The translations under genes and the position numbers were made by a program. The notes beneath the pieces are model-generated. The model saw only the letters and a program-made list of their open reading frames with translations, ran no database searches and was not told the origin of the DNA. A DNA stretch of 64,000 nucleotides, from NCBI RefSeq assembly GCF_032302195.1, contig NZ_CP135275.1:6859501-6923500 (forward strand). The letters are read 5' to 3'. The DNA comes from Paenibacillus sp. MMS20-IR301. GTDB taxonomy: Bacteria > Bacillota > Bacilli > Paenibacillales > Paenibacillaceae. This document shows, one piece after another, positions 1-64,000 of the stretch (positions are counted from its first letter, which is position 1; each line of letters opens with the position of its first letter).

Positions 1-153
1 ATTTTATATGCGGATTTCCCGCGGTCTGTGGTCGTGCCTGTGCCCCCGACTAAGGTCCAGTACATAAAACCGTCCACAGTCTGTTTTGAAAAGCCGAGGA
101 TTACCCTAGAATAAGGTTATAAGAAAGAGGTCAACGAAAGGCGGTGAGAAAAA

Positions 154-453
154 ATGCAAAGAAAAGGTAACGGACTGGCAATTGCGTTGATCGTAATCGG
201 AGCTGTAATGCTGCTGGGAATACTGCCTCATCTGATTCACGGGATCTTCGGTATCCTGTTCCCGGTATTGCTGGTTGTTCTCGGATACTACGGAATCAAG
301 AGCGGACGCAAAATTATCGGCTGGGTGGTACTCTTCATCGGTATCATGTCCCTGATCTCCAAGCTTTCCTGGATTATCGGACCGCTGCTGGGAATTGCTC
401 TGGTAGTGTGGGGCATCTCGGTGCTCCGGGGCAAACGCAGCAGAACATATTAA
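154..453 (+). CDS. Small LiaI-like membrane protein
   Basis: A 99-residue protein made almost entirely of hydrophobic stretches (about residues 8-26, 28-47, 52-68 and 73-91) separated by short basic loops, ending in a basic tail (RGKRSRTY). It resembles the LiaI/LiaF-N-type membrane modules found with PspA proteins. In Bacillus, LiaI anchors the PspA homologue LiaH at the membrane during envelope stress; that role is inferred here from the PspA gene 47 bases downstream. The ATG follows a purine-rich stretch (aaaggcggtgag). The family call rests on topology and context, not on a diagnostic motif. Confidence 0.7.
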   Translation: MQRKGNGLAIALIVIGAVMLLGILPHLIHGIFGILFPVLLVVLGYYGIKSGRKIIGWVVLFIGIMSLISKLSWIIGPLLGIALVVWGISVLRGKRSRTY

Positions 454-500
454 GAATCACATCCTTTACTTAAAAAGAAGCAGGGAGGGAACAGGAGATC

Positions 501-1181
501 ATGAGTGTTTTTCGCAGAATGAGGGATATCACCGTAGCTAACTTGAATGAACGCCTGGAACAGAGCCAGGACCCCGTGAAGCTGATTGATCAATTTCTAC
601 ATTCAACCCGTGAAGAGATCGGGGAGGCCGAGCGGCTGTACCAGCAATACGCTTCCCATACGAAGCAATTGCAGCAGCAGGTGAATCAGGCAACCGCGAT
701 GAGAAACAAACGTGAAGAGCAGGCGCTCCTTGCACTCAAGGCAGGGGAGGATCATCTCGCCAAGCTGGCACTGCAGGAGAAGATTATCCATGAAGAGAAG
801 CTGGAGCAATACAGCGGGCTGCTGGAGACGAGCCAGCAATCACTCTTCGATCTGGAAAGCCAGCTGAATGAACTCAAAATCGAGTATCAGACAGTATACA
901 GCAAGCGCCAGTATTATGCAGCTCGGATGGAGTCGCTGCGGCTGCAGCAGCGCATGAATCAAAGAGCCGGCGCCTACGGCAATGCCGGTGATGTGCCCAA
1001 GATGTTCGGACGTCTGGAAGACAAGATGACGGACTGGGAGCTGGAAGCCAAGAGTCTGCGTGACCTGCGCCGGATGGGACAGGAATATGCAGTTCAGGCT
1101 GGAGAGACGGTAGCGACAGTGCTCGAAAGAGAAATGGCCCGCCTCAAGGAGAAGCTGAACAATGATGGCAGAAAGGAGTAG
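501..1181 (+). CDS. PspA/IM30 family phage-shock protein A (LiaH-like)
   Basis: A 226-residue, almost fully alpha-helical, charge-rich protein. It starts with the family's N-terminal pattern (FRRMRDITVANLNERLE, then a DP-x4-LIDQFL segment) and continues as long heptad coiled coils, the usual PspA/IM30/LiaH length. PspA proteins form oligomeric scaffolds on the inner face of the membrane and protect it under envelope stress. The gene sits between the LiaI-like gene and pspC, whose ribosome binding site lies inside its last codons. The liaFSR genes lie about 1.4 kb downstream, so control by LiaR is likely but no LiaR box was identified. Confidence 0.9.
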   Translation: MSVFRRMRDITVANLNERLEQSQDPVKLIDQFLHSTREEIGEAERLYQQYASHTKQLQQQVNQATAMRNKREEQALLALKAGEDHLAKLALQEKIIHEEKLEQYSGLLETSQQSLFDLESQLNELKIEYQTVYSKRQYYAARMESLRLQQRMNQRAGAYGNAGDVPKMFGRLEDKMTDWELEAKSLRDLRRMGQEYAVQAGETVATVLEREMARLKEKLNNDGRKE

Positions 1182-1185
1182 TACT

Positions 1186-1677
1186 ATGACCCGATTGTAC
1201 CGTTCAACCCGAGACAAGGTAATGACAGGGCTGGCAGGCGGATTGTCCGAGACTCTCGGCATCGACTCCACGCTGTTCAGGATTCTGCTGGTGGTGAGCA
1301 TTCCCTTCAGCGGAGGCGCAACAATCCTGGTATACCTTATCGCGGCGATGGTAATCCCCAAAGAACCTACTCAATATAACCCCTTCGGACCTGGACCCGG
1401 CGGACCTTACGGCGGCCCCTACTCAGGCAGACCTGAACATGGGCATCACGGGCACCACGGACATCACGGACATCACGGGCATCATCACGGCGCTCCTGGA
1501 CATAACGGACAGCCGGGGCAGGGGGGCTACCCTCCCGGTTATGACAAGGCTGGTGCATACGCGGCTCCGGATTCCGGACTGGATGCCATGATGAAGGACA
1601 TTGAGAAGAAAGCACTGCAAAAAGAAGTTGAAGAGCTTAAACAAAAACTTGCTAAATACGAGAAGGGAGAATTGTAA
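1186..1677 (+). CDS. PspC domain membrane protein with His-rich linker
   Basis: Residues about 1-60 form a PspC domain: MTRLYRSTRDKVMTGLAGG, then LGIDSTLFRILLV, followed by a hydrophobic membrane segment and the VIPKEP end typical of PspC. A Gly/Pro/His linker follows with repeated HGHH units (about residues 85-107), then a Gly/Pro/Tyr stretch and a short C-terminal coiled coil rich in Lys/Glu (about 128-163). I place the start at 1186 because an aaggag-type site lies 8 bases upstream; an in-frame ATG at 1162 would overlap the preceding pspA more. The His-rich linker is unusual and could bind metal ions. The C-terminal coiled coil could contact one of the flanking PspA proteins. Confidence 0.85.
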   Translation: MTRLYRSTRDKVMTGLAGGLSETLGIDSTLFRILLVVSIPFSGGATILVYLIAAMVIPKEPTQYNPFGPGPGGPYGGPYSGRPEHGHHGHHGHHGHHGHHHGAPGHNGQPGQGGYPPGYDKAGAYAAPDSGLDAMMKDIEKKALQKEVEELKQKLAKYEKGEL

Positions 1678-1680
1678 ATC

Positions 1681-2388
1681 ATGGGAGTATTTAAACGGAT
1701 TAAGGATATGACTAAAGCGTCGGTAAACGACATGTTGGATAAGGTAGAGGACCCGATTGTAATGCTGAATCAATATCTGCGCGATATGGAGGCCGAAATT
1801 CATGAGGCTGAAGTAACGGTTGCAAAACAGATGGCTAACGAACGCCGCATGAAACAGCGTGTGGATGAAGCAGCCAAGGTATCCGGACAACGCGGAGCAC
1901 AGGCTGAGCTCGCACTCAAGAACGGCCAGGAGGAAGTTACCCGCAAGCTGCTGGAAGAGAAGATCTATTTCGACCAGAAGCATGCTGAATACAGTGAGCT
2001 TCACGCTCAGGCAGAGGTTCAGGCCAAGGAACTGGTACAGCAGCTTCATGATATGAAGGATGAATTCTACAAGCTGCGCAACAAACGTAACGAACTGGTG
2101 TCCCGTGCTCAAATGGCGAAGGCCAAGAAGCAGATGTCCCAGATCAGCAGTGTGCATTCCATTGAAAGCGGAAGCGCATCGCTCGGATTCCACCGGATGG
2201 AAGAGAAGATCATGCAGCTTGAAGCGGAAGCAGATGTTCTGCGCGCTCCGTACAGCCCTTCGGCAACTGCATATGCCAAGCCGGTTGATCCTGAGAAGCA
2301 GCTGAAAGTGGAAGAGCAGCTCGCAGCACTCAAGAGCAAGCTGAATGCTGCTCCGGCAGCACCTTCACTCGATAAAAAAGAAGAGTAA
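1681..2388 (+). CDS. Second PspA/IM30 family protein
   Basis: A 235-residue helical protein with the PspA N-terminal signature ([21 protein letters not shown], then [14 protein letters not shown]) and a long coiled coil. It begins 3 bases after the pspC stop, so pspA-pspC-pspA are one transcript. It differs from the first PspA by a C-terminal extension containing Ala/Pro-rich spacers ([19 protein letters not shown] and AAPAAPS) before a terminal helix. Two diverged PspA paralogues flanking PspC suggest hetero-oligomers or division of labour. A strong terminator follows 46 bases after the stop, closing the operon. Confidence 0.9.
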
Positions 2389-2433
2389 AGCCTGTTCCAA
2401 AAGTACAGGCGGATATGATATGCTGATCTAGGT

Positions 2434-2474
2434 AAAGCCATACGGTATGGATTCTCCATACCGGTATGGCTTTT
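2434..2474 (+). terminator. Rho-independent terminator of the psp operon
   Basis: A long near-perfect hairpin pairs AAAGCCATAC-GGTATGGA with TCCATACC-GGTATGGCTTT around a 3-base loop, with one bulged base, followed by TTTT. It lies 46 bases downstream of the second pspA. Confidence 0.9.
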
Positions 2475-2553
2475 GCAGTAAGTTAAGAATTTATATATTG
2501 TGGGGTAAATTTTTGGGGGCCCAGCAAAGTACCTGAGTAATCCTCGGAGCTAA

Positions 2554-2576
2554 AGCCCCACTTTGTGGGGCTGTTT
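2554..2576 (+). terminator. Hairpin with short U-run ahead of liaF
   Basis: AGCCCCA and TGGGGCT pair around a 5-base loop and are followed by GTTTTG. It lies 42 bases before the liaF start and after the main psp terminator, so it would act in the liaF leader. A GGGGGC run at about 2515-2520 could pair with the AGCCCCA arm instead, which would allow a switch; this is only a possibility. Confidence 0.45.
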
Positions 2577-2617
2577 TGCGGATGCGGTTAGTAATGTAGA
2601 CAGGAGGTGCGTGCGTA

Positions 2618-3265
2618 ATGGAAAGACGGAACCGTTTGATTGCCATCGGACTGATTGGTGTGGGCTGCTTGATGATATTTGGCAAATGGATCGGCTTTTT
2701 CTCCGTTGTCGCGCTCCTGTTCCTGCTCCTGGGGATTTACCGGACGACATCGGGCAATGTGAAACAAGGCTATAAACTGATGGGGGTCGGCGCAGTGTTA
2801 CTGCTGCTGGATCATCTGCTGCTGGTGCTCGGCATCTGCCTGATCTCGCTTGGGATGTTCTTCGTCAAATCCAAAAGAATGCAGCGCAAGGCCGGGTTTG
2901 TGCAGAAGCAAAGCTTTTCTTCCAGATTCGACTGGGATTTGTCCCCGTGGGTAATGCGCAGTCTGAGTGCCTGGCATGTATTGGGTGAAGCCGACGTGGA
3001 TCTGTCGCTGGCGATGGCGGAGGACCGTGAGACGATTCTGCTGTTCCAGGGGATTTTTGGTGATGTGGATATTCATCTGTCAGAGGATTACGGGGTGGAG
3101 ATTGAAGCGTTTGTACTGTTCGGCTCGATTGAATCCGGCGGCCACCGCGATACGGGGATGCTGAACCGGCTGAACTGGAAATCCCCGAATTACGACAGCT
3201 GCGAGCATAAAGTGAAATTTAACATTTCATATCTGATGGGGGATCTGGACGTGCAGATACCTTAA
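2618..3265 (+). CDS. liaF: LiaF-like membrane repressor of LiaRS
   Basis: A 215-residue protein with four N-terminal hydrophobic segments (about 5-22, 24-42, 52-70 and 72-88) and a cytoplasmic C-terminal domain (about 115-215) of the DUF2154/LiaF type: repeated short beta strands, an internal VDLSLAMAEDRETIL segment, and a terminal MGDLDVQIP. In Bacillus, LiaF holds the kinase LiaS inactive until the envelope is disturbed. Here it is directly followed by the kinase and regulator genes (order F-S-R as in Bacillus). The start is supported by an AGGAGG-like site in gacaggaggtgcg. Confidence 0.85.
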   Translation: MERRNRLIAIGLIGVGCLMIFGKWIGFFSVVALLFLLLGIYRTTSGNVKQGYKLMGVGAVLLLLDHLLLVLGICLISLGMFFVKSKRMQRKAGFVQKQSFSSRFDWDLSPWVMRSLSAWHVLGEADVDLSLAMAEDRETILLFQGIFGDVDIHLSEDYGVEIEAFVLFGSIESGGHRDTGMLNRLNWKSPNYDSCEHKVKFNISYLMGDLDVQIP

Positions 3266-3307
3266 GAGGTATGCTCGGAGGGGAAGAGAGAAAGGAGGGC
3301 TCCCGGC

Positions 3308-4342
3308 TTGGGTAAAAAAAGCAGCAATATGGTTACGCGCAGTATGGGTGAGGGGGCTCTGTTCTCTTTGGTCATGCTGCTCGTTACTACCTACATTTTG
3401 TATACATATGGATTTTTACAGCCGTTTGAGAATTGGCGGATCGGTCTGAGAACGGTCCTGACGCTTATTCTGCTGCCGGTAGCCTTCGGCGTAGGATACG
3501 GCTTCTATCAGGGCTTCCGCAGCAAGCGCAAGCTGGAGCTGCTGCGGTCCACACTGGTGGCCTGGGAGAAGGGGAATCTTACTCCGGCTATTCCTGACCT
3601 TGGCAGTGATGAGCTGGGCCGGCTTGGAGAACAGCTCAGCCGGATCAGCGGCAAGTGGGAGAATCAGGTGAATTCGCTGCAGCGGCTCTCGACCAATAAT
3701 GCTAAGCTTGCCGAGCAGGCAAGGGGAACGGCGATTATTGAGGAACGGCAGCGGCTGGCGCGTGAGCTGCATGATGCGGTATCGCAGCAGCTGTTCGCGA
3801 TCTCGATGACAGCCACGGCTGTGGGCCGGACGCTGGAGAAGGATTTCGACAAGGCGCAGCGGCAAATTGCGCTGATTGAGGAAATGTCCGCGGTAGCCCA
3901 GTCGGAGATGCGTGCGCTGCTGCTGCATCTCAGGCCGGTATATCTGGAAGGCAAAGGGCTGGAGCAGGGTTTGCAGGAGCTGATCAAGGAGCTGAAGATC
4001 AAAGTCCCGATCGATATCGTGTTCGAGATGGACCCGGGCGTGCAGCTGCTGAAGGGCGTGGAGAATCATTTGTTCCGCATTGTGCAGGAAGCGATTTCGA
4101 ATACGCTGCGCCATGCCAAGGCGGAGAAGATGGAGATCCGGCTGCACCGCCGGGGTGAGACAGTCCGGCTGACGCTGCGAGATGACGGGATTGGCTTCGA
4201 GATGGATGAGAGCAAGCAGACATCCTATGGGCTTTCGAATATGCAGGAGCGGATTACGGAGATCGGCGGCTCGATCCAGTTCATTACCGCTCCGGGTAAA
4301 GGTATGCGGATTGAGATTACTGTACCGGTAGTTAATGAATAG
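3308..4342 (+). CDS. liaS: LiaS/VraS-type sensor histidine kinase
   Basis: A 344-residue kinase with two membrane helices (about 14-35 and 44-63) and only a short loop between them, the 'intramembrane-sensing' layout. A HAMP-like linker leads to a HisKA_3 dimerisation domain with the phosphoacceptor in RQRLARELHDAVSQQLF (His about residue 155). A HATPase domain follows: the N-box FRIVQEAISNTLRHAKA, then DDGIGF and GLSNMQERI. It starts with TTG at 3308, preceded by a strong aaaggaggg site at 3292-3300. It would phosphorylate the regulator encoded 16 bases downstream and be inhibited by LiaF. Confidence 0.92.
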   Translation: MGKKSSNMVTRSMGEGALFSLVMLLVTTYILYTYGFLQPFENWRIGLRTVLTLILLPVAFGVGYGFYQGFRSKRKLELLRSTLVAWEKGNLTPAIPDLGSDELGRLGEQLSRISGKWENQVNSLQRLSTNNAKLAEQARGTAIIEERQRLARELHDAVSQQLFAISMTATAVGRTLEKDFDKAQRQIALIEEMSAVAQSEMRALLLHLRPVYLEGKGLEQGLQELIKELKIKVPIDIVFEMDPGVQLLKGVENHLFRIVQEAISNTLRHAKAEKMEIRLHRRGETVRLTLRDDGIGFEMDESKQTSYGLSNMQERITEIGGSIQFITAPGKGMRIEITVPVVNE

Positions 4343-4357
4343 GAGGCAAGGGTAGCC

Positions 4358-5017
4358 ATGGAGATGGAGGAAGCGGAAGCAATTAAGGTCCTGCTTGTGG
4401 ACGATCATGAAATGGTCCGGATCGGACTTGCTGCGGTGCTTGGCACCGAAGATGGAATTGAAGTTGTAGGTGAAGCCGGAAGCGGCGAGGAAGGCATCCG
4501 GCTGGCGCAGGAGTATAACCCGGATGTGGTGCTGATGGATCTCGTTATGGACGGTATGGACGGAATCGAGACGACAAGGCAGCTGCTGAAGCTGTACCCA
4601 GACTGCAAAGTCATTGTACTGACCAGCTATCTGGATGATGAGAAGATGTATCCGGTTATTGAAGCAGGGGCATTCAGCTATCTGCTCAAAACCTCGCGGG
4701 CCAGTGAAGTCGCGGATGCAATCCGTGCTGCCGCCAGGGGCCAGTCCGTGCTTGAATCACAGGTGGCCTCCAAAATGATGAACCGGTTCCGCTCGAATGC
4801 CAAGGGTGAAGCCCCGGCCTACAAAGAGCTTACTGAACGGGAAATGGAAGTGCTGAAGCTGCTGGCCCAGGGCAAATCCAATCAGGATATTGCCGATCAG
4901 TTAATTATCGGAATCAAGACGGTGAAATTCCATGTCACGAATATTCTTGCCAAGCTGGGCGTCGAAGACCGGACCCAGGCAGCTATTTATGCATATAAGA
5001 ACGGGCTGGCGGAATAA
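4358..5017 (+). CDS. liaR: LiaR/VraR-type response regulator (NarL family)
   Basis: A 219-residue regulator. The receiver domain (about 8-125) has the acidic pair in VLLVDDHEMVR, the phosphoacceptor Asp at about residue 61 (VVLMDLVMDG), and the conserved Thr/Ser and Lys (VLTSY, LLKTSRA). The C-terminal LuxR/NarL HTH (about 150-215) reads LTEREMEVLKLLAQGKSNQDIADQL then IKTVKFHVTNILAKL. It is cotranscribed with liaS and followed by a terminator. In the family it activates the psp/lia genes, which lie immediately upstream here, so positive autoregulation of this block is likely. Confidence 0.92.
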   Translation: MEMEEAEAIKVLLVDDHEMVRIGLAAVLGTEDGIEVVGEAGSGEEGIRLAQEYNPDVVLMDLVMDGMDGIETTRQLLKLYPDCKVIVLTSYLDDEKMYPVIEAGAFSYLLKTSRASEVADAIRAAARGQSVLESQVASKMMNRFRSNAKGEAPAYKELTEREMEVLKLLAQGKSNQDIADQLIIGIKTVKFHVTNILAKLGVEDRTQAAIYAYKNGLAE

Positions 5018-5036
5018 CGCCAGGGCAGCAGAGCAG

Positions 5037-5095
5037 CACCTTCAAGAATTCTCCTCAGAGGCTTAGAGCCGGGGAAGGGCTTGAGGGTGTTTTTT
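5037..5095 (+). terminator. Terminator after liaR
   Basis: CACCTTCAAG (5037-5046) pairs with CTTGAGGGTG (5080-5089, one G-U pair), and a further inner stem can form in the loop. A run of six T follows. Confidence 0.8.
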
Positions 5096-5181
5096 GTATG
5101 CTTATTGTATAGCATCCTCTGAAACTGGTTATCCTGTCTAGTAGATTACTAGAACGGATTCAGAGAGGGAGATGATGCAGG

Positions 5182-6018
5182 ATGGCAAACGGAAGACGAA
5201 GCAAGGGGACACTGCTGATTGCAGCAGTATGTGTGGCAGCGGCGCTGCTGAGCGGGTTCCGCAGCGCCGGGGCTGCCGGAGGCGGAAGCGGTGCTGCTGC
5301 AGCCGGTCAGACTCCCGTTGCCGGAGCTGAGGGTACCCGCGCTGCTGCTTCATCCGGAGCAATGCGCGATTCCTTCGCGCTGCTGAGTGAGTTAGGCAGC
5401 GCGGCTGCGGCACCAGGAGCGCCGCAGCGACTGGTGCTGAAGTGGCAGGGCGAGTACAGCGGCGAGCCTGACGCGGAAGCGGCCGTGCAGCGGCTCGCTG
5501 CACGGCTTGGCCTGGGAGAGGTCAGCCGCACAGACGAAGACGGGCATATGACCTCGCGGGCCTCTGCGGCGCTCGGCAGAGCTACGCAGGTCTCCCTGTT
5601 CTGGAGCGAGCTGGGCGGCGGGCGCAGCTACAGCATCGTTACCTTTGAGACGGCGGACCTGGCGGGCTCGCCGGAGCTCCCGGCTGCAGCAGCGGCCGCC
5701 GGAGCGGCAATGCGTGAGGCCGGAATCGCTGCAGAGTGGAACGCCTCGCTGCAGGCCCCGGCAAGGGAGAGCGGCGGGCCACAGGCTGCGCTCCTTGCTA
5801 CAGAGCAGGTGTTGTCCGCGCAGCTTCCCGGCCTGCAGGCAGAGGAGAACTACGAAGACGACACCACCTCCAGCCGTTCGTACAGTGTACCCGGCCTGGC
5901 CCGTACAGTGAGCAGCGACGAGCATAGTCTTGCGCTTCAACTGGCCGTGCACCGGAACGGAAACGACGACACCAACCGCGTGACGATTGGGCTTCCGTTA
6001 ATCACGATAGAATACTGA
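5182..6018 (+). CDS. ywmB: YwmB family (DUF1779) secreted protein
   Basis: A 278-residue protein with an N-terminal signal sequence (basic RRSK, hydrophobic [16 protein letters not shown], then AGAAGG) followed by an Ala/Gly-rich spacer. The mature part follows the YwmB/TATA-box-binding-like fold pattern: LKWQGEYSG near residue 85 and the diagnostic end [13 protein letters not shown]. YwmB is found in spore-formers and its biochemical function is not established. The coding region is GC-rich and unusually Ala-rich compared with Bacillus homologues. A gagaggga site lies about 11 bases upstream of the chosen ATG. It is an independent gene between two terminators. Confidence 0.75.
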
Positions 6019-6344
6019 GAGCAGCCGGGCATAGGTTCCGGAGCTTATAATATAACTAATGCTCAAATTCACGTGTAGATAGCCAAATGTACAGCTCTGC
6101 ATTCTGCTCCACGTTGCGGAGCTTTTGGCGTGAGGGTATAATATCGGTAGTATAAGCGGGAGCAATTGCAGGTATAAGAAAGAGTAATGGAAAATTGCGA
6201 AATCCCGAGAAAAACTGTCAGGAATGTGATAGCATCCTTAAGGCAAGTATGATAAAATGACATCACGCCGTCTTGCGTGTTTTATTGAATAGATGGCGTT
6301 GAGAATGAATTTCAACTATATTACATACAGAGAGATGAGGAGCC
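6019..6344. other. Intergenic region ahead of zwf
   Basis: This 326-base gap carries a short terminator-like hairpin at 6106-6122 (GCTCC/GGAGC followed by TTTT), which probably ends ywmB transcription. AT-rich promoter-like sequence with a TATGATAAAAT stretch lies near 6248-6258. The zwf ribosome binding site (gaggag) is just before 6345. I see no coding potential and no recognised riboswitch. Confidence 0.5.
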
Positions 6345-7895
6345 ATGGCTGAAAATCAAACCCTTGATGCACTGCACACACCCGGTGCTGTATTCTTTAT
6401 CTTTGGGGCAACCGGAGATCTAGCCCGGCGTAAGCTTTTCCCGGCGATTTACAGTTTGTACCGTGAAGGCAAGCTGACCCATGATTTTGCGGTAATTGGC
6501 GTGGCTCGGCGTCCCCGTACCCAGGATGAATTCCGGGAAGATGTGAAGGAATCGATCCGCGAGTTCTGCCGCTACCAGGCTGGAGATACAGCTGAATGGA
6601 ACGAATTCGTCCAGCATTTTGAATACAAGTCGCTCGACATCAATAATATTGACGGCTTCCGTGAGCTGAACGCCCAGACAGAAGCACTTGAAGAGAAATT
6701 CCAGATTCCCGGCAACCGCCTGTTCTATCTGGCGCTAGCACCGGAGCTGTTCGGCAGCGTCTCCTTCAACCTGAAGGCTGGCGGCATGCTGCAGTCCCGC
6801 GGCTGGAACCGTCTCGTCATCGAGAAGCCGTTCGGCTATAACCTGGAATCGGCTGAAGAGCTGAATGAGCAGATCCGCCAGGTGTTCAAGGAAGAAGAGA
6901 TTTACCGGATTGACCACTATCTGGGCAAGGAAATGGTCCAGAACATCGAAGTCATCCGCTTCGCGAATGCGTTCTTCGAGCCGCTGTGGAACAACAAGCA
7001 TATCGCCAACATTCAGATTACGCTCGGTGAAACCGTAGGCGTTGAAGAGCGGGGCGGATATTACGATCATGCCGGAGCGCTGCGCGATATGGGCCAGAAC
7101 CATATTTTACAGCTGCTGACGATGATTGCAATGGAGCCGCCAAGCCGTCTGCTGGCTGAAGATATCCGTGATGAGAAGGTGAAGGTGCTGCGTTCGCTGC
7201 GTCCTTATGCTTCTGCTGAAGAAGTGCGTGAGAACGTAGTCCGCGGTCAATACACTCAAGGCCTCTATAAAGGCAAGACCCTTCCGGCTTACCGCCAGGA
7301 AGACAAGGTGGACCCGGAATCGAACACCGAAACCTATTTTGCTGCCCGTGTATTCGTAGATAACTTCCGCTGGGCCGGAGTTCCGTTCTATATCCGTACC
7401 GGTAAGCGTCTGCCTGTGAAGACAACGGAAGTCGTTGTAGAGTTCAAGGGAATGCCGACCAACGTCTACTTAGGCCAAAAGCATAAGCTGGAGCCGAATC
7501 TGCTCGTGATCCGCGTGAATCCGATGGAAGGCATCTATGTGAAGATCAATGCCAAGAAGCCGGGCTCGGAATCAGAGATTCAGCCGCTCGCCATGGACTT
7601 TTGCCAAAGCTGCATGATCGGGATTAACTCGCCGGAAGCTTATGAGCGTCTGCTCCATGATGCGGCACGCGGAGATTCAACCTACTTCACCCGCTGGGAT
7701 GAAGTGTCCTCGGCCTGGTCCTTTGTGGACCGGATTGCCAAAGCGTGGAAGGAAGATAACAGCGATCTGGCTTCCTATCCTGCCGGCTCCTGGGGTCCGG
7801 TTGAAGCTGATCAGCTGCTTGCAGATGAAGGCTTCCACTGGTGGCCGGTCAACGGCCAGGATGAAGACAATGTGGTCTGGCAGGTTAACCGCTAA
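6345..7895 (+). CDS. zwf: Glucose-6-phosphate 1-dehydrogenase
   Basis: This 516-residue enzyme oxidises glucose-6-phosphate to 6-phosphogluconolactone with NADP+, the first step of the oxidative pentose phosphate pathway. The N-terminal Rossmann motif is FGATGDLARRKLFPAIY (about residues 18-34). The family signature RIDHYLGKE (about 188-196) holds the catalytic His, and EKPFGYN precedes it. The C-terminal domain is full length, with NFRWAGVPFYIRTGKRLP. Residue count and motif spacing match bacterial zwf. The ATG at 6345 has a gaggag site 4 bases upstream. It is monocistronic, bounded by terminator hairpins. Confidence 0.97.
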   Translation: MAENQTLDALHTPGAVFFIFGATGDLARRKLFPAIYSLYREGKLTHDFAVIGVARRPRTQDEFREDVKESIREFCRYQAGDTAEWNEFVQHFEYKSLDINNIDGFRELNAQTEALEEKFQIPGNRLFYLALAPELFGSVSFNLKAGGMLQSRGWNRLVIEKPFGYNLESAEELNEQIRQVFKEEEIYRIDHYLGKEMVQNIEVIRFANAFFEPLWNNKHIANIQITLGETVGVEERGGYYDHAGALRDMGQNHILQLLTMIAMEPPSRLLAEDIRDEKVKVLRSLRPYASAEEVRENVVRGQYTQGLYKGKTLPAYRQEDKVDPESNTETYFAARVFVDNFRWAGVPFYIRTGKRLPVKTTEVVVEFKGMPTNVYLGQKHKLEPNLLVIRVNPMEGIYVKINAKKPGSESEIQPLAMDFCQSCMIGINSPEAYERLLHDAARGDSTYFTRWDEVSSAWSFVDRIAKAWKEDNSDLASYPAGSWGPVEADQLLADEGFHWWPVNGQDEDNVVWQVNR

Positions 7896-7917
7896 CCATT
7901 TGAATAGGACTGAGATA

Positions 7918-7955
7918 AGATCCTCCTGCATTAGGAATGCGGGGGGATCTTTTTG
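7918..7955 (+). terminator. Terminator after zwf
   Basis: AGATCCTCCTGCATT pairs with AATGCGGGGGGATCT (G-U pairs tolerated) around a 3-base loop and is followed by TTTT. Confidence 0.85.
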
Positions 7956-8205
7956 GTAAGAGTGGAGATCTGCTTAAGAAATTTGCCGGACCGAGCTTTT
8001 TTGTAGATAATGTCTGCCGGATTTTGCTATACTAAAAAGGATGCTTTCAAAATAAAGCCATAACTTATCCTATACAACGTAATTCTAACGCGTAAATATG
8101 AATTCTCTCCCGTGAAAGGATTTGAACGAATGAATAGTGCACCGATTTGATGAATTCCGGCAATTGAAGCAGAAGCATGAATTTATATATGAAGGGATAT
8201 GTGCA

Positions 8206-9792
8206 ATGAATAAGGCACCGGATCATAAGCTCCAGCAAGAAGTAGACAAACGCAGAACCTTTGCGATTATTTCCCACCCGGATGCGGGTAAAACAACATT
8301 GACTGAGAAACTGCTGCTCTTCGGGGGCGCTATCCGCCTGGCAGGAACCGTAAAAGCCCGTAAGGCAAGCAAGCATGCGACAAGTGACTGGATGGAAATT
8401 GAGAAGCAGCGCGGAATCTCGGTTACTTCCTCCGTCATGCAGTTTGATTATCTGGATCACAGGGTGAACATTCTGGATACTCCGGGTCACCAGGACTTCA
8501 GTGAGGACACGTACCGCACATTAACTGCAGCCGACAGCGCGGTCATGCTGATTGACGTAGCGAAGGGTGTGGAAGCACAGACAATCAAGCTGTTCCAGGT
8601 CTGCGCGAAGCGCGGCATTCCAATCTTCACCTTCATCAACAAGCTGGACCGCGAAGGCCGCAGCCCGTTTGAATTGATGGAAGAGCTGGAGAATGTACTG
8701 GGCATCCGCTCGGTGCCGATGAACTGGCCGATTGGCATGGGCCGTGAGCTGTGCGGCGTATACGACCGGATGAAGAATCAGGTGGAGCTGTTCCAGGGTG
8801 ACGACCATTCCGTAATTAAGGTGCAGAAGGTAGAAAGCTACCGTGACCCGGTTATCCGCGAGATGGCCGGCGAATATCTGCATGATCAGCTTTGCGCTGA
8901 TTTGGAGCTGCTGGATGTAGCTGGTGATCCTTTTGACTATGACAAGGTGATGCGCGGCGAGATTACTCCGGTCTTCTTCGGCAGTGCGATTAACAACTTC
9001 GGCGTGCAGACCTTCCTCGATAACTTCCTGGAGCTTGCACCGAAGCCTGAGCCGCGCCGCAGCACAGAGGGTCAGATTGAACCGACGAATGAGAAATTCA
9101 CCGGCTATGTGTTCAAAATCCAGGCCAACATGAACCCGGCGCACCGCGACCGTATTGCCTTCCTGCGCATCGTGTCCGGCAAGTTCGAGCGCGGCATGAG
9201 CGTGAAGCATGTGCGGGCCGGCAAAGACATCAAGCTGTCCCAGCCGCAGCAGTTCCTGGCCCAGGACCGGGATATTGTCGAAGAAGCGTATCCGGGCGAT
9301 ATTATCGGCCTGTTCGATCCGGGGATTTTCCGGATTGGCGACACGCTGAGCCAGGCAGGGGATATTGAGTTCGATGAGCTGCCGACGTTCTCGCCGGAGA
9401 TTTTCTCCAAAGTGAGCATTAAGAATGCACTGAAATCGAAGCAGTTCCAGAAGGGAATCGACCAGCTGACCGAAGAGGGCATGATCCAGGTGTTCCGTAC
9501 GGTGAACTTCGATGATATCCTGCTGGGTGTCGTCGGACAGCTGCAGTTCGAAGTATTCGAATACCGGATGAAGGGCGAGTACGGCGTAGATGTCCAGCTG
9601 CAGCGGATGAGCTACCAGTTCGCACGCTGGATTGTGGATGAGAACAAACCGGATGCCAGCAAGTTCCGGATTAACTCCACGCTGGTTACCGATAAGAAGG
9701 GCAATTATGTGGTGCTGTTCGAGAACGAATACGCCATGCGGACCGCGATGGAGAAGAACCCTACTGCGAAATTCCTGGAAACCGCGCCTTGA
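8206..9792 (+). CDS. prfC: Peptide chain release factor 3
   Basis: A 528-residue translational GTPase of the RF3 family, which recycles RF1/RF2 from the ribosome after peptide release. The G1 motif SHPDAGKTTLTEK lies at about residues 23-35, followed by the switch region KQRGISVTSS, G3 DTPGHQDF and G4 NKLDREG. The C-terminal part has the RF3-specific elements RDIVEEAYPGDIIGL and VVGQLQFEVFEYR. An in-frame GTG 69 bases upstream would give 551 residues. I prefer ATG 8206 because it has an aaggg site at normal distance and gives the usual RF3 length. The C-terminus is complete. Confidence 0.95.
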   Translation: MNKAPDHKLQQEVDKRRTFAIISHPDAGKTTLTEKLLLFGGAIRLAGTVKARKASKHATSDWMEIEKQRGISVTSSVMQFDYLDHRVNILDTPGHQDFSEDTYRTLTAADSAVMLIDVAKGVEAQTIKLFQVCAKRGIPIFTFINKLDREGRSPFELMEELENVLGIRSVPMNWPIGMGRELCGVYDRMKNQVELFQGDDHSVIKVQKVESYRDPVIREMAGEYLHDQLCADLELLDVAGDPFDYDKVMRGEITPVFFGSAINNFGVQTFLDNFLELAPKPEPRRSTEGQIEPTNEKFTGYVFKIQANMNPAHRDRIAFLRIVSGKFERGMSVKHVRAGKDIKLSQPQQFLAQDRDIVEEAYPGDIIGLFDPGIFRIGDTLSQAGDIEFDELPTFSPEIFSKVSIKNALKSKQFQKGIDQLTEEGMIQVFRTVNFDDILLGVVGQLQFEVFEYRMKGEYGVDVQLQRMSYQFARWIVDENKPDASKFRINSTLVTDKKGNYVVLFENEYAMRTAMEKNPTAKFLETAP

Positions 9793-9843
9793 AATGTACC
9801 ATTGATGTAGGATGAGCTGACAGCTTATTGACTGACCGTTTAT

Positions 9844-9894
9844 AAAAAACCTCCGCTTCCGCGTGCAGCTGCACGGCGGATGTCGGAGGTTTTT
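9844..9894. terminator. Bidirectional terminator between prfC and sspI
   Basis: AAAAAACCTCCG pairs with CGGAGGTTTTT around an inner GC-rich stem, with A and T runs on both sides. It serves the converging prfC (plus) and sspI (minus) genes. Confidence 0.85.
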
Positions 9895-9910
9895 GGCGGA
9901 AGGAGCGGCT

Positions 9911-10147
9911 TCAGGTGGTGATTGACCCCGGGGTGAGCCCGTCCAGATGGCGGTGGAGCATCGAGAGGACACGGTCCTGCTTGGCAGGGTCGAGATCCTT
10001 CCAGATCATTTCGAACACGACGCCAAGACCGGGAAGCGCGGCTTCCGGCCCGTCCACGGAATTCTCAATCACCTCCCGCAGCCCCTCTTCCGTCTGGCCG
10101 TGCACCTTGTGAATGATGGCCTGGCGCAAATCAATAGTAACCGGCAT
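9911..10147 (-). CDS. sspI: Small acid-soluble spore protein I
   Basis: A 78-residue protein matching the SspI family: N-terminal DLRQAIIHKVHG, then a central LPGLGVVFEMIW motif, which is highly conserved in SspI, followed by a helical tail. SspI is a minor SASP made in the forespore and packaged in the spore core, so this gene is direct evidence that the host is an endospore former. On the minus strand an aggaggt ribosome binding site lies 5 bases before the ATG. Forespore sigma-G control is expected for the family; I did not identify the promoter. Confidence 0.92.
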   Translation of the reverse strand: MPVTIDLRQAIIHKVHGQTEEGLREVIENSVDGPEAALPGLGVVFEMIWKDLDPAKQDRVLSMLHRHLDGLTPGSITT

Positions 10148-10341
10148 GGTTAACCTCCTGTAAGTTTTGTTAGCATAAGCATCCTGAACCGACTTCGCAA
10201 AACTGGCTTCGGAAGCATGTGCTTAGTTTGGTTAGCATTCTCGTTATAAGATGCCCTGTACCCGGGCGGAAAATTCAAGTTTGGAACGGCTTATGCTATA
10301 CTGTTGAAGATGCAGAAGTACGGGCGGGAGGTACAATTATA

Positions 10342-11001
10342 ATGGCAAAAAAACAATATGCCGTCATCGGAATGGGACGTTTCGGCTCAAGTGTAGCCAA
10401 GGCGCTCAGCGGCATGGGGTTCGATGTGCTGGCCATCGATGCGGACGAGCAGCGGACCCAGGAAATCTCGAATATTGTAACCCACGCGGTATCCGCGGAT
10501 TCCACCGATGAAGAGGCGCTGCGGGCGCTTGGCATCCGCAACTTCGATGTGGTGGTTGTAGCGATCGGTGAGGATATTCAGGCCAGCATTCTGACCACGC
10601 TGATCCTGAAGGATCTTGGCGTGCCGGCGATTCTGGCCAAGGCCAAGAATGAGCTGCACGGCAAGGTACTGGGTAAAATCGGGGCCGATAAGGTAATCTA
10701 CCCTGAGCGGGATATGGGGAACCGGGTGGCGCATCATCTGGCCTCGCCGAACATTCTCGACTATATCGAGCTGTCGCCGGATTACAGCATTCTCGATATG
10801 AAGGTGTCCGGGCAGATGCTCGGCAAAAACCTGATCGAGCTTAACATCCGCGCCAAATACGGCTGCAATGTCATGGCGATCCGCCGGGGCGAAGAGATGA
10901 ATATCTCCCCGAGGGCGGAGGACCGGCTGACTGAAGGCGATGTACTCGTCATTGTCGGACGGAAGGACAATCTGACGAAGCTGGAGCTGGCTTATCAATA
11001 G
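10342..11001 (+). CDS. ktrA: Ktr/Trk potassium uptake regulatory subunit (TrkA-N/TrkA-C)
   Basis: A 219-residue cytoplasmic regulator of a Ktr-type K+ channel. Residues about 5-125 form the RCK_N Rossmann domain with a nucleotide-binding GMGRFG (about 10-15) and the acidic ribose-binding end VLAIDADEQ. Residues about 135-219 form the RCK_C domain (MLGKNLIELNIRAKYGC...GDVLVIVGR), which binds c-di-AMP in Firmicute homologues. The start is ATG 10342 with a cgggaggt site; longer in-frame upstream sequence has no such site. The partner membrane subunit (KtrB/KtrD) is not in the window. Whether it is KtrA or KtrC cannot be decided here. Confidence 0.88.
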   Translation: MAKKQYAVIGMGRFGSSVAKALSGMGFDVLAIDADEQRTQEISNIVTHAVSADSTDEEALRALGIRNFDVVVVAIGEDIQASILTTLILKDLGVPAILAKAKNELHGKVLGKIGADKVIYPERDMGNRVAHHLASPNILDYIELSPDYSILDMKVSGQMLGKNLIELNIRAKYGCNVMAIRRGEEMNISPRAEDRLTEGDVLVIVGRKDNLTKLELAYQ

Positions 11002-11301
11002 GGGAAGTATGAGTGAGTACAGATATAGGGACAGATACATGTACGGTGCGGCTAATTGTATTTTGTGCAGTTATTTTAAATGGATTAATCTTTTATTTGA
11101 AAATAGATGTACTTGGTACAACTAAAATCACACTAATGGCGAAAATTTACTCCAACCGCTACTTTTAGTTGTACAGACTGCAGTTAAAAGGGATTTGCTG
11201 CGGAAAGGCTGTTTTTAGTTGTACTAACTACAGTTAAGTCGCCCGGTTGGTTTAGCATATTTAAGATCAGGAATCTGCAAGCAACAGAAAGGTAGGAGCT
11301 C
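11002..11301. repeat. Intergenic repeat element (TTTTAGTTGTAC family)
   Basis: The 300-base gap holds three copies of the 12-mer TTTTAGTTGTAC: inverted at 11116-11127, direct at 11163-11174 and direct at 11213-11224. The two direct copies extend to about 25 bases with three mismatches (each followed by a nACTnCAGTTAA tail, 11163-11187 and 11213-11237). The first two copies can form a hairpin with a 35-base loop. It may be a small interspersed repeat or paired protein-binding sites ahead of the methyltransferase gene. No coding potential is seen. Confidence 0.6.
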
Positions 11302-12099
11302 ATGGAAATTATATCGCCGCAGAATACGCGGGTGAAGGAATGGTCCGGGCTGCAGGAGAAGAAGCACCGCGACAAGTCCGGTAAATATATCGTGGAAGGC
11401 ATTCATCTGGTGCAGGAGGCGCTGCTGGCGGAAGCGGATGTGGAATGCCTGGCTTTTGACCTTGATAAAGGCATGCCGGCGGAGCTGAAGCCCCTGCTGC
11501 AGGCCGTGCAGGGGATGGAGGTCATCGGCGTGTCGGCGGCGGTAATTGCGAAGTGCAGCAGCACGAATACGCCGCAGCCGGTCTTTGCCATTGTGCGCAA
11601 GGAACAGCAGGGCGTTGAAGCGATCCTGGCGAAGCCGGATAGTCTCGTGATTGTGCTGGACGGCGTCCAGGACCCGGGCAACGTGGGGACGATTATCCGC
11701 AGCGCGGATGCTTCAGGCGCAGACGGCGTCATCCTCGGCCAGGGCTGCGCCGATCTGTTTAACCCGAAGACCATCCGGTCCACGATGGGCTCGATGTTCC
11801 ATCTCCCGGTAGTGGAGGGGGATCTCGGTGCGATTCTGCCGCAGGCGCGGGAACGGGGCGCGCTGCTGGTCAGCACTTCGCTGAGCGGTGAGGATTCCTG
11901 CTACACCCATGACTTCCGCGGCAGCCAGTGGCTGCTGATCGGCAGCGAAGGCAAAGGCATCTCGCCGCAGACCGCAGCGCTGGTCGACAAGAGCATCATC
12001 ATCCCGATGGCCGGCCGGGCGGAGTCGCTGAATGCGGCGATGGCGGCAACGATTCTGCTGTTTGAGGGGATGCGGCAGCGGGGTATCCACTCCAAATAA
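11302..12099 (+). CDS. SpoU/TrmH-type RNA 2'-O-methyltransferase (YsgA-like)
   Basis: A 265-residue SPOUT methyltransferase. The N-terminal substrate-binding domain begins IISPQNTRVKEWSGLQEKKHR...KYIVEGIHLVQEAL. The knotted catalytic domain has the three SpoU motifs: LDGVQDPGNVGTIIRSADASG (about 118-138), LIGSEGKGIS (about 211-220) and IPMAGRAESLNAAMAATILLFE (about 233-254). It would methylate a ribose 2'-OH in rRNA or tRNA using AdoMet. The start has an aggtaggag site. In Bacillus subtilis the homologue ysgA is followed by pheST. Here it is followed by an AT-rich island, so this gene marks the left edge of inserted DNA. Confidence 0.9.
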   Translation: MEIISPQNTRVKEWSGLQEKKHRDKSGKYIVEGIHLVQEALLAEADVECLAFDLDKGMPAELKPLLQAVQGMEVIGVSAAVIAKCSSTNTPQPVFAIVRKEQQGVEAILAKPDSLVIVLDGVQDPGNVGTIIRSADASGADGVILGQGCADLFNPKTIRSTMGSMFHLPVVEGDLGAILPQARERGALLVSTSLSGEDSCYTHDFRGSQWLLIGSEGKGISPQTAALVDKSIIIPMAGRAESLNAAMAATILLFEGMRQRGIHSK

Positions 12100-12421
12100 A
12101 CCCGTCAGAGTGGTAATTAAAGAATGCAGGGTTGCTGGAAAACATATATCCAGAAAGATAATATGTAAGGAAATGAATATAAAAAAAGAAAAAGCTGTTT
12201 ATAGTAACCCGTATATTATAAAGCTTATTGAGGATTCTGATTGTGATCTCAAAACTTTCTCCAATTTAATTGAAGCGTAAATATTTTATCAAAGAGTAAT
12301 GTTATTGCAATTAAACAAGTAGAAAAGCTTTATACTAACAACTTGGAAGGAGGGCGGAATACCATCCTTCCAAGTTGTTTAACAGGTTAAAAGATAAGTT
12401 ACATCGAATTATCTTTTTAAC
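12100..12421. other. AT-rich left edge of the accessory island
   Basis: Base composition falls sharply within a few dozen bases after the methyltransferase stop. The stretch contains one strong hairpin (listed separately) and a very short possible reading frame at 12173-12280 without a well-spaced ribosome binding site. I see no tRNA and no clear attachment site. Confidence 0.5.
12337..12380. terminator. Terminator hairpin at the end of the helicase gene
   Basis: AACAACTTGGAAGGA pairs with TCCTTCCAAGTTGTT around a 14-base loop, with T/A runs on either side. It lies 42 bases past the stop of the minus-strand helicase and would also stop readthrough from the methyltransferase. Confidence 0.8.
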
Positions 12422-15400
12422 TTAATTACTTGATATGACTTGAAGCACTATGTTGTAAGTTTCTCTTAGATAGTTATTAGTTGCACTAAGAATTTCTAAT
12501 TGCTCTTGACTAACTATTGCTTTTGACAATCCCGGTTGAACGATATATATACTTAAATGAAATGGGTAAAACTTTGCCATTTTCTTGAGTTCATTAAGTT
12601 TTTTGAGTTCACCTAGTTCAAATCGGGAAGCTCTTCCACTTCTAAGTCGCATTCCTTCTCGACGTTCTAAATGTTTTAGTAAAGCGTATATATCGTCTTT
12701 CCATCGGATGCTTTTTTGAGCTTGTCCACAAACTTCATAAAGATCGGAAACTCTGGCACCTGGGGAAGAACCATGTGAATATTTGCAGTGGTAAAATTGA
12801 ATATAAATTTTCTCATCTGCCACCCTTATAGTGACAACATCTGCTGCTTCTCCAGAACTATCATCATCGAAAATTATATCGTAAATTCCTTCTGCTAATA
12901 GCTTTTGGATCAAAGCATATTGAATAGAGTCGGGTCTTTTCACTTCATTTTGTGATTCTTTTGTAATATCAGTATTATTCCAATTCCATCCGTTAATATA
13001 ATCAGAGTTATAGGGAAGATAGTTAGCCCTGTTTGGATTAACAAAATAATTGTTAGCCAGAAATGAACCATTGTGAAAACGAATAATAGGTGCTTCTTCA
13101 TAAAACCAAGTTGTAATGCTTTTCTTTGTCCCACCTTTTTTTATTTCAATATTCGATCGGTTACTCTGAATGTAACGGTAGTTTCTACCCTCTTCTATTG
13201 TGGGGTCGAAATGGAGTTCTAATTCTCCTTGATAGTTAGGTGTTACAAGCTTGAATTTTATGTTTCCTTCTAGGGAAGGAGTTTCAAGTTGTAGCTCACA
13301 CTCATATAATGGATAGTTAGTTCCATTTACTTCGATGTGAATCAATGATTCGCTATCAATAGCAAAAGATGTAGGCCACTCGATCGTAATTGGCATAAGG
13401 TTTGGTCTTTCTCTAATTATTATGGGTTTAAGAACGCCAGCTAGAAGATCATCTACATTTATTGATTCATCAGTTATCTTTGTTCCTACTGCATCACACC
13501 AATCGCACCAATCAGAAATCGTAGCAATCTTTCTGGACCATATCTTACCTCTGTAAGAACACCCAATGCTAGTCTTCTCACCGTTTTCGAATCCTAGACC
13601 AAAGATATTAGACTTAAAAGTATTTCTTTTTTGGGCATCAGATAATCCTTGTGCAATATCTACCCCGGTGTACATTCGGAAACTTATCGGTCCATGAAAG
13701 GCATCGTTAAGTCCTACATTTTGCAATATAATTCTGTTAAGCCCATGGAAAGTTTTAAAAATGTCCTCTCCTTTTATTATTTCAGCATTCTTAGTTATCA
13801 CTTCAGCTAATTGTTGATGAGTGCCTTTAATTGTGCTATTTATGAAAAGTAATCCTTTGGTGATATCGAAATATACAATATAGATATCCCACGAAATATT
13901 GTAAATCTCACGAATATCCCCCCAACTGACAGGGATTATATTTTTTATTACAGCAACCAAGATTTTACGTTCATTATGGATAGTATAGAGGACCTCTTGG
14001 CTTTTAGGGAAAATTTCAAGAATTCTGTCAGGTTGCCAAGCATGGCTATTTGTTTTGTATGAAACAGTACTCATTTTTGGATAAATATTTTGAATAGGAA
14101 TTTCCTCTATAAGCCCCGTTTGAAACCCACTTAGGAATTCAGATTGCTCAACAACAGTTCTTATTGCTCCAGTGCTAGAATTTTTCAGCAACACATTCCA
14201 GTCAGCATCTTCACTATACAGAGTTTTAATCTGATCGTTTACTTCTTGAAAAGCAATATTAGCAATCATGGAAGCTTCCCCTATATCTTTAGCTGTACGT
14301 GTAAAACGGCCAGTAAACTGTAGCGTGATCCCCAGGCTTTTGTGGATGTCATGCATTGCAGCAATCTTAAGTTGTGGAAGGTCAAAACCTTCTCCGAGCA
14401 TATCAACACAAATTATAATTCTTGATTGCCTGGAAAAGACTTTTTCTAGTGCTTCTTTCTTTTCGCTTGGGCGTAACTGACTATGAATTACTACAGGATT
14501 AAACTCCGGATATTCATTATAAAGAGGGGAGATTTCAAATGTTCTACTGATGCTGTTAACTCTGGCCATTAATATATGATCGAAACCTTGTTCAAGATCT
14601 TCTCTTAGTTTATTTACTGAAACTTGGGCAATGGATCTATCAGACAATTCTTCTGAGAATTGTAAGATAGGAAGAAAGTTGATTTTTTTAAAATACCCCT
14701 CATTCTGTGCCTTTTCTAAAGGGAAGTTGAAAATTATTTTTCCATCTAAGTGCTTACCGTCATTTCTAAAAGGAGTGGCTGTAAACTGAATAATATTCTT
14801 ATCAATAAATTTATCGCGGAAAGAAGCCCAAGTAGGAGCAGCGATATGATGCGCTTCGTCAATAAAAAGATGAGAACAGCGACCGGCTATTTTTAACTGT
14901 AGCTCTCTAGAGAGCCCTCCTACAATACTCATTGTCGTCACTACAACGTTACAAACGTTAAAAAGATTGTCAATATCCTCACTAGTCTTAGGTTTGTGTA
15001 GCATAAGTCCTACCACTGGGTAAAGTGCACCTTCACCAATAACACCGAACTTTTTTAAAACGCCAAAAGATATAAACTTATTAGAAATTTGTGTTCTAAG
15101 AGGATCTGTAGGGACTACTATTAAGAGCTTCTTGCATTGTTTAGAAACTAGTAAACTAATCATTGTTTCAGTTTTACCAGTGCCTGTAGGCATAACTACG
15201 GAAGCGGGCTTATCGGAAAGAATCCAATGTGATAAAACAGAGTGAATTGCTCCGACTTGCGGGGTTCTAAGTCCATCCTGTATGACTTCCTGTTCACGTG
15301 TGATTTCATATTTAAAATTAAACGAGTTTATCCAAGAGCCTAAAACAGTTTCTTGAATTTGTTCTAGTGGGATCGTTAACTCCCTAAGTAAGGGATGTTT

Positions 15401-15670
15401 TATCCATTTGAGTTGTGCGTTATCTAAGAGATCTCCATTTAGTTTTATGACATATGCAAATTGTTCTGGTATTCTTGCATTGTTTTTTAGTAATAATATA
15501 CTTTTGATGTCTTGATATTGTAAAACATATCCAATAGCCCTATCTTGCTTATAGTCCTGGTAAGGAAAAGTATCGGTTTCTTCTGGTAATAGGAGTTGTT
15601 TAACTTTGTTATTACTAATCGTTGTATCTACTTGAAAAATTGGAGGTAATGTAAGGAATATAGTTGCCAT
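12422..15670 (-). CDS. SF2 DEAD/DEAH helicase with probable PD-(D/E)XK-like C-terminus, putative defence protein
   Basis: A 1082-residue protein. The N-terminal half is a superfamily 2 helicase: motif I PTGTGKTET (about 161-169), Ia IVVPTDPLRTQI, motif II IDEAHH (about 270-275), motif III FTATPFR (about 296-302), and a second RecA domain with VVIHSQLR, DMLGEGFD and QFTGRFTRT (motif VI). A middle region contains a WCDWCD Cys pair. Near the C-terminus GEAADVV (Glu941, Asp944) followed by a strand ending in HCK (His961, Lys963) resembles a PD-(D/E)XK nuclease core with an HxK variant, then a helix VSDLYEVCGQAQKS. It is transcribed away from the OLD-nuclease operon across a 151-base gap. Low GC and context suggest a phage-defence helicase-nuclease; the nuclease assignment is inference. 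Confidence 0.75.
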   Translation of the reverse strand: MATIFLTLPPIFQVDTTISNNKVKQLLLPEETDTFPYQDYKQDRAIGYVLQYQDIKSILLLKNNARIPEQFAYVIKLNGDLLDNAQLKWIKHPLLRELTIPLEQIQETVLGSWINSFNFKYEITREQEVIQDGLRTPQVGAIHSVLSHWILSDKPASVVMPTGTGKTETMISLLVSKQCKKLLIVVPTDPLRTQISNKFISFGVLKKFGVIGEGALYPVVGLMLHKPKTSEDIDNLFNVCNVVVTTMSIVGGLSRELQLKIAGRCSHLFIDEAHHIAAPTWASFRDKFIDKNIIQFTATPFRNDGKHLDGKIIFNFPLEKAQNEGYFKKINFLPILQFSEELSDRSIAQVSVNKLREDLEQGFDHILMARVNSISRTFEISPLYNEYPEFNPVVIHSQLRPSEKKEALEKVFSRQSRIIICVDMLGEGFDLPQLKIAAMHDIHKSLGITLQFTGRFTRTAKDIGEASMIANIAFQEVNDQIKTLYSEDADWNVLLKNSSTGAIRTVVEQSEFLSGFQTGLIEEIPIQNIYPKMSTVSYKTNSHAWQPDRILEIFPKSQEVLYTIHNERKILVAVIKNIIPVSWGDIREIYNISWDIYIVYFDITKGLLFINSTIKGTHQQLAEVITKNAEIIKGEDIFKTFHGLNRIILQNVGLNDAFHGPISFRMYTGVDIAQGLSDAQKRNTFKSNIFGLGFENGEKTSIGCSYRGKIWSRKIATISDWCDWCDAVGTKITDESINVDDLLAGVLKPIIIRERPNLMPITIEWPTSFAIDSESLIHIEVNGTNYPLYECELQLETPSLEGNIKFKLVTPNYQGELELHFDPTIEEGRNYRYIQSNRSNIEIKKGGTKKSITTWFYEEAPIIRFHNGSFLANNYFVNPNRANYLPYNSDYINGWNWNNTDITKESQNEVKRPDSIQYALIQKLLAEGIYDIIFDDDSSGEAADVVTIRVADEKIYIQFYHCKYSHGSSPGARVSDLYEVCGQAQKSIRWKDDIYALLKHLERREGMRLRSGRASRFELGELKKLNELKKMAKFYPFHLSIYIVQPGLSKAIVSQEQLEILSATNNYLRETYNIVLQVISSN

Positions 15671-15821
15671 TTTACCATCCTTTCTTTGAGAAACATTAAT
15701 AGATTTAATGTATCATTTGTTTGTAATATTTTGAAGATAAAAGGAATAAAATGTGAGATAATGTGGAATGAAGTAAGGCATACATTTATATTGAGGGATT
15801 ATACATAATGTCAGAGGGTAA
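15671..15821. promoter_or_regulatory. Divergent promoter region of the defence island
   Basis: This 151-base AT-rich gap lies between the minus-strand helicase and the plus-strand OLD-nuclease operon. Both genes have plausible ribosome binding sites (aaggatgg on the minus strand, agaggg on the plus strand). Promoter elements cannot be assigned reliably because the sequence is almost all A/T. Confidence 0.4.
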
Positions 15822-16010
15822 ATGAAAATTAATATTGTTAGTGATAGCTATATTTATGGGGCTTCAGATTATACAGTCTTCGTTTATGTAAATAATCTAT
15901 CAAAAAATGACTTAGTGCAAAAGTCTCTTCTACACCATTAGGAATTTGGAGAGTACTATGAAAATCCCAAAGCCTCACAGAAATTAGTTAAAGGAGAATT
16001 GAATCAGTGA
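15822..16010 (+). pseudogene. Small first cistron with an in-frame amber codon
   Basis: A reading frame opens at ATG 15822 (agaggg site upstream), runs 39 codons (MKINIVSDSYIYGASDYTVF...) and stops at TAG 15939-15941. The same frame then stays open for 22 more codons (EFGEYYENPKASQKLVKGEL...) and ends at TGA 16008-16010, overlapping the GTG start of the next cistron (GTGA). This tight coupling suggests the true gene was 62 codons long and a CAG-to-TAG type change interrupted it. I do not recognise the family. Alternatives are a genuine 39-residue peptide or a sequencing error. Confidence 0.5.
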
Positions 16011-17198
16011 GACCTAATAATAATGCACTTGAATTTGATAATGCCGTGGAAGGTAATGTTAAAAAGTATTTTAATAATAAGCATGCAACTTGCATGTTTC
16101 CAGGATGTAATGAGCATGCAATATCTTCTCACGCTATATCCAAAAAAAAATCATTAAGTCAGATTGCTGAAGATGGAATTTTATTTTCTGTTAAATCAAA
16201 GAGAATATACCCAGATAAAGAAATAAGTATAGGAGAAAAAGGGATAAATGACGCTTCAACATTTAAAGGGTTTTGTAAGCAACATGATGATATTTTCTCA
16301 AGCCTAGATAAGGAAGGGATTAAAACTGAAAAAGATGTGTTTCTTCAAGCATATCGTACGTTGAGTTATATAATATCAAATTGCTCCACAATTTTATGAA
16401 GGTTTAGAGAATAAAATTCTTGAGAATAAATCTATAAAAGAAATAGTAGAGCAGGCGAAAAAAAATGCTGAACAGAATAACGAGAAAAGAATAAAAAAAT
16501 TAATAATGTATTGCGTTGAAGTATTAGACGTTTTAAATAGGTATGAATTAGATTCAGCGGTATTCGGTGAAGATGAATATTTGATTATAGATGGTATTAT
16601 GAATCAGGATTTAAAGAAGCATATAAACAAATCTAATCAGGCTGATTTAGTTATTATTCATCGAATGGTTAACTATCAGATCCCAGTTGCAATAAGTACA
16701 AAAATTTCATACATAAGACCCAAAGGAAAAGAAGAAGAATTGTTTTTGATCTGTATTCCTTATAAAGAGCATTCAGACTTTATTATCATGTTTGACAAAC
16801 ACAAATCACTTTTTGCAGATAATGATTATTATTTGCATTATCTTGCAAATGATTTGAATATGTTGGATTTAATAGAGAAAGTAATGGCTTGTTCAGATGA
16901 TTGGTGGATTAATCCTAGCGTTTACAAAAATCTATCTGAAGATAAAAAGAAAGTTTTTGTTGATGATTTAAAATTTGGAACAGTTGATATTTTCAAACTA
17001 TACGATATATCTATTTTTGATGATTTAAGGATTCAGCTTATTAATAAATATAAGAAATGCGAAGGTATCCCATCGGAGCTAATAGAATTACATGAAAAAA
17101 GAATCCATCAGCTACCTCTCAGAGATAATGATGAATTAAGAAAAGAAGAACTTAATAAGAAATTGATGGCTCCATTTTTAGATTTTTGGAGAGAATAA
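16007..17198 (+). pseudogene. Frameshifted Cys/His treble-clef-like protein of the defence operon
   Basis: The first 130 codons (GTG 16007, aaaggag site) encode a possible zinc-binding module: CMFPGC-x3-H, SHAIS, and after a beta-rich stretch FCKQHD, followed by FLQAYRTLSY. That frame ends at 16399. The next frame is open from 16374 through 17198 without a start codon of its own that has a ribosome binding site, and reads QIAPQFYEGLENKIL... into a 230-residue C-terminal part ending FLDFWRE. Joining the frames near 16365-16380 (removing one base) gives one protein of about 396 residues. The N-terminal pattern resembles HNH/treble-clef modules, but no HNH catalytic set can be confirmed. The shift may be a real mutation or a sequencing error. 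Confidence 0.6.
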
Positions 17199-17259
17199 TC
17201 TCAAATCTTAATTTAAAGAATGTAAATTTAATAAATCATTTTAAAGGTGGAGGCAAGCA

Positions 17260-19365
17260 ATGAGATTAGTGAATGTGGAGATTAAAAATTATCGACTATT
17301 GCAAGACTTAAGTGGTATTAATAATGTTCAAATTGACCCGAAAACTACATTAATTGTGGGGAAAAACAATTCTGGGAAAACCTCCTTTACAAACATTTTT
17401 AATATGTTCCTAAGGCAAAACGGTAAGTTTGAATGGTCCGATTTTTCCTCAAACTCCCATTCTGAATTTAGAAAAATGTATCAGAATTATTGCGAGTCTA
17501 AAGAACAAGAAACTGAAGAAGATTTTTTTAAAAACTGCCCTTTAGATAACCTTTCAATTGAAATGTTGTTAACTATTGAATATAGCGATCAGGATAATTG
17601 GAGTAATATTAGACCATTACTAACATCCTTAGATGATTCAAACCAATTAAAGATTTTATTTTCGTATGCACTGGAACAACCAGAAATTTTTTTTCAACAA
17701 CTTCATAAGTTGAAAATTAAAAATAATCAGAAGGATATTATTGAACATGTAGAAAAGATATTTGAGAGTTACTTTAAGTTTGTGGTTCGCCCATACGATA
17801 GGAATGTAGACACTTCAGTCATCAATATTACAGATATAAAGAAAATTATTGGAACAACTTTTATTACTGCACAAAGAGAAGTTGATGATGGGAATTCTAA
17901 AAGTAGCACAAAATTATCCTCTGTGTTTCAAAGGGAATATCGAAATAGGTCAATAAAATCAGAAAATAAAGAAGACCAGGAATTAGAATTAAATGCTTTA
18001 AATGAAGAAATTATTAATGCTAATAGTGGCATTGATAAAAAATTGGACGATTTTTTTAGAGAATATATTAGCTCTTATGCTACTTTTGGGTATCCAAATT
18101 TACAGGATTCAGAGCTTACGTTGAAAGCAAATATGACTGTAACAAATTTATTTCAAAGTATTAGGCTTTTCTATAAAGATAGTGACCACATGTTACCTGA
18201 AAAATATAATGGCCTTGGATATAGTAATTTAATTTATATCATATCTGAAATACTTAGTTTTAAGGCAATGATTCAAGAGAATGGGACTGATCTAAACTTA
18301 ATCTTTGTTGAGGAGCCAGAAGCACACATGCATCCTCAACTACAGAGTATTCTTATACAAAGAATTAATTATTTTTTGGAAGTAAATAAAATTAATGCTC
18401 AGGTTATAATTACTACTCACTCATCACATATTGTTTCAAACTCAAGTTTTGAAAGTATCAGATATTTCTTTAGACGAAATAATAAGTGCGTAGCAGTTAA
18501 AGATATGATGAAGTTTTCTGTTAGTAATCAAACTGGCATTAAAGATGAAGAAGATAATGAATATGATGTTGATACACTTCAATTTTTAAAGAGATACATA
18601 ACTTTGGTGAAATGTGACATGTTTTTTGCTGATAAAATTGTGATGATTGAGGGACTTTGCGAAAGATTGCTTATGCCAATGTTTTTTGAAAAGGTAGATA
18701 CATACCTTCAAACCCAAAAGCCTATGGTTAAAATATTGTCCGAACAATATATATCGGTAATTGAAGTGAATGGAGCATATATGCATAAGTTTAAAGAATT
18801 TCTTGAATTCTTAGAGGTAAAAACTTTAATTATTACTGATATAGACTGTTGCATTAATTCAGAGGTTAAAAAGGATGGGGTTGTTCAAAAAAACTCGAAT
18901 GGTAGTGTGAAAACAAGATTGAAAAAAAATGAGGTGATTATGGAACAGCTTTCTAAGTTAGTGACAACTAACCCGACGCTTAAGGAATGGATTCCTGGAT
19001 GTGTGGCAATAGACGATCTGCTAAAGCACACTGTAAAAAAAGAACAGGCTAAAATCTCTGTTGCTTATCAGAAAAATGTGCTGCACGATCTTGATAAAGT
19101 GAAGTGCGGAAGAACTTTTGAAGAGGCATTTATAATTGATAATGCTAAGTTTATTTTTAATAATAAAGGCTTAATGAGCAGTATTTCAAATCTTATTCGT
19201 CCTTTTTCAAGTGAAGAGGATATATGGAATAATTCTTATATAATTTATGATTATATAGACAAAAATGATAAAAAATCTAATTTTGCATTTGATTTGATGT
19301 ATTTAAAGGAATGGAACGTTCCTTCATATATTGAGGAGGGGCTATCATGGCTAGCATCGGAGTAG
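17260..19365 (+). CDS. OLD-family ATPase/TOPRIM nuclease (class 2 OLD, GajA-like)
   Basis: An intact 701-residue protein. An ABC-type ATPase domain has Walker A VGKNNSGKTS (about 33-42), a long insertion, a signature-like region at about 320, Walker B LIFVEEPEAHMHPQ (about 346-358) and an H-loop TTHSSHIVS (about 387-395). The C-terminal TOPRIM domain has DKIVMIEGLCERLLMP (about 457-473, catalytic Glu) and LIITDIDC (about 523-530, Asp pair). Class 2 OLD nucleases pair with a UvrD-like helicase, which follows here with a 19-base overlap, as in Gabija (GajA-GajB). Canonical GajA is shorter, so this is a divergent member. An aaaggtggagg site precedes the ATG. It is the only complete gene of its operon. 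Confidence 0.85.
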   Translation: MRLVNVEIKNYRLLQDLSGINNVQIDPKTTLIVGKNNSGKTSFTNIFNMFLRQNGKFEWSDFSSNSHSEFRKMYQNYCESKEQETEEDFFKNCPLDNLSIEMLLTIEYSDQDNWSNIRPLLTSLDDSNQLKILFSYALEQPEIFFQQLHKLKIKNNQKDIIEHVEKIFESYFKFVVRPYDRNVDTSVINITDIKKIIGTTFITAQREVDDGNSKSSTKLSSVFQREYRNRSIKSENKEDQELELNALNEEIINANSGIDKKLDDFFREYISSYATFGYPNLQDSELTLKANMTVTNLFQSIRLFYKDSDHMLPEKYNGLGYSNLIYIISEILSFKAMIQENGTDLNLIFVEEPEAHMHPQLQSILIQRINYFLEVNKINAQVIITTHSSHIVSNSSFESIRYFFRRNNKCVAVKDMMKFSVSNQTGIKDEEDNEYDVDTLQFLKRYITLVKCDMFFADKIVMIEGLCERLLMPMFFEKVDTYLQTQKPMVKILSEQYISVIEVNGAYMHKFKEFLEFLEVKTLIITDIDCCINSEVKKDGVVQKNSNGSVKTRLKKNEVIMEQLSKLVTTNPTLKEWIPGCVAIDDLLKHTVKKEQAKISVAYQKNVLHDLDKVKCGRTFEEAFIIDNAKFIFNNKGLMSSISNLIRPFSSEEDIWNNSYIIYDYIDKNDKKSNFAFDLMYLKEWNVPSYIEEGLSWLASE

Positions 19366-19614
19366 TCGATCAGGTATACGAATGCATTGATAATAGCGAA
19401 AGTTTTATCATTGAGGCTGGAGCTGGAAGTGGGAAAACTTGGACCTTAGTAAAAGCGTTAGAGTATATTATCCAGAAGAAAGAGAGACAATTTCAAAAGC
19501 AACATAGAAAAGTGGCTTGTATAACTTACACTAATATTGCAAAAGAAGAAATAATTAGCCGTATTAATGGAAATGAAATTGTTGAGGTTAAGACCATTCA
19601 TGATTTTCTTTGGA

Positions 19615-19639
19615 AGATAAGAGTCAATTTCATAATTCA
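19615..19639 (+). repeat. Left target duplication and terminal inverted repeat of the IS
   Basis: AGATAA at 19615-19620 is the target duplication. GAGTCAATTTCATAATTCA at 19621-19639 is the left end of the element, and its exact reverse complement is the right end at 21263-21281. Confidence 0.9.
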
Positions 19640-21281
19640 AAACCCTTGCTATATCTGGTTTTGTTGAGCATAGAAAAAGGAGTACCTCCCCACATTCTCG
19701 AATTTATAGGCGACGAAACCCACCCGAGAACGAAAAGAGGTAATCCCTATCTATTCAATTCGACAAGAAGAACTGTTTTCCTTTAAGGAATTGTTCCAGA
19801 TGAACCCCGAAGATAAATACAACCATATTTTTGAGCACTTAGATCTCTCCAAGGTGCTGCACACCCTCCGGAAAAAGAGTAACCGTGGCCGACCCGAAAA
19901 ACTGAATGTACCTGCGATGATCTATTCATTGCTCATCGCCAAAATGGAGAACATCGAGTTTATTTCTTCTCTGGTCTGGCGTCTTTTGCACAGTGAAGAG
20001 TTTCGGGCGCAGTGCCGATTTACCGGCTCCGACAATATCCCGAGTGAAGCCTCGTATTCCCGTTTGATTCATGCGCTAGAGCAAACCGGAATGCTCGAGA
20101 ACCTGCAGGATTCGTTGGTCCTGTCTGCCCTAGAGGAAGGGTTTGTTAGCGGTACACATCTCGCCGTGGATTCCTCTATTGTGGAGGCTTGGGATTGCCA
20201 ATTCAGCGAAGCTGCGGCGAAACGCCGCGCCGCTCGCCGTCCACCAAAGCCAAGTGAGGCTTCGGTGGCAGAGCCGCAGCTCCAGTTTGAACTCCCGGAG
20301 CCGAAGCCCACCGTAGTGAACGGGCCACCGAAGAAACCTGCCTACGCCAAGCGTGGACGTCCATCGCATGCAGAACGAGAATGCCGACGGGAGGAACAAG
20401 AAGCTTATGAACAAAGCCTCGGACCGTTTCAGAAAACCATTGAAGCAATGTTGCCTTACACCTATGACGAACTGTTGGCCGCGCTGCCCCGGCATGCCGC
20501 ACGTTGTGACAAGAAAAATACGAAGGGGCGACTCACCAGTTATTACGGGTTCAAGGCAAATCTGCTGGTTGATACGGACAGTCAATATATTGTTAGTGGC
20601 TTATGGAGTTCAGCGAATCCCAATGACCAGCGTATGGCGGTTGTTCTCCTCAAAGGCCTGCTTCTGAAGTTCCCTTCGCTAAACGTAAAGCATATCTTGG
20701 GCGACAAAGGGTATGACAGTTCAGCCATTTACCAGTTGATTCATTCCTTAGGCGCTTTTCCTATTATTAAAATGATTCACCACAAAAAACCGCCCGAGGG
20801 GATGAACCAGGATTACACCCCTGTGTGCTCGCAGGGACACGCCTACCGTTACGACAGTTTCGATGCCAAATACGAAACGCTGCGTTACACCAGGCCGAAC
20901 CAGTGTAAAGACTGTCCATTTTCCGAATCCGGCTGCCAAAAAGTGTTTAAGATCCGAATTCAAACCGATTTGCGAAAGCACGCTTACCCAGCAAGAGGGA
21001 GCGAGAGCTTTACGCAACTGTATAACAAACGAACGGCTGTAGAACGTGTTTTTGCCTACCTCAAAGAGTATTTTGGGATGAAACGCACACGTCACCGCGG
21101 CGTCCGGGCAAGTGTCGATTTCCAGCTCAGCACATTGGCCTACAATTTGAGTAAGTTTGCGCTAGACAAGTTGAACAAGCAGTTGAGTAACTCCCAGCAA
21201 GTGGCCTAACTTTTTTTAAAAAACAAACTCAGCTTTTGGCCCAGTCTTGCTATTCAGCAAACTGAATTATGAAATTGACTC
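19621..21281 (+). mobile_element. IS1182-family-like insertion sequence, 1661 bp
   Basis: The element is bounded by perfect 19-base terminal inverted repeats and flanked by the 6-base direct repeat AGATAA (19615-19620 and 21282-21287). It carries one transposase gene in the same direction as the interrupted helicase. Excision on paper restores the host reading frame exactly, so insertion was simple and nothing was lost. The higher GC content of the element compared with the surrounding island suggests separate and recent arrival. Confidence 0.92.
19791..21209 (+). CDS. IS1182-type DDE transposase
   Basis: A transposase of about 470 residues. The N-terminal domain (NPEDKYNHIFEHLDLS...NRGRPEKLNVPAMIYSLL) is the DUF772-like DNA-binding domain of this family. 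The catalytic core shows the first Asp in LAVDSSIVEAWD, the second in ILGDKGYDS and the Glu in KRTAVERVFAYLKEYFGMKRTRHRG (Y-REK-like region). A CKDCPFSESGC zinc-ribbon-like insert lies between them. The start is uncertain: TTG 19791 or ATG 19800 (aagga site). In-frame codons resembling family sequence (SIRQEELFSFKELFQ) continue upstream to about 19755 without a standard start codon. The gene appears intact, so the element may still be active. Confidence 0.88.
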   Translation: MFQMNPEDKYNHIFEHLDLSKVLHTLRKKSNRGRPEKLNVPAMIYSLLIAKMENIEFISSLVWRLLHSEEFRAQCRFTGSDNIPSEASYSRLIHALEQTGMLENLQDSLVLSALEEGFVSGTHLAVDSSIVEAWDCQFSEAAAKRRAARRPPKPSEASVAEPQLQFELPEPKPTVVNGPPKKPAYAKRGRPSHAERECRREEQEAYEQSLGPFQKTIEAMLPYTYDELLAALPRHAARCDKKNTKGRLTSYYGFKANLLVDTDSQYIVSGLWSSANPNDQRMAVVLLKGLLLKFPSLNVKHILGDKGYDSSAIYQLIHSLGAFPIIKMIHHKKPPEGMNQDYTPVCSQGHAYRYDSFDAKYETLRYTRPNQCKDCPFSESGCQKVFKIRIQTDLRKHAYPARGSESFTQLYNKRTAVERVFAYLKEYFGMKRTRHRGVRASVDFQLSTLAYNLSKFALDKLNKQLSNSQQVA

Positions 21282-21287
21282 AGATAA
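21263..21287 (+). repeat. Right terminal inverted repeat and target duplication of the IS
   Basis: TGAATTATGAAATTGACTC at 21263-21281 is the exact reverse complement of the left end. AGATAA at 21282-21287 is the second copy of the target duplication. Confidence 0.9.
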
Positions 21288-23132
21288 TACAACCATTCCA
21301 AAAAGAACTTAAACAAGAACTACTTTTGTATATAAACTCTAAAATTCAAAAGAATTTAGAAATTTTAAGTAAATCAAAAGAAACAACCAAAAAATATAAG
21401 GATGCTCGTGACGAGAATGAAAAGTACCAAGAACGAATTGAGTCATTAACGAAGCTGAAATCTAGAATTCAATATAAAGATAACGCCAATTATAAAAAAG
21501 GTATTATTTCGCATGATGTAATGCTTGAACTGAGTATCAATATAATAAATAATAACAAAAAGTTATTAAAGATAATTCAAGATACTTATCCGGTAATCTT
21601 CATTGATGAGTATCAAGATACAAAGTCAGCAGTGGCTAAACTCTTATTAGAACATATAAAACCATCTACAACCATTTTATTCGGATTATTTGGGGACTAT
21701 TATCAGCAGATTTACAATGGGACAGTAGGGAGGGTAGATGCGGATCTTCATAAATTGAAACCTATTTTGAAGAGCGAAAATTATCGTTCCTCAGATGTGA
21801 TTATATCACTCCTTAATAGAATTCGAACAGATAATTTGGAACAAATACCCTCGGGCACTGAAAAAGAAGGGAAAAGCCATTTCTACTATGTTAATAATCG
21901 AGAGCTGGATACTGAAAAATTTATTAAAGAACGTATTAGTTTGGATTTTTCCATAGATGCTTCAGATAATATGAAGAAACTATTCCTCGTAACTAAAGCG
22001 ATTGCCAAAAAAAATGGTTATATTGAATTACATGAGTTATATGATGAAGACGACAGTGCAACATACAAAGTGGGGCAAATTAAATCTGGTTTTATAGATA
22101 TGCTCCGTTCAAATAAGCGAGATGTTAGCCAGATATCAAAAATAATTTTTGAAATGCTTCCTACAGAAATTCAAATAGCTATTGATAATGGGAGCTTACA
22201 AAATAATGATGATGAATTTATTGATGCTTTTAATAAGTGTATCGTAAAAAATAAAAAGTTCAATGAGCTTGAAATATTTGATGATTCGATCGTTCAGTCG
22301 TTTGAGAAGGGTCAGAAAAGTGAAATTATAAATAGAATATTACTTGAAACTTACTTTCCGGGATTGTTTTCTAAATACAGCTTGTCAAAAGCGAGAAGAG
22401 CAAAAAGCAAGGATATGTTGCTTAAAAATGCATCTAATAGAGATTGCATCTTTGCAAATCTTTTATTTGATATTGAGGAAGTTATTGAATTATACCAGAG
22501 TAATAAGGTTCAACTGCTACTAAAAAAGACAGCATTTGAGCTGAATAATATTCAAGATAAATTGAGCTTAAATAAAATATTATTGGAATTGATTTCTTTA
22601 TCTGATAAAGGTAAGATCTCTGAAGTGTTTGATTTTGTTAATGAAAATCGAATACTGGAGTATTCCAACAAATTAAAGGATGCATTTAATAACGAATTTA
22701 TAAAAGACTCATTTTATGAAGATCTTATGGAACTAGAATATATACAATTTAGACTCTTACATAAAACTGTCAAAGATACCTCTCCATTTTCCACAAATCA
22801 TGGAACTAAAGGGGCAGAGTTTAACAATGTAGTATGTTTTATAGATGACAATGATTGGAATTCATATAGTCTAAATAAGTACTTAGAGGGACGTCCGGAT
22901 ATAGGAGCAGTTATTACCAACAATTTTGATATACAGACAAGAACAAGAAACTTGTTTTATGTTATATGCTCTCGAGCAAAGCATAATTTAGCTATTGTTG
23001 TTATGTCTGAAATGTCTTCGAAAAGCATTGCTGAAGCCAAAAGTTTATTTGGTGAGGGGAATTTCATTGATTGTTTTGCAGGTCAACAGCAATTACAATC
23101 AAATTAAGTGTTACTCTAAATCTAAACGATAA

Positions 23133-23206
23133 ATGCCAAATGATGCTACAGGAATCAACCACTTATGCCAAAGATCGTTACAAGTCATGCCAAAACTACG
23201 TTACAA
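23133..23206 (+). repeat. Three short repeats resembling transposase-binding sites
   Basis: ATGCCAAA followed by 4-5 bases and GTTACAA (GCTACA in the first) occurs three times: 23133-23150, 23165-23183 and 23187-23206. Clustered sites of about 19 bases at the border of acquired DNA are typical of IS21- or Tn7-like transposon ends. No transposase of those families lies nearby, so this would be a remnant. Confidence 0.4.
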
Positions 23207-23334
23207 AATCGCCGAAATAAGGCTTTTTTAGTGACAAGATGAATTACAACTCACAAAGTGAGTAACGGTTATAATTGAGATTGATTTGATCAATAAATGA
23301 TACTTTTTCGGGAATATGGTTGAGACAAATATGA

Positions 23335-23375
23335 AAGCCAGTAGTAGCGAAAGCCTTGCTAATACTGGTTTTTAT
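23335..23375 (+). terminator. Terminator downstream of the defence operon
   Basis: CCAGTAGTAGC pairs with GCTAATACTGG (one mismatch), followed by five T. It would end transcripts from the OLD-helicase operon. Confidence 0.65.
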
Positions 23376-23500
23376 TTGATTACAGTATCTTCACGCAAGT
23401 ACTTGCCGGATTACTAAAAAACATGGATTGATTTCAAGAGGTTATATAAGTCTCCATAAGGAATATTAACATATACACTATAAATACCGGAGCTGACTCC

Positions 23501-24487
23501 ATGAAGACACTATTAACAGAGGAAATGATCTTGGACGACCTGATAAAAACACTTCATCGATTATTCGGTTGGAGTGTAATCGAAACTGCCTCAATAAAAC
23601 GAGGCTGGTTAAACTTAAAATGGAAAGTTACAACTGATGCAGGAGTGTTTTTGCTTAAGCAATACAACAAAGAAAGATATAAATTATTTAACCCGGCGGA
23701 ACTATTGTTTGCATTCTCTCAGCAGATTAGGTTGTATGAACAAGGTCTGGCGTGTCCCAAACTGTTATCACATAATGAAAGTATTTTACTTGAATCGGAT
23801 AATGGCGAGCTCTTCATGGTGATGGAATATTGCCAGGGTATATTAATTCCACCAGGCAGGGCCAATGTCCATCAAATATATGATTTAGGCCGGGCAACGG
23901 GAAAAATGCATCGAATATTAAATGACGGGACACTTGGCATTAATAATAGTCCGCAATTTATTCCTCCAAGCCGTGAGGAGCGTCTAGCCCATTGGCGCTC
24001 AGTTTGGGACAAGGCTAGGGAAGCCGGTAAACCTCAGCTGCTTGCTGAGATAGAAACTCAATTTAAGGCTACTGAAGAAATGGATATGGCTATACTCGAT
24101 TTCCTTCGAACGGGATGGGCACATCGTGACCTTTGGGTGGATAATCTTTTATTTAATGGCAACGGATTAAATGCAATTCTAGATTTTGATCGACTAAAAT
24201 TTGACTATCCCCAACTTGATGTAGCTCGTGCTGTTATATCATGTGCCTTAGATGATCATTTAGATGTCTCCCTGGCTTCAGCGTTTATGGAAGGGTACCG
24301 CGAGGAACGGAACGTAATAGAAGGCTATTTAACAAATTCATTACAGTTGCTGTGGTATATGGAAAGCACATGGTGGATCAATGCTAACATGGATCAACAT
24401 AGCGTACCGCCAGCCCGCTTCGCAAAGGAAATGATTTGGCTGGCTGAAAGTCAAAAGAAGATGTCTGATTTATTAGGAAATATTTAG
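23501..24487 (+). CDS. Aminoglycoside-phosphotransferase-fold (APH/CotS-like) kinase
   Basis: A 328-residue small-molecule kinase-fold protein. An N-lobe with a Lys-bearing strand VFLLKQY (about residue 49) and the hinge FMVMEYCQG lead to the catalytic loop WAHRDLWVDNLLF (about 206-218) and the metal-binding LDFDR (about 227-231). This is the Brenner motif of the APH family. The substrate cannot be told from sequence; in spore-formers such proteins include CotS/YutH-like spore-coat proteins as well as sugar or homoserine kinases and antibiotic phosphotransferases. It is a single gene between the defence island and an XRE regulator. Confidence 0.75.
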   Translation: MKTLLTEEMILDDLIKTLHRLFGWSVIETASIKRGWLNLKWKVTTDAGVFLLKQYNKERYKLFNPAELLFAFSQQIRLYEQGLACPKLLSHNESILLESDNGELFMVMEYCQGILIPPGRANVHQIYDLGRATGKMHRILNDGTLGINNSPQFIPPSREERLAHWRSVWDKAREAGKPQLLAEIETQFKATEEMDMAILDFLRTGWAHRDLWVDNLLFNGNGLNAILDFDRLKFDYPQLDVARAVISCALDDHLDVSLASAFMEGYREERNVIEGYLTNSLQLLWYMESTWWINANMDQHSVPPARFAKEMIWLAESQKKMSDLLGNI

Positions 24488-24615
24488 TTGATATGTCATG
24501 GGTACCACCCAAATGCAGCTGGAGAGCCTTGTTGGTATTTGCGGTATATGTATGGAAAAGACTCTGGATTAACAGTATACTAGCTATAATTGTTTTTCGT
24601 TGAGGTGAATATCAA

Positions 24616-25182
24616 ATGAATGAAATCGATGAAGCTAAACAAATTGTATTACAAATCGGCGGTGTCTTGAGAAAGTACAGAAAAGAAAAAAACATGAGCT
24701 TAGACGACCTGGCGGAATTAACGGGTGTAAGCAAGCTCACTCTGGGGAATATCGAACGCGGTGATACCAATCCAACTTTGTCGATTATCTGGAAAATTTC
24801 AAAAGCCATATCTTTACCGCTATTAGCTTTGTTGAAATCAGAAGAACCTGTCAGTTTGTATCGGGCAGGCGAAGGACTGCGGTTTTCTAATGACCAAAAA
24901 AATTGGATTATTGAACCAGTCTTTAAAAACACAAGCAACGATATTGAAATGTGCCGGGCTTACTTACAACCGAATAGCTCATATCACCCTGAAGGTCATC
25001 ATGTGAATACAACTGAAATTGCGACAGTAATGACCGGCTCCATTGAAATTCAAGTCGATGGAGAGATTTACACGTTGAATCAGTATGATACGATCAGCTT
25101 TCGTGCGGATTGTCCTCACTCTTATACCAATTATACGAATAGCGAAGCAGTGCTTCATATAGCCTTAAAGTATGGTTTCTAA
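24616..25182 (+). CDS. XRE-family regulator with C-terminal cupin
   Basis: A 188-residue regulator. An HTH_3 domain (about 12-68) reads GGVLRKYRKEKNMSLDDLAELTGVSKLTLGNIERGDTNPTLSIIWKIS, and a C-terminal cupin_2 barrel (about 110-187) has EGHHVNTTEIATVMTGSIEIQVDG and DTISFRADCPHSYTN. Such one-component regulators sense small ligands (amino acids, polyamines or sugars) through the cupin. The MFS exporter gene downstream in the same direction is a likely target, but a terminator separates them. Promoter-like TATAAT lies near 24585 and a gaggtg site precedes the ATG. Confidence 0.85.
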   Translation: MNEIDEAKQIVLQIGGVLRKYRKEKNMSLDDLAELTGVSKLTLGNIERGDTNPTLSIIWKISKAISLPLLALLKSEEPVSLYRAGEGLRFSNDQKNWIIEPVFKNTSNDIEMCRAYLQPNSSYHPEGHHVNTTEIATVMTGSIEIQVDGEIYTLNQYDTISFRADCPHSYTNYTNSEAVLHIALKYGF

Positions 25183-25203
25183 AAGCCGAAAATTCTGCTT
25201 ATT

Positions 25204-25254
25204 AAATACAACTCCGAATTCCATGGCGGAAATTCAGAGTTGTATTTTTTTATT
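25204..25254 (+). terminator. Terminator after the XRE-cupin gene
   Basis: AATACAACTC-CGAATT pairs with AATTCAG-AGTTGTATT (small internal mismatch), followed by a run of seven T. Confidence 0.85.
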
Positions 25255-25282
25255 TTTAGAATAGTATATTTTAAATTAATTA

Positions 25283-25329
25283 TTGTTAAAAATAATATAC
25301 TATAATATACTTTTAGTATTCGCGCGAAT
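25283..25329 (+). promoter_or_regulatory. Promoter and palindromic operator of the MFS gene
   Basis: TTGTTA (25283-25288) and TATACT (25306-25311) are 17 bases apart, a good vegetative promoter. A perfect 12-base palindrome ATTCGCGCGAAT lies at 25318-25329, where a repressor would block transcription. The XRE-cupin protein encoded upstream is the obvious candidate to bind it. Confidence 0.55.
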
Positions 25330-25388
25330 GTTGTTCTTACTTTTTCAATCAGCATAATAAGTATGAGTTCAAGAAGGAGAAATGAAGA

Positions 25389-26585
25389 ATGCCGAACAAA
25401 CAAAATAAAAGGGCCGTGCCATCTTCTATAGGACTGATAATTCTCGGCATTATTGTAATTGCAGCTAATTTACGGGCTCCCTTAACCTCAGTGGGACCTC
25501 TAGTGAGTCTCATAAGGGATGATGTTCGTATTTCGAATACATTAGCAGGCCTGATAACAACGCTGCCTTTACTTGCCTTTGCTTTATTATCGCCTTTAGT
25601 ACCCAAATTAGGACGGAGATATGGGGTTGAACGTATCATTTTGATTGCCCTAATCTTTCTGACTGCTGGCATTGTATTACGTTCCTTATCTGGTGCAGCC
25701 AATCTGTATATTGGGACAGCCATTCTGGGTTTCGCAATTGCCGTATGTAATGTATTATTGCCAAGTGTAATCAAAAGGGATTTTCCAACTAAAATGGGCT
25801 CCATGACAGGTGTTTACTCCATTTCAATGAGTTTATTTGGGGCAATCGCATCGGGAATCAGTGTACCTCTAGCGGTGAACGCAGGTCTGAAATGGCAGGG
25901 AGCATTGGGAATATGGGGGATTCTAAGCTTTGTATCGTTTCTCTGTTGGTTACCCCAATTAAGAAAGCAAACGAAGCCAGCAACCACGACGAGCCAACCT
26001 ATCGCGAGCAACGATGTGAATGTTTGGCGGTCCCCTCTTGCCTGGCAAGTAACCTTGTTTATGGGTATACAGTCCATGGTTTTCTATGTGTTGATCGCTT
26101 GGTTGCCTGAAATTTTAAAGCAGCAGGGAATTGACTCCAGCCAATCAGGATGGTACCTCTCGATCATGCAGTTAGCGTTGCTTCCATTTACCTTTATTGT
26201 CCCTGTTATTGCCGGGCGCATGTCTAACCAACGTTTGTTAGTGGTCATCACAATTATTTTGCTTTTGACGGGAACGCTCGGACTTTTATACGGAAGCTCT
26301 AATATTATTCTGTTGTGGATTATAATACTCGGGATTGGTGGTGGCTTCGCCTTTAGTTTGTCCATGATGTTTTTTGGTTTACGTACTGAAAATGCCCATC
26401 AAGCAGCGGAACTGTCTGGCATGGCGCAATCGGTCGGATATCTTCTTGCCGCAACCGGTCCTGCCCTCATAGGGTTTCTGCATGATGCGACAAATAGCTG
26501 GAACCTGCCACTGTTCATTCTGCTTGGCGCTTCGGTCTTGCTCTTTATCGTCGGCATAGGAGCAGCAAGAAACCGTTTGGTCTAA
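25389..26585 (+). CDS. MFS transporter, CynX/NimT family
   Basis: A 398-residue membrane protein with about 12 hydrophobic helices. The first loop carries the family pattern ANLRAPLTSVGPLV, and the cytoplasmic loop after helix 2 has LGRRYGVERI (the MFS motif A position). A longer cytoplasmic loop near residues 195-210 (KQTKPATTTSQP) separates the two halves. CynX/NimT members move cyanate-like anions or nitroimidazoles, and many are uncharacterised drug-type exporters. The ATG has an aaggag site 9 bases upstream. It has its own promoter with a palindromic operator, and a terminator follows. Confidence 0.85.
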   Translation: MPNKQNKRAVPSSIGLIILGIIVIAANLRAPLTSVGPLVSLIRDDVRISNTLAGLITTLPLLAFALLSPLVPKLGRRYGVERIILIALIFLTAGIVLRSLSGAANLYIGTAILGFAIAVCNVLLPSVIKRDFPTKMGSMTGVYSISMSLFGAIASGISVPLAVNAGLKWQGALGIWGILSFVSFLCWLPQLRKQTKPATTTSQPIASNDVNVWRSPLAWQVTLFMGIQSMVFYVLIAWLPEILKQQGIDSSQSGWYLSIMQLALLPFTFIVPVIAGRMSNQRLLVVITIILLLTGTLGLLYGSSNIILLWIIILGIGGGFAFSLSMMFFGLRTENAHQAAELSGMAQSVGYLLAATGPALIGFLHDATNSWNLPLFILLGASVLLFIVGIGAARNRLV

Positions 26586-26616
26586 GTGGAATAAAAGAAA
26601 TGATGCTTGAATATAC

Positions 26617-26656
26617 AAAGAAGGCAGCTGGTCAAATCGATCAGTTGCCTTTATTA
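26617..26656 (+). terminator. Terminator after the MFS gene
   Basis: AAGGCAGCTG pairs with CAGTTGCCTT (one G-U pair) around an 11-base loop, followed by TTATT. Confidence 0.75.
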
Positions 26657-26762
26657 AGCTTACGGGCAGGATGACGTAGAGATCCAACAAAAGTAAATAT
26701 TTACATCCAAGAACGTATGTTCTAAAATATTAATGAACTTAATACATAGGAGGCTCATGTAT

Positions 26763-27110
26763 ATGATAAATCGAATTTCAACACCATTTAGTTATTCATC
26801 TGCTGTTGTGGCTGGTGACTCTGTGTTTCTCGGATTACATCGGGGTTTTGGACAGAGCTTTACAGAACAGATTCACAATACTTTCTCACACTTAAAAGAG
26901 ACTCTTAATCAACTTGATATACCACTGGGAAATGTTGTTAAGGTGAATGTATACCTAAAGCACATTAAGGACTTACCTGAAATGGAACAGGTTTTTTTCG
27001 AGTATTTTGAGAAGGATAAATTCCCTGCTAGGATGACTTCTACGACAGATTTTTTTGACTCTGATTGTCTTTTGATGATTGACGGAATTGCATACAAAGG
27101 ATTGAATTAA
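26763..27110 (+). CDS. RidA/YjgF family protein
   Basis: A protein of about 115 residues of the RidA (reactive enamine/imine deaminase) family. It has the internal VVKVNVYLKHIKDLPEMEQVFFEYF segment, the conserved Arg in FPARMTSTT, and the C-terminal strand LLMIDGIAYKG. The N-terminus (STPFSYSSAVVAGDSVFLGLHRG) is shorter than in archetypal RidA and lacks the usual SGQ motif, so it belongs to a divergent subgroup. The start is ATG 26763 or 26757; aggagg at 26748-26753 favours 26763. The 36.5 kb RidA pseudogene is a different family member. Confidence 0.75.
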   Translation: MINRISTPFSYSSAVVAGDSVFLGLHRGFGQSFTEQIHNTFSHLKETLNQLDIPLGNVVKVNVYLKHIKDLPEMEQVFFEYFEKDKFPARMTSTTDFFDSDCLLMIDGIAYKGLN

Positions 27111-27134
27111 CGGGCAGCTATAGCTCATACAGAC

Positions 27135-27166
27135 AGAAGCAGCCGGGCTGAGGATCGGCTGCTTCT
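27135..27166. terminator. Hairpin between converging genes
   Basis: AGAAGCAGCCG pairs perfectly with CGGCTGCTTCT around a 10-base loop. The T-run is poor (CTTC), but its position between the converging RidA and kinase genes fits a terminator. Confidence 0.6.
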
Positions 27167-27228
27167 CTTCAATATAAAGCCCAGGCTCCTGTTGGTTTAT
27201 TGAACTAAAGTCTCCGTTAATTCCTATT

Positions 27229-27849
27229 CTAGTTATCAAAAAATATACTGCTTAGTTCCTTAATGGAGGGGGTGTATATACCTGAAGTATTAACATGGAA
27301 TGTAGGGACATTGATTCGGGGTTCTTCGTAAGTGCTCACGGTCAGTTCAATTCCTTTTCTGGCCATATCAACTTCCTTATCGCCATGGAAGTACTCTCGA
27401 AGTGGGTTGTTGAGACCCCGCCGGACAAATCTGTCGAGCGCGACCTTTTCATCAACCTTGCAAATCAACATGTAAACTTGTGCCTTTTCCATGAACTGTT
27501 CAAGCATGGACGACCATATTTTGTGTTGAAAAGCTGCTTCTGCAATTACTGACACATGGTTTGTTATCAGACCTGAGAGAGTCTCAAAGAAGATTGCTGT
27601 AGCCGTTATATTGACATCCTCAGGAAGTTCGTGATGTCTCTTGCCGAAAGTATGCACGTACCCCTCCTTAATCTGATCGCGGCTGATTATCGGCATAAAA
27701 ATCTCATTACCAAGCTCTCTTGAAAAGGTTGTCTTACCTGAACCTGGCCTACCGGTAACAACAATTAAATACGGCTTTGGCATGCTCCTAACCAGATGCG
27801 TTTTAGCTGTGATATCAGTAGCTGTGAGATTAAGATGATTTAGTTTCAT
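27229..27849 (-). CDS. P-loop small-molecule kinase (AAA/zeta-toxin-like)
   Basis: A 206-residue P-loop protein with Walker A VVTGRPGSGKTTFSREL (about 32-48), a downstream ISRDQIKEGYV acid region (about 56-66), a helical lid containing RFVRRGLNNPLRE, and a C-terminal INVPTFHVNTSG strand. This layout is that of small kinases of the AAA_33/zeta-toxin type, which phosphorylate nucleotides, sugars or antibiotics. The start at 27849 has a gggaagga site on the minus strand. A shorter start at the internal MPKPYL is possible. No antitoxin-like gene is adjacent, so a toxin role is unlikely. Confidence 0.7.
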   Translation of the reverse strand: MKLNHLNLTATDITAKTHLVRSMPKPYLIVVTGRPGSGKTTFSRELGNEIFMPIISRDQIKEGYVHTFGKRHHELPEDVNITATAIFFETLSGLITNHVSVIAEAAFQHKIWSSMLEQFMEKAQVYMLICKVDEKVALDRFVRRGLNNPLREYFHGDKEVDMARKGIELTVSTYEEPRINVPTFHVNTSGIYTPSIKELSSIFFDN

Positions 27850-28058
27850 GATTACATCCTTCCCAACATATTTGGTGGAGCCTCACATCAGATCTTGAAC
27901 ATAACATATTTTAGGATGATTTTGTCCATTAGCTTAATCCTTTTAAAGCCAGCCCTATTTGTCACCGGTACGCATCCAACTAAACGAATGGCTATGGTTG
28001 AGTAGAAAATCATTTCCATGCTACTATTGTTCTTAGCTTAAGGGTTGCGGAGGGTGTC

Positions 28059-28733
28059 ATGTCAAAAACAATTTTGATAGTGGAAGACCAGCAGGTCCTG
28101 CGGGAAATTATGAAGGAATATTTAACGGATGAAGGCTACCTGATCTTAGAGGCAGGTGACGGGAAGCAGGCGCTGGCTCTATTCCAGGAACATGAGGTCG
28201 ACCTGGTTGTACTCGACATTATGCTGCCTGAAGTAGATGGATGGTCGGTTTGCCGGCGGATACGTAAAACGTCCAGCGTGCCGGTTCTGATGCTGACTTC
28301 CCGGTCTGACGAAGATGATACACTATTGGGGTTCGAGCTGGGGGCGGACGATTACGTGGTGAAACCATGCAGTCCTCCGATCTTGTTGGCCCGGGTAAAG
28401 CGGCTGCTGGAAGGCCAGCAACGCCGCCCTTCGGGCGGTACATTGTCCGGGGGAGCGGTTACGCTGCATGTGCCTTCGAGAAGTGTTTCGGTGAATGGTA
28501 CTCCTTGTAACTTGACCCATACCGAGTTTGAGATTTTAGCTTGTCTGCTCAGCAGCAAAGGAATCATTTTCACCAGGGAACAGCTAATCACTAAAATCTG
28601 GGGCTATGAATTTGCCGGCGATGACCGGACACTGAGCAGCCATATCCGGAATCTGCGTTCCAAGCTTGGAGAACATGCCGGTCATATTGTAACAGTCATT
28701 CGTTCAGGTTATAAATTTGAGGACAACCCATGA
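28059..28733 (+). CDS. OmpR/PhoB-family response regulator
   Basis: A 224-residue regulator. The receiver domain (about 3-118) has ILIVEDQQVLRE, the phosphoacceptor Asp at about residue 53 (VVLDIMLPEVDG), MLTSRSDEDD and the conserved Lys in DYVVKPCSP. The winged-helix DNA-binding domain (about 130-222) has LTHTEFEILACLLSSKGIIFTREQLITKIWGYEFAGDDRTLSSHIRNLRSKLG. A gcggaggg site precedes the ATG. Its last codons overlap the kinase start by ATGA (28730-28733). Context suggests it controls the downstream surface-polysaccharide acetylation genes. Confidence 0.92.
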   Translation: MSKTILIVEDQQVLREIMKEYLTDEGYLILEAGDGKQALALFQEHEVDLVVLDIMLPEVDGWSVCRRIRKTSSVPVLMLTSRSDEDDTLLGFELGADDYVVKPCSPPILLARVKRLLEGQQRRPSGGTLSGGAVTLHVPSRSVSVNGTPCNLTHTEFEILACLLSSKGIIFTREQLITKIWGYEFAGDDRTLSSHIRNLRSKLGEHAGHIVTVIRSGYKFEDNP

Positions 28734-30553
28734 GGAAAAGCATTGTCAGTAAACTTTTTTTGCTCACGCTCAGCTTGTCCCTGTTTCTCCTCGCGAGTCT
28801 CTTTATCGGGCAAATCCTGTTTTTTGAACGGTTCTATATCCATCAAAAATCTGCGGGTGTCCAGAGTGCGCTTAACAACGTTGCAACAGAGCCTTGGGAA
28901 GATCCGGACAACGACCAGAAAGTCTTTGAAACCGAACAACAGTTTTACCGAACCCATAACACCTGGCTCGCCCGTTTGAACTCCGCGGGTTACCTGTCCA
29001 ATACCGGCAACTTTGAAGCCGAGGTAAGGCTTGAGAATGTACCTGAAGCTCCGGCTCTGTCGGGTACGACACTCACTATCCCAATGTACACTATGATGGA
29101 TGTAGAAGAACTCAGAGAGGACAATCCTCTTGTAGAGGAGTTTTTCGTACAGCCTGAGAAACGCATCGCTCTAGAAGGCCTCCTGATTAACAATCAGTTT
29201 ATACCGCAGCGGATCGCCCGCGAAGCCTCCAAGCTATGGGATCAGAGCCACCTGGAGAATACTCCCTTCGTCCTCAAGGAATACGAAGTTGTATCCCGCT
29301 ATACAAGCGCGACGGACTACCGGGAGCATTATCCGAGCATTCTTGTGTACGGCACAGTAACAAAACTTCAAACACCCATTGGAGCGGCAGAATCCCGTTA
29401 CACGAACCATTTATTTCTGGAACAAATCAAAGCCTTTCAGGCCAAGCTGCTATATGATGAATTCCCTGAACAGGACAACACCGTCATGGATTACACTACA
29501 AATGATGTTCCTTACAAAATTATTGTGAACCGGCATACAGACAGCTCTGGTGCTCCCTTTTATTTATTTGCCATGACTTCCTTGCAGCCTGTAAATGAGG
29601 CGGCCGGCGTAATGCGCCAGTATTACCTTTATATTGCCATAGTTGCATTGCTGCTTGTGGCCCTGGTTTCCTTATATTTCTCAAGGCGCCTTGCCCGTCC
29701 ACTGCTTCGCGTCAATCAAGTTACACAGCAAATGGCCAGTCTGGATTTCTCTGCCCGCATTCCAGTAAATACCGGAGATGAGATTGGCCAGTTATCGGAC
29801 AACATCAATAAGCTTTCGCGTATGCTGCATGGGCATATTCACCGGCTGGAACAGGATATTGAACAGGAAAGACGGCTGGAGCAGACGAGAAAAGCATTCA
29901 TTGCCGATGTTTCGCATGAATTAAAAACACCGCTCAGTATTATGGAGAGCTGCCTGTATATTATTGAAGACAAACCGGACAGCCCCAAACGCGAGCATTA
30001 CTTTTCAGCTATGAAAGACGAGGTTCAGAAGATGAATCTGCTGGTTGGCGATATGCTGGAGCTGGCCAAGTACGAATCAGGCACTTACAAAATGCAGATG
30101 GATATCTTTCGTATCGATGTTTTGCTCGAGCAGGTTTGTACCAAGCTTGCCTTGGATATCAGCAGCAGGCAGCTGCTTTTGCTTACTCGATTGGTTCCCG
30201 TTGAAGTTGCCGCCAATGCCCGGCTGATCGAACAAGTTGTGGTTAATCTCCTCACGAATGCCATACGATACACGCCGGAAGGCGAGAAGATTATGGTCAG
30301 GATGAAGGAAGAGCAGCAGACAGTTATCATAACGATAGAAAATAACGGCGTCCGCATTCCTGATGAACAGCTGAACAAAATCTGGGACCGCTTTTACCGG
30401 ATTGAGCAGTCCCGCCACCGTTCAACCGGTGGAACCGGATTGGGTCTTGCGATCTGCCGGCAAATTCTCAAGCTGCACGATGCTCGTTACGGAGCAGTCA
30501 ATACAGAGACAGGTGTGCAGTTTTATTTTGAACTTAACACGAAGAATGCGTAG
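28730..30553 (+). CDS. Sensor histidine kinase with large extracytoplasmic domain
   Basis: A 607-residue membrane kinase. Transmembrane helix 1 is at about 8-30, followed by an extracellular sensor domain of about 270 residues, helix 2 at about 301-320, and a HAMP domain (RRLARPLLRVNQVTQQMASLDFSARIPV). HisKA has the phosphoacceptor His at about residue 396 (ADVSHELKTPLSIMESCLYII). HATPase_c follows with N-box VVNLLTNAIRYTPEG, FYRIEQSRHRSTGGTGLGLAIC (F and G2 boxes) and a G1-like ENNGVRIP, where the usual Asp-x-Gly is replaced by NGV. The extracellular domain's ligand is unknown. Confidence 0.9.
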   Translation: MRKSIVSKLFLLTLSLSLFLLASLFIGQILFFERFYIHQKSAGVQSALNNVATEPWEDPDNDQKVFETEQQFYRTHNTWLARLNSAGYLSNTGNFEAEVRLENVPEAPALSGTTLTIPMYTMMDVEELREDNPLVEEFFVQPEKRIALEGLLINNQFIPQRIAREASKLWDQSHLENTPFVLKEYEVVSRYTSATDYREHYPSILVYGTVTKLQTPIGAAESRYTNHLFLEQIKAFQAKLLYDEFPEQDNTVMDYTTNDVPYKIIVNRHTDSSGAPFYLFAMTSLQPVNEAAGVMRQYYLYIAIVALLLVALVSLYFSRRLARPLLRVNQVTQQMASLDFSARIPVNTGDEIGQLSDNINKLSRMLHGHIHRLEQDIEQERRLEQTRKAFIADVSHELKTPLSIMESCLYIIEDKPDSPKREHYFSAMKDEVQKMNLLVGDMLELAKYESGTYKMQMDIFRIDVLLEQVCTKLALDISSRQLLLLTRLVPVEVAANARLIEQVVVNLLTNAIRYTPEGEKIMVRMKEEQQTVIITIENNGVRIPDEQLNKIWDRFYRIEQSRHRSTGGTGLGLAICRQILKLHDARYGAVNTETGVQFYFELNTKNA

Positions 30554-30578
30554 AACTTCAGGTTCTGCGCATTTTTTT
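30545..30578 (+). terminator. Terminator overlapping the end of the kinase gene
   Basis: AATGCGTAGAAC pairs with GTTCTGCGCATT around a 4-base loop, followed by seven T. The kinase stop codon TAG is inside the stem. It would reduce or stop readthrough into the acetylation genes, which may therefore have their own promoter in 30579-30661. Confidence 0.85.
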
Positions 30579-30661
30579 ATTTCATCTGCAACTGGTCTGC
30601 ACATGAACTATATATCTCTTCAGTATTATGCTTGGTGAAGAGACGAAAGGGGAGAGAACAA

Positions 30662-31279
30662 TTGAAAAATAAAGGATTGGGTGTACTGCTCATTATAATG
30701 ATTTTATGGGTATCCGCTTGCGGACAGAAGGATAATCAGACACCCGATTACAGGGAACAGTACCGGACAAGCGTGTTTCTCGGCGATTCGATTACGGAAG
30801 GGCTGTCATATCACGATGTATTAAACGAGGACAGCGTATTAGCAGGAGCGGGAAAAACAGCCGAGTTCACCTTAATGGAAGACGATGTGGATCAATTAGT
30901 TGCCCGGAAGCCTGAACACGTATTTATTCATTTGGGTTCCACAGATATCCTCTGGCCTACGGATCATCCGAAAGAATATTCGCTGACACATTATGAGCAG
31001 CTTATCGATGCCATCCAAAGCAAGATTCCTGATGCAACCCTTTCGCTGCTGTCGGTCACGCCGGTAACGGCTCACGCGGAGCAGCAGGAACCGCGCTACC
31101 GGAACATCAAGGATTATAATGAAGGGCTTCAGGCTCTTGCGGAGAAAAAGCAGGTGCAGTTTATTGATCTGACCACTCTTGTTGCCGATCACAACGACTT
31201 GTACGACACGGACGGGATACATTTTCAAGCTGCGTTCTATCCTGTTTTCCTTGATTATTTAAACGGTCTTTCCAAATAA
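30662..31279 (+). CDS. SGNH/GDSL-family lipoprotein
   Basis: A 205-residue predicted lipoprotein. A signal sequence with lipobox VSAC (Cys at about residue 20) leads to an SGNH hydrolase domain with block I VFLGDSITEGL (Ser about 43), block III-like HLGSTDILWP (Ser-Thr-Asp where GxND is usual) and block V DTDGIHF (Asp/His about 183-186). The catalytic Ser and Asp-x-x-His are present. SGNH proteins add or remove acyl groups on glycans. TTG 30662 is preferred because aaaggggag lies upstream; TTG 30632 would put basic residues ahead of the signal. The MBOAT gene follows 25 bases later. Confidence 0.8.
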   Translation: MKNKGLGVLLIIMILWVSACGQKDNQTPDYREQYRTSVFLGDSITEGLSYHDVLNEDSVLAGAGKTAEFTLMEDDVDQLVARKPEHVFIHLGSTDILWPTDHPKEYSLTHYEQLIDAIQSKIPDATLSLLSVTPVTAHAEQQEPRYRNIKDYNEGLQALAEKKQVQFIDLTTLVADHNDLYDTDGIHFQAAFYPVFLDYLNGLSK

Positions 31280-31304
31280 AGTCCGGGTGATAGGGGGGAT
31301 ACGC

Positions 31305-32711
31305 TTGGTTTTCAGCAGCCTGACTTTTCTGTTTCAATTTTTGCCCGTTGTCCTGCTTGTATACTACATTTCGCCTAAGCGGCTGCGCAATGCCGTCTTG
31401 CTGGCGGCAAGCCTTGTTTTCTACGCCTGGGGAGAACCGCTGTACATTTTACTAATGCTTTTCTCCACCGTCTTTGATTATATCAACGGGCTTCTGGTGG
31501 ACCGGTTCAGGCAACGGAAGCCTGCAGCCAGGGCTGTTTTGCTTATTTCTTTAGCCGGAAATCTGGGGATTCTCGGTTTTTTTAAATATGCCGGATTTAT
31601 CATCGAAGCTCTGGACCGGATGCTTCAGCTGAATCTGCAGCCCCCCGATCTTCCGCTGCCCGTGGGCCTGTCGTTTTACACGTTTCAAACGATGTCCTAT
31701 GTAATCGACGTCTACCGTGGACAAGTGAAGCCGCAGCGGAACCTCATTGCTTTTGCAGCGTATGTGACGATGTTTCCTCAGCTCGTAGCAGGGCCCATCG
31801 TCAAATACGGAGATATCGCCCGGCAGCTGGCCTCGCGCAGTGTCACGCTGAACCGCTTCGGCAAAGGCGCGGAATTGTTCATTCGCGGACTGGCCAAGAA
31901 AGTGCTGCTGGCCAACAATCTCGGTCTTTTATGGACGAGCGTAAAAGCGGCACCGGCGGAAGAGCTAAGCGTTCTGGGCGCCTGGCTTGGCATCGCCGCG
32001 TTCACCCTGCAAATTTATTTTGATTTCAGCGGCTACTCGGATATGGCTAGAGGGTTAGGCAGGATGCTCGGATTCCATATCAGGATTAATTTCAATTATC
32101 CGTACATTTCCCGCAGCGTAACTGAGTTCTGGCGTCGCTGGCATATATCACTCGGTTCCTGGTTCCGTGAATACGTCTATATCCCGCTTGGCGGCAACCG
32201 GAAAGGGATCGGCAAACAGCTGTTTAATCTGCTCATTGTCTGGCTATTGACCGGCTTATGGCATGGAGCCAGTTGGAATTTTATCTTTTGGGGGTTGTTT
32301 TTCGGACTGCTGGTGACACTGGAGAATCTCTTTTTGCTGAAATGGCTGAAGCGTCTGCCGCGTCCGGCAAGTCACCTGTATTTGCTTGTGGCTGTTGTCA
32401 CGGGTTGGGTGTTATTTGAATTTCAGCAGCCGGATGCCGCCTGGACATTTCTCGGATGCTTGTCCGGGTGGGCCGCGAACGGATGGGCGGACAATCAGGC
32501 GCTTTATGACCTGTCGGCATACGGTTCTGTGTTAATCCTGTCTGTCCTGTGTGCTACTCCGCTTCCCCGTAAATGGGTATTGCGCTTCACCTTCAAACGG
32601 CGGCTGACCGGCGGGGTTGCCGTACCGGTTCTATACCTGGCTGCCCTGATCCTGTCCACGGCTTACTTAGTTGCTCAAACCTACAATCCATTTTTATATT
32701 TCCGGTTCTAA
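31305..32711 (+). CDS. MBOAT (AlgI-like) O-acyltransferase
   Basis: A 468-residue polytopic membrane protein starting MVFSSLTFLFQFLPVVLL, the standard AlgI/DltB-like start. It has PVGLSFYTFQTMSYVIDVYRG, FPQLVAGPIVKY, QIYFDFSGYSDMARG, SVTEFWRRWHISLGSWFREYVYIPLGGNR and the catalytic-His motif LTGLWHGASWNFIFWG (His about residue 320). Such enzymes pass acetyl groups across the membrane for O-acetylation of exopolysaccharide or cell-wall polymers, with extracytoplasmic SGNH/AlgX/DHHW partners. TTG 31305 has a tagggggga site. It lies between the SGNH lipoprotein and DHHW genes. Confidence 0.93.
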   Translation: MVFSSLTFLFQFLPVVLLVYYISPKRLRNAVLLAASLVFYAWGEPLYILLMLFSTVFDYINGLLVDRFRQRKPAARAVLLISLAGNLGILGFFKYAGFIIEALDRMLQLNLQPPDLPLPVGLSFYTFQTMSYVIDVYRGQVKPQRNLIAFAAYVTMFPQLVAGPIVKYGDIARQLASRSVTLNRFGKGAELFIRGLAKKVLLANNLGLLWTSVKAAPAEELSVLGAWLGIAAFTLQIYFDFSGYSDMARGLGRMLGFHIRINFNYPYISRSVTEFWRRWHISLGSWFREYVYIPLGGNRKGIGKQLFNLLIVWLLTGLWHGASWNFIFWGLFFGLLVTLENLFLLKWLKRLPRPASHLYLLVAVVTGWVLFEFQQPDAAWTFLGCLSGWAANGWADNQALYDLSAYGSVLILSVLCATPLPRKWVLRFTFKRRLTGGVAVPVLYLAALILSTAYLVAQTYNPFLYFRF

Positions 32712-32723
32712 GGGGGGACCACG

Positions 32724-33869
32724 ATGAAGCATAAGGTTAAAGTGAATACCCTGACCGGCCTGCTGCTGCTTTTTTATATCAGCGGGGCAGCACTGGCAAA
32801 TATGCTGACGCCTGTGAAGCCCTTCTCGGAATCGGAGAACCGGGTCCTGGAAGGGCGGCCGGACTTTTCGCTGCAAAGACTGCTTTCCGGGCAGTTTACA
32901 TCTCATTACGAACGTTATACGTCCGACCAGATGGCTCTCCGGAATCTCTGGGTGGGCATGAAGACGGACACTGACCGCGCCATGGGAAAGCAAGAGAGTA
33001 ACGATGTCTTTCTGGGTAAAGACGGATACCTGATGGAACGTTATACTTCTCCATCCGCTGCACAGCTAAAAGAACGGGGAGAGGTTCTTCAGGCTTTCGA
33101 CCAGGCTACGCCGGAGCTGCGTAAAGTGCTGATGCTTGTGCCGACTGCCGCGGCCTTTTTGTGGGATAAGCTGCCGGCGTATGCGCCTTCTGACGATCAG
33201 CTGCAGGATTTGATGCGGATCCGTGAGCTGATTCCTGGAGGTATCCGGTTAGCTGATGCTTACTCAGCACTGTATGCTGAGCGGAATGAGCCGCTCTTTT
33301 ACAAGACGGATCATCATTGGACCACAAAAGGCGCCTTTTACGCTTACCGTGAGCTTGCCGGACCGCTGGAAATTATACCGCAGGACGAGAGCTCATTCCG
33401 CATTCAGTTAGCCACAGAAGAATTCTACGGATCGCTGTATTCCAAAAGCGGGTTCCGCCGCCTGCCGCCAGACGAAATCCGGCTATATATACCGAAAAAG
33501 GCAAACGGCTTGATCGTTACCTATGAGGAGGAACACCGTGTTACAGACACCCTGTACGAACAGAACAGGCTCTACGAAAAAGACAAATATGCTGTGTTCT
33601 TGGATGGCAACCATGCCTTGATTCGTATTGTGACGGATGGTGCGCCTGCTAAAAAGCTTCTGGTTGTCAAAGACTCCTATGCCAACAGTCTGATCCCGTT
33701 TCTGACGGAGCACTATGGGGAAATCGACGTTGTGGATCTCCGGTACTTTTCTCATTCGCTGGTTAACCTTATATGGGAACGGGGGTTCCAGGACATGCTG
33801 ATTCTGTACAATCTTAAAACCTTCTTTGAAGACCCATCAATCCTGAATCTAGTGGAGGAAATGCCATGA
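32724..33869 (+). CDS. DHHW-family (AlgX/AlgJ-like) surface protein
   Basis: A 381-residue protein with an N-terminal membrane anchor (about 10-27) and an extracytoplasmic SGNH-like domain. It has SENRVLEGRPDFSLQRLLSGQFTSHYERYTSDQMALRN (typical of the family), the DHHW motif in FYKTDHHWTTKGAFYAY (about 193-204), and a late KKLLVVKDSYANSLIPFL that holds the Ser nucleophile of the AlgJ/AlgX fold. It would receive acyl groups from the MBOAT protein and transfer them to the polymer. It starts 13 bases after the MBOAT stop with an aagggggg site, and overlaps the next gene by 4 bases. Confidence 0.88.
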   Translation: MKHKVKVNTLTGLLLLFYISGAALANMLTPVKPFSESENRVLEGRPDFSLQRLLSGQFTSHYERYTSDQMALRNLWVGMKTDTDRAMGKQESNDVFLGKDGYLMERYTSPSAAQLKERGEVLQAFDQATPELRKVLMLVPTAAAFLWDKLPAYAPSDDQLQDLMRIRELIPGGIRLADAYSALYAERNEPLFYKTDHHWTTKGAFYAYRELAGPLEIIPQDESSFRIQLATEEFYGSLYSKSGFRRLPPDEIRLYIPKKANGLIVTYEEEHRVTDTLYEQNRLYEKDKYAVFLDGNHALIRIVTDGAPAKKLLVVKDSYANSLIPFLTEHYGEIDVVDLRYFSHSLVNLIWERGFQDMLILYNLKTFFEDPSILNLVEEMP

Positions 33870-34336
33870 GGCAGAAATGTATAAGCAGACTTGTATTAGT
33901 ATTTATCCTCGGACTTTTAAGTGCTTGTACCGCCAATCCCGGAAAAGACGAAGCCCGGACTGTTGCTGAAATCAAGGACAGCATTGAACAGACTGTGGAT
34001 CTAAGCGGAATGCAGCTGCAAAATGATGCTAAACTGCGCAAATTATACGGCATAGAGGCTGATGATATTGAAGGTTTTGTTCTATATACTGCGGACTCAA
34101 ATGTAAAAGCAGACGAGCTGGTTATTATCAAAGTCAAGCAAGCAAGCGAAACGGAAACGGTGATGGAACAAATTGAGGAAAGAATCAAGGCACAAACCGT
34201 CAAATTCAAAGATTACCGGCCTGAGGAGTATTGCCTCATTGAAAAACATGTATTGAAATCGAAAGGGCGCTTTGTTTTCTTTGCAGTTTCTAAGAATGTC
34301 GAGCGTATGGAAGAAGCTTATGATGCTATTTGGTGA
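33866..34336 (+). CDS. DUF4358-like lipoprotein
   Basis: A 156-residue predicted lipoprotein: signal MRQKCISRLVLVFILGLLSAC (lipobox LSAC, Cys about 21). The mature domain has KLRKLYGIEADDIEGFVLYTADSNVKADELVIIKVK, then a helix and VEERIKAQTVKFKDYRPEEYCLIEKHVLKSKGRFVFFAVSKN. This matches DUF4358, which is often encoded with MBOAT and DHHW genes in Firmicutes. The role is unknown; an accessory part of the acetylation complex is likely. ATGA overlap with the DHHW gene. It is the last gene of the operon. Confidence 0.8.
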   Translation: MRQKCISRLVLVFILGLLSACTANPGKDEARTVAEIKDSIEQTVDLSGMQLQNDAKLRKLYGIEADDIEGFVLYTADSNVKADELVIIKVKQASETETVMEQIEERIKAQTVKFKDYRPEEYCLIEKHVLKSKGRFVFFAVSKNVERMEEAYDAIW

Positions 34337-34469
34337 AAAAGCCACGCTGAGCTGGGTAAGGGGAAACGAAGTGTTTTGAGCAAAGAAATAAGAGGATTTT
34401 GGGCAAAGGTGCAGGATACTTTTAAACTCTGTTAGAATATGAATGAAAGGATCTATAGAAGTAAGGTAG

Positions 34470-35009
34470 GTGATTAATATTCTAACTACATATGTCCGAG
34501 TACGACATTGGTTATTCTGGTATGGAGTTTATGGTTTCTGCAGCAAGAGCCAAAATGATGAAATCACGCTTTATTCGGATGAAAATCAAACAAACTTTTT
34601 AGGTTATTTTGAACTTACAACCGTGACATGTCTAATTAATCTTTTAGAATACGATATGGATATTATTGAATATGATAAAGAATATTGTAATAAAATCGAA
34701 AGCTTTATACATGGAGACGAAGATATACATTATCATTACATCTATCCAAGAGATTTAGAAGATGTTTCTAGTCAAGTTCCTCATTCTGCTCCACGGAATA
34801 TAGATGGGTATAAACCTGTATATATTAATATGTGGTCAAAATTATTCCAATCTTGGGGCTTGGATGAGATTAAGAAAAGTGTGAGAATTATTGCAAGAGA
34901 TTTTTTAGGTTTGAATACAGAAAATGTTGAATTCATAGCTATTCCATCGTTTGAAGAAACAAAATTATCGTATGAACAAGATTATAAGCCTTATGTAAAC
35001 GGAAATTGA
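34470..35009 (+). CDS. Hypothetical acidic protein
   Basis: A 179-residue, Tyr/Asp/Glu-rich, AT-rich coding region with no signal or membrane segment, and I do not recognise it. It begins with GTG (aaggtag upstream). It contains ELTTVTCLINLLEYDMDIIEYDKEYCNKI, HYHYIYPRD and SRNIDGY-like loops, and ends YEQDYKPYVNGN. Its size, acidity and position near two other small orphan genes would suit an immunity-type protein, but that is speculation. An N-terminal truncation is possible because the start region is unusual (a Trp/Tyr-rich beginning). Confidence 0.45.
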   Translation: MINILTTYVRVRHWLFWYGVYGFCSKSQNDEITLYSDENQTNFLGYFELTTVTCLINLLEYDMDIIEYDKEYCNKIESFIHGDEDIHYHYIYPRDLEDVSSQVPHSAPRNIDGYKPVYINMWSKLFQSWGLDEIKKSVRIIARDFLGLNTENVEFIAIPSFEETKLSYEQDYKPYVNGN

Positions 35010-35132
35010 TTGAACTAACAAAAAACATTAGTTTAATGGAAACAACGGCGACCAAGACTTAGGCATATGCTATAGAAAAAATGGATAAGGAAAAGCGGGC
35101 TAGGTTGTATCTTTAAGGAAGGCAGGCACCAC

Positions 35133-35486
35133 ATGAAACTCAAAGGGACAATGACAGAACAGTCATATCGAGAAGATTTAATAGCATCGAAATTACATTT
35201 ATTCAATGATAAATCCATGCGCAGGTTTTTATATATAATTAGAGAGACATTTCCCGCAATGAATACAGCCTACGTTTTATCTTGGACACCCGACCAAGGT
35301 GAGGACTTGATTAGCTTTCTGGTTGATACGCACTCAGTTATTAAGATTGAACTGGACCGTTATGATGCAACAGTTGCTCCGATTGTCGATGTATATTCCA
35401 TTGAGAATTGGATGAAGGGACTTAGTAAAATATTTCAGATTAAATTCGCAGTAGCCTTCGACTTAGCTAAGAATGATTTAGTATAA
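35133..35486 (+). CDS. Hypothetical small protein
   Basis: A 117-residue soluble protein of unknown family with a mixed alpha/beta pattern: an N-terminal helix (SYREDLIASKLHLF), then AYVLSWTPDQGEDLISFLVDTHSVIKIELDR, and a C-terminal helix with hydrophobic strand (KFAVAFDLAKNDLV). The ATG has a ggaaggcagg site at normal spacing. It lies in a run of three AT-rich genes in one direction (34470-36117), all without recognisable functions. Confidence 0.55.
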   Translation: MKLKGTMTEQSYREDLIASKLHLFNDKSMRRFLYIIRETFPAMNTAYVLSWTPDQGEDLISFLVDTHSVIKIELDRYDATVAPIVDVYSIENWMKGLSKIFQIKFAVAFDLAKNDLV

Positions 35487-35547
35487 GAAAAATAAGAGAA
35501 TAGCAGTAATGATGTTATGAAATCTTATTATACGAGCAGGTGGTCAA

Positions 35548-36117
35548 TTGAATTTTCGAATACTTACGTTAATCGGTTTTTTCACTTTCGCATTTTTATT
35601 TTCAAATGTAAAAGAGGCTAATGCTTTGTCCTGTGCCGAGGTTGGGGCTCCCCAAGATGCGTTAGCGCTCTATAGTGGGGCTGTTTATGGTGAAGTGAAA
35701 CAAATTAAGACCGATTTGAAGCAAGAGGGATTTACGGGGAGTAAAGAGAAAATCAAATATATTTTAGTAAATGTTGAACGAAGCTGGAAGCACAAAGTGG
35801 ACTCGCAAATTATAGTCGCAACTGATTATACTTGGGGTTTTGATTTCAAAAAAGGCAATAAATATTTAATATACATCAGCGAAGCGGATGATGGATTAAG
35901 CAGTAGTCCGTGCAGTCCAACAATTGAATTGAATAATCTTAACCAGGCAACAGAGCTATTTGGTGAAGGATTTCAACCACAGAAAAAAGTAAATGTAGAA
36001 TATAAGATGTGGTTTATGTTTGAGAGCGATATCGATTTGTATATTGCAGCGGCGGTGATACTTGTGGTGGCTGCATTTTTTTTCAGGAGAGTAAAAAGGA
36101 AAAAGCGTGGAGTGTAA
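35548..36117 (+). CDS. Exported Cys-containing protein with C-terminal membrane anchor
   Basis: A 189-residue protein with a signal peptide (MNFRILTLIGFFTFAFLFSNVKEANA), an extracellular beta-rich domain (about 28-150) with Cys in SCAEVG and SSPCSP, and a C-terminal transmembrane helix (about 160-178) ending in a basic cytoplasmic tail (RRVKRKKRGV). The start SCAEVGAPQDAL, then GAVYGEVKQI and VERSWKH, resembles the small OB-fold, tissue-inhibitor-of-metalloproteinase-like exported proteins of Bacillales; the match is tentative. TTG start with aggtgg upstream. Confidence 0.6.
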   Translation: MNFRILTLIGFFTFAFLFSNVKEANALSCAEVGAPQDALALYSGAVYGEVKQIKTDLKQEGFTGSKEKIKYILVNVERSWKHKVDSQIIVATDYTWGFDFKKGNKYLIYISEADDGLSSSPCSPTIELNNLNQATELFGEGFQPQKKVNVEYKMWFMFESDIDLYIAAAVILVVAAFFFRRVKRKKRGV

Positions 36118-36517
36118 CTATATATGCTATCAGTCCGGTTCAATTACAATCCCAATCTGCCCCCAAACGGACACCACAGCCTTTATTCGCTGAAAAAAGG
36201 TCATTTGGGCGGGCTTACGGACATGACGGCCCTTATCCGCCGCTTTTCATGGGCAAGCCCCGCTTTTTCGGTGAAATAACGGCGCTCATGTCCGTAAGAC
36301 CGACACTGAGGCACCTTCCCGCAGACTTAACGTCTCTCATGTCCGTAACGCTAAGCTAGTCACTTGAACAACCGTTGCGTGACTGGCTGCTTTTCTTAAC
36401 GGAGGGTCCATTCAGCCCATTTACCTGCGCGGCAGCTCATTATATATGATTTTCCGCTTAAAGATAAGTTTCGGACTTACGTAATCCTTCCAAATCTGAT
36501 GAGTTAGGAGAATGAAC
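36118..36517. repeat. Intergenic inverted-repeat element with CTTACGGACATGA motif
   Basis: The 400-base gap holds one direct CTTACGGACATGA (36214-36226) and inverted copies at 36286-36298 (TCATGTCCGTAAG) and 36337-36348 (TCATGTCCGTAA). The similarity between the first two extends to about 35 bases, so a large imperfect hairpin can form. It looks like an interspersed palindromic repeat of the host genome, not a gene. A weak hairpin-like stretch with CTAAGCTAG follows near 36350, and the RidA pseudogene's ribosome binding site (taggag) is at the right end. Confidence 0.6.
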
Positions 36518-36833
36518 ATGACTGAACAAACAGCAGCCGGCAGAATCGCAGCATTAGGAATCGTTCTCCCAAGTGCAAGCGAACCCGCAGCTAAGTACGC
36601 AAATTTCGTAAAAGTAAACGGGTTATTGTTCGTTTCAGGCAAGGGACCTGCAGGGTTTTGTTAATGCAGATGCTAATTTTGAAGAACATCATAAAGTGTT
36701 AAATGGTTGTTCTGACCTCATGCTGGATGTTTTCGGAGAAAAAGGTATCCATGCACGTTCAGTCTTTGGAGCTGTTTCCGTTAGAGACAATCTTCCAATC
36801 ATAATTGATTCAATATTTGAGGTTGAGGAGTAG
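36518..36833 (+). pseudogene. RidA-family pseudogene with internal deletion
   Basis: The N-terminal 45 or so codons read MTEQTAAGRIAALGIVLPS...KYANFVKVNGLLFVSGKGPAG and then run into a stop at 36662. One base out of frame, the C-terminal part continues from 36657: FVNADANFEEHHKVLNGC...GIHARSVFGAVSVRDNLPIIIDSIFEVEE. Both halves match one RidA subfamily with the middle third missing (roughly 45 codons, judged from family length). The join lies at CAGGG, which probably occurred at both deletion ends, so slippage between short repeats is a likely cause. The product cannot be functional. Confidence 0.8.
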
Positions 36834-36838
36834 AGGGA

Positions 36839-37111
36839 TTGTCATTCTGTCCAATTCTATCTGCAGTTGATCACGCGGACAATCAGGAGTACCCACATCT
36901 GGGAGCAATTGTTCAGGAGTTCGCACAGAACAGGCCGGACCAAGTTGCAGAGATGGTCAATACAGGCGGGGTGGATGTGAAAGAGCTTGTAGAAGTAGCG
37001 CCGTTTGTAAGAGCAAGCGACCTCGTTGGCAAAGAGAAAGAAGCGTCCGTGCCTGTGTTCGGTCATCACTCGATTGGCACCGTTCGTATTCCATTGCTAA
37101 GTATCGGCTGA
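36839..37111 (+). CDS. Hypothetical 90-residue protein, possible gene fragment
   Basis: A 90-codon frame starting with TTG 5 bases after the RidA pseudogene stop, with gaggag upstream. It includes YPHLGAIVQEFAQNRPDQVAEMVNTGGVDVKELVEVAPFVRASDL and ends VPVFGHHSIGTVRIPLLSIG. I do not recognise it. The composition looks like genuine coding sequence, but the ends are abrupt, so it may be the remains of a larger enzyme once cotranscribed with the RidA gene. Confidence 0.35.
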   Translation: MSFCPILSAVDHADNQEYPHLGAIVQEFAQNRPDQVAEMVNTGGVDVKELVEVAPFVRASDLVGKEKEASVPVFGHHSIGTVRIPLLSIG

Positions 37112-37272
37112 ATACAATCGTCGTATGGCTAATTAGGCCATCAAAGGAACGGTCCTGAAATTCAGTTCCCATTTTCAAAAAGTGTCGCGAAAAGTTTGGA
37201 AAAGCGAGAATGTTCAGACTAGATTAAACATGTTTTAGAAGTGAAATGGATATCCATTTGTAAAAGAGAGTT

Positions 37273-37331
37273 TTATACACGCGAATAAGTGTAAATTACA
37301 ATCTTTTTTCCCCCTTCTTCTTCTCTATAAT
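37273..37331 (+). promoter_or_regulatory. GH95 promoter with candidate YesN operator
   Basis: An element at 37273-37301 starts TTATACACG and ends TGTAAATTACAA. It is nearly identical to 39748-39777. TATAAT (37326-37331) lies 24 bases past its end, and there is no good -35 hexamer, as expected for an activated promoter. The AraC-type regulator encoded at 44956 is the likely activator. Confidence 0.65.
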
Positions 37332-37378
37332 ATTCATATAAAAGGTTAGTGATCATTATGAATACTTTGGAGGGGACA

Positions 37379-39646
37379 ATGTCTAAAAGCGAGCGTAAGC
37401 ATATATTGTGGTACAAACAGCCAGCAGTAGAGTGGAATGAGGCACTGCCTATCGGTAATGGGCGGATCGGGGCGATGATCTTCGGCGGGATTCGTGAGGA
37501 GAAGATTCAACTCAATGAGGATACGGTATGGTACGGCGGACCAAGGGACCGGAATAATGAGGATGCGCTTCCTCATTTGCCGCAGCTGCGTGAGCTGTTG
37601 ATGCAAGGGAGGCTGAAGGAAGCCGAAGAACTGGCAGCACTGACACTGCCGGGTCTTCCGGAAACCCAGCGACATTATTTGCCGCTGGGTGATTTGCTTC
37701 TTACGCTGGACGGACATGATCAGAATGCTGCAGATTTCCGCCGGGAGCTGGATCTGTCTGATGGGGTGGCGCGGGTCAGTTATTGTTCAGGCGATATCTG
37801 CTACTCCAGGGAGATATTCGCAAGCTATCCTGACCAGATAATTGTGCTTCGGTTTACTGCCAATAAACAAGGAGCCATATCATTGAAGGCCCGTTTCAAC
37901 CGCAACAAGTGGAAGTACATGGAGAAGACGGAGAAATGGGGTCATGACGGACTGGTCATGAGAGGGGACTGTGGAGGGGAGGGTGGAATCCAGTTCCGGG
38001 TCGTTCTGAAGGCTGTTCATGAAGGGGGGCGCTGCCGGACTGTTGGTGAACATCTTCTAATTGAGGAAGCTGACAGCGTAACGCTCTTGCTTATGGCGGC
38101 CACCACCTATCGCTACAGCGATCCCGAGGAACACTGCAAGTCTCAATTAGGTATCCTTAAGAAATTATCCTACAGTGAATTGCTTTTGCGGCATACTCAG
38201 GATTACAGAGCATTATATAACCGTGTAGAGCTTGATTTGCCTGGGAACGACGAGAGAGCGGACCTTTTGCCGACTGATGAGAGGCTAGAACGGATTAAAG
38301 CTGGACATGAGGATAAGCGATTAATTGCCCTATACTTTCATTTTGGACGATATCTGCTGATCTCCTCCAGTCGTCCCGGTTCTTTGCCAGCCAATCTGCA
38401 GGGTATATGGAACGACAGCTTTCTGCCGCCGTGGGACAGTAAATTTACAATTAACATTAATACTCAAATGAATTATTGGCTCGCAGAAAATTGTAATTTA
38501 GCGGAGTGTCATGAGCCTCTATTTGGGCTGATTGAACGAATGAGAGAGCCGGGTAGACGGACAGCCAGAGTTATGTATGATTGCCGGGGGTTTACAGCCC
38601 ACCATAATACTGATATTTGGGCGGATACTGCCCCGCAGGATACTTACTTACCGGCTTCGTTCTGGCCAATGGGCGCGGCTTGGCTCTGTCTACATCTTTG
38701 GGAACATTATCGTTACGGGCAGGAGCGTGCCTTTCTGGAGCAGGCTTATGAGACCATGAAGGAGGCGGCAGAATTCTTATTGGATTATCTAATAGAAGAT
38801 GCAGAAGGAAGGCTGGTCACCTGTCCATCTGTATCTCCTGAGAACCGTTATACATTGCCTGGAGGTGAGAGTGGTGTACTCTGTGTAGGTGCCTCTATGG
38901 ATTTTCAAATCATTAGAGCGTTATTCGGCGCTTGTATAAGCAGCTGTGAAATTCTGAACCGGGATCAGCCATTTGCTGAAGTACTTACTGCTACGCTCGA
39001 ACGGCTGCCGCAGCCGCAGATTGGTAAATACGGACAGGTACAAGAATGGATGGAGGATTACGAAGAACCGGAACCGGGGCACCGCCATATCTCTCATCTA
39101 TTTGCCCTCTATCCCGGTGACGAGTTTAACCTAGAACAGACACCAGAGTTTACCGCGGCATCCCGTATAACATTAGAGCGCAGACTAGGGGCTGGCGGCG
39201 GGCATACTGGATGGAGCCGTGCCTGGATTATTAATTTCTGGGCACGTCTTCAGGACGGAGAGAAGGCCCTCTCCAATGTGATATCGTTATTAGATCATTC
39301 TACCTTGCCTAACCTGTTCGATAATCATCCGCCGTTCCAAATTGACGGGAATTTTGGCGGCACTGCAGGTATAGCTGAGATGCTTCTGCAGAGTCATACA
39401 GGAGAAATCTTTCTCCTGCCAGCACTTCCTGATGCATGGAGCAGTGGTTCTGTCCGCGGGCTTAGAGCACGCGGAGGTTTGACTATAAGCATGCAATGGT
39501 CAGAGAATAAGGTAGTAGAGGTAGGAATAGAGTGTACAGCAAGCGGTGAGTGCCGGATAAGCGGACCGGGTCTCTCAAAGCTTGAATTTATGGCTGAAGC
39601 GGGGCAGACTTACTCTTTATCCCCGAATAAGCCAATTAATCTGTAA
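37379..39646 (+). CDS. Glycoside hydrolase family 95 (alpha-L-fucosidase/alpha-L-galactosidase)
   Basis: A 755-residue cytoplasmic-looking enzyme (no signal peptide). The N-terminal beta domain has [27 protein letters not shown] and [17 protein letters not shown], the GH95 signature. The (alpha/alpha)6 barrel has [42 protein letters not shown] (catalytic Asn residues) and [10 protein letters not shown] (general acid Glu), then [14 protein letters not shown] and [23 protein letters not shown]95 enzymes release alpha-1,2-linked L-fucose or L-galactose by inversion. ATG 37379 has a ttggagggg site; an earlier GTG is less likely. It acts inside the cell on oligosaccharides imported by the downstream ABC system. 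Confidence 0.92.
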
Positions 39647-39666
39647 TTTACTATATTCATTTAGGT

Positions 39667-39720
39667 AAGCCAAACAGCGATTTCCCCGTCCAGGAGGAAA
39701 TCGTTGTTTGGCTTTTTTTG
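39667..39720 (+). terminator. Terminator after GH95
   Basis: AAGCCAAACAGCGATTTCC pairs with GGAAATCGTTGTTTGGCTT (G-U pair), followed by a T run. Confidence 0.9.
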
Positions 39721-39747
39721 CTGTCCAGGACTCAGAGGAATAAGAAA

Positions 39748-39807
39748 TTATACACGGCAAAAAGGTGTAAATTACAAGCAGTCACCCTCACTATATCTTC
39801 CTATAAT
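39748..39807 (+). promoter_or_regulatory. ABC-transporter promoter with candidate YesN operator
   Basis: An element at 39748-39777 starts TTATACACGG and ends TGTAAATTACAA, matching the GH95 promoter element. TATAAT at 39802-39807 is again 24 bases past its end. The consistent spacing supports a shared activator. Confidence 0.65.
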
Positions 39808-39847
39808 GATCCTATGCGAATAACAACAATCAGGAGGTAGGATCAAG

Positions 39848-40780
39848 ATGTCATTGGCGATCAAACGAAGTACAGATCAGCCGCAGAAGAAATGGTGGAA
39901 TCAACGCCGCAAAGAGGGAATTATCGGGTGGATCTTTCTGGCACCGGAAGCGATAGGTATTATTGTGTTGGCTATTTTTCCGCTTATCTTTTCCTTATTT
40001 CTAAGCTTTACGGACTGGAATCTGGTAAACGGATTTGAGGGGATGAAATGGGTCGGGTTCGACAATTTCACGCGATTGGCAGAGGATTCGAAATTTATAA
40101 AAGCACTGGAGAATAATATTTTTTTCACGGCTATAACGGTGCCCGTAGGGCTAATGGTAGCTATGATTATGGCAGTTATTATCCATACCAAGGTCTATGC
40201 TAAGGATTTGTTTAAGGTGCTGTTTTTCATTCCTTATATCTGCTCTACCGTAGCCGTTGCGGCCGTGTGGGCAGCCTTGTACCATCCTTCAAGCGGGCCT
40301 ATTAACCGATTTTTGATGCAGATTGGCCTGGAGCATCCGCCGAAATGGCTGGTCGACTCCCATTACGCAATTATAGCGATTATGGTTATTGCCATCTGGC
40401 AGGCCCTCGGGTACCAGATGATTATATTTATGGCAGGGTTAACGCAGATTTCTGAAGATCTATATGAAGCAGCGGACATAGATGGAGCAAACGGATTCAA
40501 GAAGTTCTGGTTCATCACGATGCCTTTATTAGCACCAACTACGCTCTTCCTGACCATAACAACGATAATAAGCTCTTTTAAAGTATTTGATCTTATCAAA
40601 TTCTTAACCGATGGCGGGCCAAACGATGCTTCTACTGTTATTGTATACCGGATATACGAGGAAGGTTTCATTAACTTTAATATGGGATACGCTTCAGCCA
40701 TGTCATGGATCCTTTTCCTGCTCGTGATTTTGGTGACTTCAGTTACATGGATTTTTCAAGCGAAAGAAAAAAGATCATAG
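39848..40780 (+). CDS. ABC sugar transporter permease (MalF/UgpA/LplB-type)
   Basis: A 310-residue inner-membrane protein with six predicted helices (first at about 27-49: GIIGWIFLAPEAIGIIVLAIFPLIFSLFLSF). The cytoplasmic EAA loop reads DLYEAADIDGANGFKKFWFITMPLLAPTTLF (about 205-235), the contact site for the ATPase. This is the first permease of a CUT1-type importer. No ATPase gene is present; Firmicute importers of this type usually share the MsmX/UgpC ATPase encoded elsewhere. An aggaggtagg site precedes the ATG, and the second permease follows 15 bases downstream. Confidence 0.92.
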   Translation: MSLAIKRSTDQPQKKWWNQRRKEGIIGWIFLAPEAIGIIVLAIFPLIFSLFLSFTDWNLVNGFEGMKWVGFDNFTRLAEDSKFIKALENNIFFTAITVPVGLMVAMIMAVIIHTKVYAKDLFKVLFFIPYICSTVAVAAVWAALYHPSSGPINRFLMQIGLEHPPKWLVDSHYAIIAIMVIAIWQALGYQMIIFMAGLTQISEDLYEAADIDGANGFKKFWFITMPLLAPTTLFLTITTIISSFKVFDLIKFLTDGGPNDASTVIVYRIYEEGFINFNMGYASAMSWILFLLVILVTSVTWIFQAKEKRS

Positions 40781-40795
40781 AAGGGGGGGGATTAA

Positions 40796-41632
40796 ATGAA
40801 TATCAAAAGATTTGATTGGAGTCGTATCGCATTCTCTGTTATTCTTGGCGGATTATCCATCTTCTTTATTATTCCACTGGTATGGATGCTCTCTGCCTCC
40901 GCCAAATTTGAACGTGATGTCATGGTTTACCCTATTCAATGGATTCCGAAGGATTGGAACTGGGTTAACAATTTTCATAAAGTGTGGCTTGAAAATGTGC
41001 CTTTCAGTCTGTTTTATTGGAACTCGCTGAAGCTGGCTGTAATTGCTACAGTTTCTACTCTGCTTTTTTCGTCTATGGCCGCGTTCTCTTTTGCCAAATT
41101 GAGAGCACCCGGGAAAGGCGTGATGTTTGGAATGATGATGTCATTTATGATTATTCCCGAACAAGCAACGCTGGTACCCAGATTCATTATGATAAAATGG
41201 ATGGGTTTATATAATACACATACTGGCATTATCGTAATGTTAATGTTCTCCATGTACTTTACGTTTTTGATGAGACAATTTATGTTAGGTGTTCATAATG
41301 AGTTTATTGAATCAGCCAAAATTGACGGTGCAGGCTATGTTCGAATTTATGCGCAAATTATGCTGCCCCTCAGTAAGCCCATATTGGCCACAGCAGGGAT
41401 TATTAAGTTCATCTGGACATGGAATGATTACCAGAATCCGCTCATCTTTCTGTTTACCAAGGAGCTGTATCCATTGCCGCTCGGAATTCAATTCTTCCGC
41501 CAGGAATATTCAAACAATGTTTCACTCATGATGATGGCTGCAGTTTCGGCAATAATTCCACTTATTATTGTGTTCATTGCCTTGCAAAAACAAGTGATTA
41601 ACGGTATTACGGTCGGCGGTGTAAAGGGATAG
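40796..41632 (+). CDS. ABC sugar transporter permease (MalG/UgpE/YtcP-type)
   Basis: A 278-residue membrane protein, the second permease of the CUT1 importer. Helices at about 12-36, 75-96, 108-130, 140-160, 185-210 and 243-265; EAA loop NEFIESAKIDGAGYVRIYAQIMLPLSKPIL (about 163-192). A strong gaaggggggg site lies upstream of the ATG. It pairs with the permease upstream. The binding-protein gene follows after 118 bases that contain a weaker version of the cluster's operator. Confidence 0.92.
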   Translation: MNIKRFDWSRIAFSVILGGLSIFFIIPLVWMLSASAKFERDVMVYPIQWIPKDWNWVNNFHKVWLENVPFSLFYWNSLKLAVIATVSTLLFSSMAAFSFAKLRAPGKGVMFGMMMSFMIIPEQATLVPRFIMIKWMGLYNTHTGIIVMLMFSMYFTFLMRQFMLGVHNEFIESAKIDGAGYVRIYAQIMLPLSKPILATAGIIKFIWTWNDYQNPLIFLFTKELYPLPLGIQFFRQEYSNNVSLMMMAAVSAIIPLIIVFIALQKQVINGITVGGVKG

Positions 41633-41750
41633 TAGGCGTAGGTAATGGAATTACACACGAAAAAGAGCGCATCAGGTTACACGGTAAAACGCTTACAATC
41701 AAGTAAGATAAAGATGCAACACATTCTATATGAAGAAGGGGATACAGCGC

Positions 41751-43109
41751 ATGAAGAAGGCATCAATCTTACTAACCCTGTGTTTTATGTTGATTTTGAC
41801 CGCTTGTGGAAATAATGCCGGAAATAGCGAAAGCGGTAACAATAAGCCGGCAAATCAAGCTTCCGGAGAAGGTTCATCAGGTGAGAAGGTAACGATTAAA
41901 TTGTATACCAATGCCAAAGGTGAACCGGAAGAACCAATGATGAAGCTGGTGACGGCTTTTAATGAGCAGAATGATCATATTAAAGTAGAACATGTGGCCC
42001 TCGTGCAAAATAATGATTCCAGAGAAATGCTGCAGAAGCTTGATGTTCTCTCTGCTTCAGGTGAAGAGGTGGATGTGGTTCTGCTTAATAATGAGGGTTT
42101 TGTGCTCGAACGTGCAGGCAATGGGATGTTGTATCCGTTAGATGAATTCTTTACAGCAAACAATATCAATCCTGAGGATGAGTATTACCGTAACCCGGTA
42201 TACGAAGGCAAACACTATGCTGCGATGACAGATGCCAGCTTCTGGTTTGTTGCCTTGAATGAAAACCATTTGAAGGATGCGGGTCTTGCGGTTCCCGGAT
42301 TTGACTGGACTTGGGATGACTTCAGAGAATACTCCACAAAGCTTGCAGCGAGCGGGGAGAACCGCTACGGTACTTACTTTCATACCTTTGGAGAGTACGC
42401 TAATTTAATTGCTTACACCGATTTCAAAAATCCTCAGATGAAGGAAGACGGAACTTTGCTCTTCGATGATCCTTCCTTTGAATATTGGTTTAATTTACGC
42501 CGGGCGATGGAGATAGAAGATAAGTCGGTAAAACCGCTCGCGGATGTACTTGCTGCCAAGCAGCACTGGGCAACAGATTTCATGAACGGGACTACCAGCA
42601 TGCTTCCTATAGCAGGCTACGCATTGGATGAAGCCTTCTTAAATTCAGACAGCTATCCGAGAGATTTTAAGATTACCTTTGCTCCATTGCCGCGATCCTC
42701 GGCGTCTGCAGAAACCGGGTTGACCAGCATAAGCGGAAGCTTCTTGACCATGCATAAGAACTCCAAAAACAAAGAAGCGGCATTTGAGTTTATTAAATTC
42801 GCCACGATGGAAGGAGCGGAACTGTCGGGAAGAATTCCGGGCTGGAAGAAGGCAGATGGAAAAGCAGTACTTGAGAAGATTATTGGTGATAAGTCAGATT
42901 TGGTAGACAATCAGGTGCTATCAAATGTACTGTTTGATGAACGTGTGCACACGGCAGGCTCTTCCTCGGTAAGTGTGTCTTATCAGCAGCAATTGAAGAA
43001 AGTGGCTGAAGGCGGAATAAATAAATTTCTGCTTGATAACTCCACTTATGATGAAGCAGAGAAATATATGATGGATGAAGGTCAAAAAATAATTGCTTCT
43101 AATCCATAA
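41751..43109 (+). CDS. Extracellular sugar-binding lipoprotein
   Basis: A 452-residue family 1 extracellular solute-binding protein. The signal ends in lipobox LTAC (Cys19) followed by a Gly/Asn/Ser linker (NNAGNSESGNNKPANQ). The mature domain has KLYTNAKGEPEEPMMKLVTAFNEQNDHIKVEHVAL, DVVLLNNEGFVLERAGNGMLYPLDEFF and a C-terminal RIPGWKKADGKAVLEKII. It would capture fucosylated or galactosylated oligosaccharides for the two permeases. ATG 41751 has a gaagggga site; ATG 41730 would extend the signal. TTACACGGTAAAA upstream (41677-41699) is a weak copy of the cluster operator. Confidence 0.9.
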   Translation: MKKASILLTLCFMLILTACGNNAGNSESGNNKPANQASGEGSSGEKVTIKLYTNAKGEPEEPMMKLVTAFNEQNDHIKVEHVALVQNNDSREMLQKLDVLSASGEEVDVVLLNNEGFVLERAGNGMLYPLDEFFTANNINPEDEYYRNPVYEGKHYAAMTDASFWFVALNENHLKDAGLAVPGFDWTWDDFREYSTKLAASGENRYGTYFHTFGEYANLIAYTDFKNPQMKEDGTLLFDDPSFEYWFNLRRAMEIEDKSVKPLADVLAAKQHWATDFMNGTTSMLPIAGYALDEAFLNSDSYPRDFKITFAPLPRSSASAETGLTSISGSFLTMHKNSKNKEAAFEFIKFATMEGAELSGRIPGWKKADGKAVLEKIIGDKSDLVDNQVLSNVLFDERVHTAGSSSVSVSYQQQLKKVAEGGINKFLLDNSTYDEAEKYMMDEGQKIIASNP

Positions 43110-43120
43110 GTAGTCTATAG

Positions 43121-43156
43121 AGGGAGATCGGATTTGTTCGATTTCCCTGTTTTTCT
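43121..43156 (+). terminator. Terminator after the binding protein
   Basis: AGGGAGATCG pairs with CGATTTCCCT (one G-U pair) around an 8-base loop, followed by GTTTTTC. Confidence 0.8.
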
Positions 43157-43210
43157 TTGAATAGCCCTCGTGTAGTATTAGATGAAAACCAGACTTTGGG
43201 GGAATACAGC

Positions 43211-44968
43211 ATGAGGTGGTTATATCGGATATCGTTTTACCGGAGAATTCAGGCAGCTCTGCTGCTGTTTCTGATAATTCCGTTGCTAGTTATTTCCGGA
43301 TTCTCCTACTTTGCAAACAAACAGTCCAGTGAGGTCAATGCACATGCAAATATGAAGGGAATCACCGGCATTATGGCAAATGATCTCTCCAAAACCGCAA
43401 ATGATATTTTGTATACCGTAAATCAATTTACTACACCTCAGGACAATGGAATATTTTATGATTTAAGAAGTCTCAATCAGCTGCAGCACTTTGCTCATTT
43501 TGAAGATTATCAGAAGTATACCGATTTAAATGCGAGCATGACCATTCTGGTGGGTAAACTATCGCTACTACATGTGAACACATTTTTTATTAATGAGGTT
43601 GACTATCCTCTTATCGGTTCGATAACCACTGATGATATTAAGTCGCTGAGAATGGATAGGAATTTCGGACACATGACCCCATCTGAGGCAGCTTCCGGAG
43701 TAGTGCAATGGTTTCGGTCAGAACCACCGGAGATCATGCAAAAACGGATGCCGGAGCAATACTATTATTATTGTAAGAAGTCCGTTTATGACCCTGCACA
43801 AGACCGGATATTAGGCACTCTATTTATCGGGATTCCTGAGTCTTATTTTAGCCAGTTATTTAAAAATACAACAAACGGAAAATTCTCCTTATATAGCGAA
43901 GAGAATCTGCTCATTGCCGGAATGGATGGGAGCGCTCCACATTTGCCTACAGCAGCAGATAAAGGATGGATGCTGGAGCAGACAGAAGTACCCGGAACTC
44001 CCTGGAGGTTAACCTTCGAAGTGGACAAAAAAGAGGTAACAGGCGAAATTACACAACGATTTTCCTTTTTGCTGATGGGAATTTTAATTGTTCTGTTTAT
44101 CTTCCTCTTTATTTCTTTTGTGATTGCCAGAGGGCTTAACCGTCCGATAGGTAAGCTGATGCGTGTAGTAAAGCAATACGGTGAAGGAAATACTTCGATC
44201 CGCTACAGCGTAAAGGGACAAGATGAGATAGCTCAATTGGGCGGGGCAGTTAATCATATGCTGAACAATATCCATTCCTTAATGAGGAAAATTGAAGAAG
44301 AGCAGGAAGAGAAGCGAACAATCGAATTGTATGCCCTTTTTTCACAGATACAACCGCATTTTTTGCTTAACACATTAAATTCGATTAAATGTAATCTGGC
44401 CCTTGAGGGTGATTTCTCGAACAGTGAAAATATAGATTCCCTGATGATTTTATTGCGGGCGCATTTACGGGTTAATGAACCTTTATTTTTGTACGAGGAA
44501 TGCGATCTGTTGACTGAATATATGTCGATTATGCGGCTTAGAAACCGGATTAACATTAAGCTTGATATTGTCTTGCCAGATCTATATCGCCAATTAATTG
44601 TGCCAAGACTGCTGCTTCAACCTCTTGTAGAAAATTGTATTATTCATGGAATCAAGCGGGATCTTGCAGATCCCTGCATTCGTGTAATTGTCCAAGCGGT
44701 GAATCAGGAGATCGAAATCAGGGTGGAGGATAACGGCGGCGGGATCAGTGAAGCGGAATTACAAGAACTAAATGAAAAATTGCATGCAGGTGTGCAACCG
44801 ACAGATGAAAAGGGAGTCGGTCTTCACAATGTGAAGAGACGATTATCTCTCAGTTATGGTGAAGGAACATCTTTTGCTGTCATGTCAAATTACCCCAATG
44901 GTTTCGTATGTATTATGCGGATACCTGGAATGAACAGCTGGAAAGGAAATATAACATGGCCAAAGTGA
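43211..44968 (+). CDS. YesM-type sensor histidine kinase
   Basis: A 585-residue LytS/YesM-like kinase. Helix 1 is at about 11-34, followed by an extracytoplasmic dCACHE-like sensor of about 250 residues, helix 2 at about 285-306, and HAMP (ARGLNRPIGKLMRVVKQYGEGNTSIRYSV). The His_kinase domain has the phosphoacceptor in FSQIQPHFLLNTLNSIKCN (His about 382), and the HATPase domain has PRLLLQPLVENCIIHGIKR and EDNGGGIS. ATG 43211 is supported by a gggggaata stretch. It overlaps the regulator gene by 13 bases. In this class, the kinase senses the sugar at the surface and controls the adjacent transport and hydrolase genes. Confidence 0.9.
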   Translation: MRWLYRISFYRRIQAALLLFLIIPLLVISGFSYFANKQSSEVNAHANMKGITGIMANDLSKTANDILYTVNQFTTPQDNGIFYDLRSLNQLQHFAHFEDYQKYTDLNASMTILVGKLSLLHVNTFFINEVDYPLIGSITTDDIKSLRMDRNFGHMTPSEAASGVVQWFRSEPPEIMQKRMPEQYYYYCKKSVYDPAQDRILGTLFIGIPESYFSQLFKNTTNGKFSLYSEENLLIAGMDGSAPHLPTAADKGWMLEQTEVPGTPWRLTFEVDKKEVTGEITQRFSFLLMGILIVLFIFLFISFVIARGLNRPIGKLMRVVKQYGEGNTSIRYSVKGQDEIAQLGGAVNHMLNNIHSLMRKIEEEQEEKRTIELYALFSQIQPHFLLNTLNSIKCNLALEGDFSNSENIDSLMILLRAHLRVNEPLFLYEECDLLTEYMSIMRLRNRINIKLDIVLPDLYRQLIVPRLLLQPLVENCIIHGIKRDLADPCIRVIVQAVNQEIEIRVEDNGGGISEAELQELNEKLHAGVQPTDEKGVGLHNVKRRLSLSYGEGTSFAVMSNYPNGFVCIMRIPGMNSWKGNITWPK

Positions 44969-46536
44969 TGCTGGTTGACGATGATGTACCGGTTGTTGAA
45001 TATTTACAAAGGCTTGTTCCTTGGGAAAGTCATGCACTGTCGGTCTGTGCTATAGCTTATTCGGTTAGTGAAGCCAAAGAATTATTTATGAATGAGTACC
45101 CGGATATACTGCTCACCGATATTGGACTACCTGATGGAAACGGTATTGAACTCGCCCATTATTTCCGGTCACTGCATCCCGAACTGCGGATTGTTTTTTT
45201 AACCTGTCATGCGGATTTTCATTATCTTAAAGAAGCTATGAGTATTGAAGCGGATGATTATATCGTCAAAGACGAATTAAGCCCTAATAAAATCATACAA
45301 AGTGTAGGGAAAGCGGTCTCTAAGTTGTTATCTGCCCAAACTGAACTCGAAAAGATAGCCTATAAAAGTGATGTGGAGCGAAACAAGGACCTGTTAATCC
45401 AGCAGTTTTTTCTCGAGATTCTTAAAGCTTCTGAGCCGGAATTATTATTAAAGCAAGGAGAACGGCTGGGGATTAATTGGTCACTTCCTTATTATATGGT
45501 TGGTTTATGTCACCTTAATATTGGCATGATGCTGAATGTCTATCACCGTAACAATCTGGAGCTGGTTAAATATGCAGCTTATAATATTGCCAAAGAATTG
45601 ACTGAAGGAACCCGGATCACTCCCATTCAAGCCGAAGGACTACAGTTATGGTTTATTGCCAACCTCTCCGGTAACGAAAATGAAGATTTGGCTGTCAGCG
45701 GACATCTAAAACAGATACATGAGAAAATCTCGGAATTCTTAAAAATCCATTGTTGTTTCATAATCTCTCCCCAGCCGGTCAAACTGGTTCAGCTTAAAAA
45801 GAAGGTTAATGAAATTATCAGAAAGCAGCAGAGTACGTATTACGAATCCACGTGGATGATTAACATTGATGGTCTCGGAAAACAAGCTGAACCGAGGAAC
45901 GAACTGAATATAACTGTTATTGAACCCTATTGTGACAAATGGGTAACGGCTTTAAGCGAATTCAACAGATCGCTTGTGCTAATCTATGCAAGCACGATTG
46001 AAAAGCTTATCCGCGAAAAAAAACCGGAAGCTGGAAAAGTACAGGATTTGCTGATTCGTATGCTGCAGCAGGCGTCATACCAGTTGGGAGGGACGATGGA
46101 TGAACGGCTTCAGCAGGAAATCAAACAAGCATTGAATTTAGACGAGGCACTTGAAATTATCAATATTTTTTCAGAAGATTTTATGGAGAAAAAGCGTTCA
46201 GCTTACACAGACAATCAGAACACAAATCCAGATCTCAAAATTATAAACGCTTTTATTTATCAACATATCTATAAAAATGTGACTTCTATCGATATTGCTC
46301 AGTACCTGCATCTGAATCCAAACTACTTCTCACGTTACTTCAAGAAGCTCGCTGGTCTGAATTTCACAGATCATGTGCATCTGCTGAAAATGGAAGAAGC
46401 AAAACGATTGCTCGGCGGACAAAATGAAACGGCAGAAAACGTAGCGTACATGCTAGGCTACTCTGACCGTGCTTATTTCTCTAAAGTGTTTAAAAAGTAC
46501 ACGGGTATGAGTCCAAGCGAGTTCAAACAAAAGTAG
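44956..46536 (+). CDS. YesN-type response regulator with AraC DNA-binding domain
   Basis: A 526-residue regulator. An N-terminal receiver (about 3-120) with KVMLVDDDVPVVEYLQ and phosphoacceptor Asp about 55 (ILLTDIGLPDGNG) is followed by a long middle region (about 130-420) and a C-terminal AraC HTH pair (about 428-526: INAFIYQHIYKNVTSIDIAQYLHLNPNYFSRYFKKLAGLNFTDHV, then NVAYMLGYSDRAYFSKVFKKYTGMSPSEFKQ). An aaagga site supports ATG 44956. It most likely binds the paired elements ahead of GH95 and the ABC genes. Confidence 0.92.
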   Translation: MAKVMLVDDDVPVVEYLQRLVPWESHALSVCAIAYSVSEAKELFMNEYPDILLTDIGLPDGNGIELAHYFRSLHPELRIVFLTCHADFHYLKEAMSIEADDYIVKDELSPNKIIQSVGKAVSKLLSAQTELEKIAYKSDVERNKDLLIQQFFLEILKASEPELLLKQGERLGINWSLPYYMVGLCHLNIGMMLNVYHRNNLELVKYAAYNIAKELTEGTRITPIQAEGLQLWFIANLSGNENEDLAVSGHLKQIHEKISEFLKIHCCFIISPQPVKLVQLKKKVNEIIRKQQSTYYESTWMINIDGLGKQAEPRNELNITVIEPYCDKWVTALSEFNRSLVLIYASTIEKLIREKKPEAGKVQDLLIRMLQQASYQLGGTMDERLQQEIKQALNLDEALEIINIFSEDFMEKKRSAYTDNQNTNPDLKIINAFIYQHIYKNVTSIDIAQYLHLNPNYFSRYFKKLAGLNFTDHVHLLKMEEAKRLLGGQNETAENVAYMLGYSDRAYFSKVFKKYTGMSPSEFKQK

Positions 46537-46562
46537 CTGAATAAATACGGGGAGGCTAAACG

Positions 46563-48176
46563 ATGAAGAAACCGATCAAAGCAAAATTTACTAAGGAGCC
46601 ATGGACTGCTGATCTGGGGGACGGGAATTACAAGAATCCTGTACTGCATGCCGACTATTCTGATCCTGATGTTATACGGGTAGGAGAAGATTTCTATATG
46701 ACCGCTTCCAGCTTCGGACATATTCCGGGACTTCCGATCCTGCATTCGAAGGATTTGGTGAACTGGCGTCTGATCAATCATGCCATTCAGCGTATGCCAC
46801 TGGAAGGCTATGACAGACCGCAGCATGGGAACGGTGTGTGGGCACCAAGCCTCAGGTATCATGACAGCCGGTATTGGATTTTTTATGGGGACCCTGATGT
46901 AGGTATATTTATGACTTCAGCCGAAGATCCAGCGGGCGAATGGTCAGAGCTGCATCTTGTACATGCCGGCAAAGGTCTGATTGATACTTGTCCTTTCTGG
47001 GATGATGATGGACGTGCCTATTTAGTACACGCATTTGCCAAAAGTCGCAGCGGTCTTAAGCACCGTTTGCGACTATGCCCTATGTCGCCTGATGGCACCA
47101 GGCTTTTGGATGAAGGGCAGATTATTTTTCACGATTCTCAGCGTCATCCTACACTGGAAGGTCCGAAAATGTATAAGAGAGAAGGGTATTATTATGTGTT
47201 TGCTCCTGCCGGTGGAGTGGAGACTGGCTGGCAAACCGTATTCCGCTCTGCCAGTCCTTACGGTCCGTATGAGGATTGGGTTGTACTTCTTCAGGGATCA
47301 TCGCAGGTAAACGGTCCCCATCAAGGGGGATGGGTAGAATTAGAATCAGGAGAATCATGGTTTATGCATTTCCAGGATAAGGGTGCTTACGGCAGAATCG
47401 TGCATTTGCAGCCTGTTGCATGGGTTGATGGCTGGCCAGTAATGGGGAATGCTGTCGACGGTAATGGTGTAGGAGAACCGCTTCAACAGTACCGAAAACC
47501 TGATGTGGGCAGTAATTATCCGGTTACAGTGCCAGTTGCATCTGATGATTTTTCAGCACTCACTTTAGGATTGCAATGGCAGTGGCAGGCTAATCCTTCT
47601 GATTCATGGTACTCTCTGTCACAACGTCCAGGCTGGCTACGGCTCTTTTCCCAGCCGCGTCTGAATATGGAGGATACGTTGTTTCAGGCTCCTCACCTGC
47701 TGCTGCAGAAATTCACAGCTCCTTCGTTCAGAGCTTGTACCTTACTGGACGTTTCAGCTGTTTCAGATCGGGGGGAGGCAGGACTAATTGTATTTGGATA
47801 CCATTATGCTGCATTGCGTGTTTACAGCAGCAGCTCAGCGGATGCCCGAAAGCTGCAATTAGTGCATGGGAATGAGGAGCAAGAAACCGTGGTTTGGGAA
47901 CTGCCTATAGAAGCAGAACATATTGTGTTGCGGGCAGACGTGCACCATGGAGCTGGCTGCTCCTTTGGATATAGTTTAGACGGAGAACACTTTGAAGTTT
48001 TGAATGTACCGTTATTTCAAGCAATGGTCAGCAAATGGGTAGGCGCCAAAATAGGCTTGTATGCTAAAGAGGATTTTATCAAAGAAAATCCGACGACAAA
48101 GACCATTAAAGAACAGCTGTTACCTGGTTGGGCAGATGTTGGCTGGTTTAACATAAGTGCATTGGACATCGAATAA
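46563..48176 (+). CDS. Glycoside hydrolase family 43 (beta-xylosidase/arabinosidase-like)
   Basis: A 537-residue intracellular enzyme. The five-bladed propeller has YKNPVLHADYSDPDVIRVGEDFYMTASSF (first catalytic Asp), GNGVWAPSLRYHDSRYWIFYGDPDVGIFM, CPFWDDDGRAYLVHAF and HPTLEGPKMYKREGYYYVFAPAGGV (general acid Glu). A C-terminal beta-sandwich (about 330-535) contains FSALTLGLQWQWQANP and GLIVFGYHYAALRVY. It would trim arabinose, xylose or galactose branches from the same oligosaccharides attacked by GH95. ggggagg site; 26 bases after the regulator gene. It differs in sequence from the GH43 at 54731. Confidence 0.9.
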   Translation: MKKPIKAKFTKEPWTADLGDGNYKNPVLHADYSDPDVIRVGEDFYMTASSFGHIPGLPILHSKDLVNWRLINHAIQRMPLEGYDRPQHGNGVWAPSLRYHDSRYWIFYGDPDVGIFMTSAEDPAGEWSELHLVHAGKGLIDTCPFWDDDGRAYLVHAFAKSRSGLKHRLRLCPMSPDGTRLLDEGQIIFHDSQRHPTLEGPKMYKREGYYYVFAPAGGVETGWQTVFRSASPYGPYEDWVVLLQGSSQVNGPHQGGWVELESGESWFMHFQDKGAYGRIVHLQPVAWVDGWPVMGNAVDGNGVGEPLQQYRKPDVGSNYPVTVPVASDDFSALTLGLQWQWQANPSDSWYSLSQRPGWLRLFSQPRLNMEDTLFQAPHLLLQKFTAPSFRACTLLDVSAVSDRGEAGLIVFGYHYAALRVYSSSSADARKLQLVHGNEEQETVVWELPIEAEHIVLRADVHHGAGCSFGYSLDGEHFEVLNVPLFQAMVSKWVGAKIGLYAKEDFIKENPTTKTIKEQLLPGWADVGWFNISALDIE

Positions 48177-48196
48177 TGATCTCACGGGGGGATTAA

Positions 48197-49027
48197 ATGC
48201 GAATCGACACACATCAGCATTACTGGAGAATTGACCGTGGCGACTATGGCTGGATTACACCGGAACATTCGGTTCTATACCGGGATTTCATGCCCAGCGA
48301 CCTGGAACCATTGCTGAACCAGCATAATTTTAATGGAAGTATTATTGTTCAAGCGGCCCCGACAATTGATGAAACGAATTATATTCTTGCTCTCGCCGAT
48401 CAGACCTCCTCTGTACTGGGTGTAGTCGGGTGGTTGGATTTATTCGATCCTGATCATCGGAAATATTATGATCAGTTCCGGCGTAGTTCAAAGTTTAAGG
48501 GATTTCGCATCATGATTCAGGATATGCCTGATGCTTCTCGTATTCTGGATCCACAATTTATAGACAGGCTGCGCGGCTACGCGGCTGAAGATGTGCCCGT
48601 TGATCTGTTACTTGTCTCGGAGCAGATGGAGACCGTGCTACAGTTGCTGCAGAAGGTTCCGAATCTGCGGAGCGTAATCAATCATATTGCTAAACCTTCT
48701 ATCAAGAGCAGAGAGTTTGAATCTTGGGCGAGATATTTGAGTGACTTCGCACAATTTCCTGGTATCTACTGTAAATTATCCGGCATGGTGACCGAGGCGG
48801 ATCATAAGCAGTGGAGGTTAGAAGAGTTTACACTATACATCCGCAAAGTGCTGGAAGAATTCGGACCGGACAGAGTGATGTTCGGCAGCGACTGGCCCGT
48901 ATGTTTGTTAGCGGCGGAGTATGGTCAAGTCATGGAGATCCTGCTACATGCGCTGCCAGAGACTTGGGGCGAAAGTGAACGTGACCGATTGTTTGGAATG
49001 AATGCCAAGGTGTTTTACAAACTATAA
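48197..49027 (+). CDS. Amidohydrolase, likely L-fucono-1,5-lactonase type
   Basis: A 276-residue amidohydrolase_2 protein. It starts MRIDTHQHYWRIDRGDYGWI (metal-ligand His-x-His at about 6 and 8), with GVVGWLDLFDP, KGFRIMIQDMP and the C-terminal metal site FGSDWPVCLLAA (about 228-239). These features match the L-fuconolactonase/L-rhamnono-lactonase group (COG3618), which opens sugar lactones. It would act right after the aldo/keto reductase encoded 27 bases downstream. ggggggatt site before the ATG. Confidence 0.85.
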   Translation: MRIDTHQHYWRIDRGDYGWITPEHSVLYRDFMPSDLEPLLNQHNFNGSIIVQAAPTIDETNYILALADQTSSVLGVVGWLDLFDPDHRKYYDQFRRSSKFKGFRIMIQDMPDASRILDPQFIDRLRGYAAEDVPVDLLLVSEQMETVLQLLQKVPNLRSVINHIAKPSIKSREFESWARYLSDFAQFPGIYCKLSGMVTEADHKQWRLEEFTLYIRKVLEEFGPDRVMFGSDWPVCLLAAEYGQVMEILLHALPETWGESERDRLFGMNAKVFYKL

Positions 49028-49053
49028 ACTTATAAATGAGGTGGCTCTGTCAA

Positions 49054-50019
49054 ATGAAGTACCGTCAATTAGGAAATACCGGACTGGACGTATCTGTACT
49101 GAGCTTTGGTGCTTCTTCGCTGGGCTCAGTGTTCCATCCAACGGATGATAATGAGAGTATTCGAACCGTGCATAGTGCTATTGATTCCGGGATTAACTAT
49201 ATCGATGTTTCTCCTTATTATGGTCTAACAAAAGCAGAAACCGTGCTGGGCAAAGCGATACAGCAATTGCCGCGTGATAAATTCCTGTTGTCATCCAAAG
49301 CGGGACGCTACGGCGAATCAAGCTTCGATTTCACCGCTAAGCGCATCTTTAGCAGTGTAGAAGAGAGCTTAAACCGGCTGCATACCGATTATCTGGATAT
49401 TTTGTTCTTGCACGATATTGAATTCGTACCACCCAAAATTATTCTGGAAGAAGCAGTTCCAGCCATGCACGCTTTAAAAGAACAAGGCAAGATCCGTTTT
49501 TGTGGCATTAGCGGTCTGCCATTACAGCTTTTTGAAAAAATGCTGCCTGAAATCGAAGTCGATGCAATTTTGTCCTACTGCCATTACTCGCTGAATGACA
49601 CTTCTTTACTCCATTTGCTCCCGCTGCTTCAGGACAGAGGGGTTGGCCTTGTTAATGCTTCCCCTCTGTCCATGGGCCTCCTGAGTACCCGTGAATTAGC
49701 AAATTGGCATCCCGCGGGCAGTGAGTTGAGAACAGCCTGCAAGAAAGCAGCTGAGTATTGTGCTTCAAAAGGTGTTGATATCGCTAAACTTGCCATACAG
49801 TATTCAACGGGTAATGAACTGATCCCCACAACTCTAGTCAGCACTGCCCTTCCAGAGAATATTATCAATAATGCAGTTTGGACTGATGAGCCGATAGATA
49901 GAGCACTGCTTACGGAAGTGCTAGAAATACTAGAGCCGGTACACAATGTATCCTGGATAAGCGGGCGTCCCGAATATAATGAGCATTTGTTAAACAATAA
50001 AGGGGGCGGCATCGCATAA
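49054..50019 (+). CDS. Aldo/keto reductase, probable L-fucose (L-galactose) dehydrogenase
   Basis: A 321-residue AKR. The N-terminus MKYRQLGNTGLDVSVLSFGASSLG is typical of L-galactose/L-fucose dehydrogenases. The catalytic tetrad Tyr is in YIDVSPYYGLTKAETVLGKAI, Lys in LLSSKAGRYG and His in LFLHDIEFV. The C-terminal cofactor region includes IPTTLVSTALPENI. It would oxidise an aldose to the lactone with NAD(P)+. ATG 49054 is chosen because gaggtgg lies upstream; ATG 49036 is 6 residues longer. Stop and next start overlap (TAATG). Confidence 0.85.
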   Translation: MKYRQLGNTGLDVSVLSFGASSLGSVFHPTDDNESIRTVHSAIDSGINYIDVSPYYGLTKAETVLGKAIQQLPRDKFLLSSKAGRYGESSFDFTAKRIFSSVEESLNRLHTDYLDILFLHDIEFVPPKIILEEAVPAMHALKEQGKIRFCGISGLPLQLFEKMLPEIEVDAILSYCHYSLNDTSLLHLLPLLQDRGVGLVNASPLSMGLLSTRELANWHPAGSELRTACKKAAEYCASKGVDIAKLAIQYSTGNELIPTTLVSTALPENIINNAVWTDEPIDRALLTEVLEILEPVHNVSWISGRPEYNEHLLNNKGGGIA

Positions 50020-51038
50020 TGAAAGGTATAGTCTGCGAGGAAGTCGGCAAGTTTATATGGCGCGAAGATTTAAAAGAGCCTGTCCTGGAAGAAGGAAAGG
50101 CGATTGTAAGGATTCGCCGGATCGGTATCTGTGGCACAGATTTGCATGCATATCAGGGCAACCAGCCGTTCTTTAACTATCCACGTGTGCTGGGCCATGA
50201 ATTGGCTGGAGTCATTGAAGCCATTGGGGAGAATGAGGCTAACCTTCATCGGGGAGATCAGGTCAGCATTGTGCCCTACATCCATTGTGGCGAGTGTTCA
50301 GCTTGTATAAGCGGAAAAACGAACTGTTGTAAGAACATGAAGGTGTTTGGTGTCCATATTGACGGAGGAATGCGTGAATTGATCTCTATACCTCTTGAAT
50401 ATTTGCTCAAGACCGAAGGTCTTACACTGGATCAATCCGCTATGCTGGAACCGTTAGCCATCGGTGCACATGCGATTCGCCGCTCCCAAATGGCTGCTGG
50501 AGACACTGTGCTAGTGATCGGGGCAGGGCCAATCGGATTAGGTGTAATGGCTCTTGCCAGATATGCTGGAGCCAAGGTCATTGCAATGGATGTCAATGAA
50601 GAGCGTCTTGCATTCTGCAAGTCATGGGCTCAGGTAGAGTATACAGTGAATGCATTGCACCAGCCGAAGGAGCAGCTCGCGGCCATTACAAATGGCGAAT
50701 CTGCTTCGATCGTCATTGATGCTACAGGCAATGCCAAATCCATGATGAATGCGTTCGAGCTGGTAGCTCACGGCGGTTCGCTGATATATGTCGGGCTGGT
50801 AAAGAGTGATATTTCCTTTAATGATCCGAATTTTCACAGCCGCGAAATGACTCTCATGGGCAGCCGTAACGCTACCAAAGAGGATTTTGCCTTCGTGCTG
50901 CAGGCCCTATCTGCTAAATATATTGACATAGACCGCTATATTACCCATCGTACCGATTTCGCTGATATGATCAACCAGTTTGACGGCTGGTTAAAGCCTG
51001 AATCTAAGGTGATCAAGGCTTTGGTTGAGATTAACTGA
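50019..51038 (+). CDS. Zinc-dependent medium-chain alcohol/polyol dehydrogenase
   Basis: A 339-residue MDR enzyme. Catalytic zinc ligands are GICGTDLHAY (Cys about 38) and GHELAG (His about 61). The structural zinc lobe is CGECSACISGKTNCC (about 90-104). The Rossmann motif VLVIGAGPIGLGVMALAR lies at about 163-180, with an acidic NAD-specific end VIAMDVNEERL. It resembles L-threonine/sorbitol/galactonate-type dehydrogenases. In this cluster it may oxidise a downstream keto-deoxy acid of an L-fucose-like route, but the substrate is not certain. It is the last gene of the operon that starts at 43211. Confidence 0.85.
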   Translation: MKGIVCEEVGKFIWREDLKEPVLEEGKAIVRIRRIGICGTDLHAYQGNQPFFNYPRVLGHELAGVIEAIGENEANLHRGDQVSIVPYIHCGECSACISGKTNCCKNMKVFGVHIDGGMRELISIPLEYLLKTEGLTLDQSAMLEPLAIGAHAIRRSQMAAGDTVLVIGAGPIGLGVMALARYAGAKVIAMDVNEERLAFCKSWAQVEYTVNALHQPKEQLAAITNGESASIVIDATGNAKSMMNAFELVAHGGSLIYVGLVKSDISFNDPNFHSREMTLMGSRNATKEDFAFVLQALSAKYIDIDRYITHRTDFADMINQFDGWLKPESKVIKALVEIN

Positions 51039-51090
51039 TTAAAGGCACAGAAGAAGCGAATAATTAAAGCTTATGGCGATATCTCCCCCG

Positions 51091-51957
51091 TCACATCCGG
51101 TGGCGGTATTTCAGAGGCGTGAGGCCGACTTCTTTTTTGAACAGCCTGATGAAATAAGACGGATTCGGAACGCCAACGCGTCCTCCGATCTGTTCGACCG
51201 AAAGCGGGGTCGTCTGCAGCAGCCTGCAGGCGGCCTTGATTCGTCTTGCGGTCATATAATGCATGATGCTGCTGCCGGTCTCGGTCTGAAACAGCCGCGA
51301 GAGATAAAATTTGGACAGATGCAGCGCCTCCGCAATATCCTCCAGCCGGATTTCCTCCGCATAGTGGTCTTCGATATAATGCATAATCTGTTCGCTATAG
51401 GAGAGCTGGCGGGGCTGAACGATTCCAAGCCAGCGGGACGGTCCGGCCAGCGACAGGCCATGAAGCATTTGCAGCAGCAGGAAGGCGGAGTCCTCCTTGG
51501 GCTTACCGGCCGCCTCCAGCGGCTGCTGTCCGATCCGTGCATACATGGCAAGTACCTGGTCCAGATAATCCATAACGGGCGCAACGTCGAAAGCCAGCTC
51601 CAGATCAGCCCCTTGCCAAAGCTGGGTGAACCAGGTATGCAGGGCGGGGAACTGCCTGAGCGCCTCATCAAATGCATAGGGATCAAAGTGCAGGCCCGAA
51701 CGGACGTAAGGCGTCTGCGGGCCTACCTCGGCATGGACTTTGTGCAGCTGGAACGGCTGGAAGAAGAAGAGCATGCCTGTACGGAGCGGGTACATTTTCT
51801 GATTGAAAATAACGCTGCCGCGCCCTTCATGCACAAGCAGAATTTCGCAGCACTGATGCCAGTGGTAATAACCGGAGAAATCGGCGGTGTTGCAGTGCCG
51901 GTACTTCCAGATTAGCGGAGATTCATGCAAAGGCACACGTTCAAACAGGTTGTTCAT
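51091..51957 (-). CDS. AraC-family regulator with N-terminal cupin
   Basis: A 288-residue regulator. A cupin-like ligand domain (about 20-130, HWHQCCEILLVHEGRGSVIFNQKMYPLRTGMLFFFQPFQLH) is followed by a C-terminal AraC HTH pair (about 185-285: IMHYIEDHYAEEIRLEDIAEALHLSKFYLSRLFQTETGSSIMHYM, then VEQIGGRVGVPNPSYFIRLFKKEVGLTPLKYRHR). ATG 51957 has a gggtgat site on the minus strand; an in-frame GTG at 51966 is an alternative. It diverges from the GH88-GH28-GH43 operon, so it probably activates that operon in response to the sugar. Confidence 0.88.
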   Translation of the reverse strand: MNNLFERVPLHESPLIWKYRHCNTADFSGYYHWHQCCEILLVHEGRGSVIFNQKMYPLRTGMLFFFQPFQLHKVHAEVGPQTPYVRSGLHFDPYAFDEALRQFPALHTWFTQLWQGADLELAFDVAPVMDYLDQVLAMYARIGQQPLEAAGKPKEDSAFLLLQMLHGLSLAGPSRWLGIVQPRQLSYSEQIMHYIEDHYAEEIRLEDIAEALHLSKFYLSRLFQTETGSSIMHYMTARRIKAACRLLQTTPLSVEQIGGRVGVPNPSYFIRLFKKEVGLTPLKYRHRM

Positions 51958-51966
51958 TGGGATCAC

Positions 51967-52120
51967 CCGAATTTCTGAAGGATGTTATAAGTATAGCCGA
52001 TGAAGGGCAAGATTTGAACATTTTAGCATCAGTTATGGCGATTTCCCGGCGGCGTTCAGCGCTATAATTAGGCTGGCCCGTTTACCAACAACTTTGATCG
52101 GGCCAAAGGGGAACAGATCC
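51967..52120. promoter_or_regulatory. Divergent promoter region AraC / GH88 operon
   Basis: This 154-base region has TATAAT at 52063-52068 without a good -35 hexamer (activator-type) facing GH88. An inverted pair TGGCCCG (52074-52080) and CGGGCCA (52099-52105) lies in the GH88 leader next to the aaaggggaa ribosome binding site. The pair could be an operator or a hairpin affecting translation. Confidence 0.45.
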
Positions 52121-53272
52121 ATGTCAACTATAACCGATCAGGAATGGCTGCAAGCCATCACGCAGAAAATTACACGCAAGCTGGATTGGGTCAGCGAAAA
52201 ATCCAAGTATAAAATTCCTTACACGACAATCGGCGGAACGCATGACGACCGGAACATCGACAATCCCACCGGTGATGCAGCCGACGGCATCCAGTGGTGG
52301 ACGAATGGCTTCTGGGGCGGCATGATGTGGCTGATGCATCACGAGACGGGCGAGAACAAATACAAGGAGATCGCCGGTATTTCTGAGGAACTGCTCGACC
52401 GGTGCTTCCAGCAATTTGCCGGCTTGCACCATGATGTAGGCTTCATGTGGCTGCCGACAAGCGTAGCCAATTACCGGGTGACCCGTAATCCGCAGTCACG
52501 CAACCGCGGGCTGCATGCGGCGAATCTCCTGGCCGGCCGCTTCAATCTGGCCGGCGGGTTTATCCGTGCCTGGAATGAGGTTGAGAACCTGGATACGAGA
52601 GGCTGGGCAATCATCGACTGTATGTTCAACATTCCGCTGCTGTACTGGGCATCAGAGGAGACCGGCGACCCGCGCTTTAAGCAAATTGCCATGAAACATG
52701 CCGATACGGTCATCGAGACTTTTGTCCGTCCGGACGGGTCCGTCAATCATATCGTCGAGTTTGATCCCTTCGATGGCGGTGTTGTGCGGACGCACGGCGG
52801 CCAGGGCTACGAGAACGGCTCTTCATGGACACGCGGCCAGGCCTGGGGGCTGTACGGCTTTATGATGAGCTATATTCATACGGGCAAGCCGGCTTATCTT
52901 GATACAGCGAAGCGGATTGCCCATTACTTTATTGCGAATATTCCAGCAGATGGTGTGATTCCGGTAGATTTCCGGCAGCCGGAGGAGCCGAAGCTGGAGG
53001 ATGACACTGCCGCCGTGATTGCCGCCTGCGGATTGATCGAAATTAGCAAAGCGGTCGGCGGATTGGAGAAAAAGCTGTATCTGGAGCCGGCGGTCAAGCT
53101 GCTGCAGGCGGTGGAAGCGCGCTGCGATTGGAGCGAGGCCTCCGACGCCATTGTGCAGCGGGGCTCAGCCGCTTACCATAACGCACTGCACCACGGGGCG
53201 ATCATTTATGGCGATTATTATTTGTTGGAGGCTGTATTTAAGCTTAAGGGTGGCGACTTGTATTTGTGGTGA
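52121..53272 (+). CDS. Glycoside hydrolase family 88 (unsaturated glucuronyl hydrolase)
   Basis: A 383-residue (alpha/alpha)6-barrel enzyme. It has DGIQWWTNGFWGGMMWLMHHETGENKYKE, FAGLHHDVGFMWLPTSVANYRVTRN, a central SSWTRGQAWGLYGFMMSYIHTGKPAYLDTAKRIAHYF and a late YHNALHHGAIIYGDYYLLEAVFKL. GH88 enzymes hydrate and release 4,5-unsaturated uronic acids from oligosaccharides produced by polysaccharide lyases. No signal peptide, so it acts on imported oligosaccharides. ATG 52121 with aaagggga upstream; a longer start at 52094 is less likely. First gene of the AraC-controlled operon. Confidence 0.9.
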   Translation: MSTITDQEWLQAITQKITRKLDWVSEKSKYKIPYTTIGGTHDDRNIDNPTGDAADGIQWWTNGFWGGMMWLMHHETGENKYKEIAGISEELLDRCFQQFAGLHHDVGFMWLPTSVANYRVTRNPQSRNRGLHAANLLAGRFNLAGGFIRAWNEVENLDTRGWAIIDCMFNIPLLYWASEETGDPRFKQIAMKHADTVIETFVRPDGSVNHIVEFDPFDGGVVRTHGGQGYENGSSWTRGQAWGLYGFMMSYIHTGKPAYLDTAKRIAHYFIANIPADGVIPVDFRQPEEPKLEDDTAAVIAACGLIEISKAVGGLEKKLYLEPAVKLLQAVEARCDWSEASDAIVQRGSAAYHNALHHGAIIYGDYYLLEAVFKLKGGDLYLW

Positions 53273-53294
53273 CAGACCAGACTTGGAGGAGACA

Positions 53295-54734
53295 ATGAAC
53301 CAGTTAATTGTATATGATGCACCGAAGGGGGCACCGCAACGCCAAGACTTTAAGGTTCGCGTCCGGCTGCCGGATGGAGCATGGCAGGAGCTGTTTGTGT
53401 ATGAGGCCAAGGTGGACATGCATGAGGTGCGCCGGGCGTCGATGGCTTACTTCGACATGAGCGGAACGGTCTTCGTGGAGGTTGAATATACGGGACCGGC
53501 GGTGGAGGACGCGGTAATCCGCCCTTTGTCGGCAGGAATGGCGTTTACCAGGGACGGCAACGTACTTGCCTTTGCACTGGACCGTCCGTGCAAGCTTTCG
53601 GTGGAGGTGAACGGCGACCGGTTCGGCAACCTGCATCTGTTCGCGAATCCGCTGGAGACGGACGCGCCCCGGCCGGAGGATGAGGGTGTCCTGCTGCTGA
53701 AGCCGGCCATCCACCGGACCGCGGATATTTACCGGAAGCTGAAGGCCGGGGAGGCGCCGAAGATTATCTATTTCGGGCCCGGCATGCATTATATCGAGGA
53801 AACCCTTCTGCGCATTCCCTCGGACACGACCGTCTATATCGCCGGAGGCGCGGTCGTTGCCGGCTCTCTGGTCTGCGAGCGGGCCGAGAACGTCGTCATC
53901 CGGGGCCGGGGTGTGCTCTATCTGGGCGACTATCACCGCTTCTCCGCCTTCCGCGGCATCCGGATCGAGTTCTCGAAGCGTATCTCGGTAGAGGGGCTGA
54001 TTCTGCTGGACCCCCCTCATTACAGCATCTATATCGGCAAATCGGAATTTGTTCTGATCGAGAACTTCAAGTCGTTCAGCACGCGCGGCTGGTCTGACGG
54101 CATTGATATGATGGCAAGCTCGGATATCGAGATCCGCGACGTATTCCTCCGCACCTCGGACGACTGCATTGCCATATACGGCAGCCGCTGGGATTACCGC
54201 GGCGATACGCGCCGGGTCAGGGTGTCGGACTCCATCCTCTGGGCGGATGTCGCCCATCCGCTGATGATGGGCACGCACGGCGACCATGACCGGGACGGAG
54301 ATACCATTGAGGAGATTACCTTCAGCAACATCGATATTCTGGAGCACCACGAGCCCCAGCCCGATTACTGGGGGGCCATGGCTATTAATGCCGGGGACAA
54401 AAACCGGGTGCGGCAGGTGACGTATGAGGATATCCGGGTCGAGGCCTTCGAGCTTGGACAGTTAATTGATATCCGCGTCGTCTGGAACAAGGATTACAAT
54501 CCCGTACCGGGCGGGGCTATTTCCGGGATCGTATTCCGGCGGATCCGCTATACCGGCGCGAACATGAATCCGAACCGGATTCACGGATACGACCCGGAAC
54601 GTCCGGTGGACGGAGTCCGCTTCGAGGATCTGGAGATTAATGGACAGCCCGTGACGGATGCCGCCCAGGGCAACTTTGATATCAATGAATATGCGGTGAA
54701 TATAACCTTTGCCGCAACGGAGGATGAACAATGA
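53295..54734 (+). CDS. Right-handed beta-helix glycosidase, GH28-like (polygalacturonase-type)
   Basis: A 479-residue enzyme. The N-terminal domain (about 1-140) is beta-rich, then a beta-helix begins with FGPGMHYIEETLLRIPSDTTVYIAGGAVVAGSLVCE. The catalytic region has FKSFSTRGWSDGIDMMASSDIEIRDVFLRTSDDCIAIYGSRWD, with Asp residues in DGID and DDC positioned as in GH28, then HPLMMGTHGDHDRDGDTIEEITFSNIDI. It probably cleaves a galacturonan-like or related uronic backbone inside the cell. ATG 53295 with gaggaga; longer in-frame sequence overlaps GH88 and lacks a site. It ends in an ATGA overlap with the GH43 gene. Confidence 0.75.
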   Translation: MNQLIVYDAPKGAPQRQDFKVRVRLPDGAWQELFVYEAKVDMHEVRRASMAYFDMSGTVFVEVEYTGPAVEDAVIRPLSAGMAFTRDGNVLAFALDRPCKLSVEVNGDRFGNLHLFANPLETDAPRPEDEGVLLLKPAIHRTADIYRKLKAGEAPKIIYFGPGMHYIEETLLRIPSDTTVYIAGGAVVAGSLVCERAENVVIRGRGVLYLGDYHRFSAFRGIRIEFSKRISVEGLILLDPPHYSIYIGKSEFVLIENFKSFSTRGWSDGIDMMASSDIEIRDVFLRTSDDCIAIYGSRWDYRGDTRRVRVSDSILWADVAHPLMMGTHGDHDRDGDTIEEITFSNIDILEHHEPQPDYWGAMAINAGDKNRVRQVTYEDIRVEAFELGQLIDIRVVWNKDYNPVPGGAISGIVFRRIRYTGANMNPNRIHGYDPERPVDGVRFEDLEINGQPVTDAAQGNFDINEYAVNITFAATEDEQ

Positions 54735-56308
54735 TGATCTCTAACCCCGTCCTGCGCGGGTTCAATCCAGACGCTTCGATCATGCGGGTCGAAGACGACT
54801 ACTACATGGCTACGTCGACTTTTGAATGGTATCCCGGTGTGCTCATCCATCATTCCCGCGATCTCGTTCACTGGCGGCCGCTTGTCCGTCCGCTGGACCG
54901 GCTGGACCAGGTGGATCTGCGCGGCGTACCGAGTTCGGGCGGCATATGGGCACCTTCACTAAGCTATGACGGCGGGCTCTATTACCTGTGTTATACGAAT
55001 GTGGTTGCGCGCAAAGGCGTCTACAAGGATCTTCATAACTATGTAGTGACGGCACCGTCCATTGAAGGCCCGTGGTCGGAGCCGGTGTATCTGAATTCCA
55101 GCGGGTTCGACCATTTCCTCTTCCACGATACGGACGGCCGCAAATGGCTGTTCAACATGCAGTGGGATTTCCGCCAGCATAAAAACCGCTTCGCCGGCAT
55201 CATCCTGCAGGAATATTTGCCTGCAGAGGAGCGGCTCGGCGGTCCGGTTAAAGTGGCGACGAAGGGAACCTCCCTCGGCGTTACGGAAGGGCCGATGGTG
55301 TACAAGAAGGATGGCTGGTACTATCTGCTGGTAGCTGAGGGCGGAACGGGGGCGAACCATGCGGCTACCCTGCTCCGCTCGCGTACCGTGGACGGCATGT
55401 ACGAAGCCGATCCTTCCGGACCGGTGCTGACCAGCGTCGGCGCTCCGGATCATCCGCTGCAGAAGGCCGGACATGGCAGCCTGGTCGAGACGCAGGCGGG
55501 CGAGTGGTACATGGCGCATATCTGCAGCCGGCCGCTTCCGGACGGCAGCGGACTGAGTCCGCTCGGGCGCGAGACGGCGATCCAGAAGGTTGTCTGGACC
55601 GGAGACGGCTGGCTGCGGCTGGCCTCAGAGGGGCAGCTGCCCCGTCTGGAAGTGCCTGCGCCTGATCTGCCGGCTCATCCGTTCCCCCCGGAGCCGGAGA
55701 AGGATGACTTCACGGCCGGTCAGCTCGGCATTCACTGGTGCACGCTCCGGGTGCCGCCGGAGGAAGCCTGGCTGACGCTGAAGGAGCGTCCGGGATATCT
55801 GCGCCTGTACGGCCGGGAGTCCCTCCATTCCTGGAACCGCCAAAGCCTGGTTGCCCGGCGGATTCAGAGCTTCCGCTGCGAGGTTGAGACCTGCGTGGAA
55901 TTCGAGCCGGAAGCCTTTACGCAGATGGCCGGACTGGTCCTGTATTACGATGAGACGGACTACTTTTACCTGAGAATCTCCCATGATGAAGAGCTGGGGA
56001 AACATCTCACGCTTGTGAGCAGCGACCGCGGTGTCTACACCGAATCAGAGGAACGGGCCGCCATCGGCGGCTGGCAGCGCTGCTTCCTGAAGGCCGTCAT
56101 TCATGATGAGACGGTGCGCTTCTTCTATTCGCAGGACGGCACCGGCTGGCAGCCGATCGGCTCCGCGCTGTATACGGGCGTTCTGGCGGATGAATACGCG
56201 AAGAAGCTGTCATTCACCGGCGCCTTCGCCGGCGTCTGCGTGCAGGATTTGCGCGGCACCTCACTTCCGGCCGATTTCGATTACTTCAGTTACCGGGAAC
56301 AGGTTTAA
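54731..56308 (+). CDS. Glycoside hydrolase family 43 (XynB-type beta-xylosidase/arabinosidase)
   Basis: A 525-residue enzyme with the GH43 propeller: NPVLRGFNPDASIMRVEDDYYMATSTFEWYPGVLIHHSRDLVHWRPL (catalytic base Asp), GGIWAPSLSYDGGLYYLCYTNV, and TSLGVTEGPMVYKKDGWYYLLVAEGGT (general acid Glu). A C-terminal beta-sandwich (about 315-520) has DDFTAGQLGIHWCTLRVPPEEAWLTLKERPGYLRLYGRES. This is the usual two-domain XynB design. Coupled to the GH28-like gene by ATGA. With GH88 and GH28 it would finish degradation of a branched acidic oligosaccharide. Confidence 0.92.
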   Translation: MMISNPVLRGFNPDASIMRVEDDYYMATSTFEWYPGVLIHHSRDLVHWRPLVRPLDRLDQVDLRGVPSSGGIWAPSLSYDGGLYYLCYTNVVARKGVYKDLHNYVVTAPSIEGPWSEPVYLNSSGFDHFLFHDTDGRKWLFNMQWDFRQHKNRFAGIILQEYLPAEERLGGPVKVATKGTSLGVTEGPMVYKKDGWYYLLVAEGGTGANHAATLLRSRTVDGMYEADPSGPVLTSVGAPDHPLQKAGHGSLVETQAGEWYMAHICSRPLPDGSGLSPLGRETAIQKVVWTGDGWLRLASEGQLPRLEVPAPDLPAHPFPPEPEKDDFTAGQLGIHWCTLRVPPEEAWLTLKERPGYLRLYGRESLHSWNRQSLVARRIQSFRCEVETCVEFEPEAFTQMAGLVLYYDETDYFYLRISHDEELGKHLTLVSSDRGVYTESEERAAIGGWQRCFLKAVIHDETVRFFYSQDGTGWQPIGSALYTGVLADEYAKKLSFTGAFAGVCVQDLRGTSLPADFDYFSYREQV

Positions 56309-56384
56309 GCCAGACTCAAGACTTATGAAGCTTCCAAGTGCGCACCGGCTGGGATTGAATTAGAACAGATTAATAATCATATAC

Positions 56385-56426
56385 AATGGTCTCAAATGAT
56401 TAAGTTCATTTGGGACCATTTTTTTC
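56385..56426 (+). terminator. Terminator of the GH88-GH28-GH43 operon
   Basis: AATGGTCTCAAATGA pairs with TCATTTGGGACCATT around a 6-base loop (one G-U pair), followed by a run of T. Confidence 0.9.
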
Positions 56427-56471
56427 TGATTACCGGAAACGAAAGCGTGGAACGATTGCCGGCAATATGAT

Positions 56472-56490
56472 AAAATAACGTTGTTATTTT
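56472..56490 (+). promoter_or_regulatory. Perfect inverted repeat, likely TetR operator
   Basis: AAAATAAC-GTT-GTTATTTT is a perfect 8+8 palindrome with a 3-base spacer directly ahead of the TetR gene. It includes an AT-rich -10-like stretch (TAAAAT at 56471). Autorepression by the TetR protein is the simplest reading. Confidence 0.7.
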
Positions 56491-57181
56491 GAGGAAAGGA
56501 GCAGCGGCCATAGATAAAAAATCAATAGTTACAGAGCGAAAACTGCTGCACAATGCGAAGATGGAATTTATGGAGAAGGGCTTTCACGGCGCGAACATGC
56601 GGTCGATTGCCCAGAGGGCGGGAATGACAACGGGTGCAATCTATCGTTATTTCGCTACGAAGGATGCGCTTCTGGTCGCTTTGACGCAGCCTGTCTTGAA
56701 TGAATTAAATCAGCTATTTGAGCATTCAGCCACCGTTCATACTCAGGCATTGGACGATAACGACAGTGAAGCAAGCATGCTTCTTGCTGAGCATAACCTC
56801 AACGGCTTTGTCGATTTTATTTTCCGGAACCATGATGAATTTGCATTGTTGCTGAACTCTTCGGCGGGTTCCTCCTTGGAGAACTTTTGGGAGTCGTGGA
56901 TAGAATCGGATATCGTTGCCACACAACAATATATGGAGAGTCTGGTAGAGCTGGGGCTGCTTAGCCATTGTCCTCCCGGGCGGTATATTTCTATTTTCGT
57001 CAAGCAAAGCTTTGCCTTTGTGCTCGAAACCGTTTCTTCTGGAATGTCCTATGAACAGGCTAAAGAATACATGCGTTATTTAATTCCTTTTTTACAGGCG
57101 GGATGGAGAACCCTGTTACATAACGGAGCGGATGCTGAAGGAAGCAAGCGGACTATCCAAGGAGGAGGGCAACATGAGTAG
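56489..57181 (+). CDS. TetR-family transcriptional regulator
   Basis: An N-terminal TetR HTH (TERKLLHNAKMEFMEKGFHGANMRSIAQRAGMTTGAIYRYFATKDALLVAL) is followed by an all-helical ligand domain of about 150 residues. The first standard start codon in frame is TTG 56489, which lies inside the operator and has no ribosome binding site. An aaaggag at 56494-56500 points instead to initiation at about 56510, where the codon is ATA, so an unusual start is possible (224 instead of 230 residues). It overlaps the VOC gene by 8 bases, so the two are cotranscribed and probably autoregulated. Confidence 0.88.
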   Translation: MRKGAAAIDKKSIVTERKLLHNAKMEFMEKGFHGANMRSIAQRAGMTTGAIYRYFATKDALLVALTQPVLNELNQLFEHSATVHTQALDDNDSEASMLLAEHNLNGFVDFIFRNHDEFALLLNSSAGSSLENFWESWIESDIVATQQYMESLVELGLLSHCPPGRYISIFVKQSFAFVLETVSSGMSYEQAKEYMRYLIPFLQAGWRTLLHNGADAEGSKRTIQGGGQHE

Positions 57182-57962
57182 ATATGCCATCGGGCACATC
57201 CTGATTAAGAGTAAAGATTTAAAGCATGATGTCAGTGTATACGAGAAATGGGGCTTCACCGTGACCTATCGTACGGACCCGCAGCGATCCCACAATGCTC
57301 TGATTTACTTTCGCGATGGATCTTTTCTTGAATTATTCGACCCTAAGCCGGCATACATGCCGGATAGGCTTATCACAATGCTGCTTAAGCTGTTTCGCCA
57401 CGCGAAGTCCGCGAAGATTAAACGGTTTATGCACTATTTGAGCTGCGGGGGCGGAATTACCGATTATGCCATAGATAGTGTGCCAAGCGAAGAGGCGGAG
57501 TTGAGTCTTCAGCTTAGCAAGCAGGCCGGAGCGCGGATAAGCAGCATAACCAAGCTGAGTAAGACATTGCCGGATGGAAGAAAGCAGCGGTGGTGGATAG
57601 CCATTCCCGAAGAGCCGGCATTACCTTTCTACATGAGCGCCTACGACCCTCCTGTAATCTGCCATAATAACGAACTTACACATCACAACGGCGTGCAAGG
57701 AATTGATTGTCTGGTTATCGATGTACCGGATGTGGAGGAGGCAGTGCTGCAGTACAAGCCGCTGTTTCCACAAATCAGCGAATCCCATGATCCACAGCAA
57801 TATGAGCTTGTATTTGAAAAGCGTCATAGAATTATTCTCCGTCAAGCTGACAAATTCAGGCTGGCTGAGATTCATTTATATACTTCCCAATCCCGGCCCG
57901 GCAATGAGCTTGTTCTGACTAACGATAAGCAAGGAACAAAGCTTGAACATTCCAGAAGATAG
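57174..57962 (+). CDS. VOC (glyoxalase/bleomycin-resistance) superfamily protein
   Basis: A 262-residue protein with two beta-alpha-beta-beta-beta-type modules: SRYAIGHILIKSKDLKHDVSVYEKWGFTVTYRTDP...ALIYFRDGSFLELFDP at the N-terminus, and HHNGVQGIDCLVIDVPDVEEAVLQYKPLFPQIS...YELVFEKRHRIILRQADKFRLAEIHLYTS at the C-terminus. The pattern of a first His (GHILI) and a Glu near FLELFDP fits metal-binding VOC enzymes. The substrate is unknown; control by the cotranscribed TetR suggests detoxification of a small molecule. ATG 57174 has a ggaggaggg site. Confidence 0.78.
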   Translation: MSRYAIGHILIKSKDLKHDVSVYEKWGFTVTYRTDPQRSHNALIYFRDGSFLELFDPKPAYMPDRLITMLLKLFRHAKSAKIKRFMHYLSCGGGITDYAIDSVPSEEAELSLQLSKQAGARISSITKLSKTLPDGRKQRWWIAIPEEPALPFYMSAYDPPVICHNNELTHHNGVQGIDCLVIDVPDVEEAVLQYKPLFPQISESHDPQQYELVFEKRHRIILRQADKFRLAEIHLYTSQSRPGNELVLTNDKQGTKLEHSRR

Positions 57963-58064
57963 TCCATGAGATTAAGAGGATCATCAATTGGATTCTGGCG
58001 CCGCTTACGTTACATTGTGGGTATCCCGAGAGGGAACTGTAATATTACGTAGGGAGTGAATGCA

Positions 58065-60032
58065 GTGGAGCAACTGGGAAGAACGATAATCCGGCTGGAT
58101 AAGACCTGGAGATTTCAAATTGATCCTGAGGCAGAGGGGATAACTATGGGCTGGGACAAAACCGGCTTGCCGTCCCCTGAAGCCGTGACAGTACCCCATA
58201 CATGGAATGTTCAGCCTGAAACAGAGAATTACCGGGGCCATGCCTGGTACGAGCTCCGGTGTACAGTCCCGGAGCTCCCGCCTGGAGGCCGGGTCTGGTT
58301 TGATTTTGAAGCAGTCTACCGGGATTGTATCATTTGGATTAACGGTGAGCGGGCCGGCAGCCATTTGAATTCCGGCTATACCTCCTTCCGCATTGAAGCG
58401 ACCGGGTTACTCAAGGCAAGACAGGAGAATCTGCTGGTGATATCCGTTGATAACGGAAACAGTGAAACGGCACTCCCCAAGGGCAACAGCTTCGATTGGG
58501 CTGATGACGGCGGGATGATCCGCGGGGTTACTTTGAATATTACTGGGGAAGCGGCTATAGATGTTATTCAGATAGAGGCAACCCCGCGGTTCCCGGATCC
58601 TGAGCAACCCCGGGCTTGCGGGAGACTTCGCGGATCGGTCACGCTGCACAAGGCGCTGCAGACAGCTGCTAAGGAAGTGAGGCTTGAACTGGTATTGCAG
58701 CAGCAGGGCCGGACGATCTGGGAAGGTGCACAGGCCGCCGGCTATCCATGTACGGTTATTCCATTTCCTGAAGCAGAGATTGAAGGGATTGAGCTTTGGC
58801 ACTTCGATCACCCGCATTTGTATGAGCTGAATGTAAGGATTATTGCAGACGGGGAATTGCAGGACAGTCTGACCCGAAATATCGGTTTCCGGGAATTCAG
58901 GGCAGAGGGCAGCCGCTTTCTGCTCAATGGTGAGCCGGTACGGCTGACAGGTGTGGAATGGATGCCGGGCTCTCACCCGGATAGCGGGATGGCAGAGACG
59001 CTGGAGGATATCAAGCGTGTATTAACACAAATGAAGCAGGCGAACTGTGTCTTTACGCGCTTTCACTGGCAGCAAAGTGAGCAGCTGCTGGAATGGTGCG
59101 ACCGCTACGGGATTTTGGTGCAGGAAGAAGTGCCTCTATGGCAACAGCCGGCAGAGCCAGGTGCGGAGACGCTTCCCTTAATTAAGCAGCAGCTGTCCGA
59201 AATGATATCCCGGCATAATCATCATCCCAGCGTTATCGCTTGGGGAGTTGGTAACGAACTCGATGGACAATCGCCCAAGACCATGCAGTACGTTCAGGAA
59301 ATACGGGCTTATATCAAGGAACTCGATCCAGTCCGTACAGTTAACTATGTAAGCAACACAGTTCATTTGGAGCCGTCACTTGATGCAACCGGTGCAGGCG
59401 ATATTATCATGTGGAATGACTACATCGGGACCTGGCACGGAGAATTCGACATGGATGAGACGGTCCGGAAACTGATTGCGGCACATCCTGATAAGCCGAT
59501 CGTGGTCTCCGAGTTTGGCCTCTGTGAACCTGTCTATTCCGGTGGAGATGCCCGGCGGAGTGAGCAGATGGTTGAAAAAATGGACATTTACCGGAAGGTT
59601 GAGCAAATTGCCGGAATGATCTACTTCAATCTCAACGATTACCGTACCCAGATGGGAGAAGAGGGAGAGGGGCGGATGCGCCAGCGGGTTCATGGTGTAA
59701 CCGATTTGTATGGGGCGGAAAAGCCCTCCTATCAGCTGCTCCGGGAAGTGTCCTCGCCTGTTACGCTTGAAATTGTGCACCAGAGCTCGAGTGATGAGTT
59801 ACTTTGCCGGATTAAGTGCAGTGACGGGCTCCCGAGTTATACTATTGACGGGTATAAGCTCATTTTGTCTGCTGAGGAAGGAAGCTGGGAGCGGCAGATC
59901 GATATTCCGGTATTATCTCCGGGCGAACAAGCGGATCTTGTTGTCCCGGCAATGGACATTCCCCGCAGCATCCGTGCGGCTGTCCGCCGTCCGACAGGTT
60001 TTGATGTGCTGGAGCAGCGGGTGGAGCTCTAA
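58065..60032 (+). CDS. Glycoside hydrolase family 2 (beta-galactosidase/glucuronidase-type)
   Basis: An enzyme of about 655 residues. The sugar-binding domain (LDKTWRFQID, VPHTWNVQPETENYRGHAWYELRC, WFDFEAVYRDCIIWINGERAGSHLNSGYTSFRIE) is followed by an Ig-like domain and a TIM barrel with LTGVEWMPGSHPDSGM, the acid/base in HHPSVIAWGVGNELDG (Glu about residue 395) and the nucleophile in KPIVVSEFGLCEP (Glu about 484). The usual asparagine before the acid/base (GNE) is present. GTG 58065 is preferred to GTG 58056 on ribosome-binding-site spacing (tagggag). Substrate could be beta-galactoside, glucuronide or mannoside. Confidence 0.88.
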   Translation: MEQLGRTIIRLDKTWRFQIDPEAEGITMGWDKTGLPSPEAVTVPHTWNVQPETENYRGHAWYELRCTVPELPPGGRVWFDFEAVYRDCIIWINGERAGSHLNSGYTSFRIEATGLLKARQENLLVISVDNGNSETALPKGNSFDWADDGGMIRGVTLNITGEAAIDVIQIEATPRFPDPEQPRACGRLRGSVTLHKALQTAAKEVRLELVLQQQGRTIWEGAQAAGYPCTVIPFPEAEIEGIELWHFDHPHLYELNVRIIADGELQDSLTRNIGFREFRAEGSRFLLNGEPVRLTGVEWMPGSHPDSGMAETLEDIKRVLTQMKQANCVFTRFHWQQSEQLLEWCDRYGILVQEEVPLWQQPAEPGAETLPLIKQQLSEMISRHNHHPSVIAWGVGNELDGQSPKTMQYVQEIRAYIKELDPVRTVNYVSNTVHLEPSLDATGAGDIIMWNDYIGTWHGEFDMDETVRKLIAAHPDKPIVVSEFGLCEPVYSGGDARRSEQMVEKMDIYRKVEQIAGMIYFNLNDYRTQMGEEGEGRMRQRVHGVTDLYGAEKPSYQLLREVSSPVTLEIVHQSSSDELLCRIKCSDGLPSYTIDGYKLILSAEEGSWERQIDIPVLSPGEQADLVVPAMDIPRSIRAAVRRPTGFDVLEQRVEL

Positions 60033-60387
60033 CTCTCTCTTCATCTTTTCTATTGTGATAAAAGTTTTACGTTTTCGGGCAAGGGCAGCTTGCTTTTGGA
60101 GGGCAACCTTTTTGATCAGTATTTAGGGTGATAACTGCCACGCCCTCCCCAGGCAGCCCAACCAGTTGAATTAGGGGTACTTCTGCCCCTAATTCACCCC
60201 CAAAGCGCCCCAATCAGTATGAGGTTTTAGTCCAGTAGCATTTATTTATTGTGCTAATATACTGAAGTTATAGCAATGATATAAAAGAAAATAGTCCATC
60301 CTATTCCGAACTTTCTGAATTGTGGCTACTATGGCGATCTTGTATTGTTGAGTTATTCAATTAACTTTACACACAGGAGTGATTGTG
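60033..60387. other. Intergenic region with an 11-base perfect hairpin
   Basis: The 355-base gap has TGAATTAGGGG (60167-60177) and its exact reverse complement CCCCTAATTCA (60186-60196) with an 8-base loop and no T-run, so it is more likely a protein-binding site or leader structure than a terminator. The last 130 bases are AT-rich (GCTAATATACTGAAG near 60254) and probably hold the promoter of the DUF5107 gene. No coding potential is seen. Confidence 0.5.
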
Positions 60388-63300
60388 TTGACTGAGCCTA
60401 TGGCCAAAACAAAAATATGGGAAGAAACAGTGCAGATTCCAACGTACGGTGTTGGTGAGCCTAATAAAAACCCGATGTTTCTGGAAAAGCGGGTTTATCA
60501 GGGAAGCTCCGGCAGAGTGTACCCGCATCCTGTCATCGAAAAAATCGAAGATGAGAAAAAGCCTGCCCCCTACCGGATTGTTGTTCTGGAGAATGAATAC
60601 CTGCGGGTAGAGATTATGCCTGAGCTGGGCGGCCGTATTTACCGGGCGGTAGACCGCACCAACAATTATGATTTTGTCTATTACAATCAGGTTATTAAGC
60701 CGGCGCTCGTCGGTCTTGCGGGACCATGGATTTCCGGCGGAATCGAATTCAACTGGCCGCAGCATCACCGTCCTAACACTTACGGTCCTGTCGAATACCG
60801 CCTGGAAGAGAAAGCGGACGGCAGTGCAACGGTATGGGTCAGCGAAATTGACAGAATGTATGGAACGAAGGTCACTGCAGGCTTCACGCTCCACCCGGAC
60901 AAGGCATATATTGAAATTTCTGCCCAATTGTACAACCGTACCTCGGAGCCGCAGACCTTCCTGTGGTGGGCTAATCCCGCGGTTGCTGTAAATGATCATA
61001 CCCAGTCTGTGTTTCCTCCGGATGTGACGGCTGTATTTGACCATGGCAAACGCGATGTCTCGCGCTTCCCTATTGCAACGGGAACGTATTACAAAATGGA
61101 CTATTCTTCAGGCGTAGATATTTCACGTTACAAGAATATTCCGGTACCGACTTCCTACATGGCTTATAAATCAGACTATAATTTCGTCGGAGGATACGAT
61201 CATTCCGTTCAGGCCGGACTCCTGCATGTTGCGAACCATCATATTTCACCGGGGAAAAAGCAGTGGACCTGGGGGAACGGCGAGTTTGGCCAGGCGTGGG
61301 ACCGTAACCTGACCGATGAGGATGGCCCGTACATCGAGCTGATGACCGGAGTATTCACGGACAACCAGCCGGACTTCACCTGGCTGCAGCCTTATGAAGA
61401 GAAGACCTTTACACAATATTTCATGCCTTACAAAAATATCGGAGTGGTCAAAAATGCTACCACCGAAGCCGCGGTCAACCTCGAAGTCGACGAAGAGCAG
61501 GGCACGGCAACAGTATTTGCTTACACCACTTCACGTTACGAGAATGCAGTAGTTGAACTGGCCGGGCCGCAGGGGATTGTGCTGTCCAAGCAGCTTACAC
61601 TCACTCCGGCGGATACGTATTCCGCAGAAGTTAAGCTTACGGCTGGCGTCCTGGAACATGAACTCACACTCAAGGTACAAGATGCTGCAGGTAATGTGCT
61701 GGTAGCTTATACCCCGCAGCCAAAGGATATTGAACAAGTGCCGGATGCTGCCAGGCCGCTGCCGGAACCGCAGGACATCGCGACGAATGAGGAGCTGTAC
61801 TTGGCCGGGCTTCATCTGGAGCAATACCGCCACGCCACCTTTGAACCGGAGCCTTATTATCTGGAAGGGCTTAAGCGTGATCGGAATGACAGCCGGATTA
61901 ATATTGCTTACGGTACTTTACTGCTGCGCAGGGGGTTGTTCGCCGAGAGCGAAGCACACTTCCGCAAGGCAGTTAAGCGGGTAACCTGGCGTAACCCTAA
62001 CCCGTATGACGGGGAAGCGTATTACCAGCTCGGACTTAGTCTCAAGCTGCAGGGGCGTCTGGATGAAGCCTTCACTGCTTTCTATAAATCGGCCTGGAGT
62101 GCAGCATGGCAGGACGGCGGCTATTTCTCACTCGCCCAAATTGCTGCTGAACAAGGGAAGTTTGCTGAAGCGCTGGACCTTGCTGAACGTTCACTGATCC
62201 GCAATGCGCGGAACTATAAGTCCAGAAATGCTAAAACCGCCATGCTGCGCAAGCTGAACAGATTGAAAGAAGCGGAAGCCTTCGCGGAAGAGACCCTGAA
62301 GCTGGATGTCGCTGATTTCGGCGCCCATTATGAGCTGGCGCTGATCCGGGAAGCACAAGGGAGAAGCGAAGATTTCACTGTATCGGTTAATCAATTCAAA
62401 GCGCTGCTGCGCGGTGAGCCGAAGAATTATCTGGAGCTGGCCTCAGACTATGCGGGTGCGGGACTGTATGAGGAAGCTGCCCGGGCGCTGCTCCTGCTGG
62501 AGAGCTCCTCGGATCCTATGGTGAATTACACGCTTGCTTATTTGTACGGTAAATTGGGTCAGCCGGAATCAGTGCAAAGCTGCCTGTCTGCCGGAGAGAA
62601 GGCGAATGCGGATTACTGCTTCCCGAATACCCTGTTCGAGCTTCAGGTGCTTGAATATGCAGTCTCTGTTCATCCTGAAGATGCTAAAGCCTGCTACTAC
62701 CTTGGTAATCTGCTGTATGATAAGAAGCGTCACGGGGAGGCTATCCGCTATTGGGAGCAGTCCAGATCCGCCGATGACAATTACTCTGTCGTGCACAGAA
62801 ACCTGGCGCTGGCCTATTACAACAAGCAAGGGAATCCGCAAGCTGCGCGGGCTTCACTGGAGAAAGCTCTGGCCTGTGATCCGGGGGATGCACGGGTATT
62901 ATTCGAACTGGATCAGCTGTACAAAAAAATCGGATTACCGGCCGGAGAGCGCCTGGCCTTCTTGGAAAGCCGGACCAGCCTTGTAAGCGGCCGTGATGAT
63001 CTGTATCTGGAATATGTCACATTGCATAACCTGCTGGGCAAGCATAACGAAGCGGTTCAGCTGCTGGCCTCACGCAATTTCCATCCATGGGAAGGCGGCG
63101 AGGGCAAGGCGACAGGCCAATACGTAATGGCACATGTGGAGCTGGCGAAGCAGCATATTCAGGCAGGCCGTCCGGACAAGGCGGTGGAATTGCTGCAGGC
63201 GGCGCTTGTCTATCCGCTGAATCTGGGCGAAGGCAAATTGGCCGGTGCGCAGGAAAATAACATCTATTACTATCTTGGCTGCGCCTATGAGGCGCTGGAG

Positions 63301-63714
63301 CAGCAGCAGGCAGCAGAGGCTTCGTTCCGCACAGCTTCACACGGTCTGGATGAACCGACCAGTGCGATGTACTATAATGACCAGCCGCCGGAAATGATCT
63401 TCTACCAGGGGCTGGCCTGGCTGAAGCTGAATGACACACATAAGGCGAAGCGGCGGTTCAACAAGCTGGTGGATTACGCGGAAAAGCATCTGTTCGATGA
63501 TGTGAAAATCGACTACTTCGCGGTATCTCTGCCGGACTTCCTGGTATTCGATGAGGATCTGAATAAGCGAAATGAGATTCACTGCCGGTTCATGCGGGGA
63601 TTGGGTTTACTTGGCCTTGGTAAGAAAGAAGCGGCAGCGACTGAATTCAAAGAAGCCCTCCGTTTGGATTGCAATCACATCGGTGCGAAGCTGCATTTGC
63701 AGCTGAGTAAGTAA
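60388..63714 (+). CDS. DUF5107 domain protein with C-terminal TPR repeats
   Basis: A protein of about 1108 residues without signal peptide. Residues about 20-330 form a DUF5107/aldose-epimerase-like beta-sandwich (YLRVEIMPELGGRIYRAVDRTNNYDFVYYNQVIKP, GGIEFNWPQHHRPNTYGPVEY). A linker beta domain follows to about 440. The rest is a long array of TPR-type helix pairs (LEGLKRDRNDSRINIAYGTLLLRRGLFAESEAHFRKAV, YYQLGLSLKLQGRLDEAFTAFYKS and many more) to the C-terminus. Members are found near glycosidase genes, and the galactose-mutarotase-like fold suggests sugar binding; function is unknown. TTG 60388 with acaggag upstream is the best start; GTG 60379 and 60385 are alternatives. Confidence 0.85.
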   Translation: MTEPMAKTKIWEETVQIPTYGVGEPNKNPMFLEKRVYQGSSGRVYPHPVIEKIEDEKKPAPYRIVVLENEYLRVEIMPELGGRIYRAVDRTNNYDFVYYNQVIKPALVGLAGPWISGGIEFNWPQHHRPNTYGPVEYRLEEKADGSATVWVSEIDRMYGTKVTAGFTLHPDKAYIEISAQLYNRTSEPQTFLWWANPAVAVNDHTQSVFPPDVTAVFDHGKRDVSRFPIATGTYYKMDYSSGVDISRYKNIPVPTSYMAYKSDYNFVGGYDHSVQAGLLHVANHHISPGKKQWTWGNGEFGQAWDRNLTDEDGPYIELMTGVFTDNQPDFTWLQPYEEKTFTQYFMPYKNIGVVKNATTEAAVNLEVDEEQGTATVFAYTTSRYENAVVELAGPQGIVLSKQLTLTPADTYSAEVKLTAGVLEHELTLKVQDAAGNVLVAYTPQPKDIEQVPDAARPLPEPQDIATNEELYLAGLHLEQYRHATFEPEPYYLEGLKRDRNDSRINIAYGTLLLRRGLFAESEAHFRKAVKRVTWRNPNPYDGEAYYQLGLSLKLQGRLDEAFTAFYKSAWSAAWQDGGYFSLAQIAAEQGKFAEALDLAERSLIRNARNYKSRNAKTAMLRKLNRLKEAEAFAEETLKLDVADFGAHYELALIREAQGRSEDFTVSVNQFKALLRGEPKNYLELASDYAGAGLYEEAARALLLLESSSDPMVNYTLAYLYGKLGQPESVQSCLSAGEKANADYCFPNTLFELQVLEYAVSVHPEDAKACYYLGNLLYDKKRHGEAIRYWEQSRSADDNYSVVHRNLALAYYNKQGNPQAARASLEKALACDPGDARVLFELDQLYKKIGLPAGERLAFLESRTSLVSGRDDLYLEYVTLHNLLGKHNEAVQLLASRNFHPWEGGEGKATGQYVMAHVELAKQHIQAGRPDKAVELLQAALVYPLNLGEGKLAGAQENNIYYYLGCAYEALEQQQAAEASFRTASHGLDEPTSAMYYNDQPPEMIFYQGLAWLKLNDTHKAKRRFNKLVDYAEKHLFDDVKIDYFAVSLPDFLVFDEDLNKRNEIHCRFMRGLGLLGLGKKEAAATEFKEALRLDCNHIGAKLHLQLSK

Positions 63715-63716
63715 GC

Positions 63717-63774
63717 AAAACAGCGGCAGCCAGGATTAGAAGGTAGAGTCCTGGACTGCCGCTGTTTTATTTTC
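63717..63774. terminator. Bidirectional terminator at the end of the DUF5107 gene
   Basis: AAAACAGCGGCAG-CCAGGA pairs with TCCTGG-A-CTGCCGCTGTTTT, giving a long stem with A and T runs at both ends. It lies between the converging DUF5107 and MATE-like genes. Confidence 0.92.
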
Positions 63775-63804
63775 CGGATGATATGAAGTTGAACCATTAT
63801 GTGC

Positions 63805-64000
63805 CTACTGCACCAGACTCTCCAAATCCGGCTGCAGCTTGTTACGCAGAACGTACAGCATGCCGGCTCCGACAAGGAATGCGGCGGCATCCGCAATGAC
63901 GAGCGACCAGACCACTCCGTGGAAGCCGTTCAGGCGGTTCGCGATGAATAACACAGGAATCAGCGTAATTCCTTGAATGACTGACATCACGAAAGCAGCA
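63805..64000 (-). CDS. MATE-family efflux transporter, C-terminal end (partial)
   Basis: The coding region enters from beyond position 64000 and ends at 63805. The visible 65 residues read AAFVMSVIQGITLIPVLFIANRLNGFHGVVWSLVIADAAAFLVGAGMLYVLRN and end KLQPDLESLVQ: two membrane helices with a short loop, typical of the last helices of MATE multidrug/Na+ exporters (GFHGVVWSLVIAD is a characteristic MATE segment). The 5' part is outside the window. Confidence 0.75.
   Translation of the reverse strand, partial: AAFVMSVIQGITLIPVLFIANRLNGFHGVVWSLVIADAAAFLVGAGMLYVLRNKLQPDLESLVQ

Follow-up and report, generated by a model that had tools for sequence, protein, structure and literature searches.

The locus analysed here spans positions 15822 to 23107 of the window, by which we mean the whole 64,000-nucleotide stretch taken from the single-contig, 7.69 Mb genome of Paenibacillus sp. 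MMS20-IR301. It holds the two genes of a Gabija system, namely gajA and a gajB split by an insertion sequence (IS), preceded by the remains of a gene that we call UP2 and by a short, doubtful open reading frame, UP1 (Table 1). The compact arrangement described in an earlier, sequence-only reading of this DNA can indeed be seen: the TGA of UP1 overlaps the GTG start of UP2 (GTGA), 61 bases separate UP2 from GajA, and the frames of GajA and the helicase overlap by 19 bases. Adjoining the locus on the minus strand is a divergent gene (12422-15670) for a 1082-residue SF2 helicase (ResIII, DEAD, Helicase_C) whose matches in PADLOC are weak; in our own reading, its C-terminal residue pattern could be that of a nuclease, and the gene is possibly another solitary defence gene.

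Table 1. Features of the locus, in window coordinates.
Feature	Position	Strand	Basis
UP1, possible 62-codon ORF, with TAG at 15939-15941	15822..16010	+	sequence alone; gene status doubtful
UP2 pseudogene, roughly 390-residue putative zinc-binding protein	16007..17198	+	homology to P0002
GajA, 701 aa	17260..19365	+	open frame; Pfam, PADLOC, invariant motifs
GajB N-terminal piece (UvrD-like helicase, with Walker A)	19347..19620	+	PADLOC GajB 4.1e-36
Target site duplication, 6 bases	left 19615..19620, right 21282-21287	+	uninterrupted site in L037 (genome G172)
IS, 1661 bp, DDE transposase	19621..21281	+	ends, target duplication, other copies
IS transposase ORF, 472 aa	19791-21209	+	inside IS
GajB C-terminal piece (remaining helicase motifs, including DEYQDT)	21282..23107	+	PADLOC GajB 2.5e-108

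The GajA product carries the Pfam domains AAA_15 (9.2e-48) and OLD-like_TOPRIM (6e-16), both above cut-off. Against PADLOC it matched 77 families, the best being a GajA model at 3.7e-166, and 24 of the best 25 of these 77 families were GajA, the remaining one being AriA. The Walker A, Walker B, H-loop, TOPRIM Glu and DxD motifs are invariant among the window protein, two close homologues and one distant homologue (GKNNSGKTS, EEPEAH-x-HPQ, IEG and TDID), the roles of the TOPRIM residues being taken from published work (PMC10781630). The open frame, domains and conserved motifs thus bear out the intact 701-residue OLD ATPase/TOPRIM gene of the earlier reading. Among solved structures, phmmer at 1e-3 matched the protein only to TsOLD and to a class 2 OLD TOPRIM chain, with no match to a full-length solved GajA, and the strain's own genome gave no second match to the protein at E 0.001. 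When compared with the GajA of its closest relative (G172), the C-terminal third of the gene (18622-19362) displays 3 synonymous and 13 nonsynonymous differences, and the first 450 codons 34 and 20, respectively, a pattern that may reflect mosaic ancestry or changed constraint.

Downstream of GajA, GajB models matched both pieces of a UvrD-like helicase gene, and the cut by an IS that had been proposed for this gene is supported by perfectly matching 18-base inverted ends and by the target duplication. The open frame of the N-terminal piece continues into the IS as far as 19667. This piece is 98.9% identical to the open GajB of G172, while the C-terminal piece shares 92% identity with G172 and 94% with G461, in both of which GajB is open. 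Since the insertion separates the Walker A motif from the remaining helicase motifs, neither piece should work as a helicase; GajB is present yet split, and as read would not be functional. Pairwise dN/dS values of the C-terminal piece among the window, G172 and G461 range from 0.11 to 0.19, and solving these values for the window branch gave a dN of about 0.010, a dS of about 0.074 and a ratio of about 0.13. Because the C-terminal piece displays neither relaxed constraint nor decay, the insertion looks recent. Six copies of the IS with both ends occur in the genome, i.e. five besides this one, and when 1629 bases were compared, five of the six reached an identical top score; as near-identical copies, they suggest that the element was probably active recently in this genome.

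The pairing of a class 2 OLD nuclease with a UvrD-like helicase had been called Gabija-like from the letters alone, and the PADLOC scores of both proteins support its assignment to Gabija. A review equates class 2 OLD proteins with GajA and describes them as occurring with GajB (PMC10568477), and the window locus fits this description, with GajB broken. Resistance to T7 conferred by the Bacillus cereus Gabija requires the whole cassette, according to published work (PMC8136825), so the window locus probably gives no protection. The proposed inactivation of the operon is consistent with our results, as a system with a split GajB is very probably inactive. In mechanistic terms, the cassette would be situated in a defence island of the chromosome, where the whole system would form a complex of GajA and GajB that cuts invading phage DNA, as in published Gabija. 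The IS, by splitting GajB after the Walker A region, would leave this system inactive; GajA may still be made, and without GajB it should not defend.

The earlier reading had further suggested that a potentially harmful nuclease is kept while the rest of the operon breaks; in one rival explanation, selection on GajA would set the order of inactivation. GajA is open here and GajB is cut, as this idea would have it. However, the reverse is seen in G461 (L079 8214-10315), where GajA is frameshifted and GajB is open, albeit in a draft genome in which an assembly error is possible. Moreover, overexpressed GajA was not toxic in Escherichia coli in published work (PMC8136825), and a preference cannot be shown from a single IS hit. 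Together, these points weaken the proposal, and we consider selective sparing of the nuclease very improbable. The G461 locus itself appears to represent, within the limits of a draft genome, an independent loss of Gabija through the other subunit.

Upstream of GajA, the in-frame TAG that had been described as an amber lesion is present in UP1, but no homologue of UP1 was found. Reading through the TAG (as X) retrieved no candidate among 5.8 billion proteins in a word-based search, a method with little power for a sequence this short. At a cut-off of E 0.1, neither of its two pieces matched any of 28 loci with UP2-like genes. UP1 is doubtful and is not counted here as a proven gene. In UP2, the first frame runs from the GTG across 16007-16399, and homology in the second frame begins at about 16383. 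A search with the second half matched the protein P0002 (73%, covering 74% of the query) and P0003 of Paenibacillus ottowii (52%, covering 64%), and P0002 is 72% identical to each half. Near 16380-16382, seven residues of P0002 stand opposite one left-over base of the window, so about 20 bases would have been lost from UP2, in our own reading of this protein-level comparison. The earlier description of UP2 as a broken gene therefore stands, but a '+1' change does not, given the loss of about 20 bases relative to P0002.

The lesions, which are read here from the assembled sequence, might be ascribed to assembly or sequencing errors, in which case the living strain would carry whole genes. An error at a single base is unlikely to account for the roughly 20 bases missing from UP2, and the IS has proper ends, a target duplication and five further copies in a genome assembled as one contig; we therefore regard such errors as extremely unlikely. 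Overall, the claim that three of the four genes are broken holds for UP2 and GajB, while GajA is open and UP1 is doubtful as a gene.

Neither half of UP2 matched a family in Pfam or PADLOC, and no name for the family was found in Pfam, NCBIfam or PADLOC. Five residues (Cys, Cys, His, Cys and His) are invariant across fifteen UP2 relatives and are arranged as C-x4-7-C, then [SA]-H-x-I, then F-C-x2-H, where the His of the middle motif is invariant but not its every residue; two of the 15 also carry a SEC-C motif. A 393-residue protein of Paenibacillus plantiphilus (L024/L026) has the same five residues and aligns with both UP2 halves; in contrast to the window's copy its gene is open, and the fetched stretch holds no GajA. 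In the predicted model of an intact relative, the N-terminal part displays strands and then a helix, which begins at the last Cys/His pair. We take this residue pattern and predicted strand-helix order to resemble a treble clef, such as that of HNH nucleases or of PtuB of Septu. Unlike HNH and other treble-clef nucleases, however, the UP2 family has no invariant Asn and matched none of the HNH models of Pfam or NCBIfam, and fold searches returned weak, mixed matches with no clear fold match. As a guess from the residue pattern, the likeliest action of UP2 would be zinc-dependent nucleic-acid binding or HNH-like cutting.

The sequence-only reading took UP2 and UP1 to be coupled cistrons of an extended Gabija, a proposal that can be set against the relatives of the system. 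Among 394 genomes of the family, 20 (the window's own included) have a GajA match at 1e-40, the closest GajAB relatives by GajA being G172 (96%), G461 (89-90%, aligned in two pieces) and G273 (69%). UP2 was sought at these three GajAB loci and found at none of them, G273 likewise carrying a two-gene system. The homology between the cassettes of the window and G172 starts at base 17259, immediately ahead of the GajA ATG, and the same holds for G461. Within the 1 kb upstream of GajA, G172 and G461 are 84% identical to each other, whereas the window's upstream 1.1 kb displayed only chance matches to either, of at most 14 bases. These comparisons would be explained if the cassette's 5' flank had been exchanged down to the GajA start codon, whereby UP2, already dead by its deletion of about 20 bases, would have come to stand before GajA.

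A profile search for UP2 in the fetched stretches around the 19 other Gabija loci, one of which (G033) was covered for only about 130 bases upstream of GajA, found a UP2-like gene near one of them (G153). Conversely, among 28 UP2-like loci other than the window's, GajA proper occurs in one, again G153. They were drawn from 27 genomes or records, with two loci from G060; some of their flanks end at contig ends, and the count leaves out the neighbourhoods of the closest UP2 relatives, P0002 and P0003. In G040, both genes are present but lie about 3.6 Mb apart. With 18 of the 19 Gabija loci lacking UP2 and 27 of the 28 UP2-like loci lacking GajA proper, UP2 and Gabija look independent and would have been joined here through a local rearrangement. 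This result is, for UP2, the outcome that the earlier reading had itself named as speaking against an extended operon, and together with the two-gene close relatives it removes the support for coupled upstream cistrons. No four-gene Gabija was found in the literature searched on the system, as far as its text was available.

Several observations could nevertheless be read as UP2 being an optional Gabija accessory, which would modulate GajAB in a few lineages as a zinc-binding sensor or as a second nuclease; the window locus would then be a decayed version with additional cistrons. Pairs of an ATPase with an HNH protein occur in Septu and offer a precedent. A gap of 61 bases would be compatible with co-transcription in this strain, and OLD ATPases tie as the commonest neighbour of UP2-like genes (two other loci and the window). 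In G153, the UP2-like gene does lie upstream of the GajAB pair on the same strand, but at a distance of 848 bases and with a SEC-C-like N-terminus. A distant OLD-type ATPase adjoins the UP2-like gene of G027, but there the gene is downstream of the ATPase; in G353, a PtuA-like ATPase, a still weaker match, lies 3 kb away. As UP2 is also absent from the closest GajAB relatives and GajA proper from nearly all UP2-like loci, we judge the accessory role improbable. Of the suggested upstream accessory module, what survives is an unnamed family that often lies near defence genes, and not a fixed partner of Gabija. The locus is thus very likely a two-gene Gabija with a broken GajB rather than an extended four-gene operon.

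The UP2 family is rare: P0002 has matches in 13 of 394 family genomes and the UP2 profile in 11 of 398 class genomes, the window's own genome being included in both counts. PADLOC matches at 1e-15 or better lie within 4.5 kb in at least 13 of the 28 UP2-like loci, a lower bound given the number of neighbours scanned. In the first set of 18 loci, these matches are PDC-M01AB/PtuA-like genes, a SIR2 protein, PDC-S14, a KAP/PifA-like protein, PDC-S50, a helical REase, DndFG, an LmuB-like ATPase, GajAB, and OLD plus SIR2; in the second set of ten loci, they are Avs2, a DRT reverse transcriptase and PDC-S33. The PADLOC tallies cover 72 of 152 listed neighbours and give the first 25 families, the matching member not being specified. 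Among neighbours scanned singly, 12 of 28 in the first set and 3 of 9 in the second reached the cut-off of 1e-15, as compared with 1 of 30 ordinary window ORFs; this comparison is rough, as the scanned neighbours were chosen by length and closeness, and the second set is represented by 9 of its 68 neighbours, from 7 of the 10 loci. No neighbour family occurs in more than three UP2-like loci. Outside the window's family, UP2-like genes stand beside Avs2 and DRT (RT_UG31) in L107 (G783) and L113 (G536). At another locus (L112 8640-10589, minus strand), a 649-residue protein with no PADLOC match at 1e-15 is encoded 37 bases upstream of a UP2-like gene.

Such proximity to defence genes is an association and not a function, and its simplest reading is that UP2 belongs to a stand-alone gene family of defence islands. 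With somewhat less than even confidence, we propose that UP2 represents an undescribed stand-alone anti-phage family. Its members would combine an N-terminal zinc-binding, treble-clef-like domain (in some with SEC-C) with a long helical segment and a C-terminal alpha/beta part, and would be spread through Bacilli and beyond, recurring near Gabija, Septu-like, SIR2, Dnd, Avs2 and DRT genes. This family is the sole novel lead from the locus: it is broadly distributed, without a family in Pfam, NCBIfam or PADLOC, and known defence genes lie close by in about half of the loci looked at.

Taken as a whole, we consider it highly probable that the locus is a two-gene Gabija inactivated by the IS, and that UP2 is an independent, already dead neighbour that arrived through exchange of the flank. 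It would thus add a further example of a defence system lost through transposition, and it cautions that close spacing and start/stop overlaps are not enough to call neighbouring genes one system. The nearest counterpart, the GajAB locus of G172 (L037), shares the GajA and GajB identities given above and the same upstream chromosomal genes, in our own reading an RNA-methyltransferase-like and a TrkA-like gene; it differs in that both of its genes are open, in its other upstream flank, and in having neither UP1 nor UP2. With published Gabija, the locus shares both proteins, the gene order, the ATPase and TOPRIM motifs and the PADLOC models, and differs in the IS that splits GajB. It is a new though damaged representative of a known system, and beside it lies a defence-island gene that has no name.
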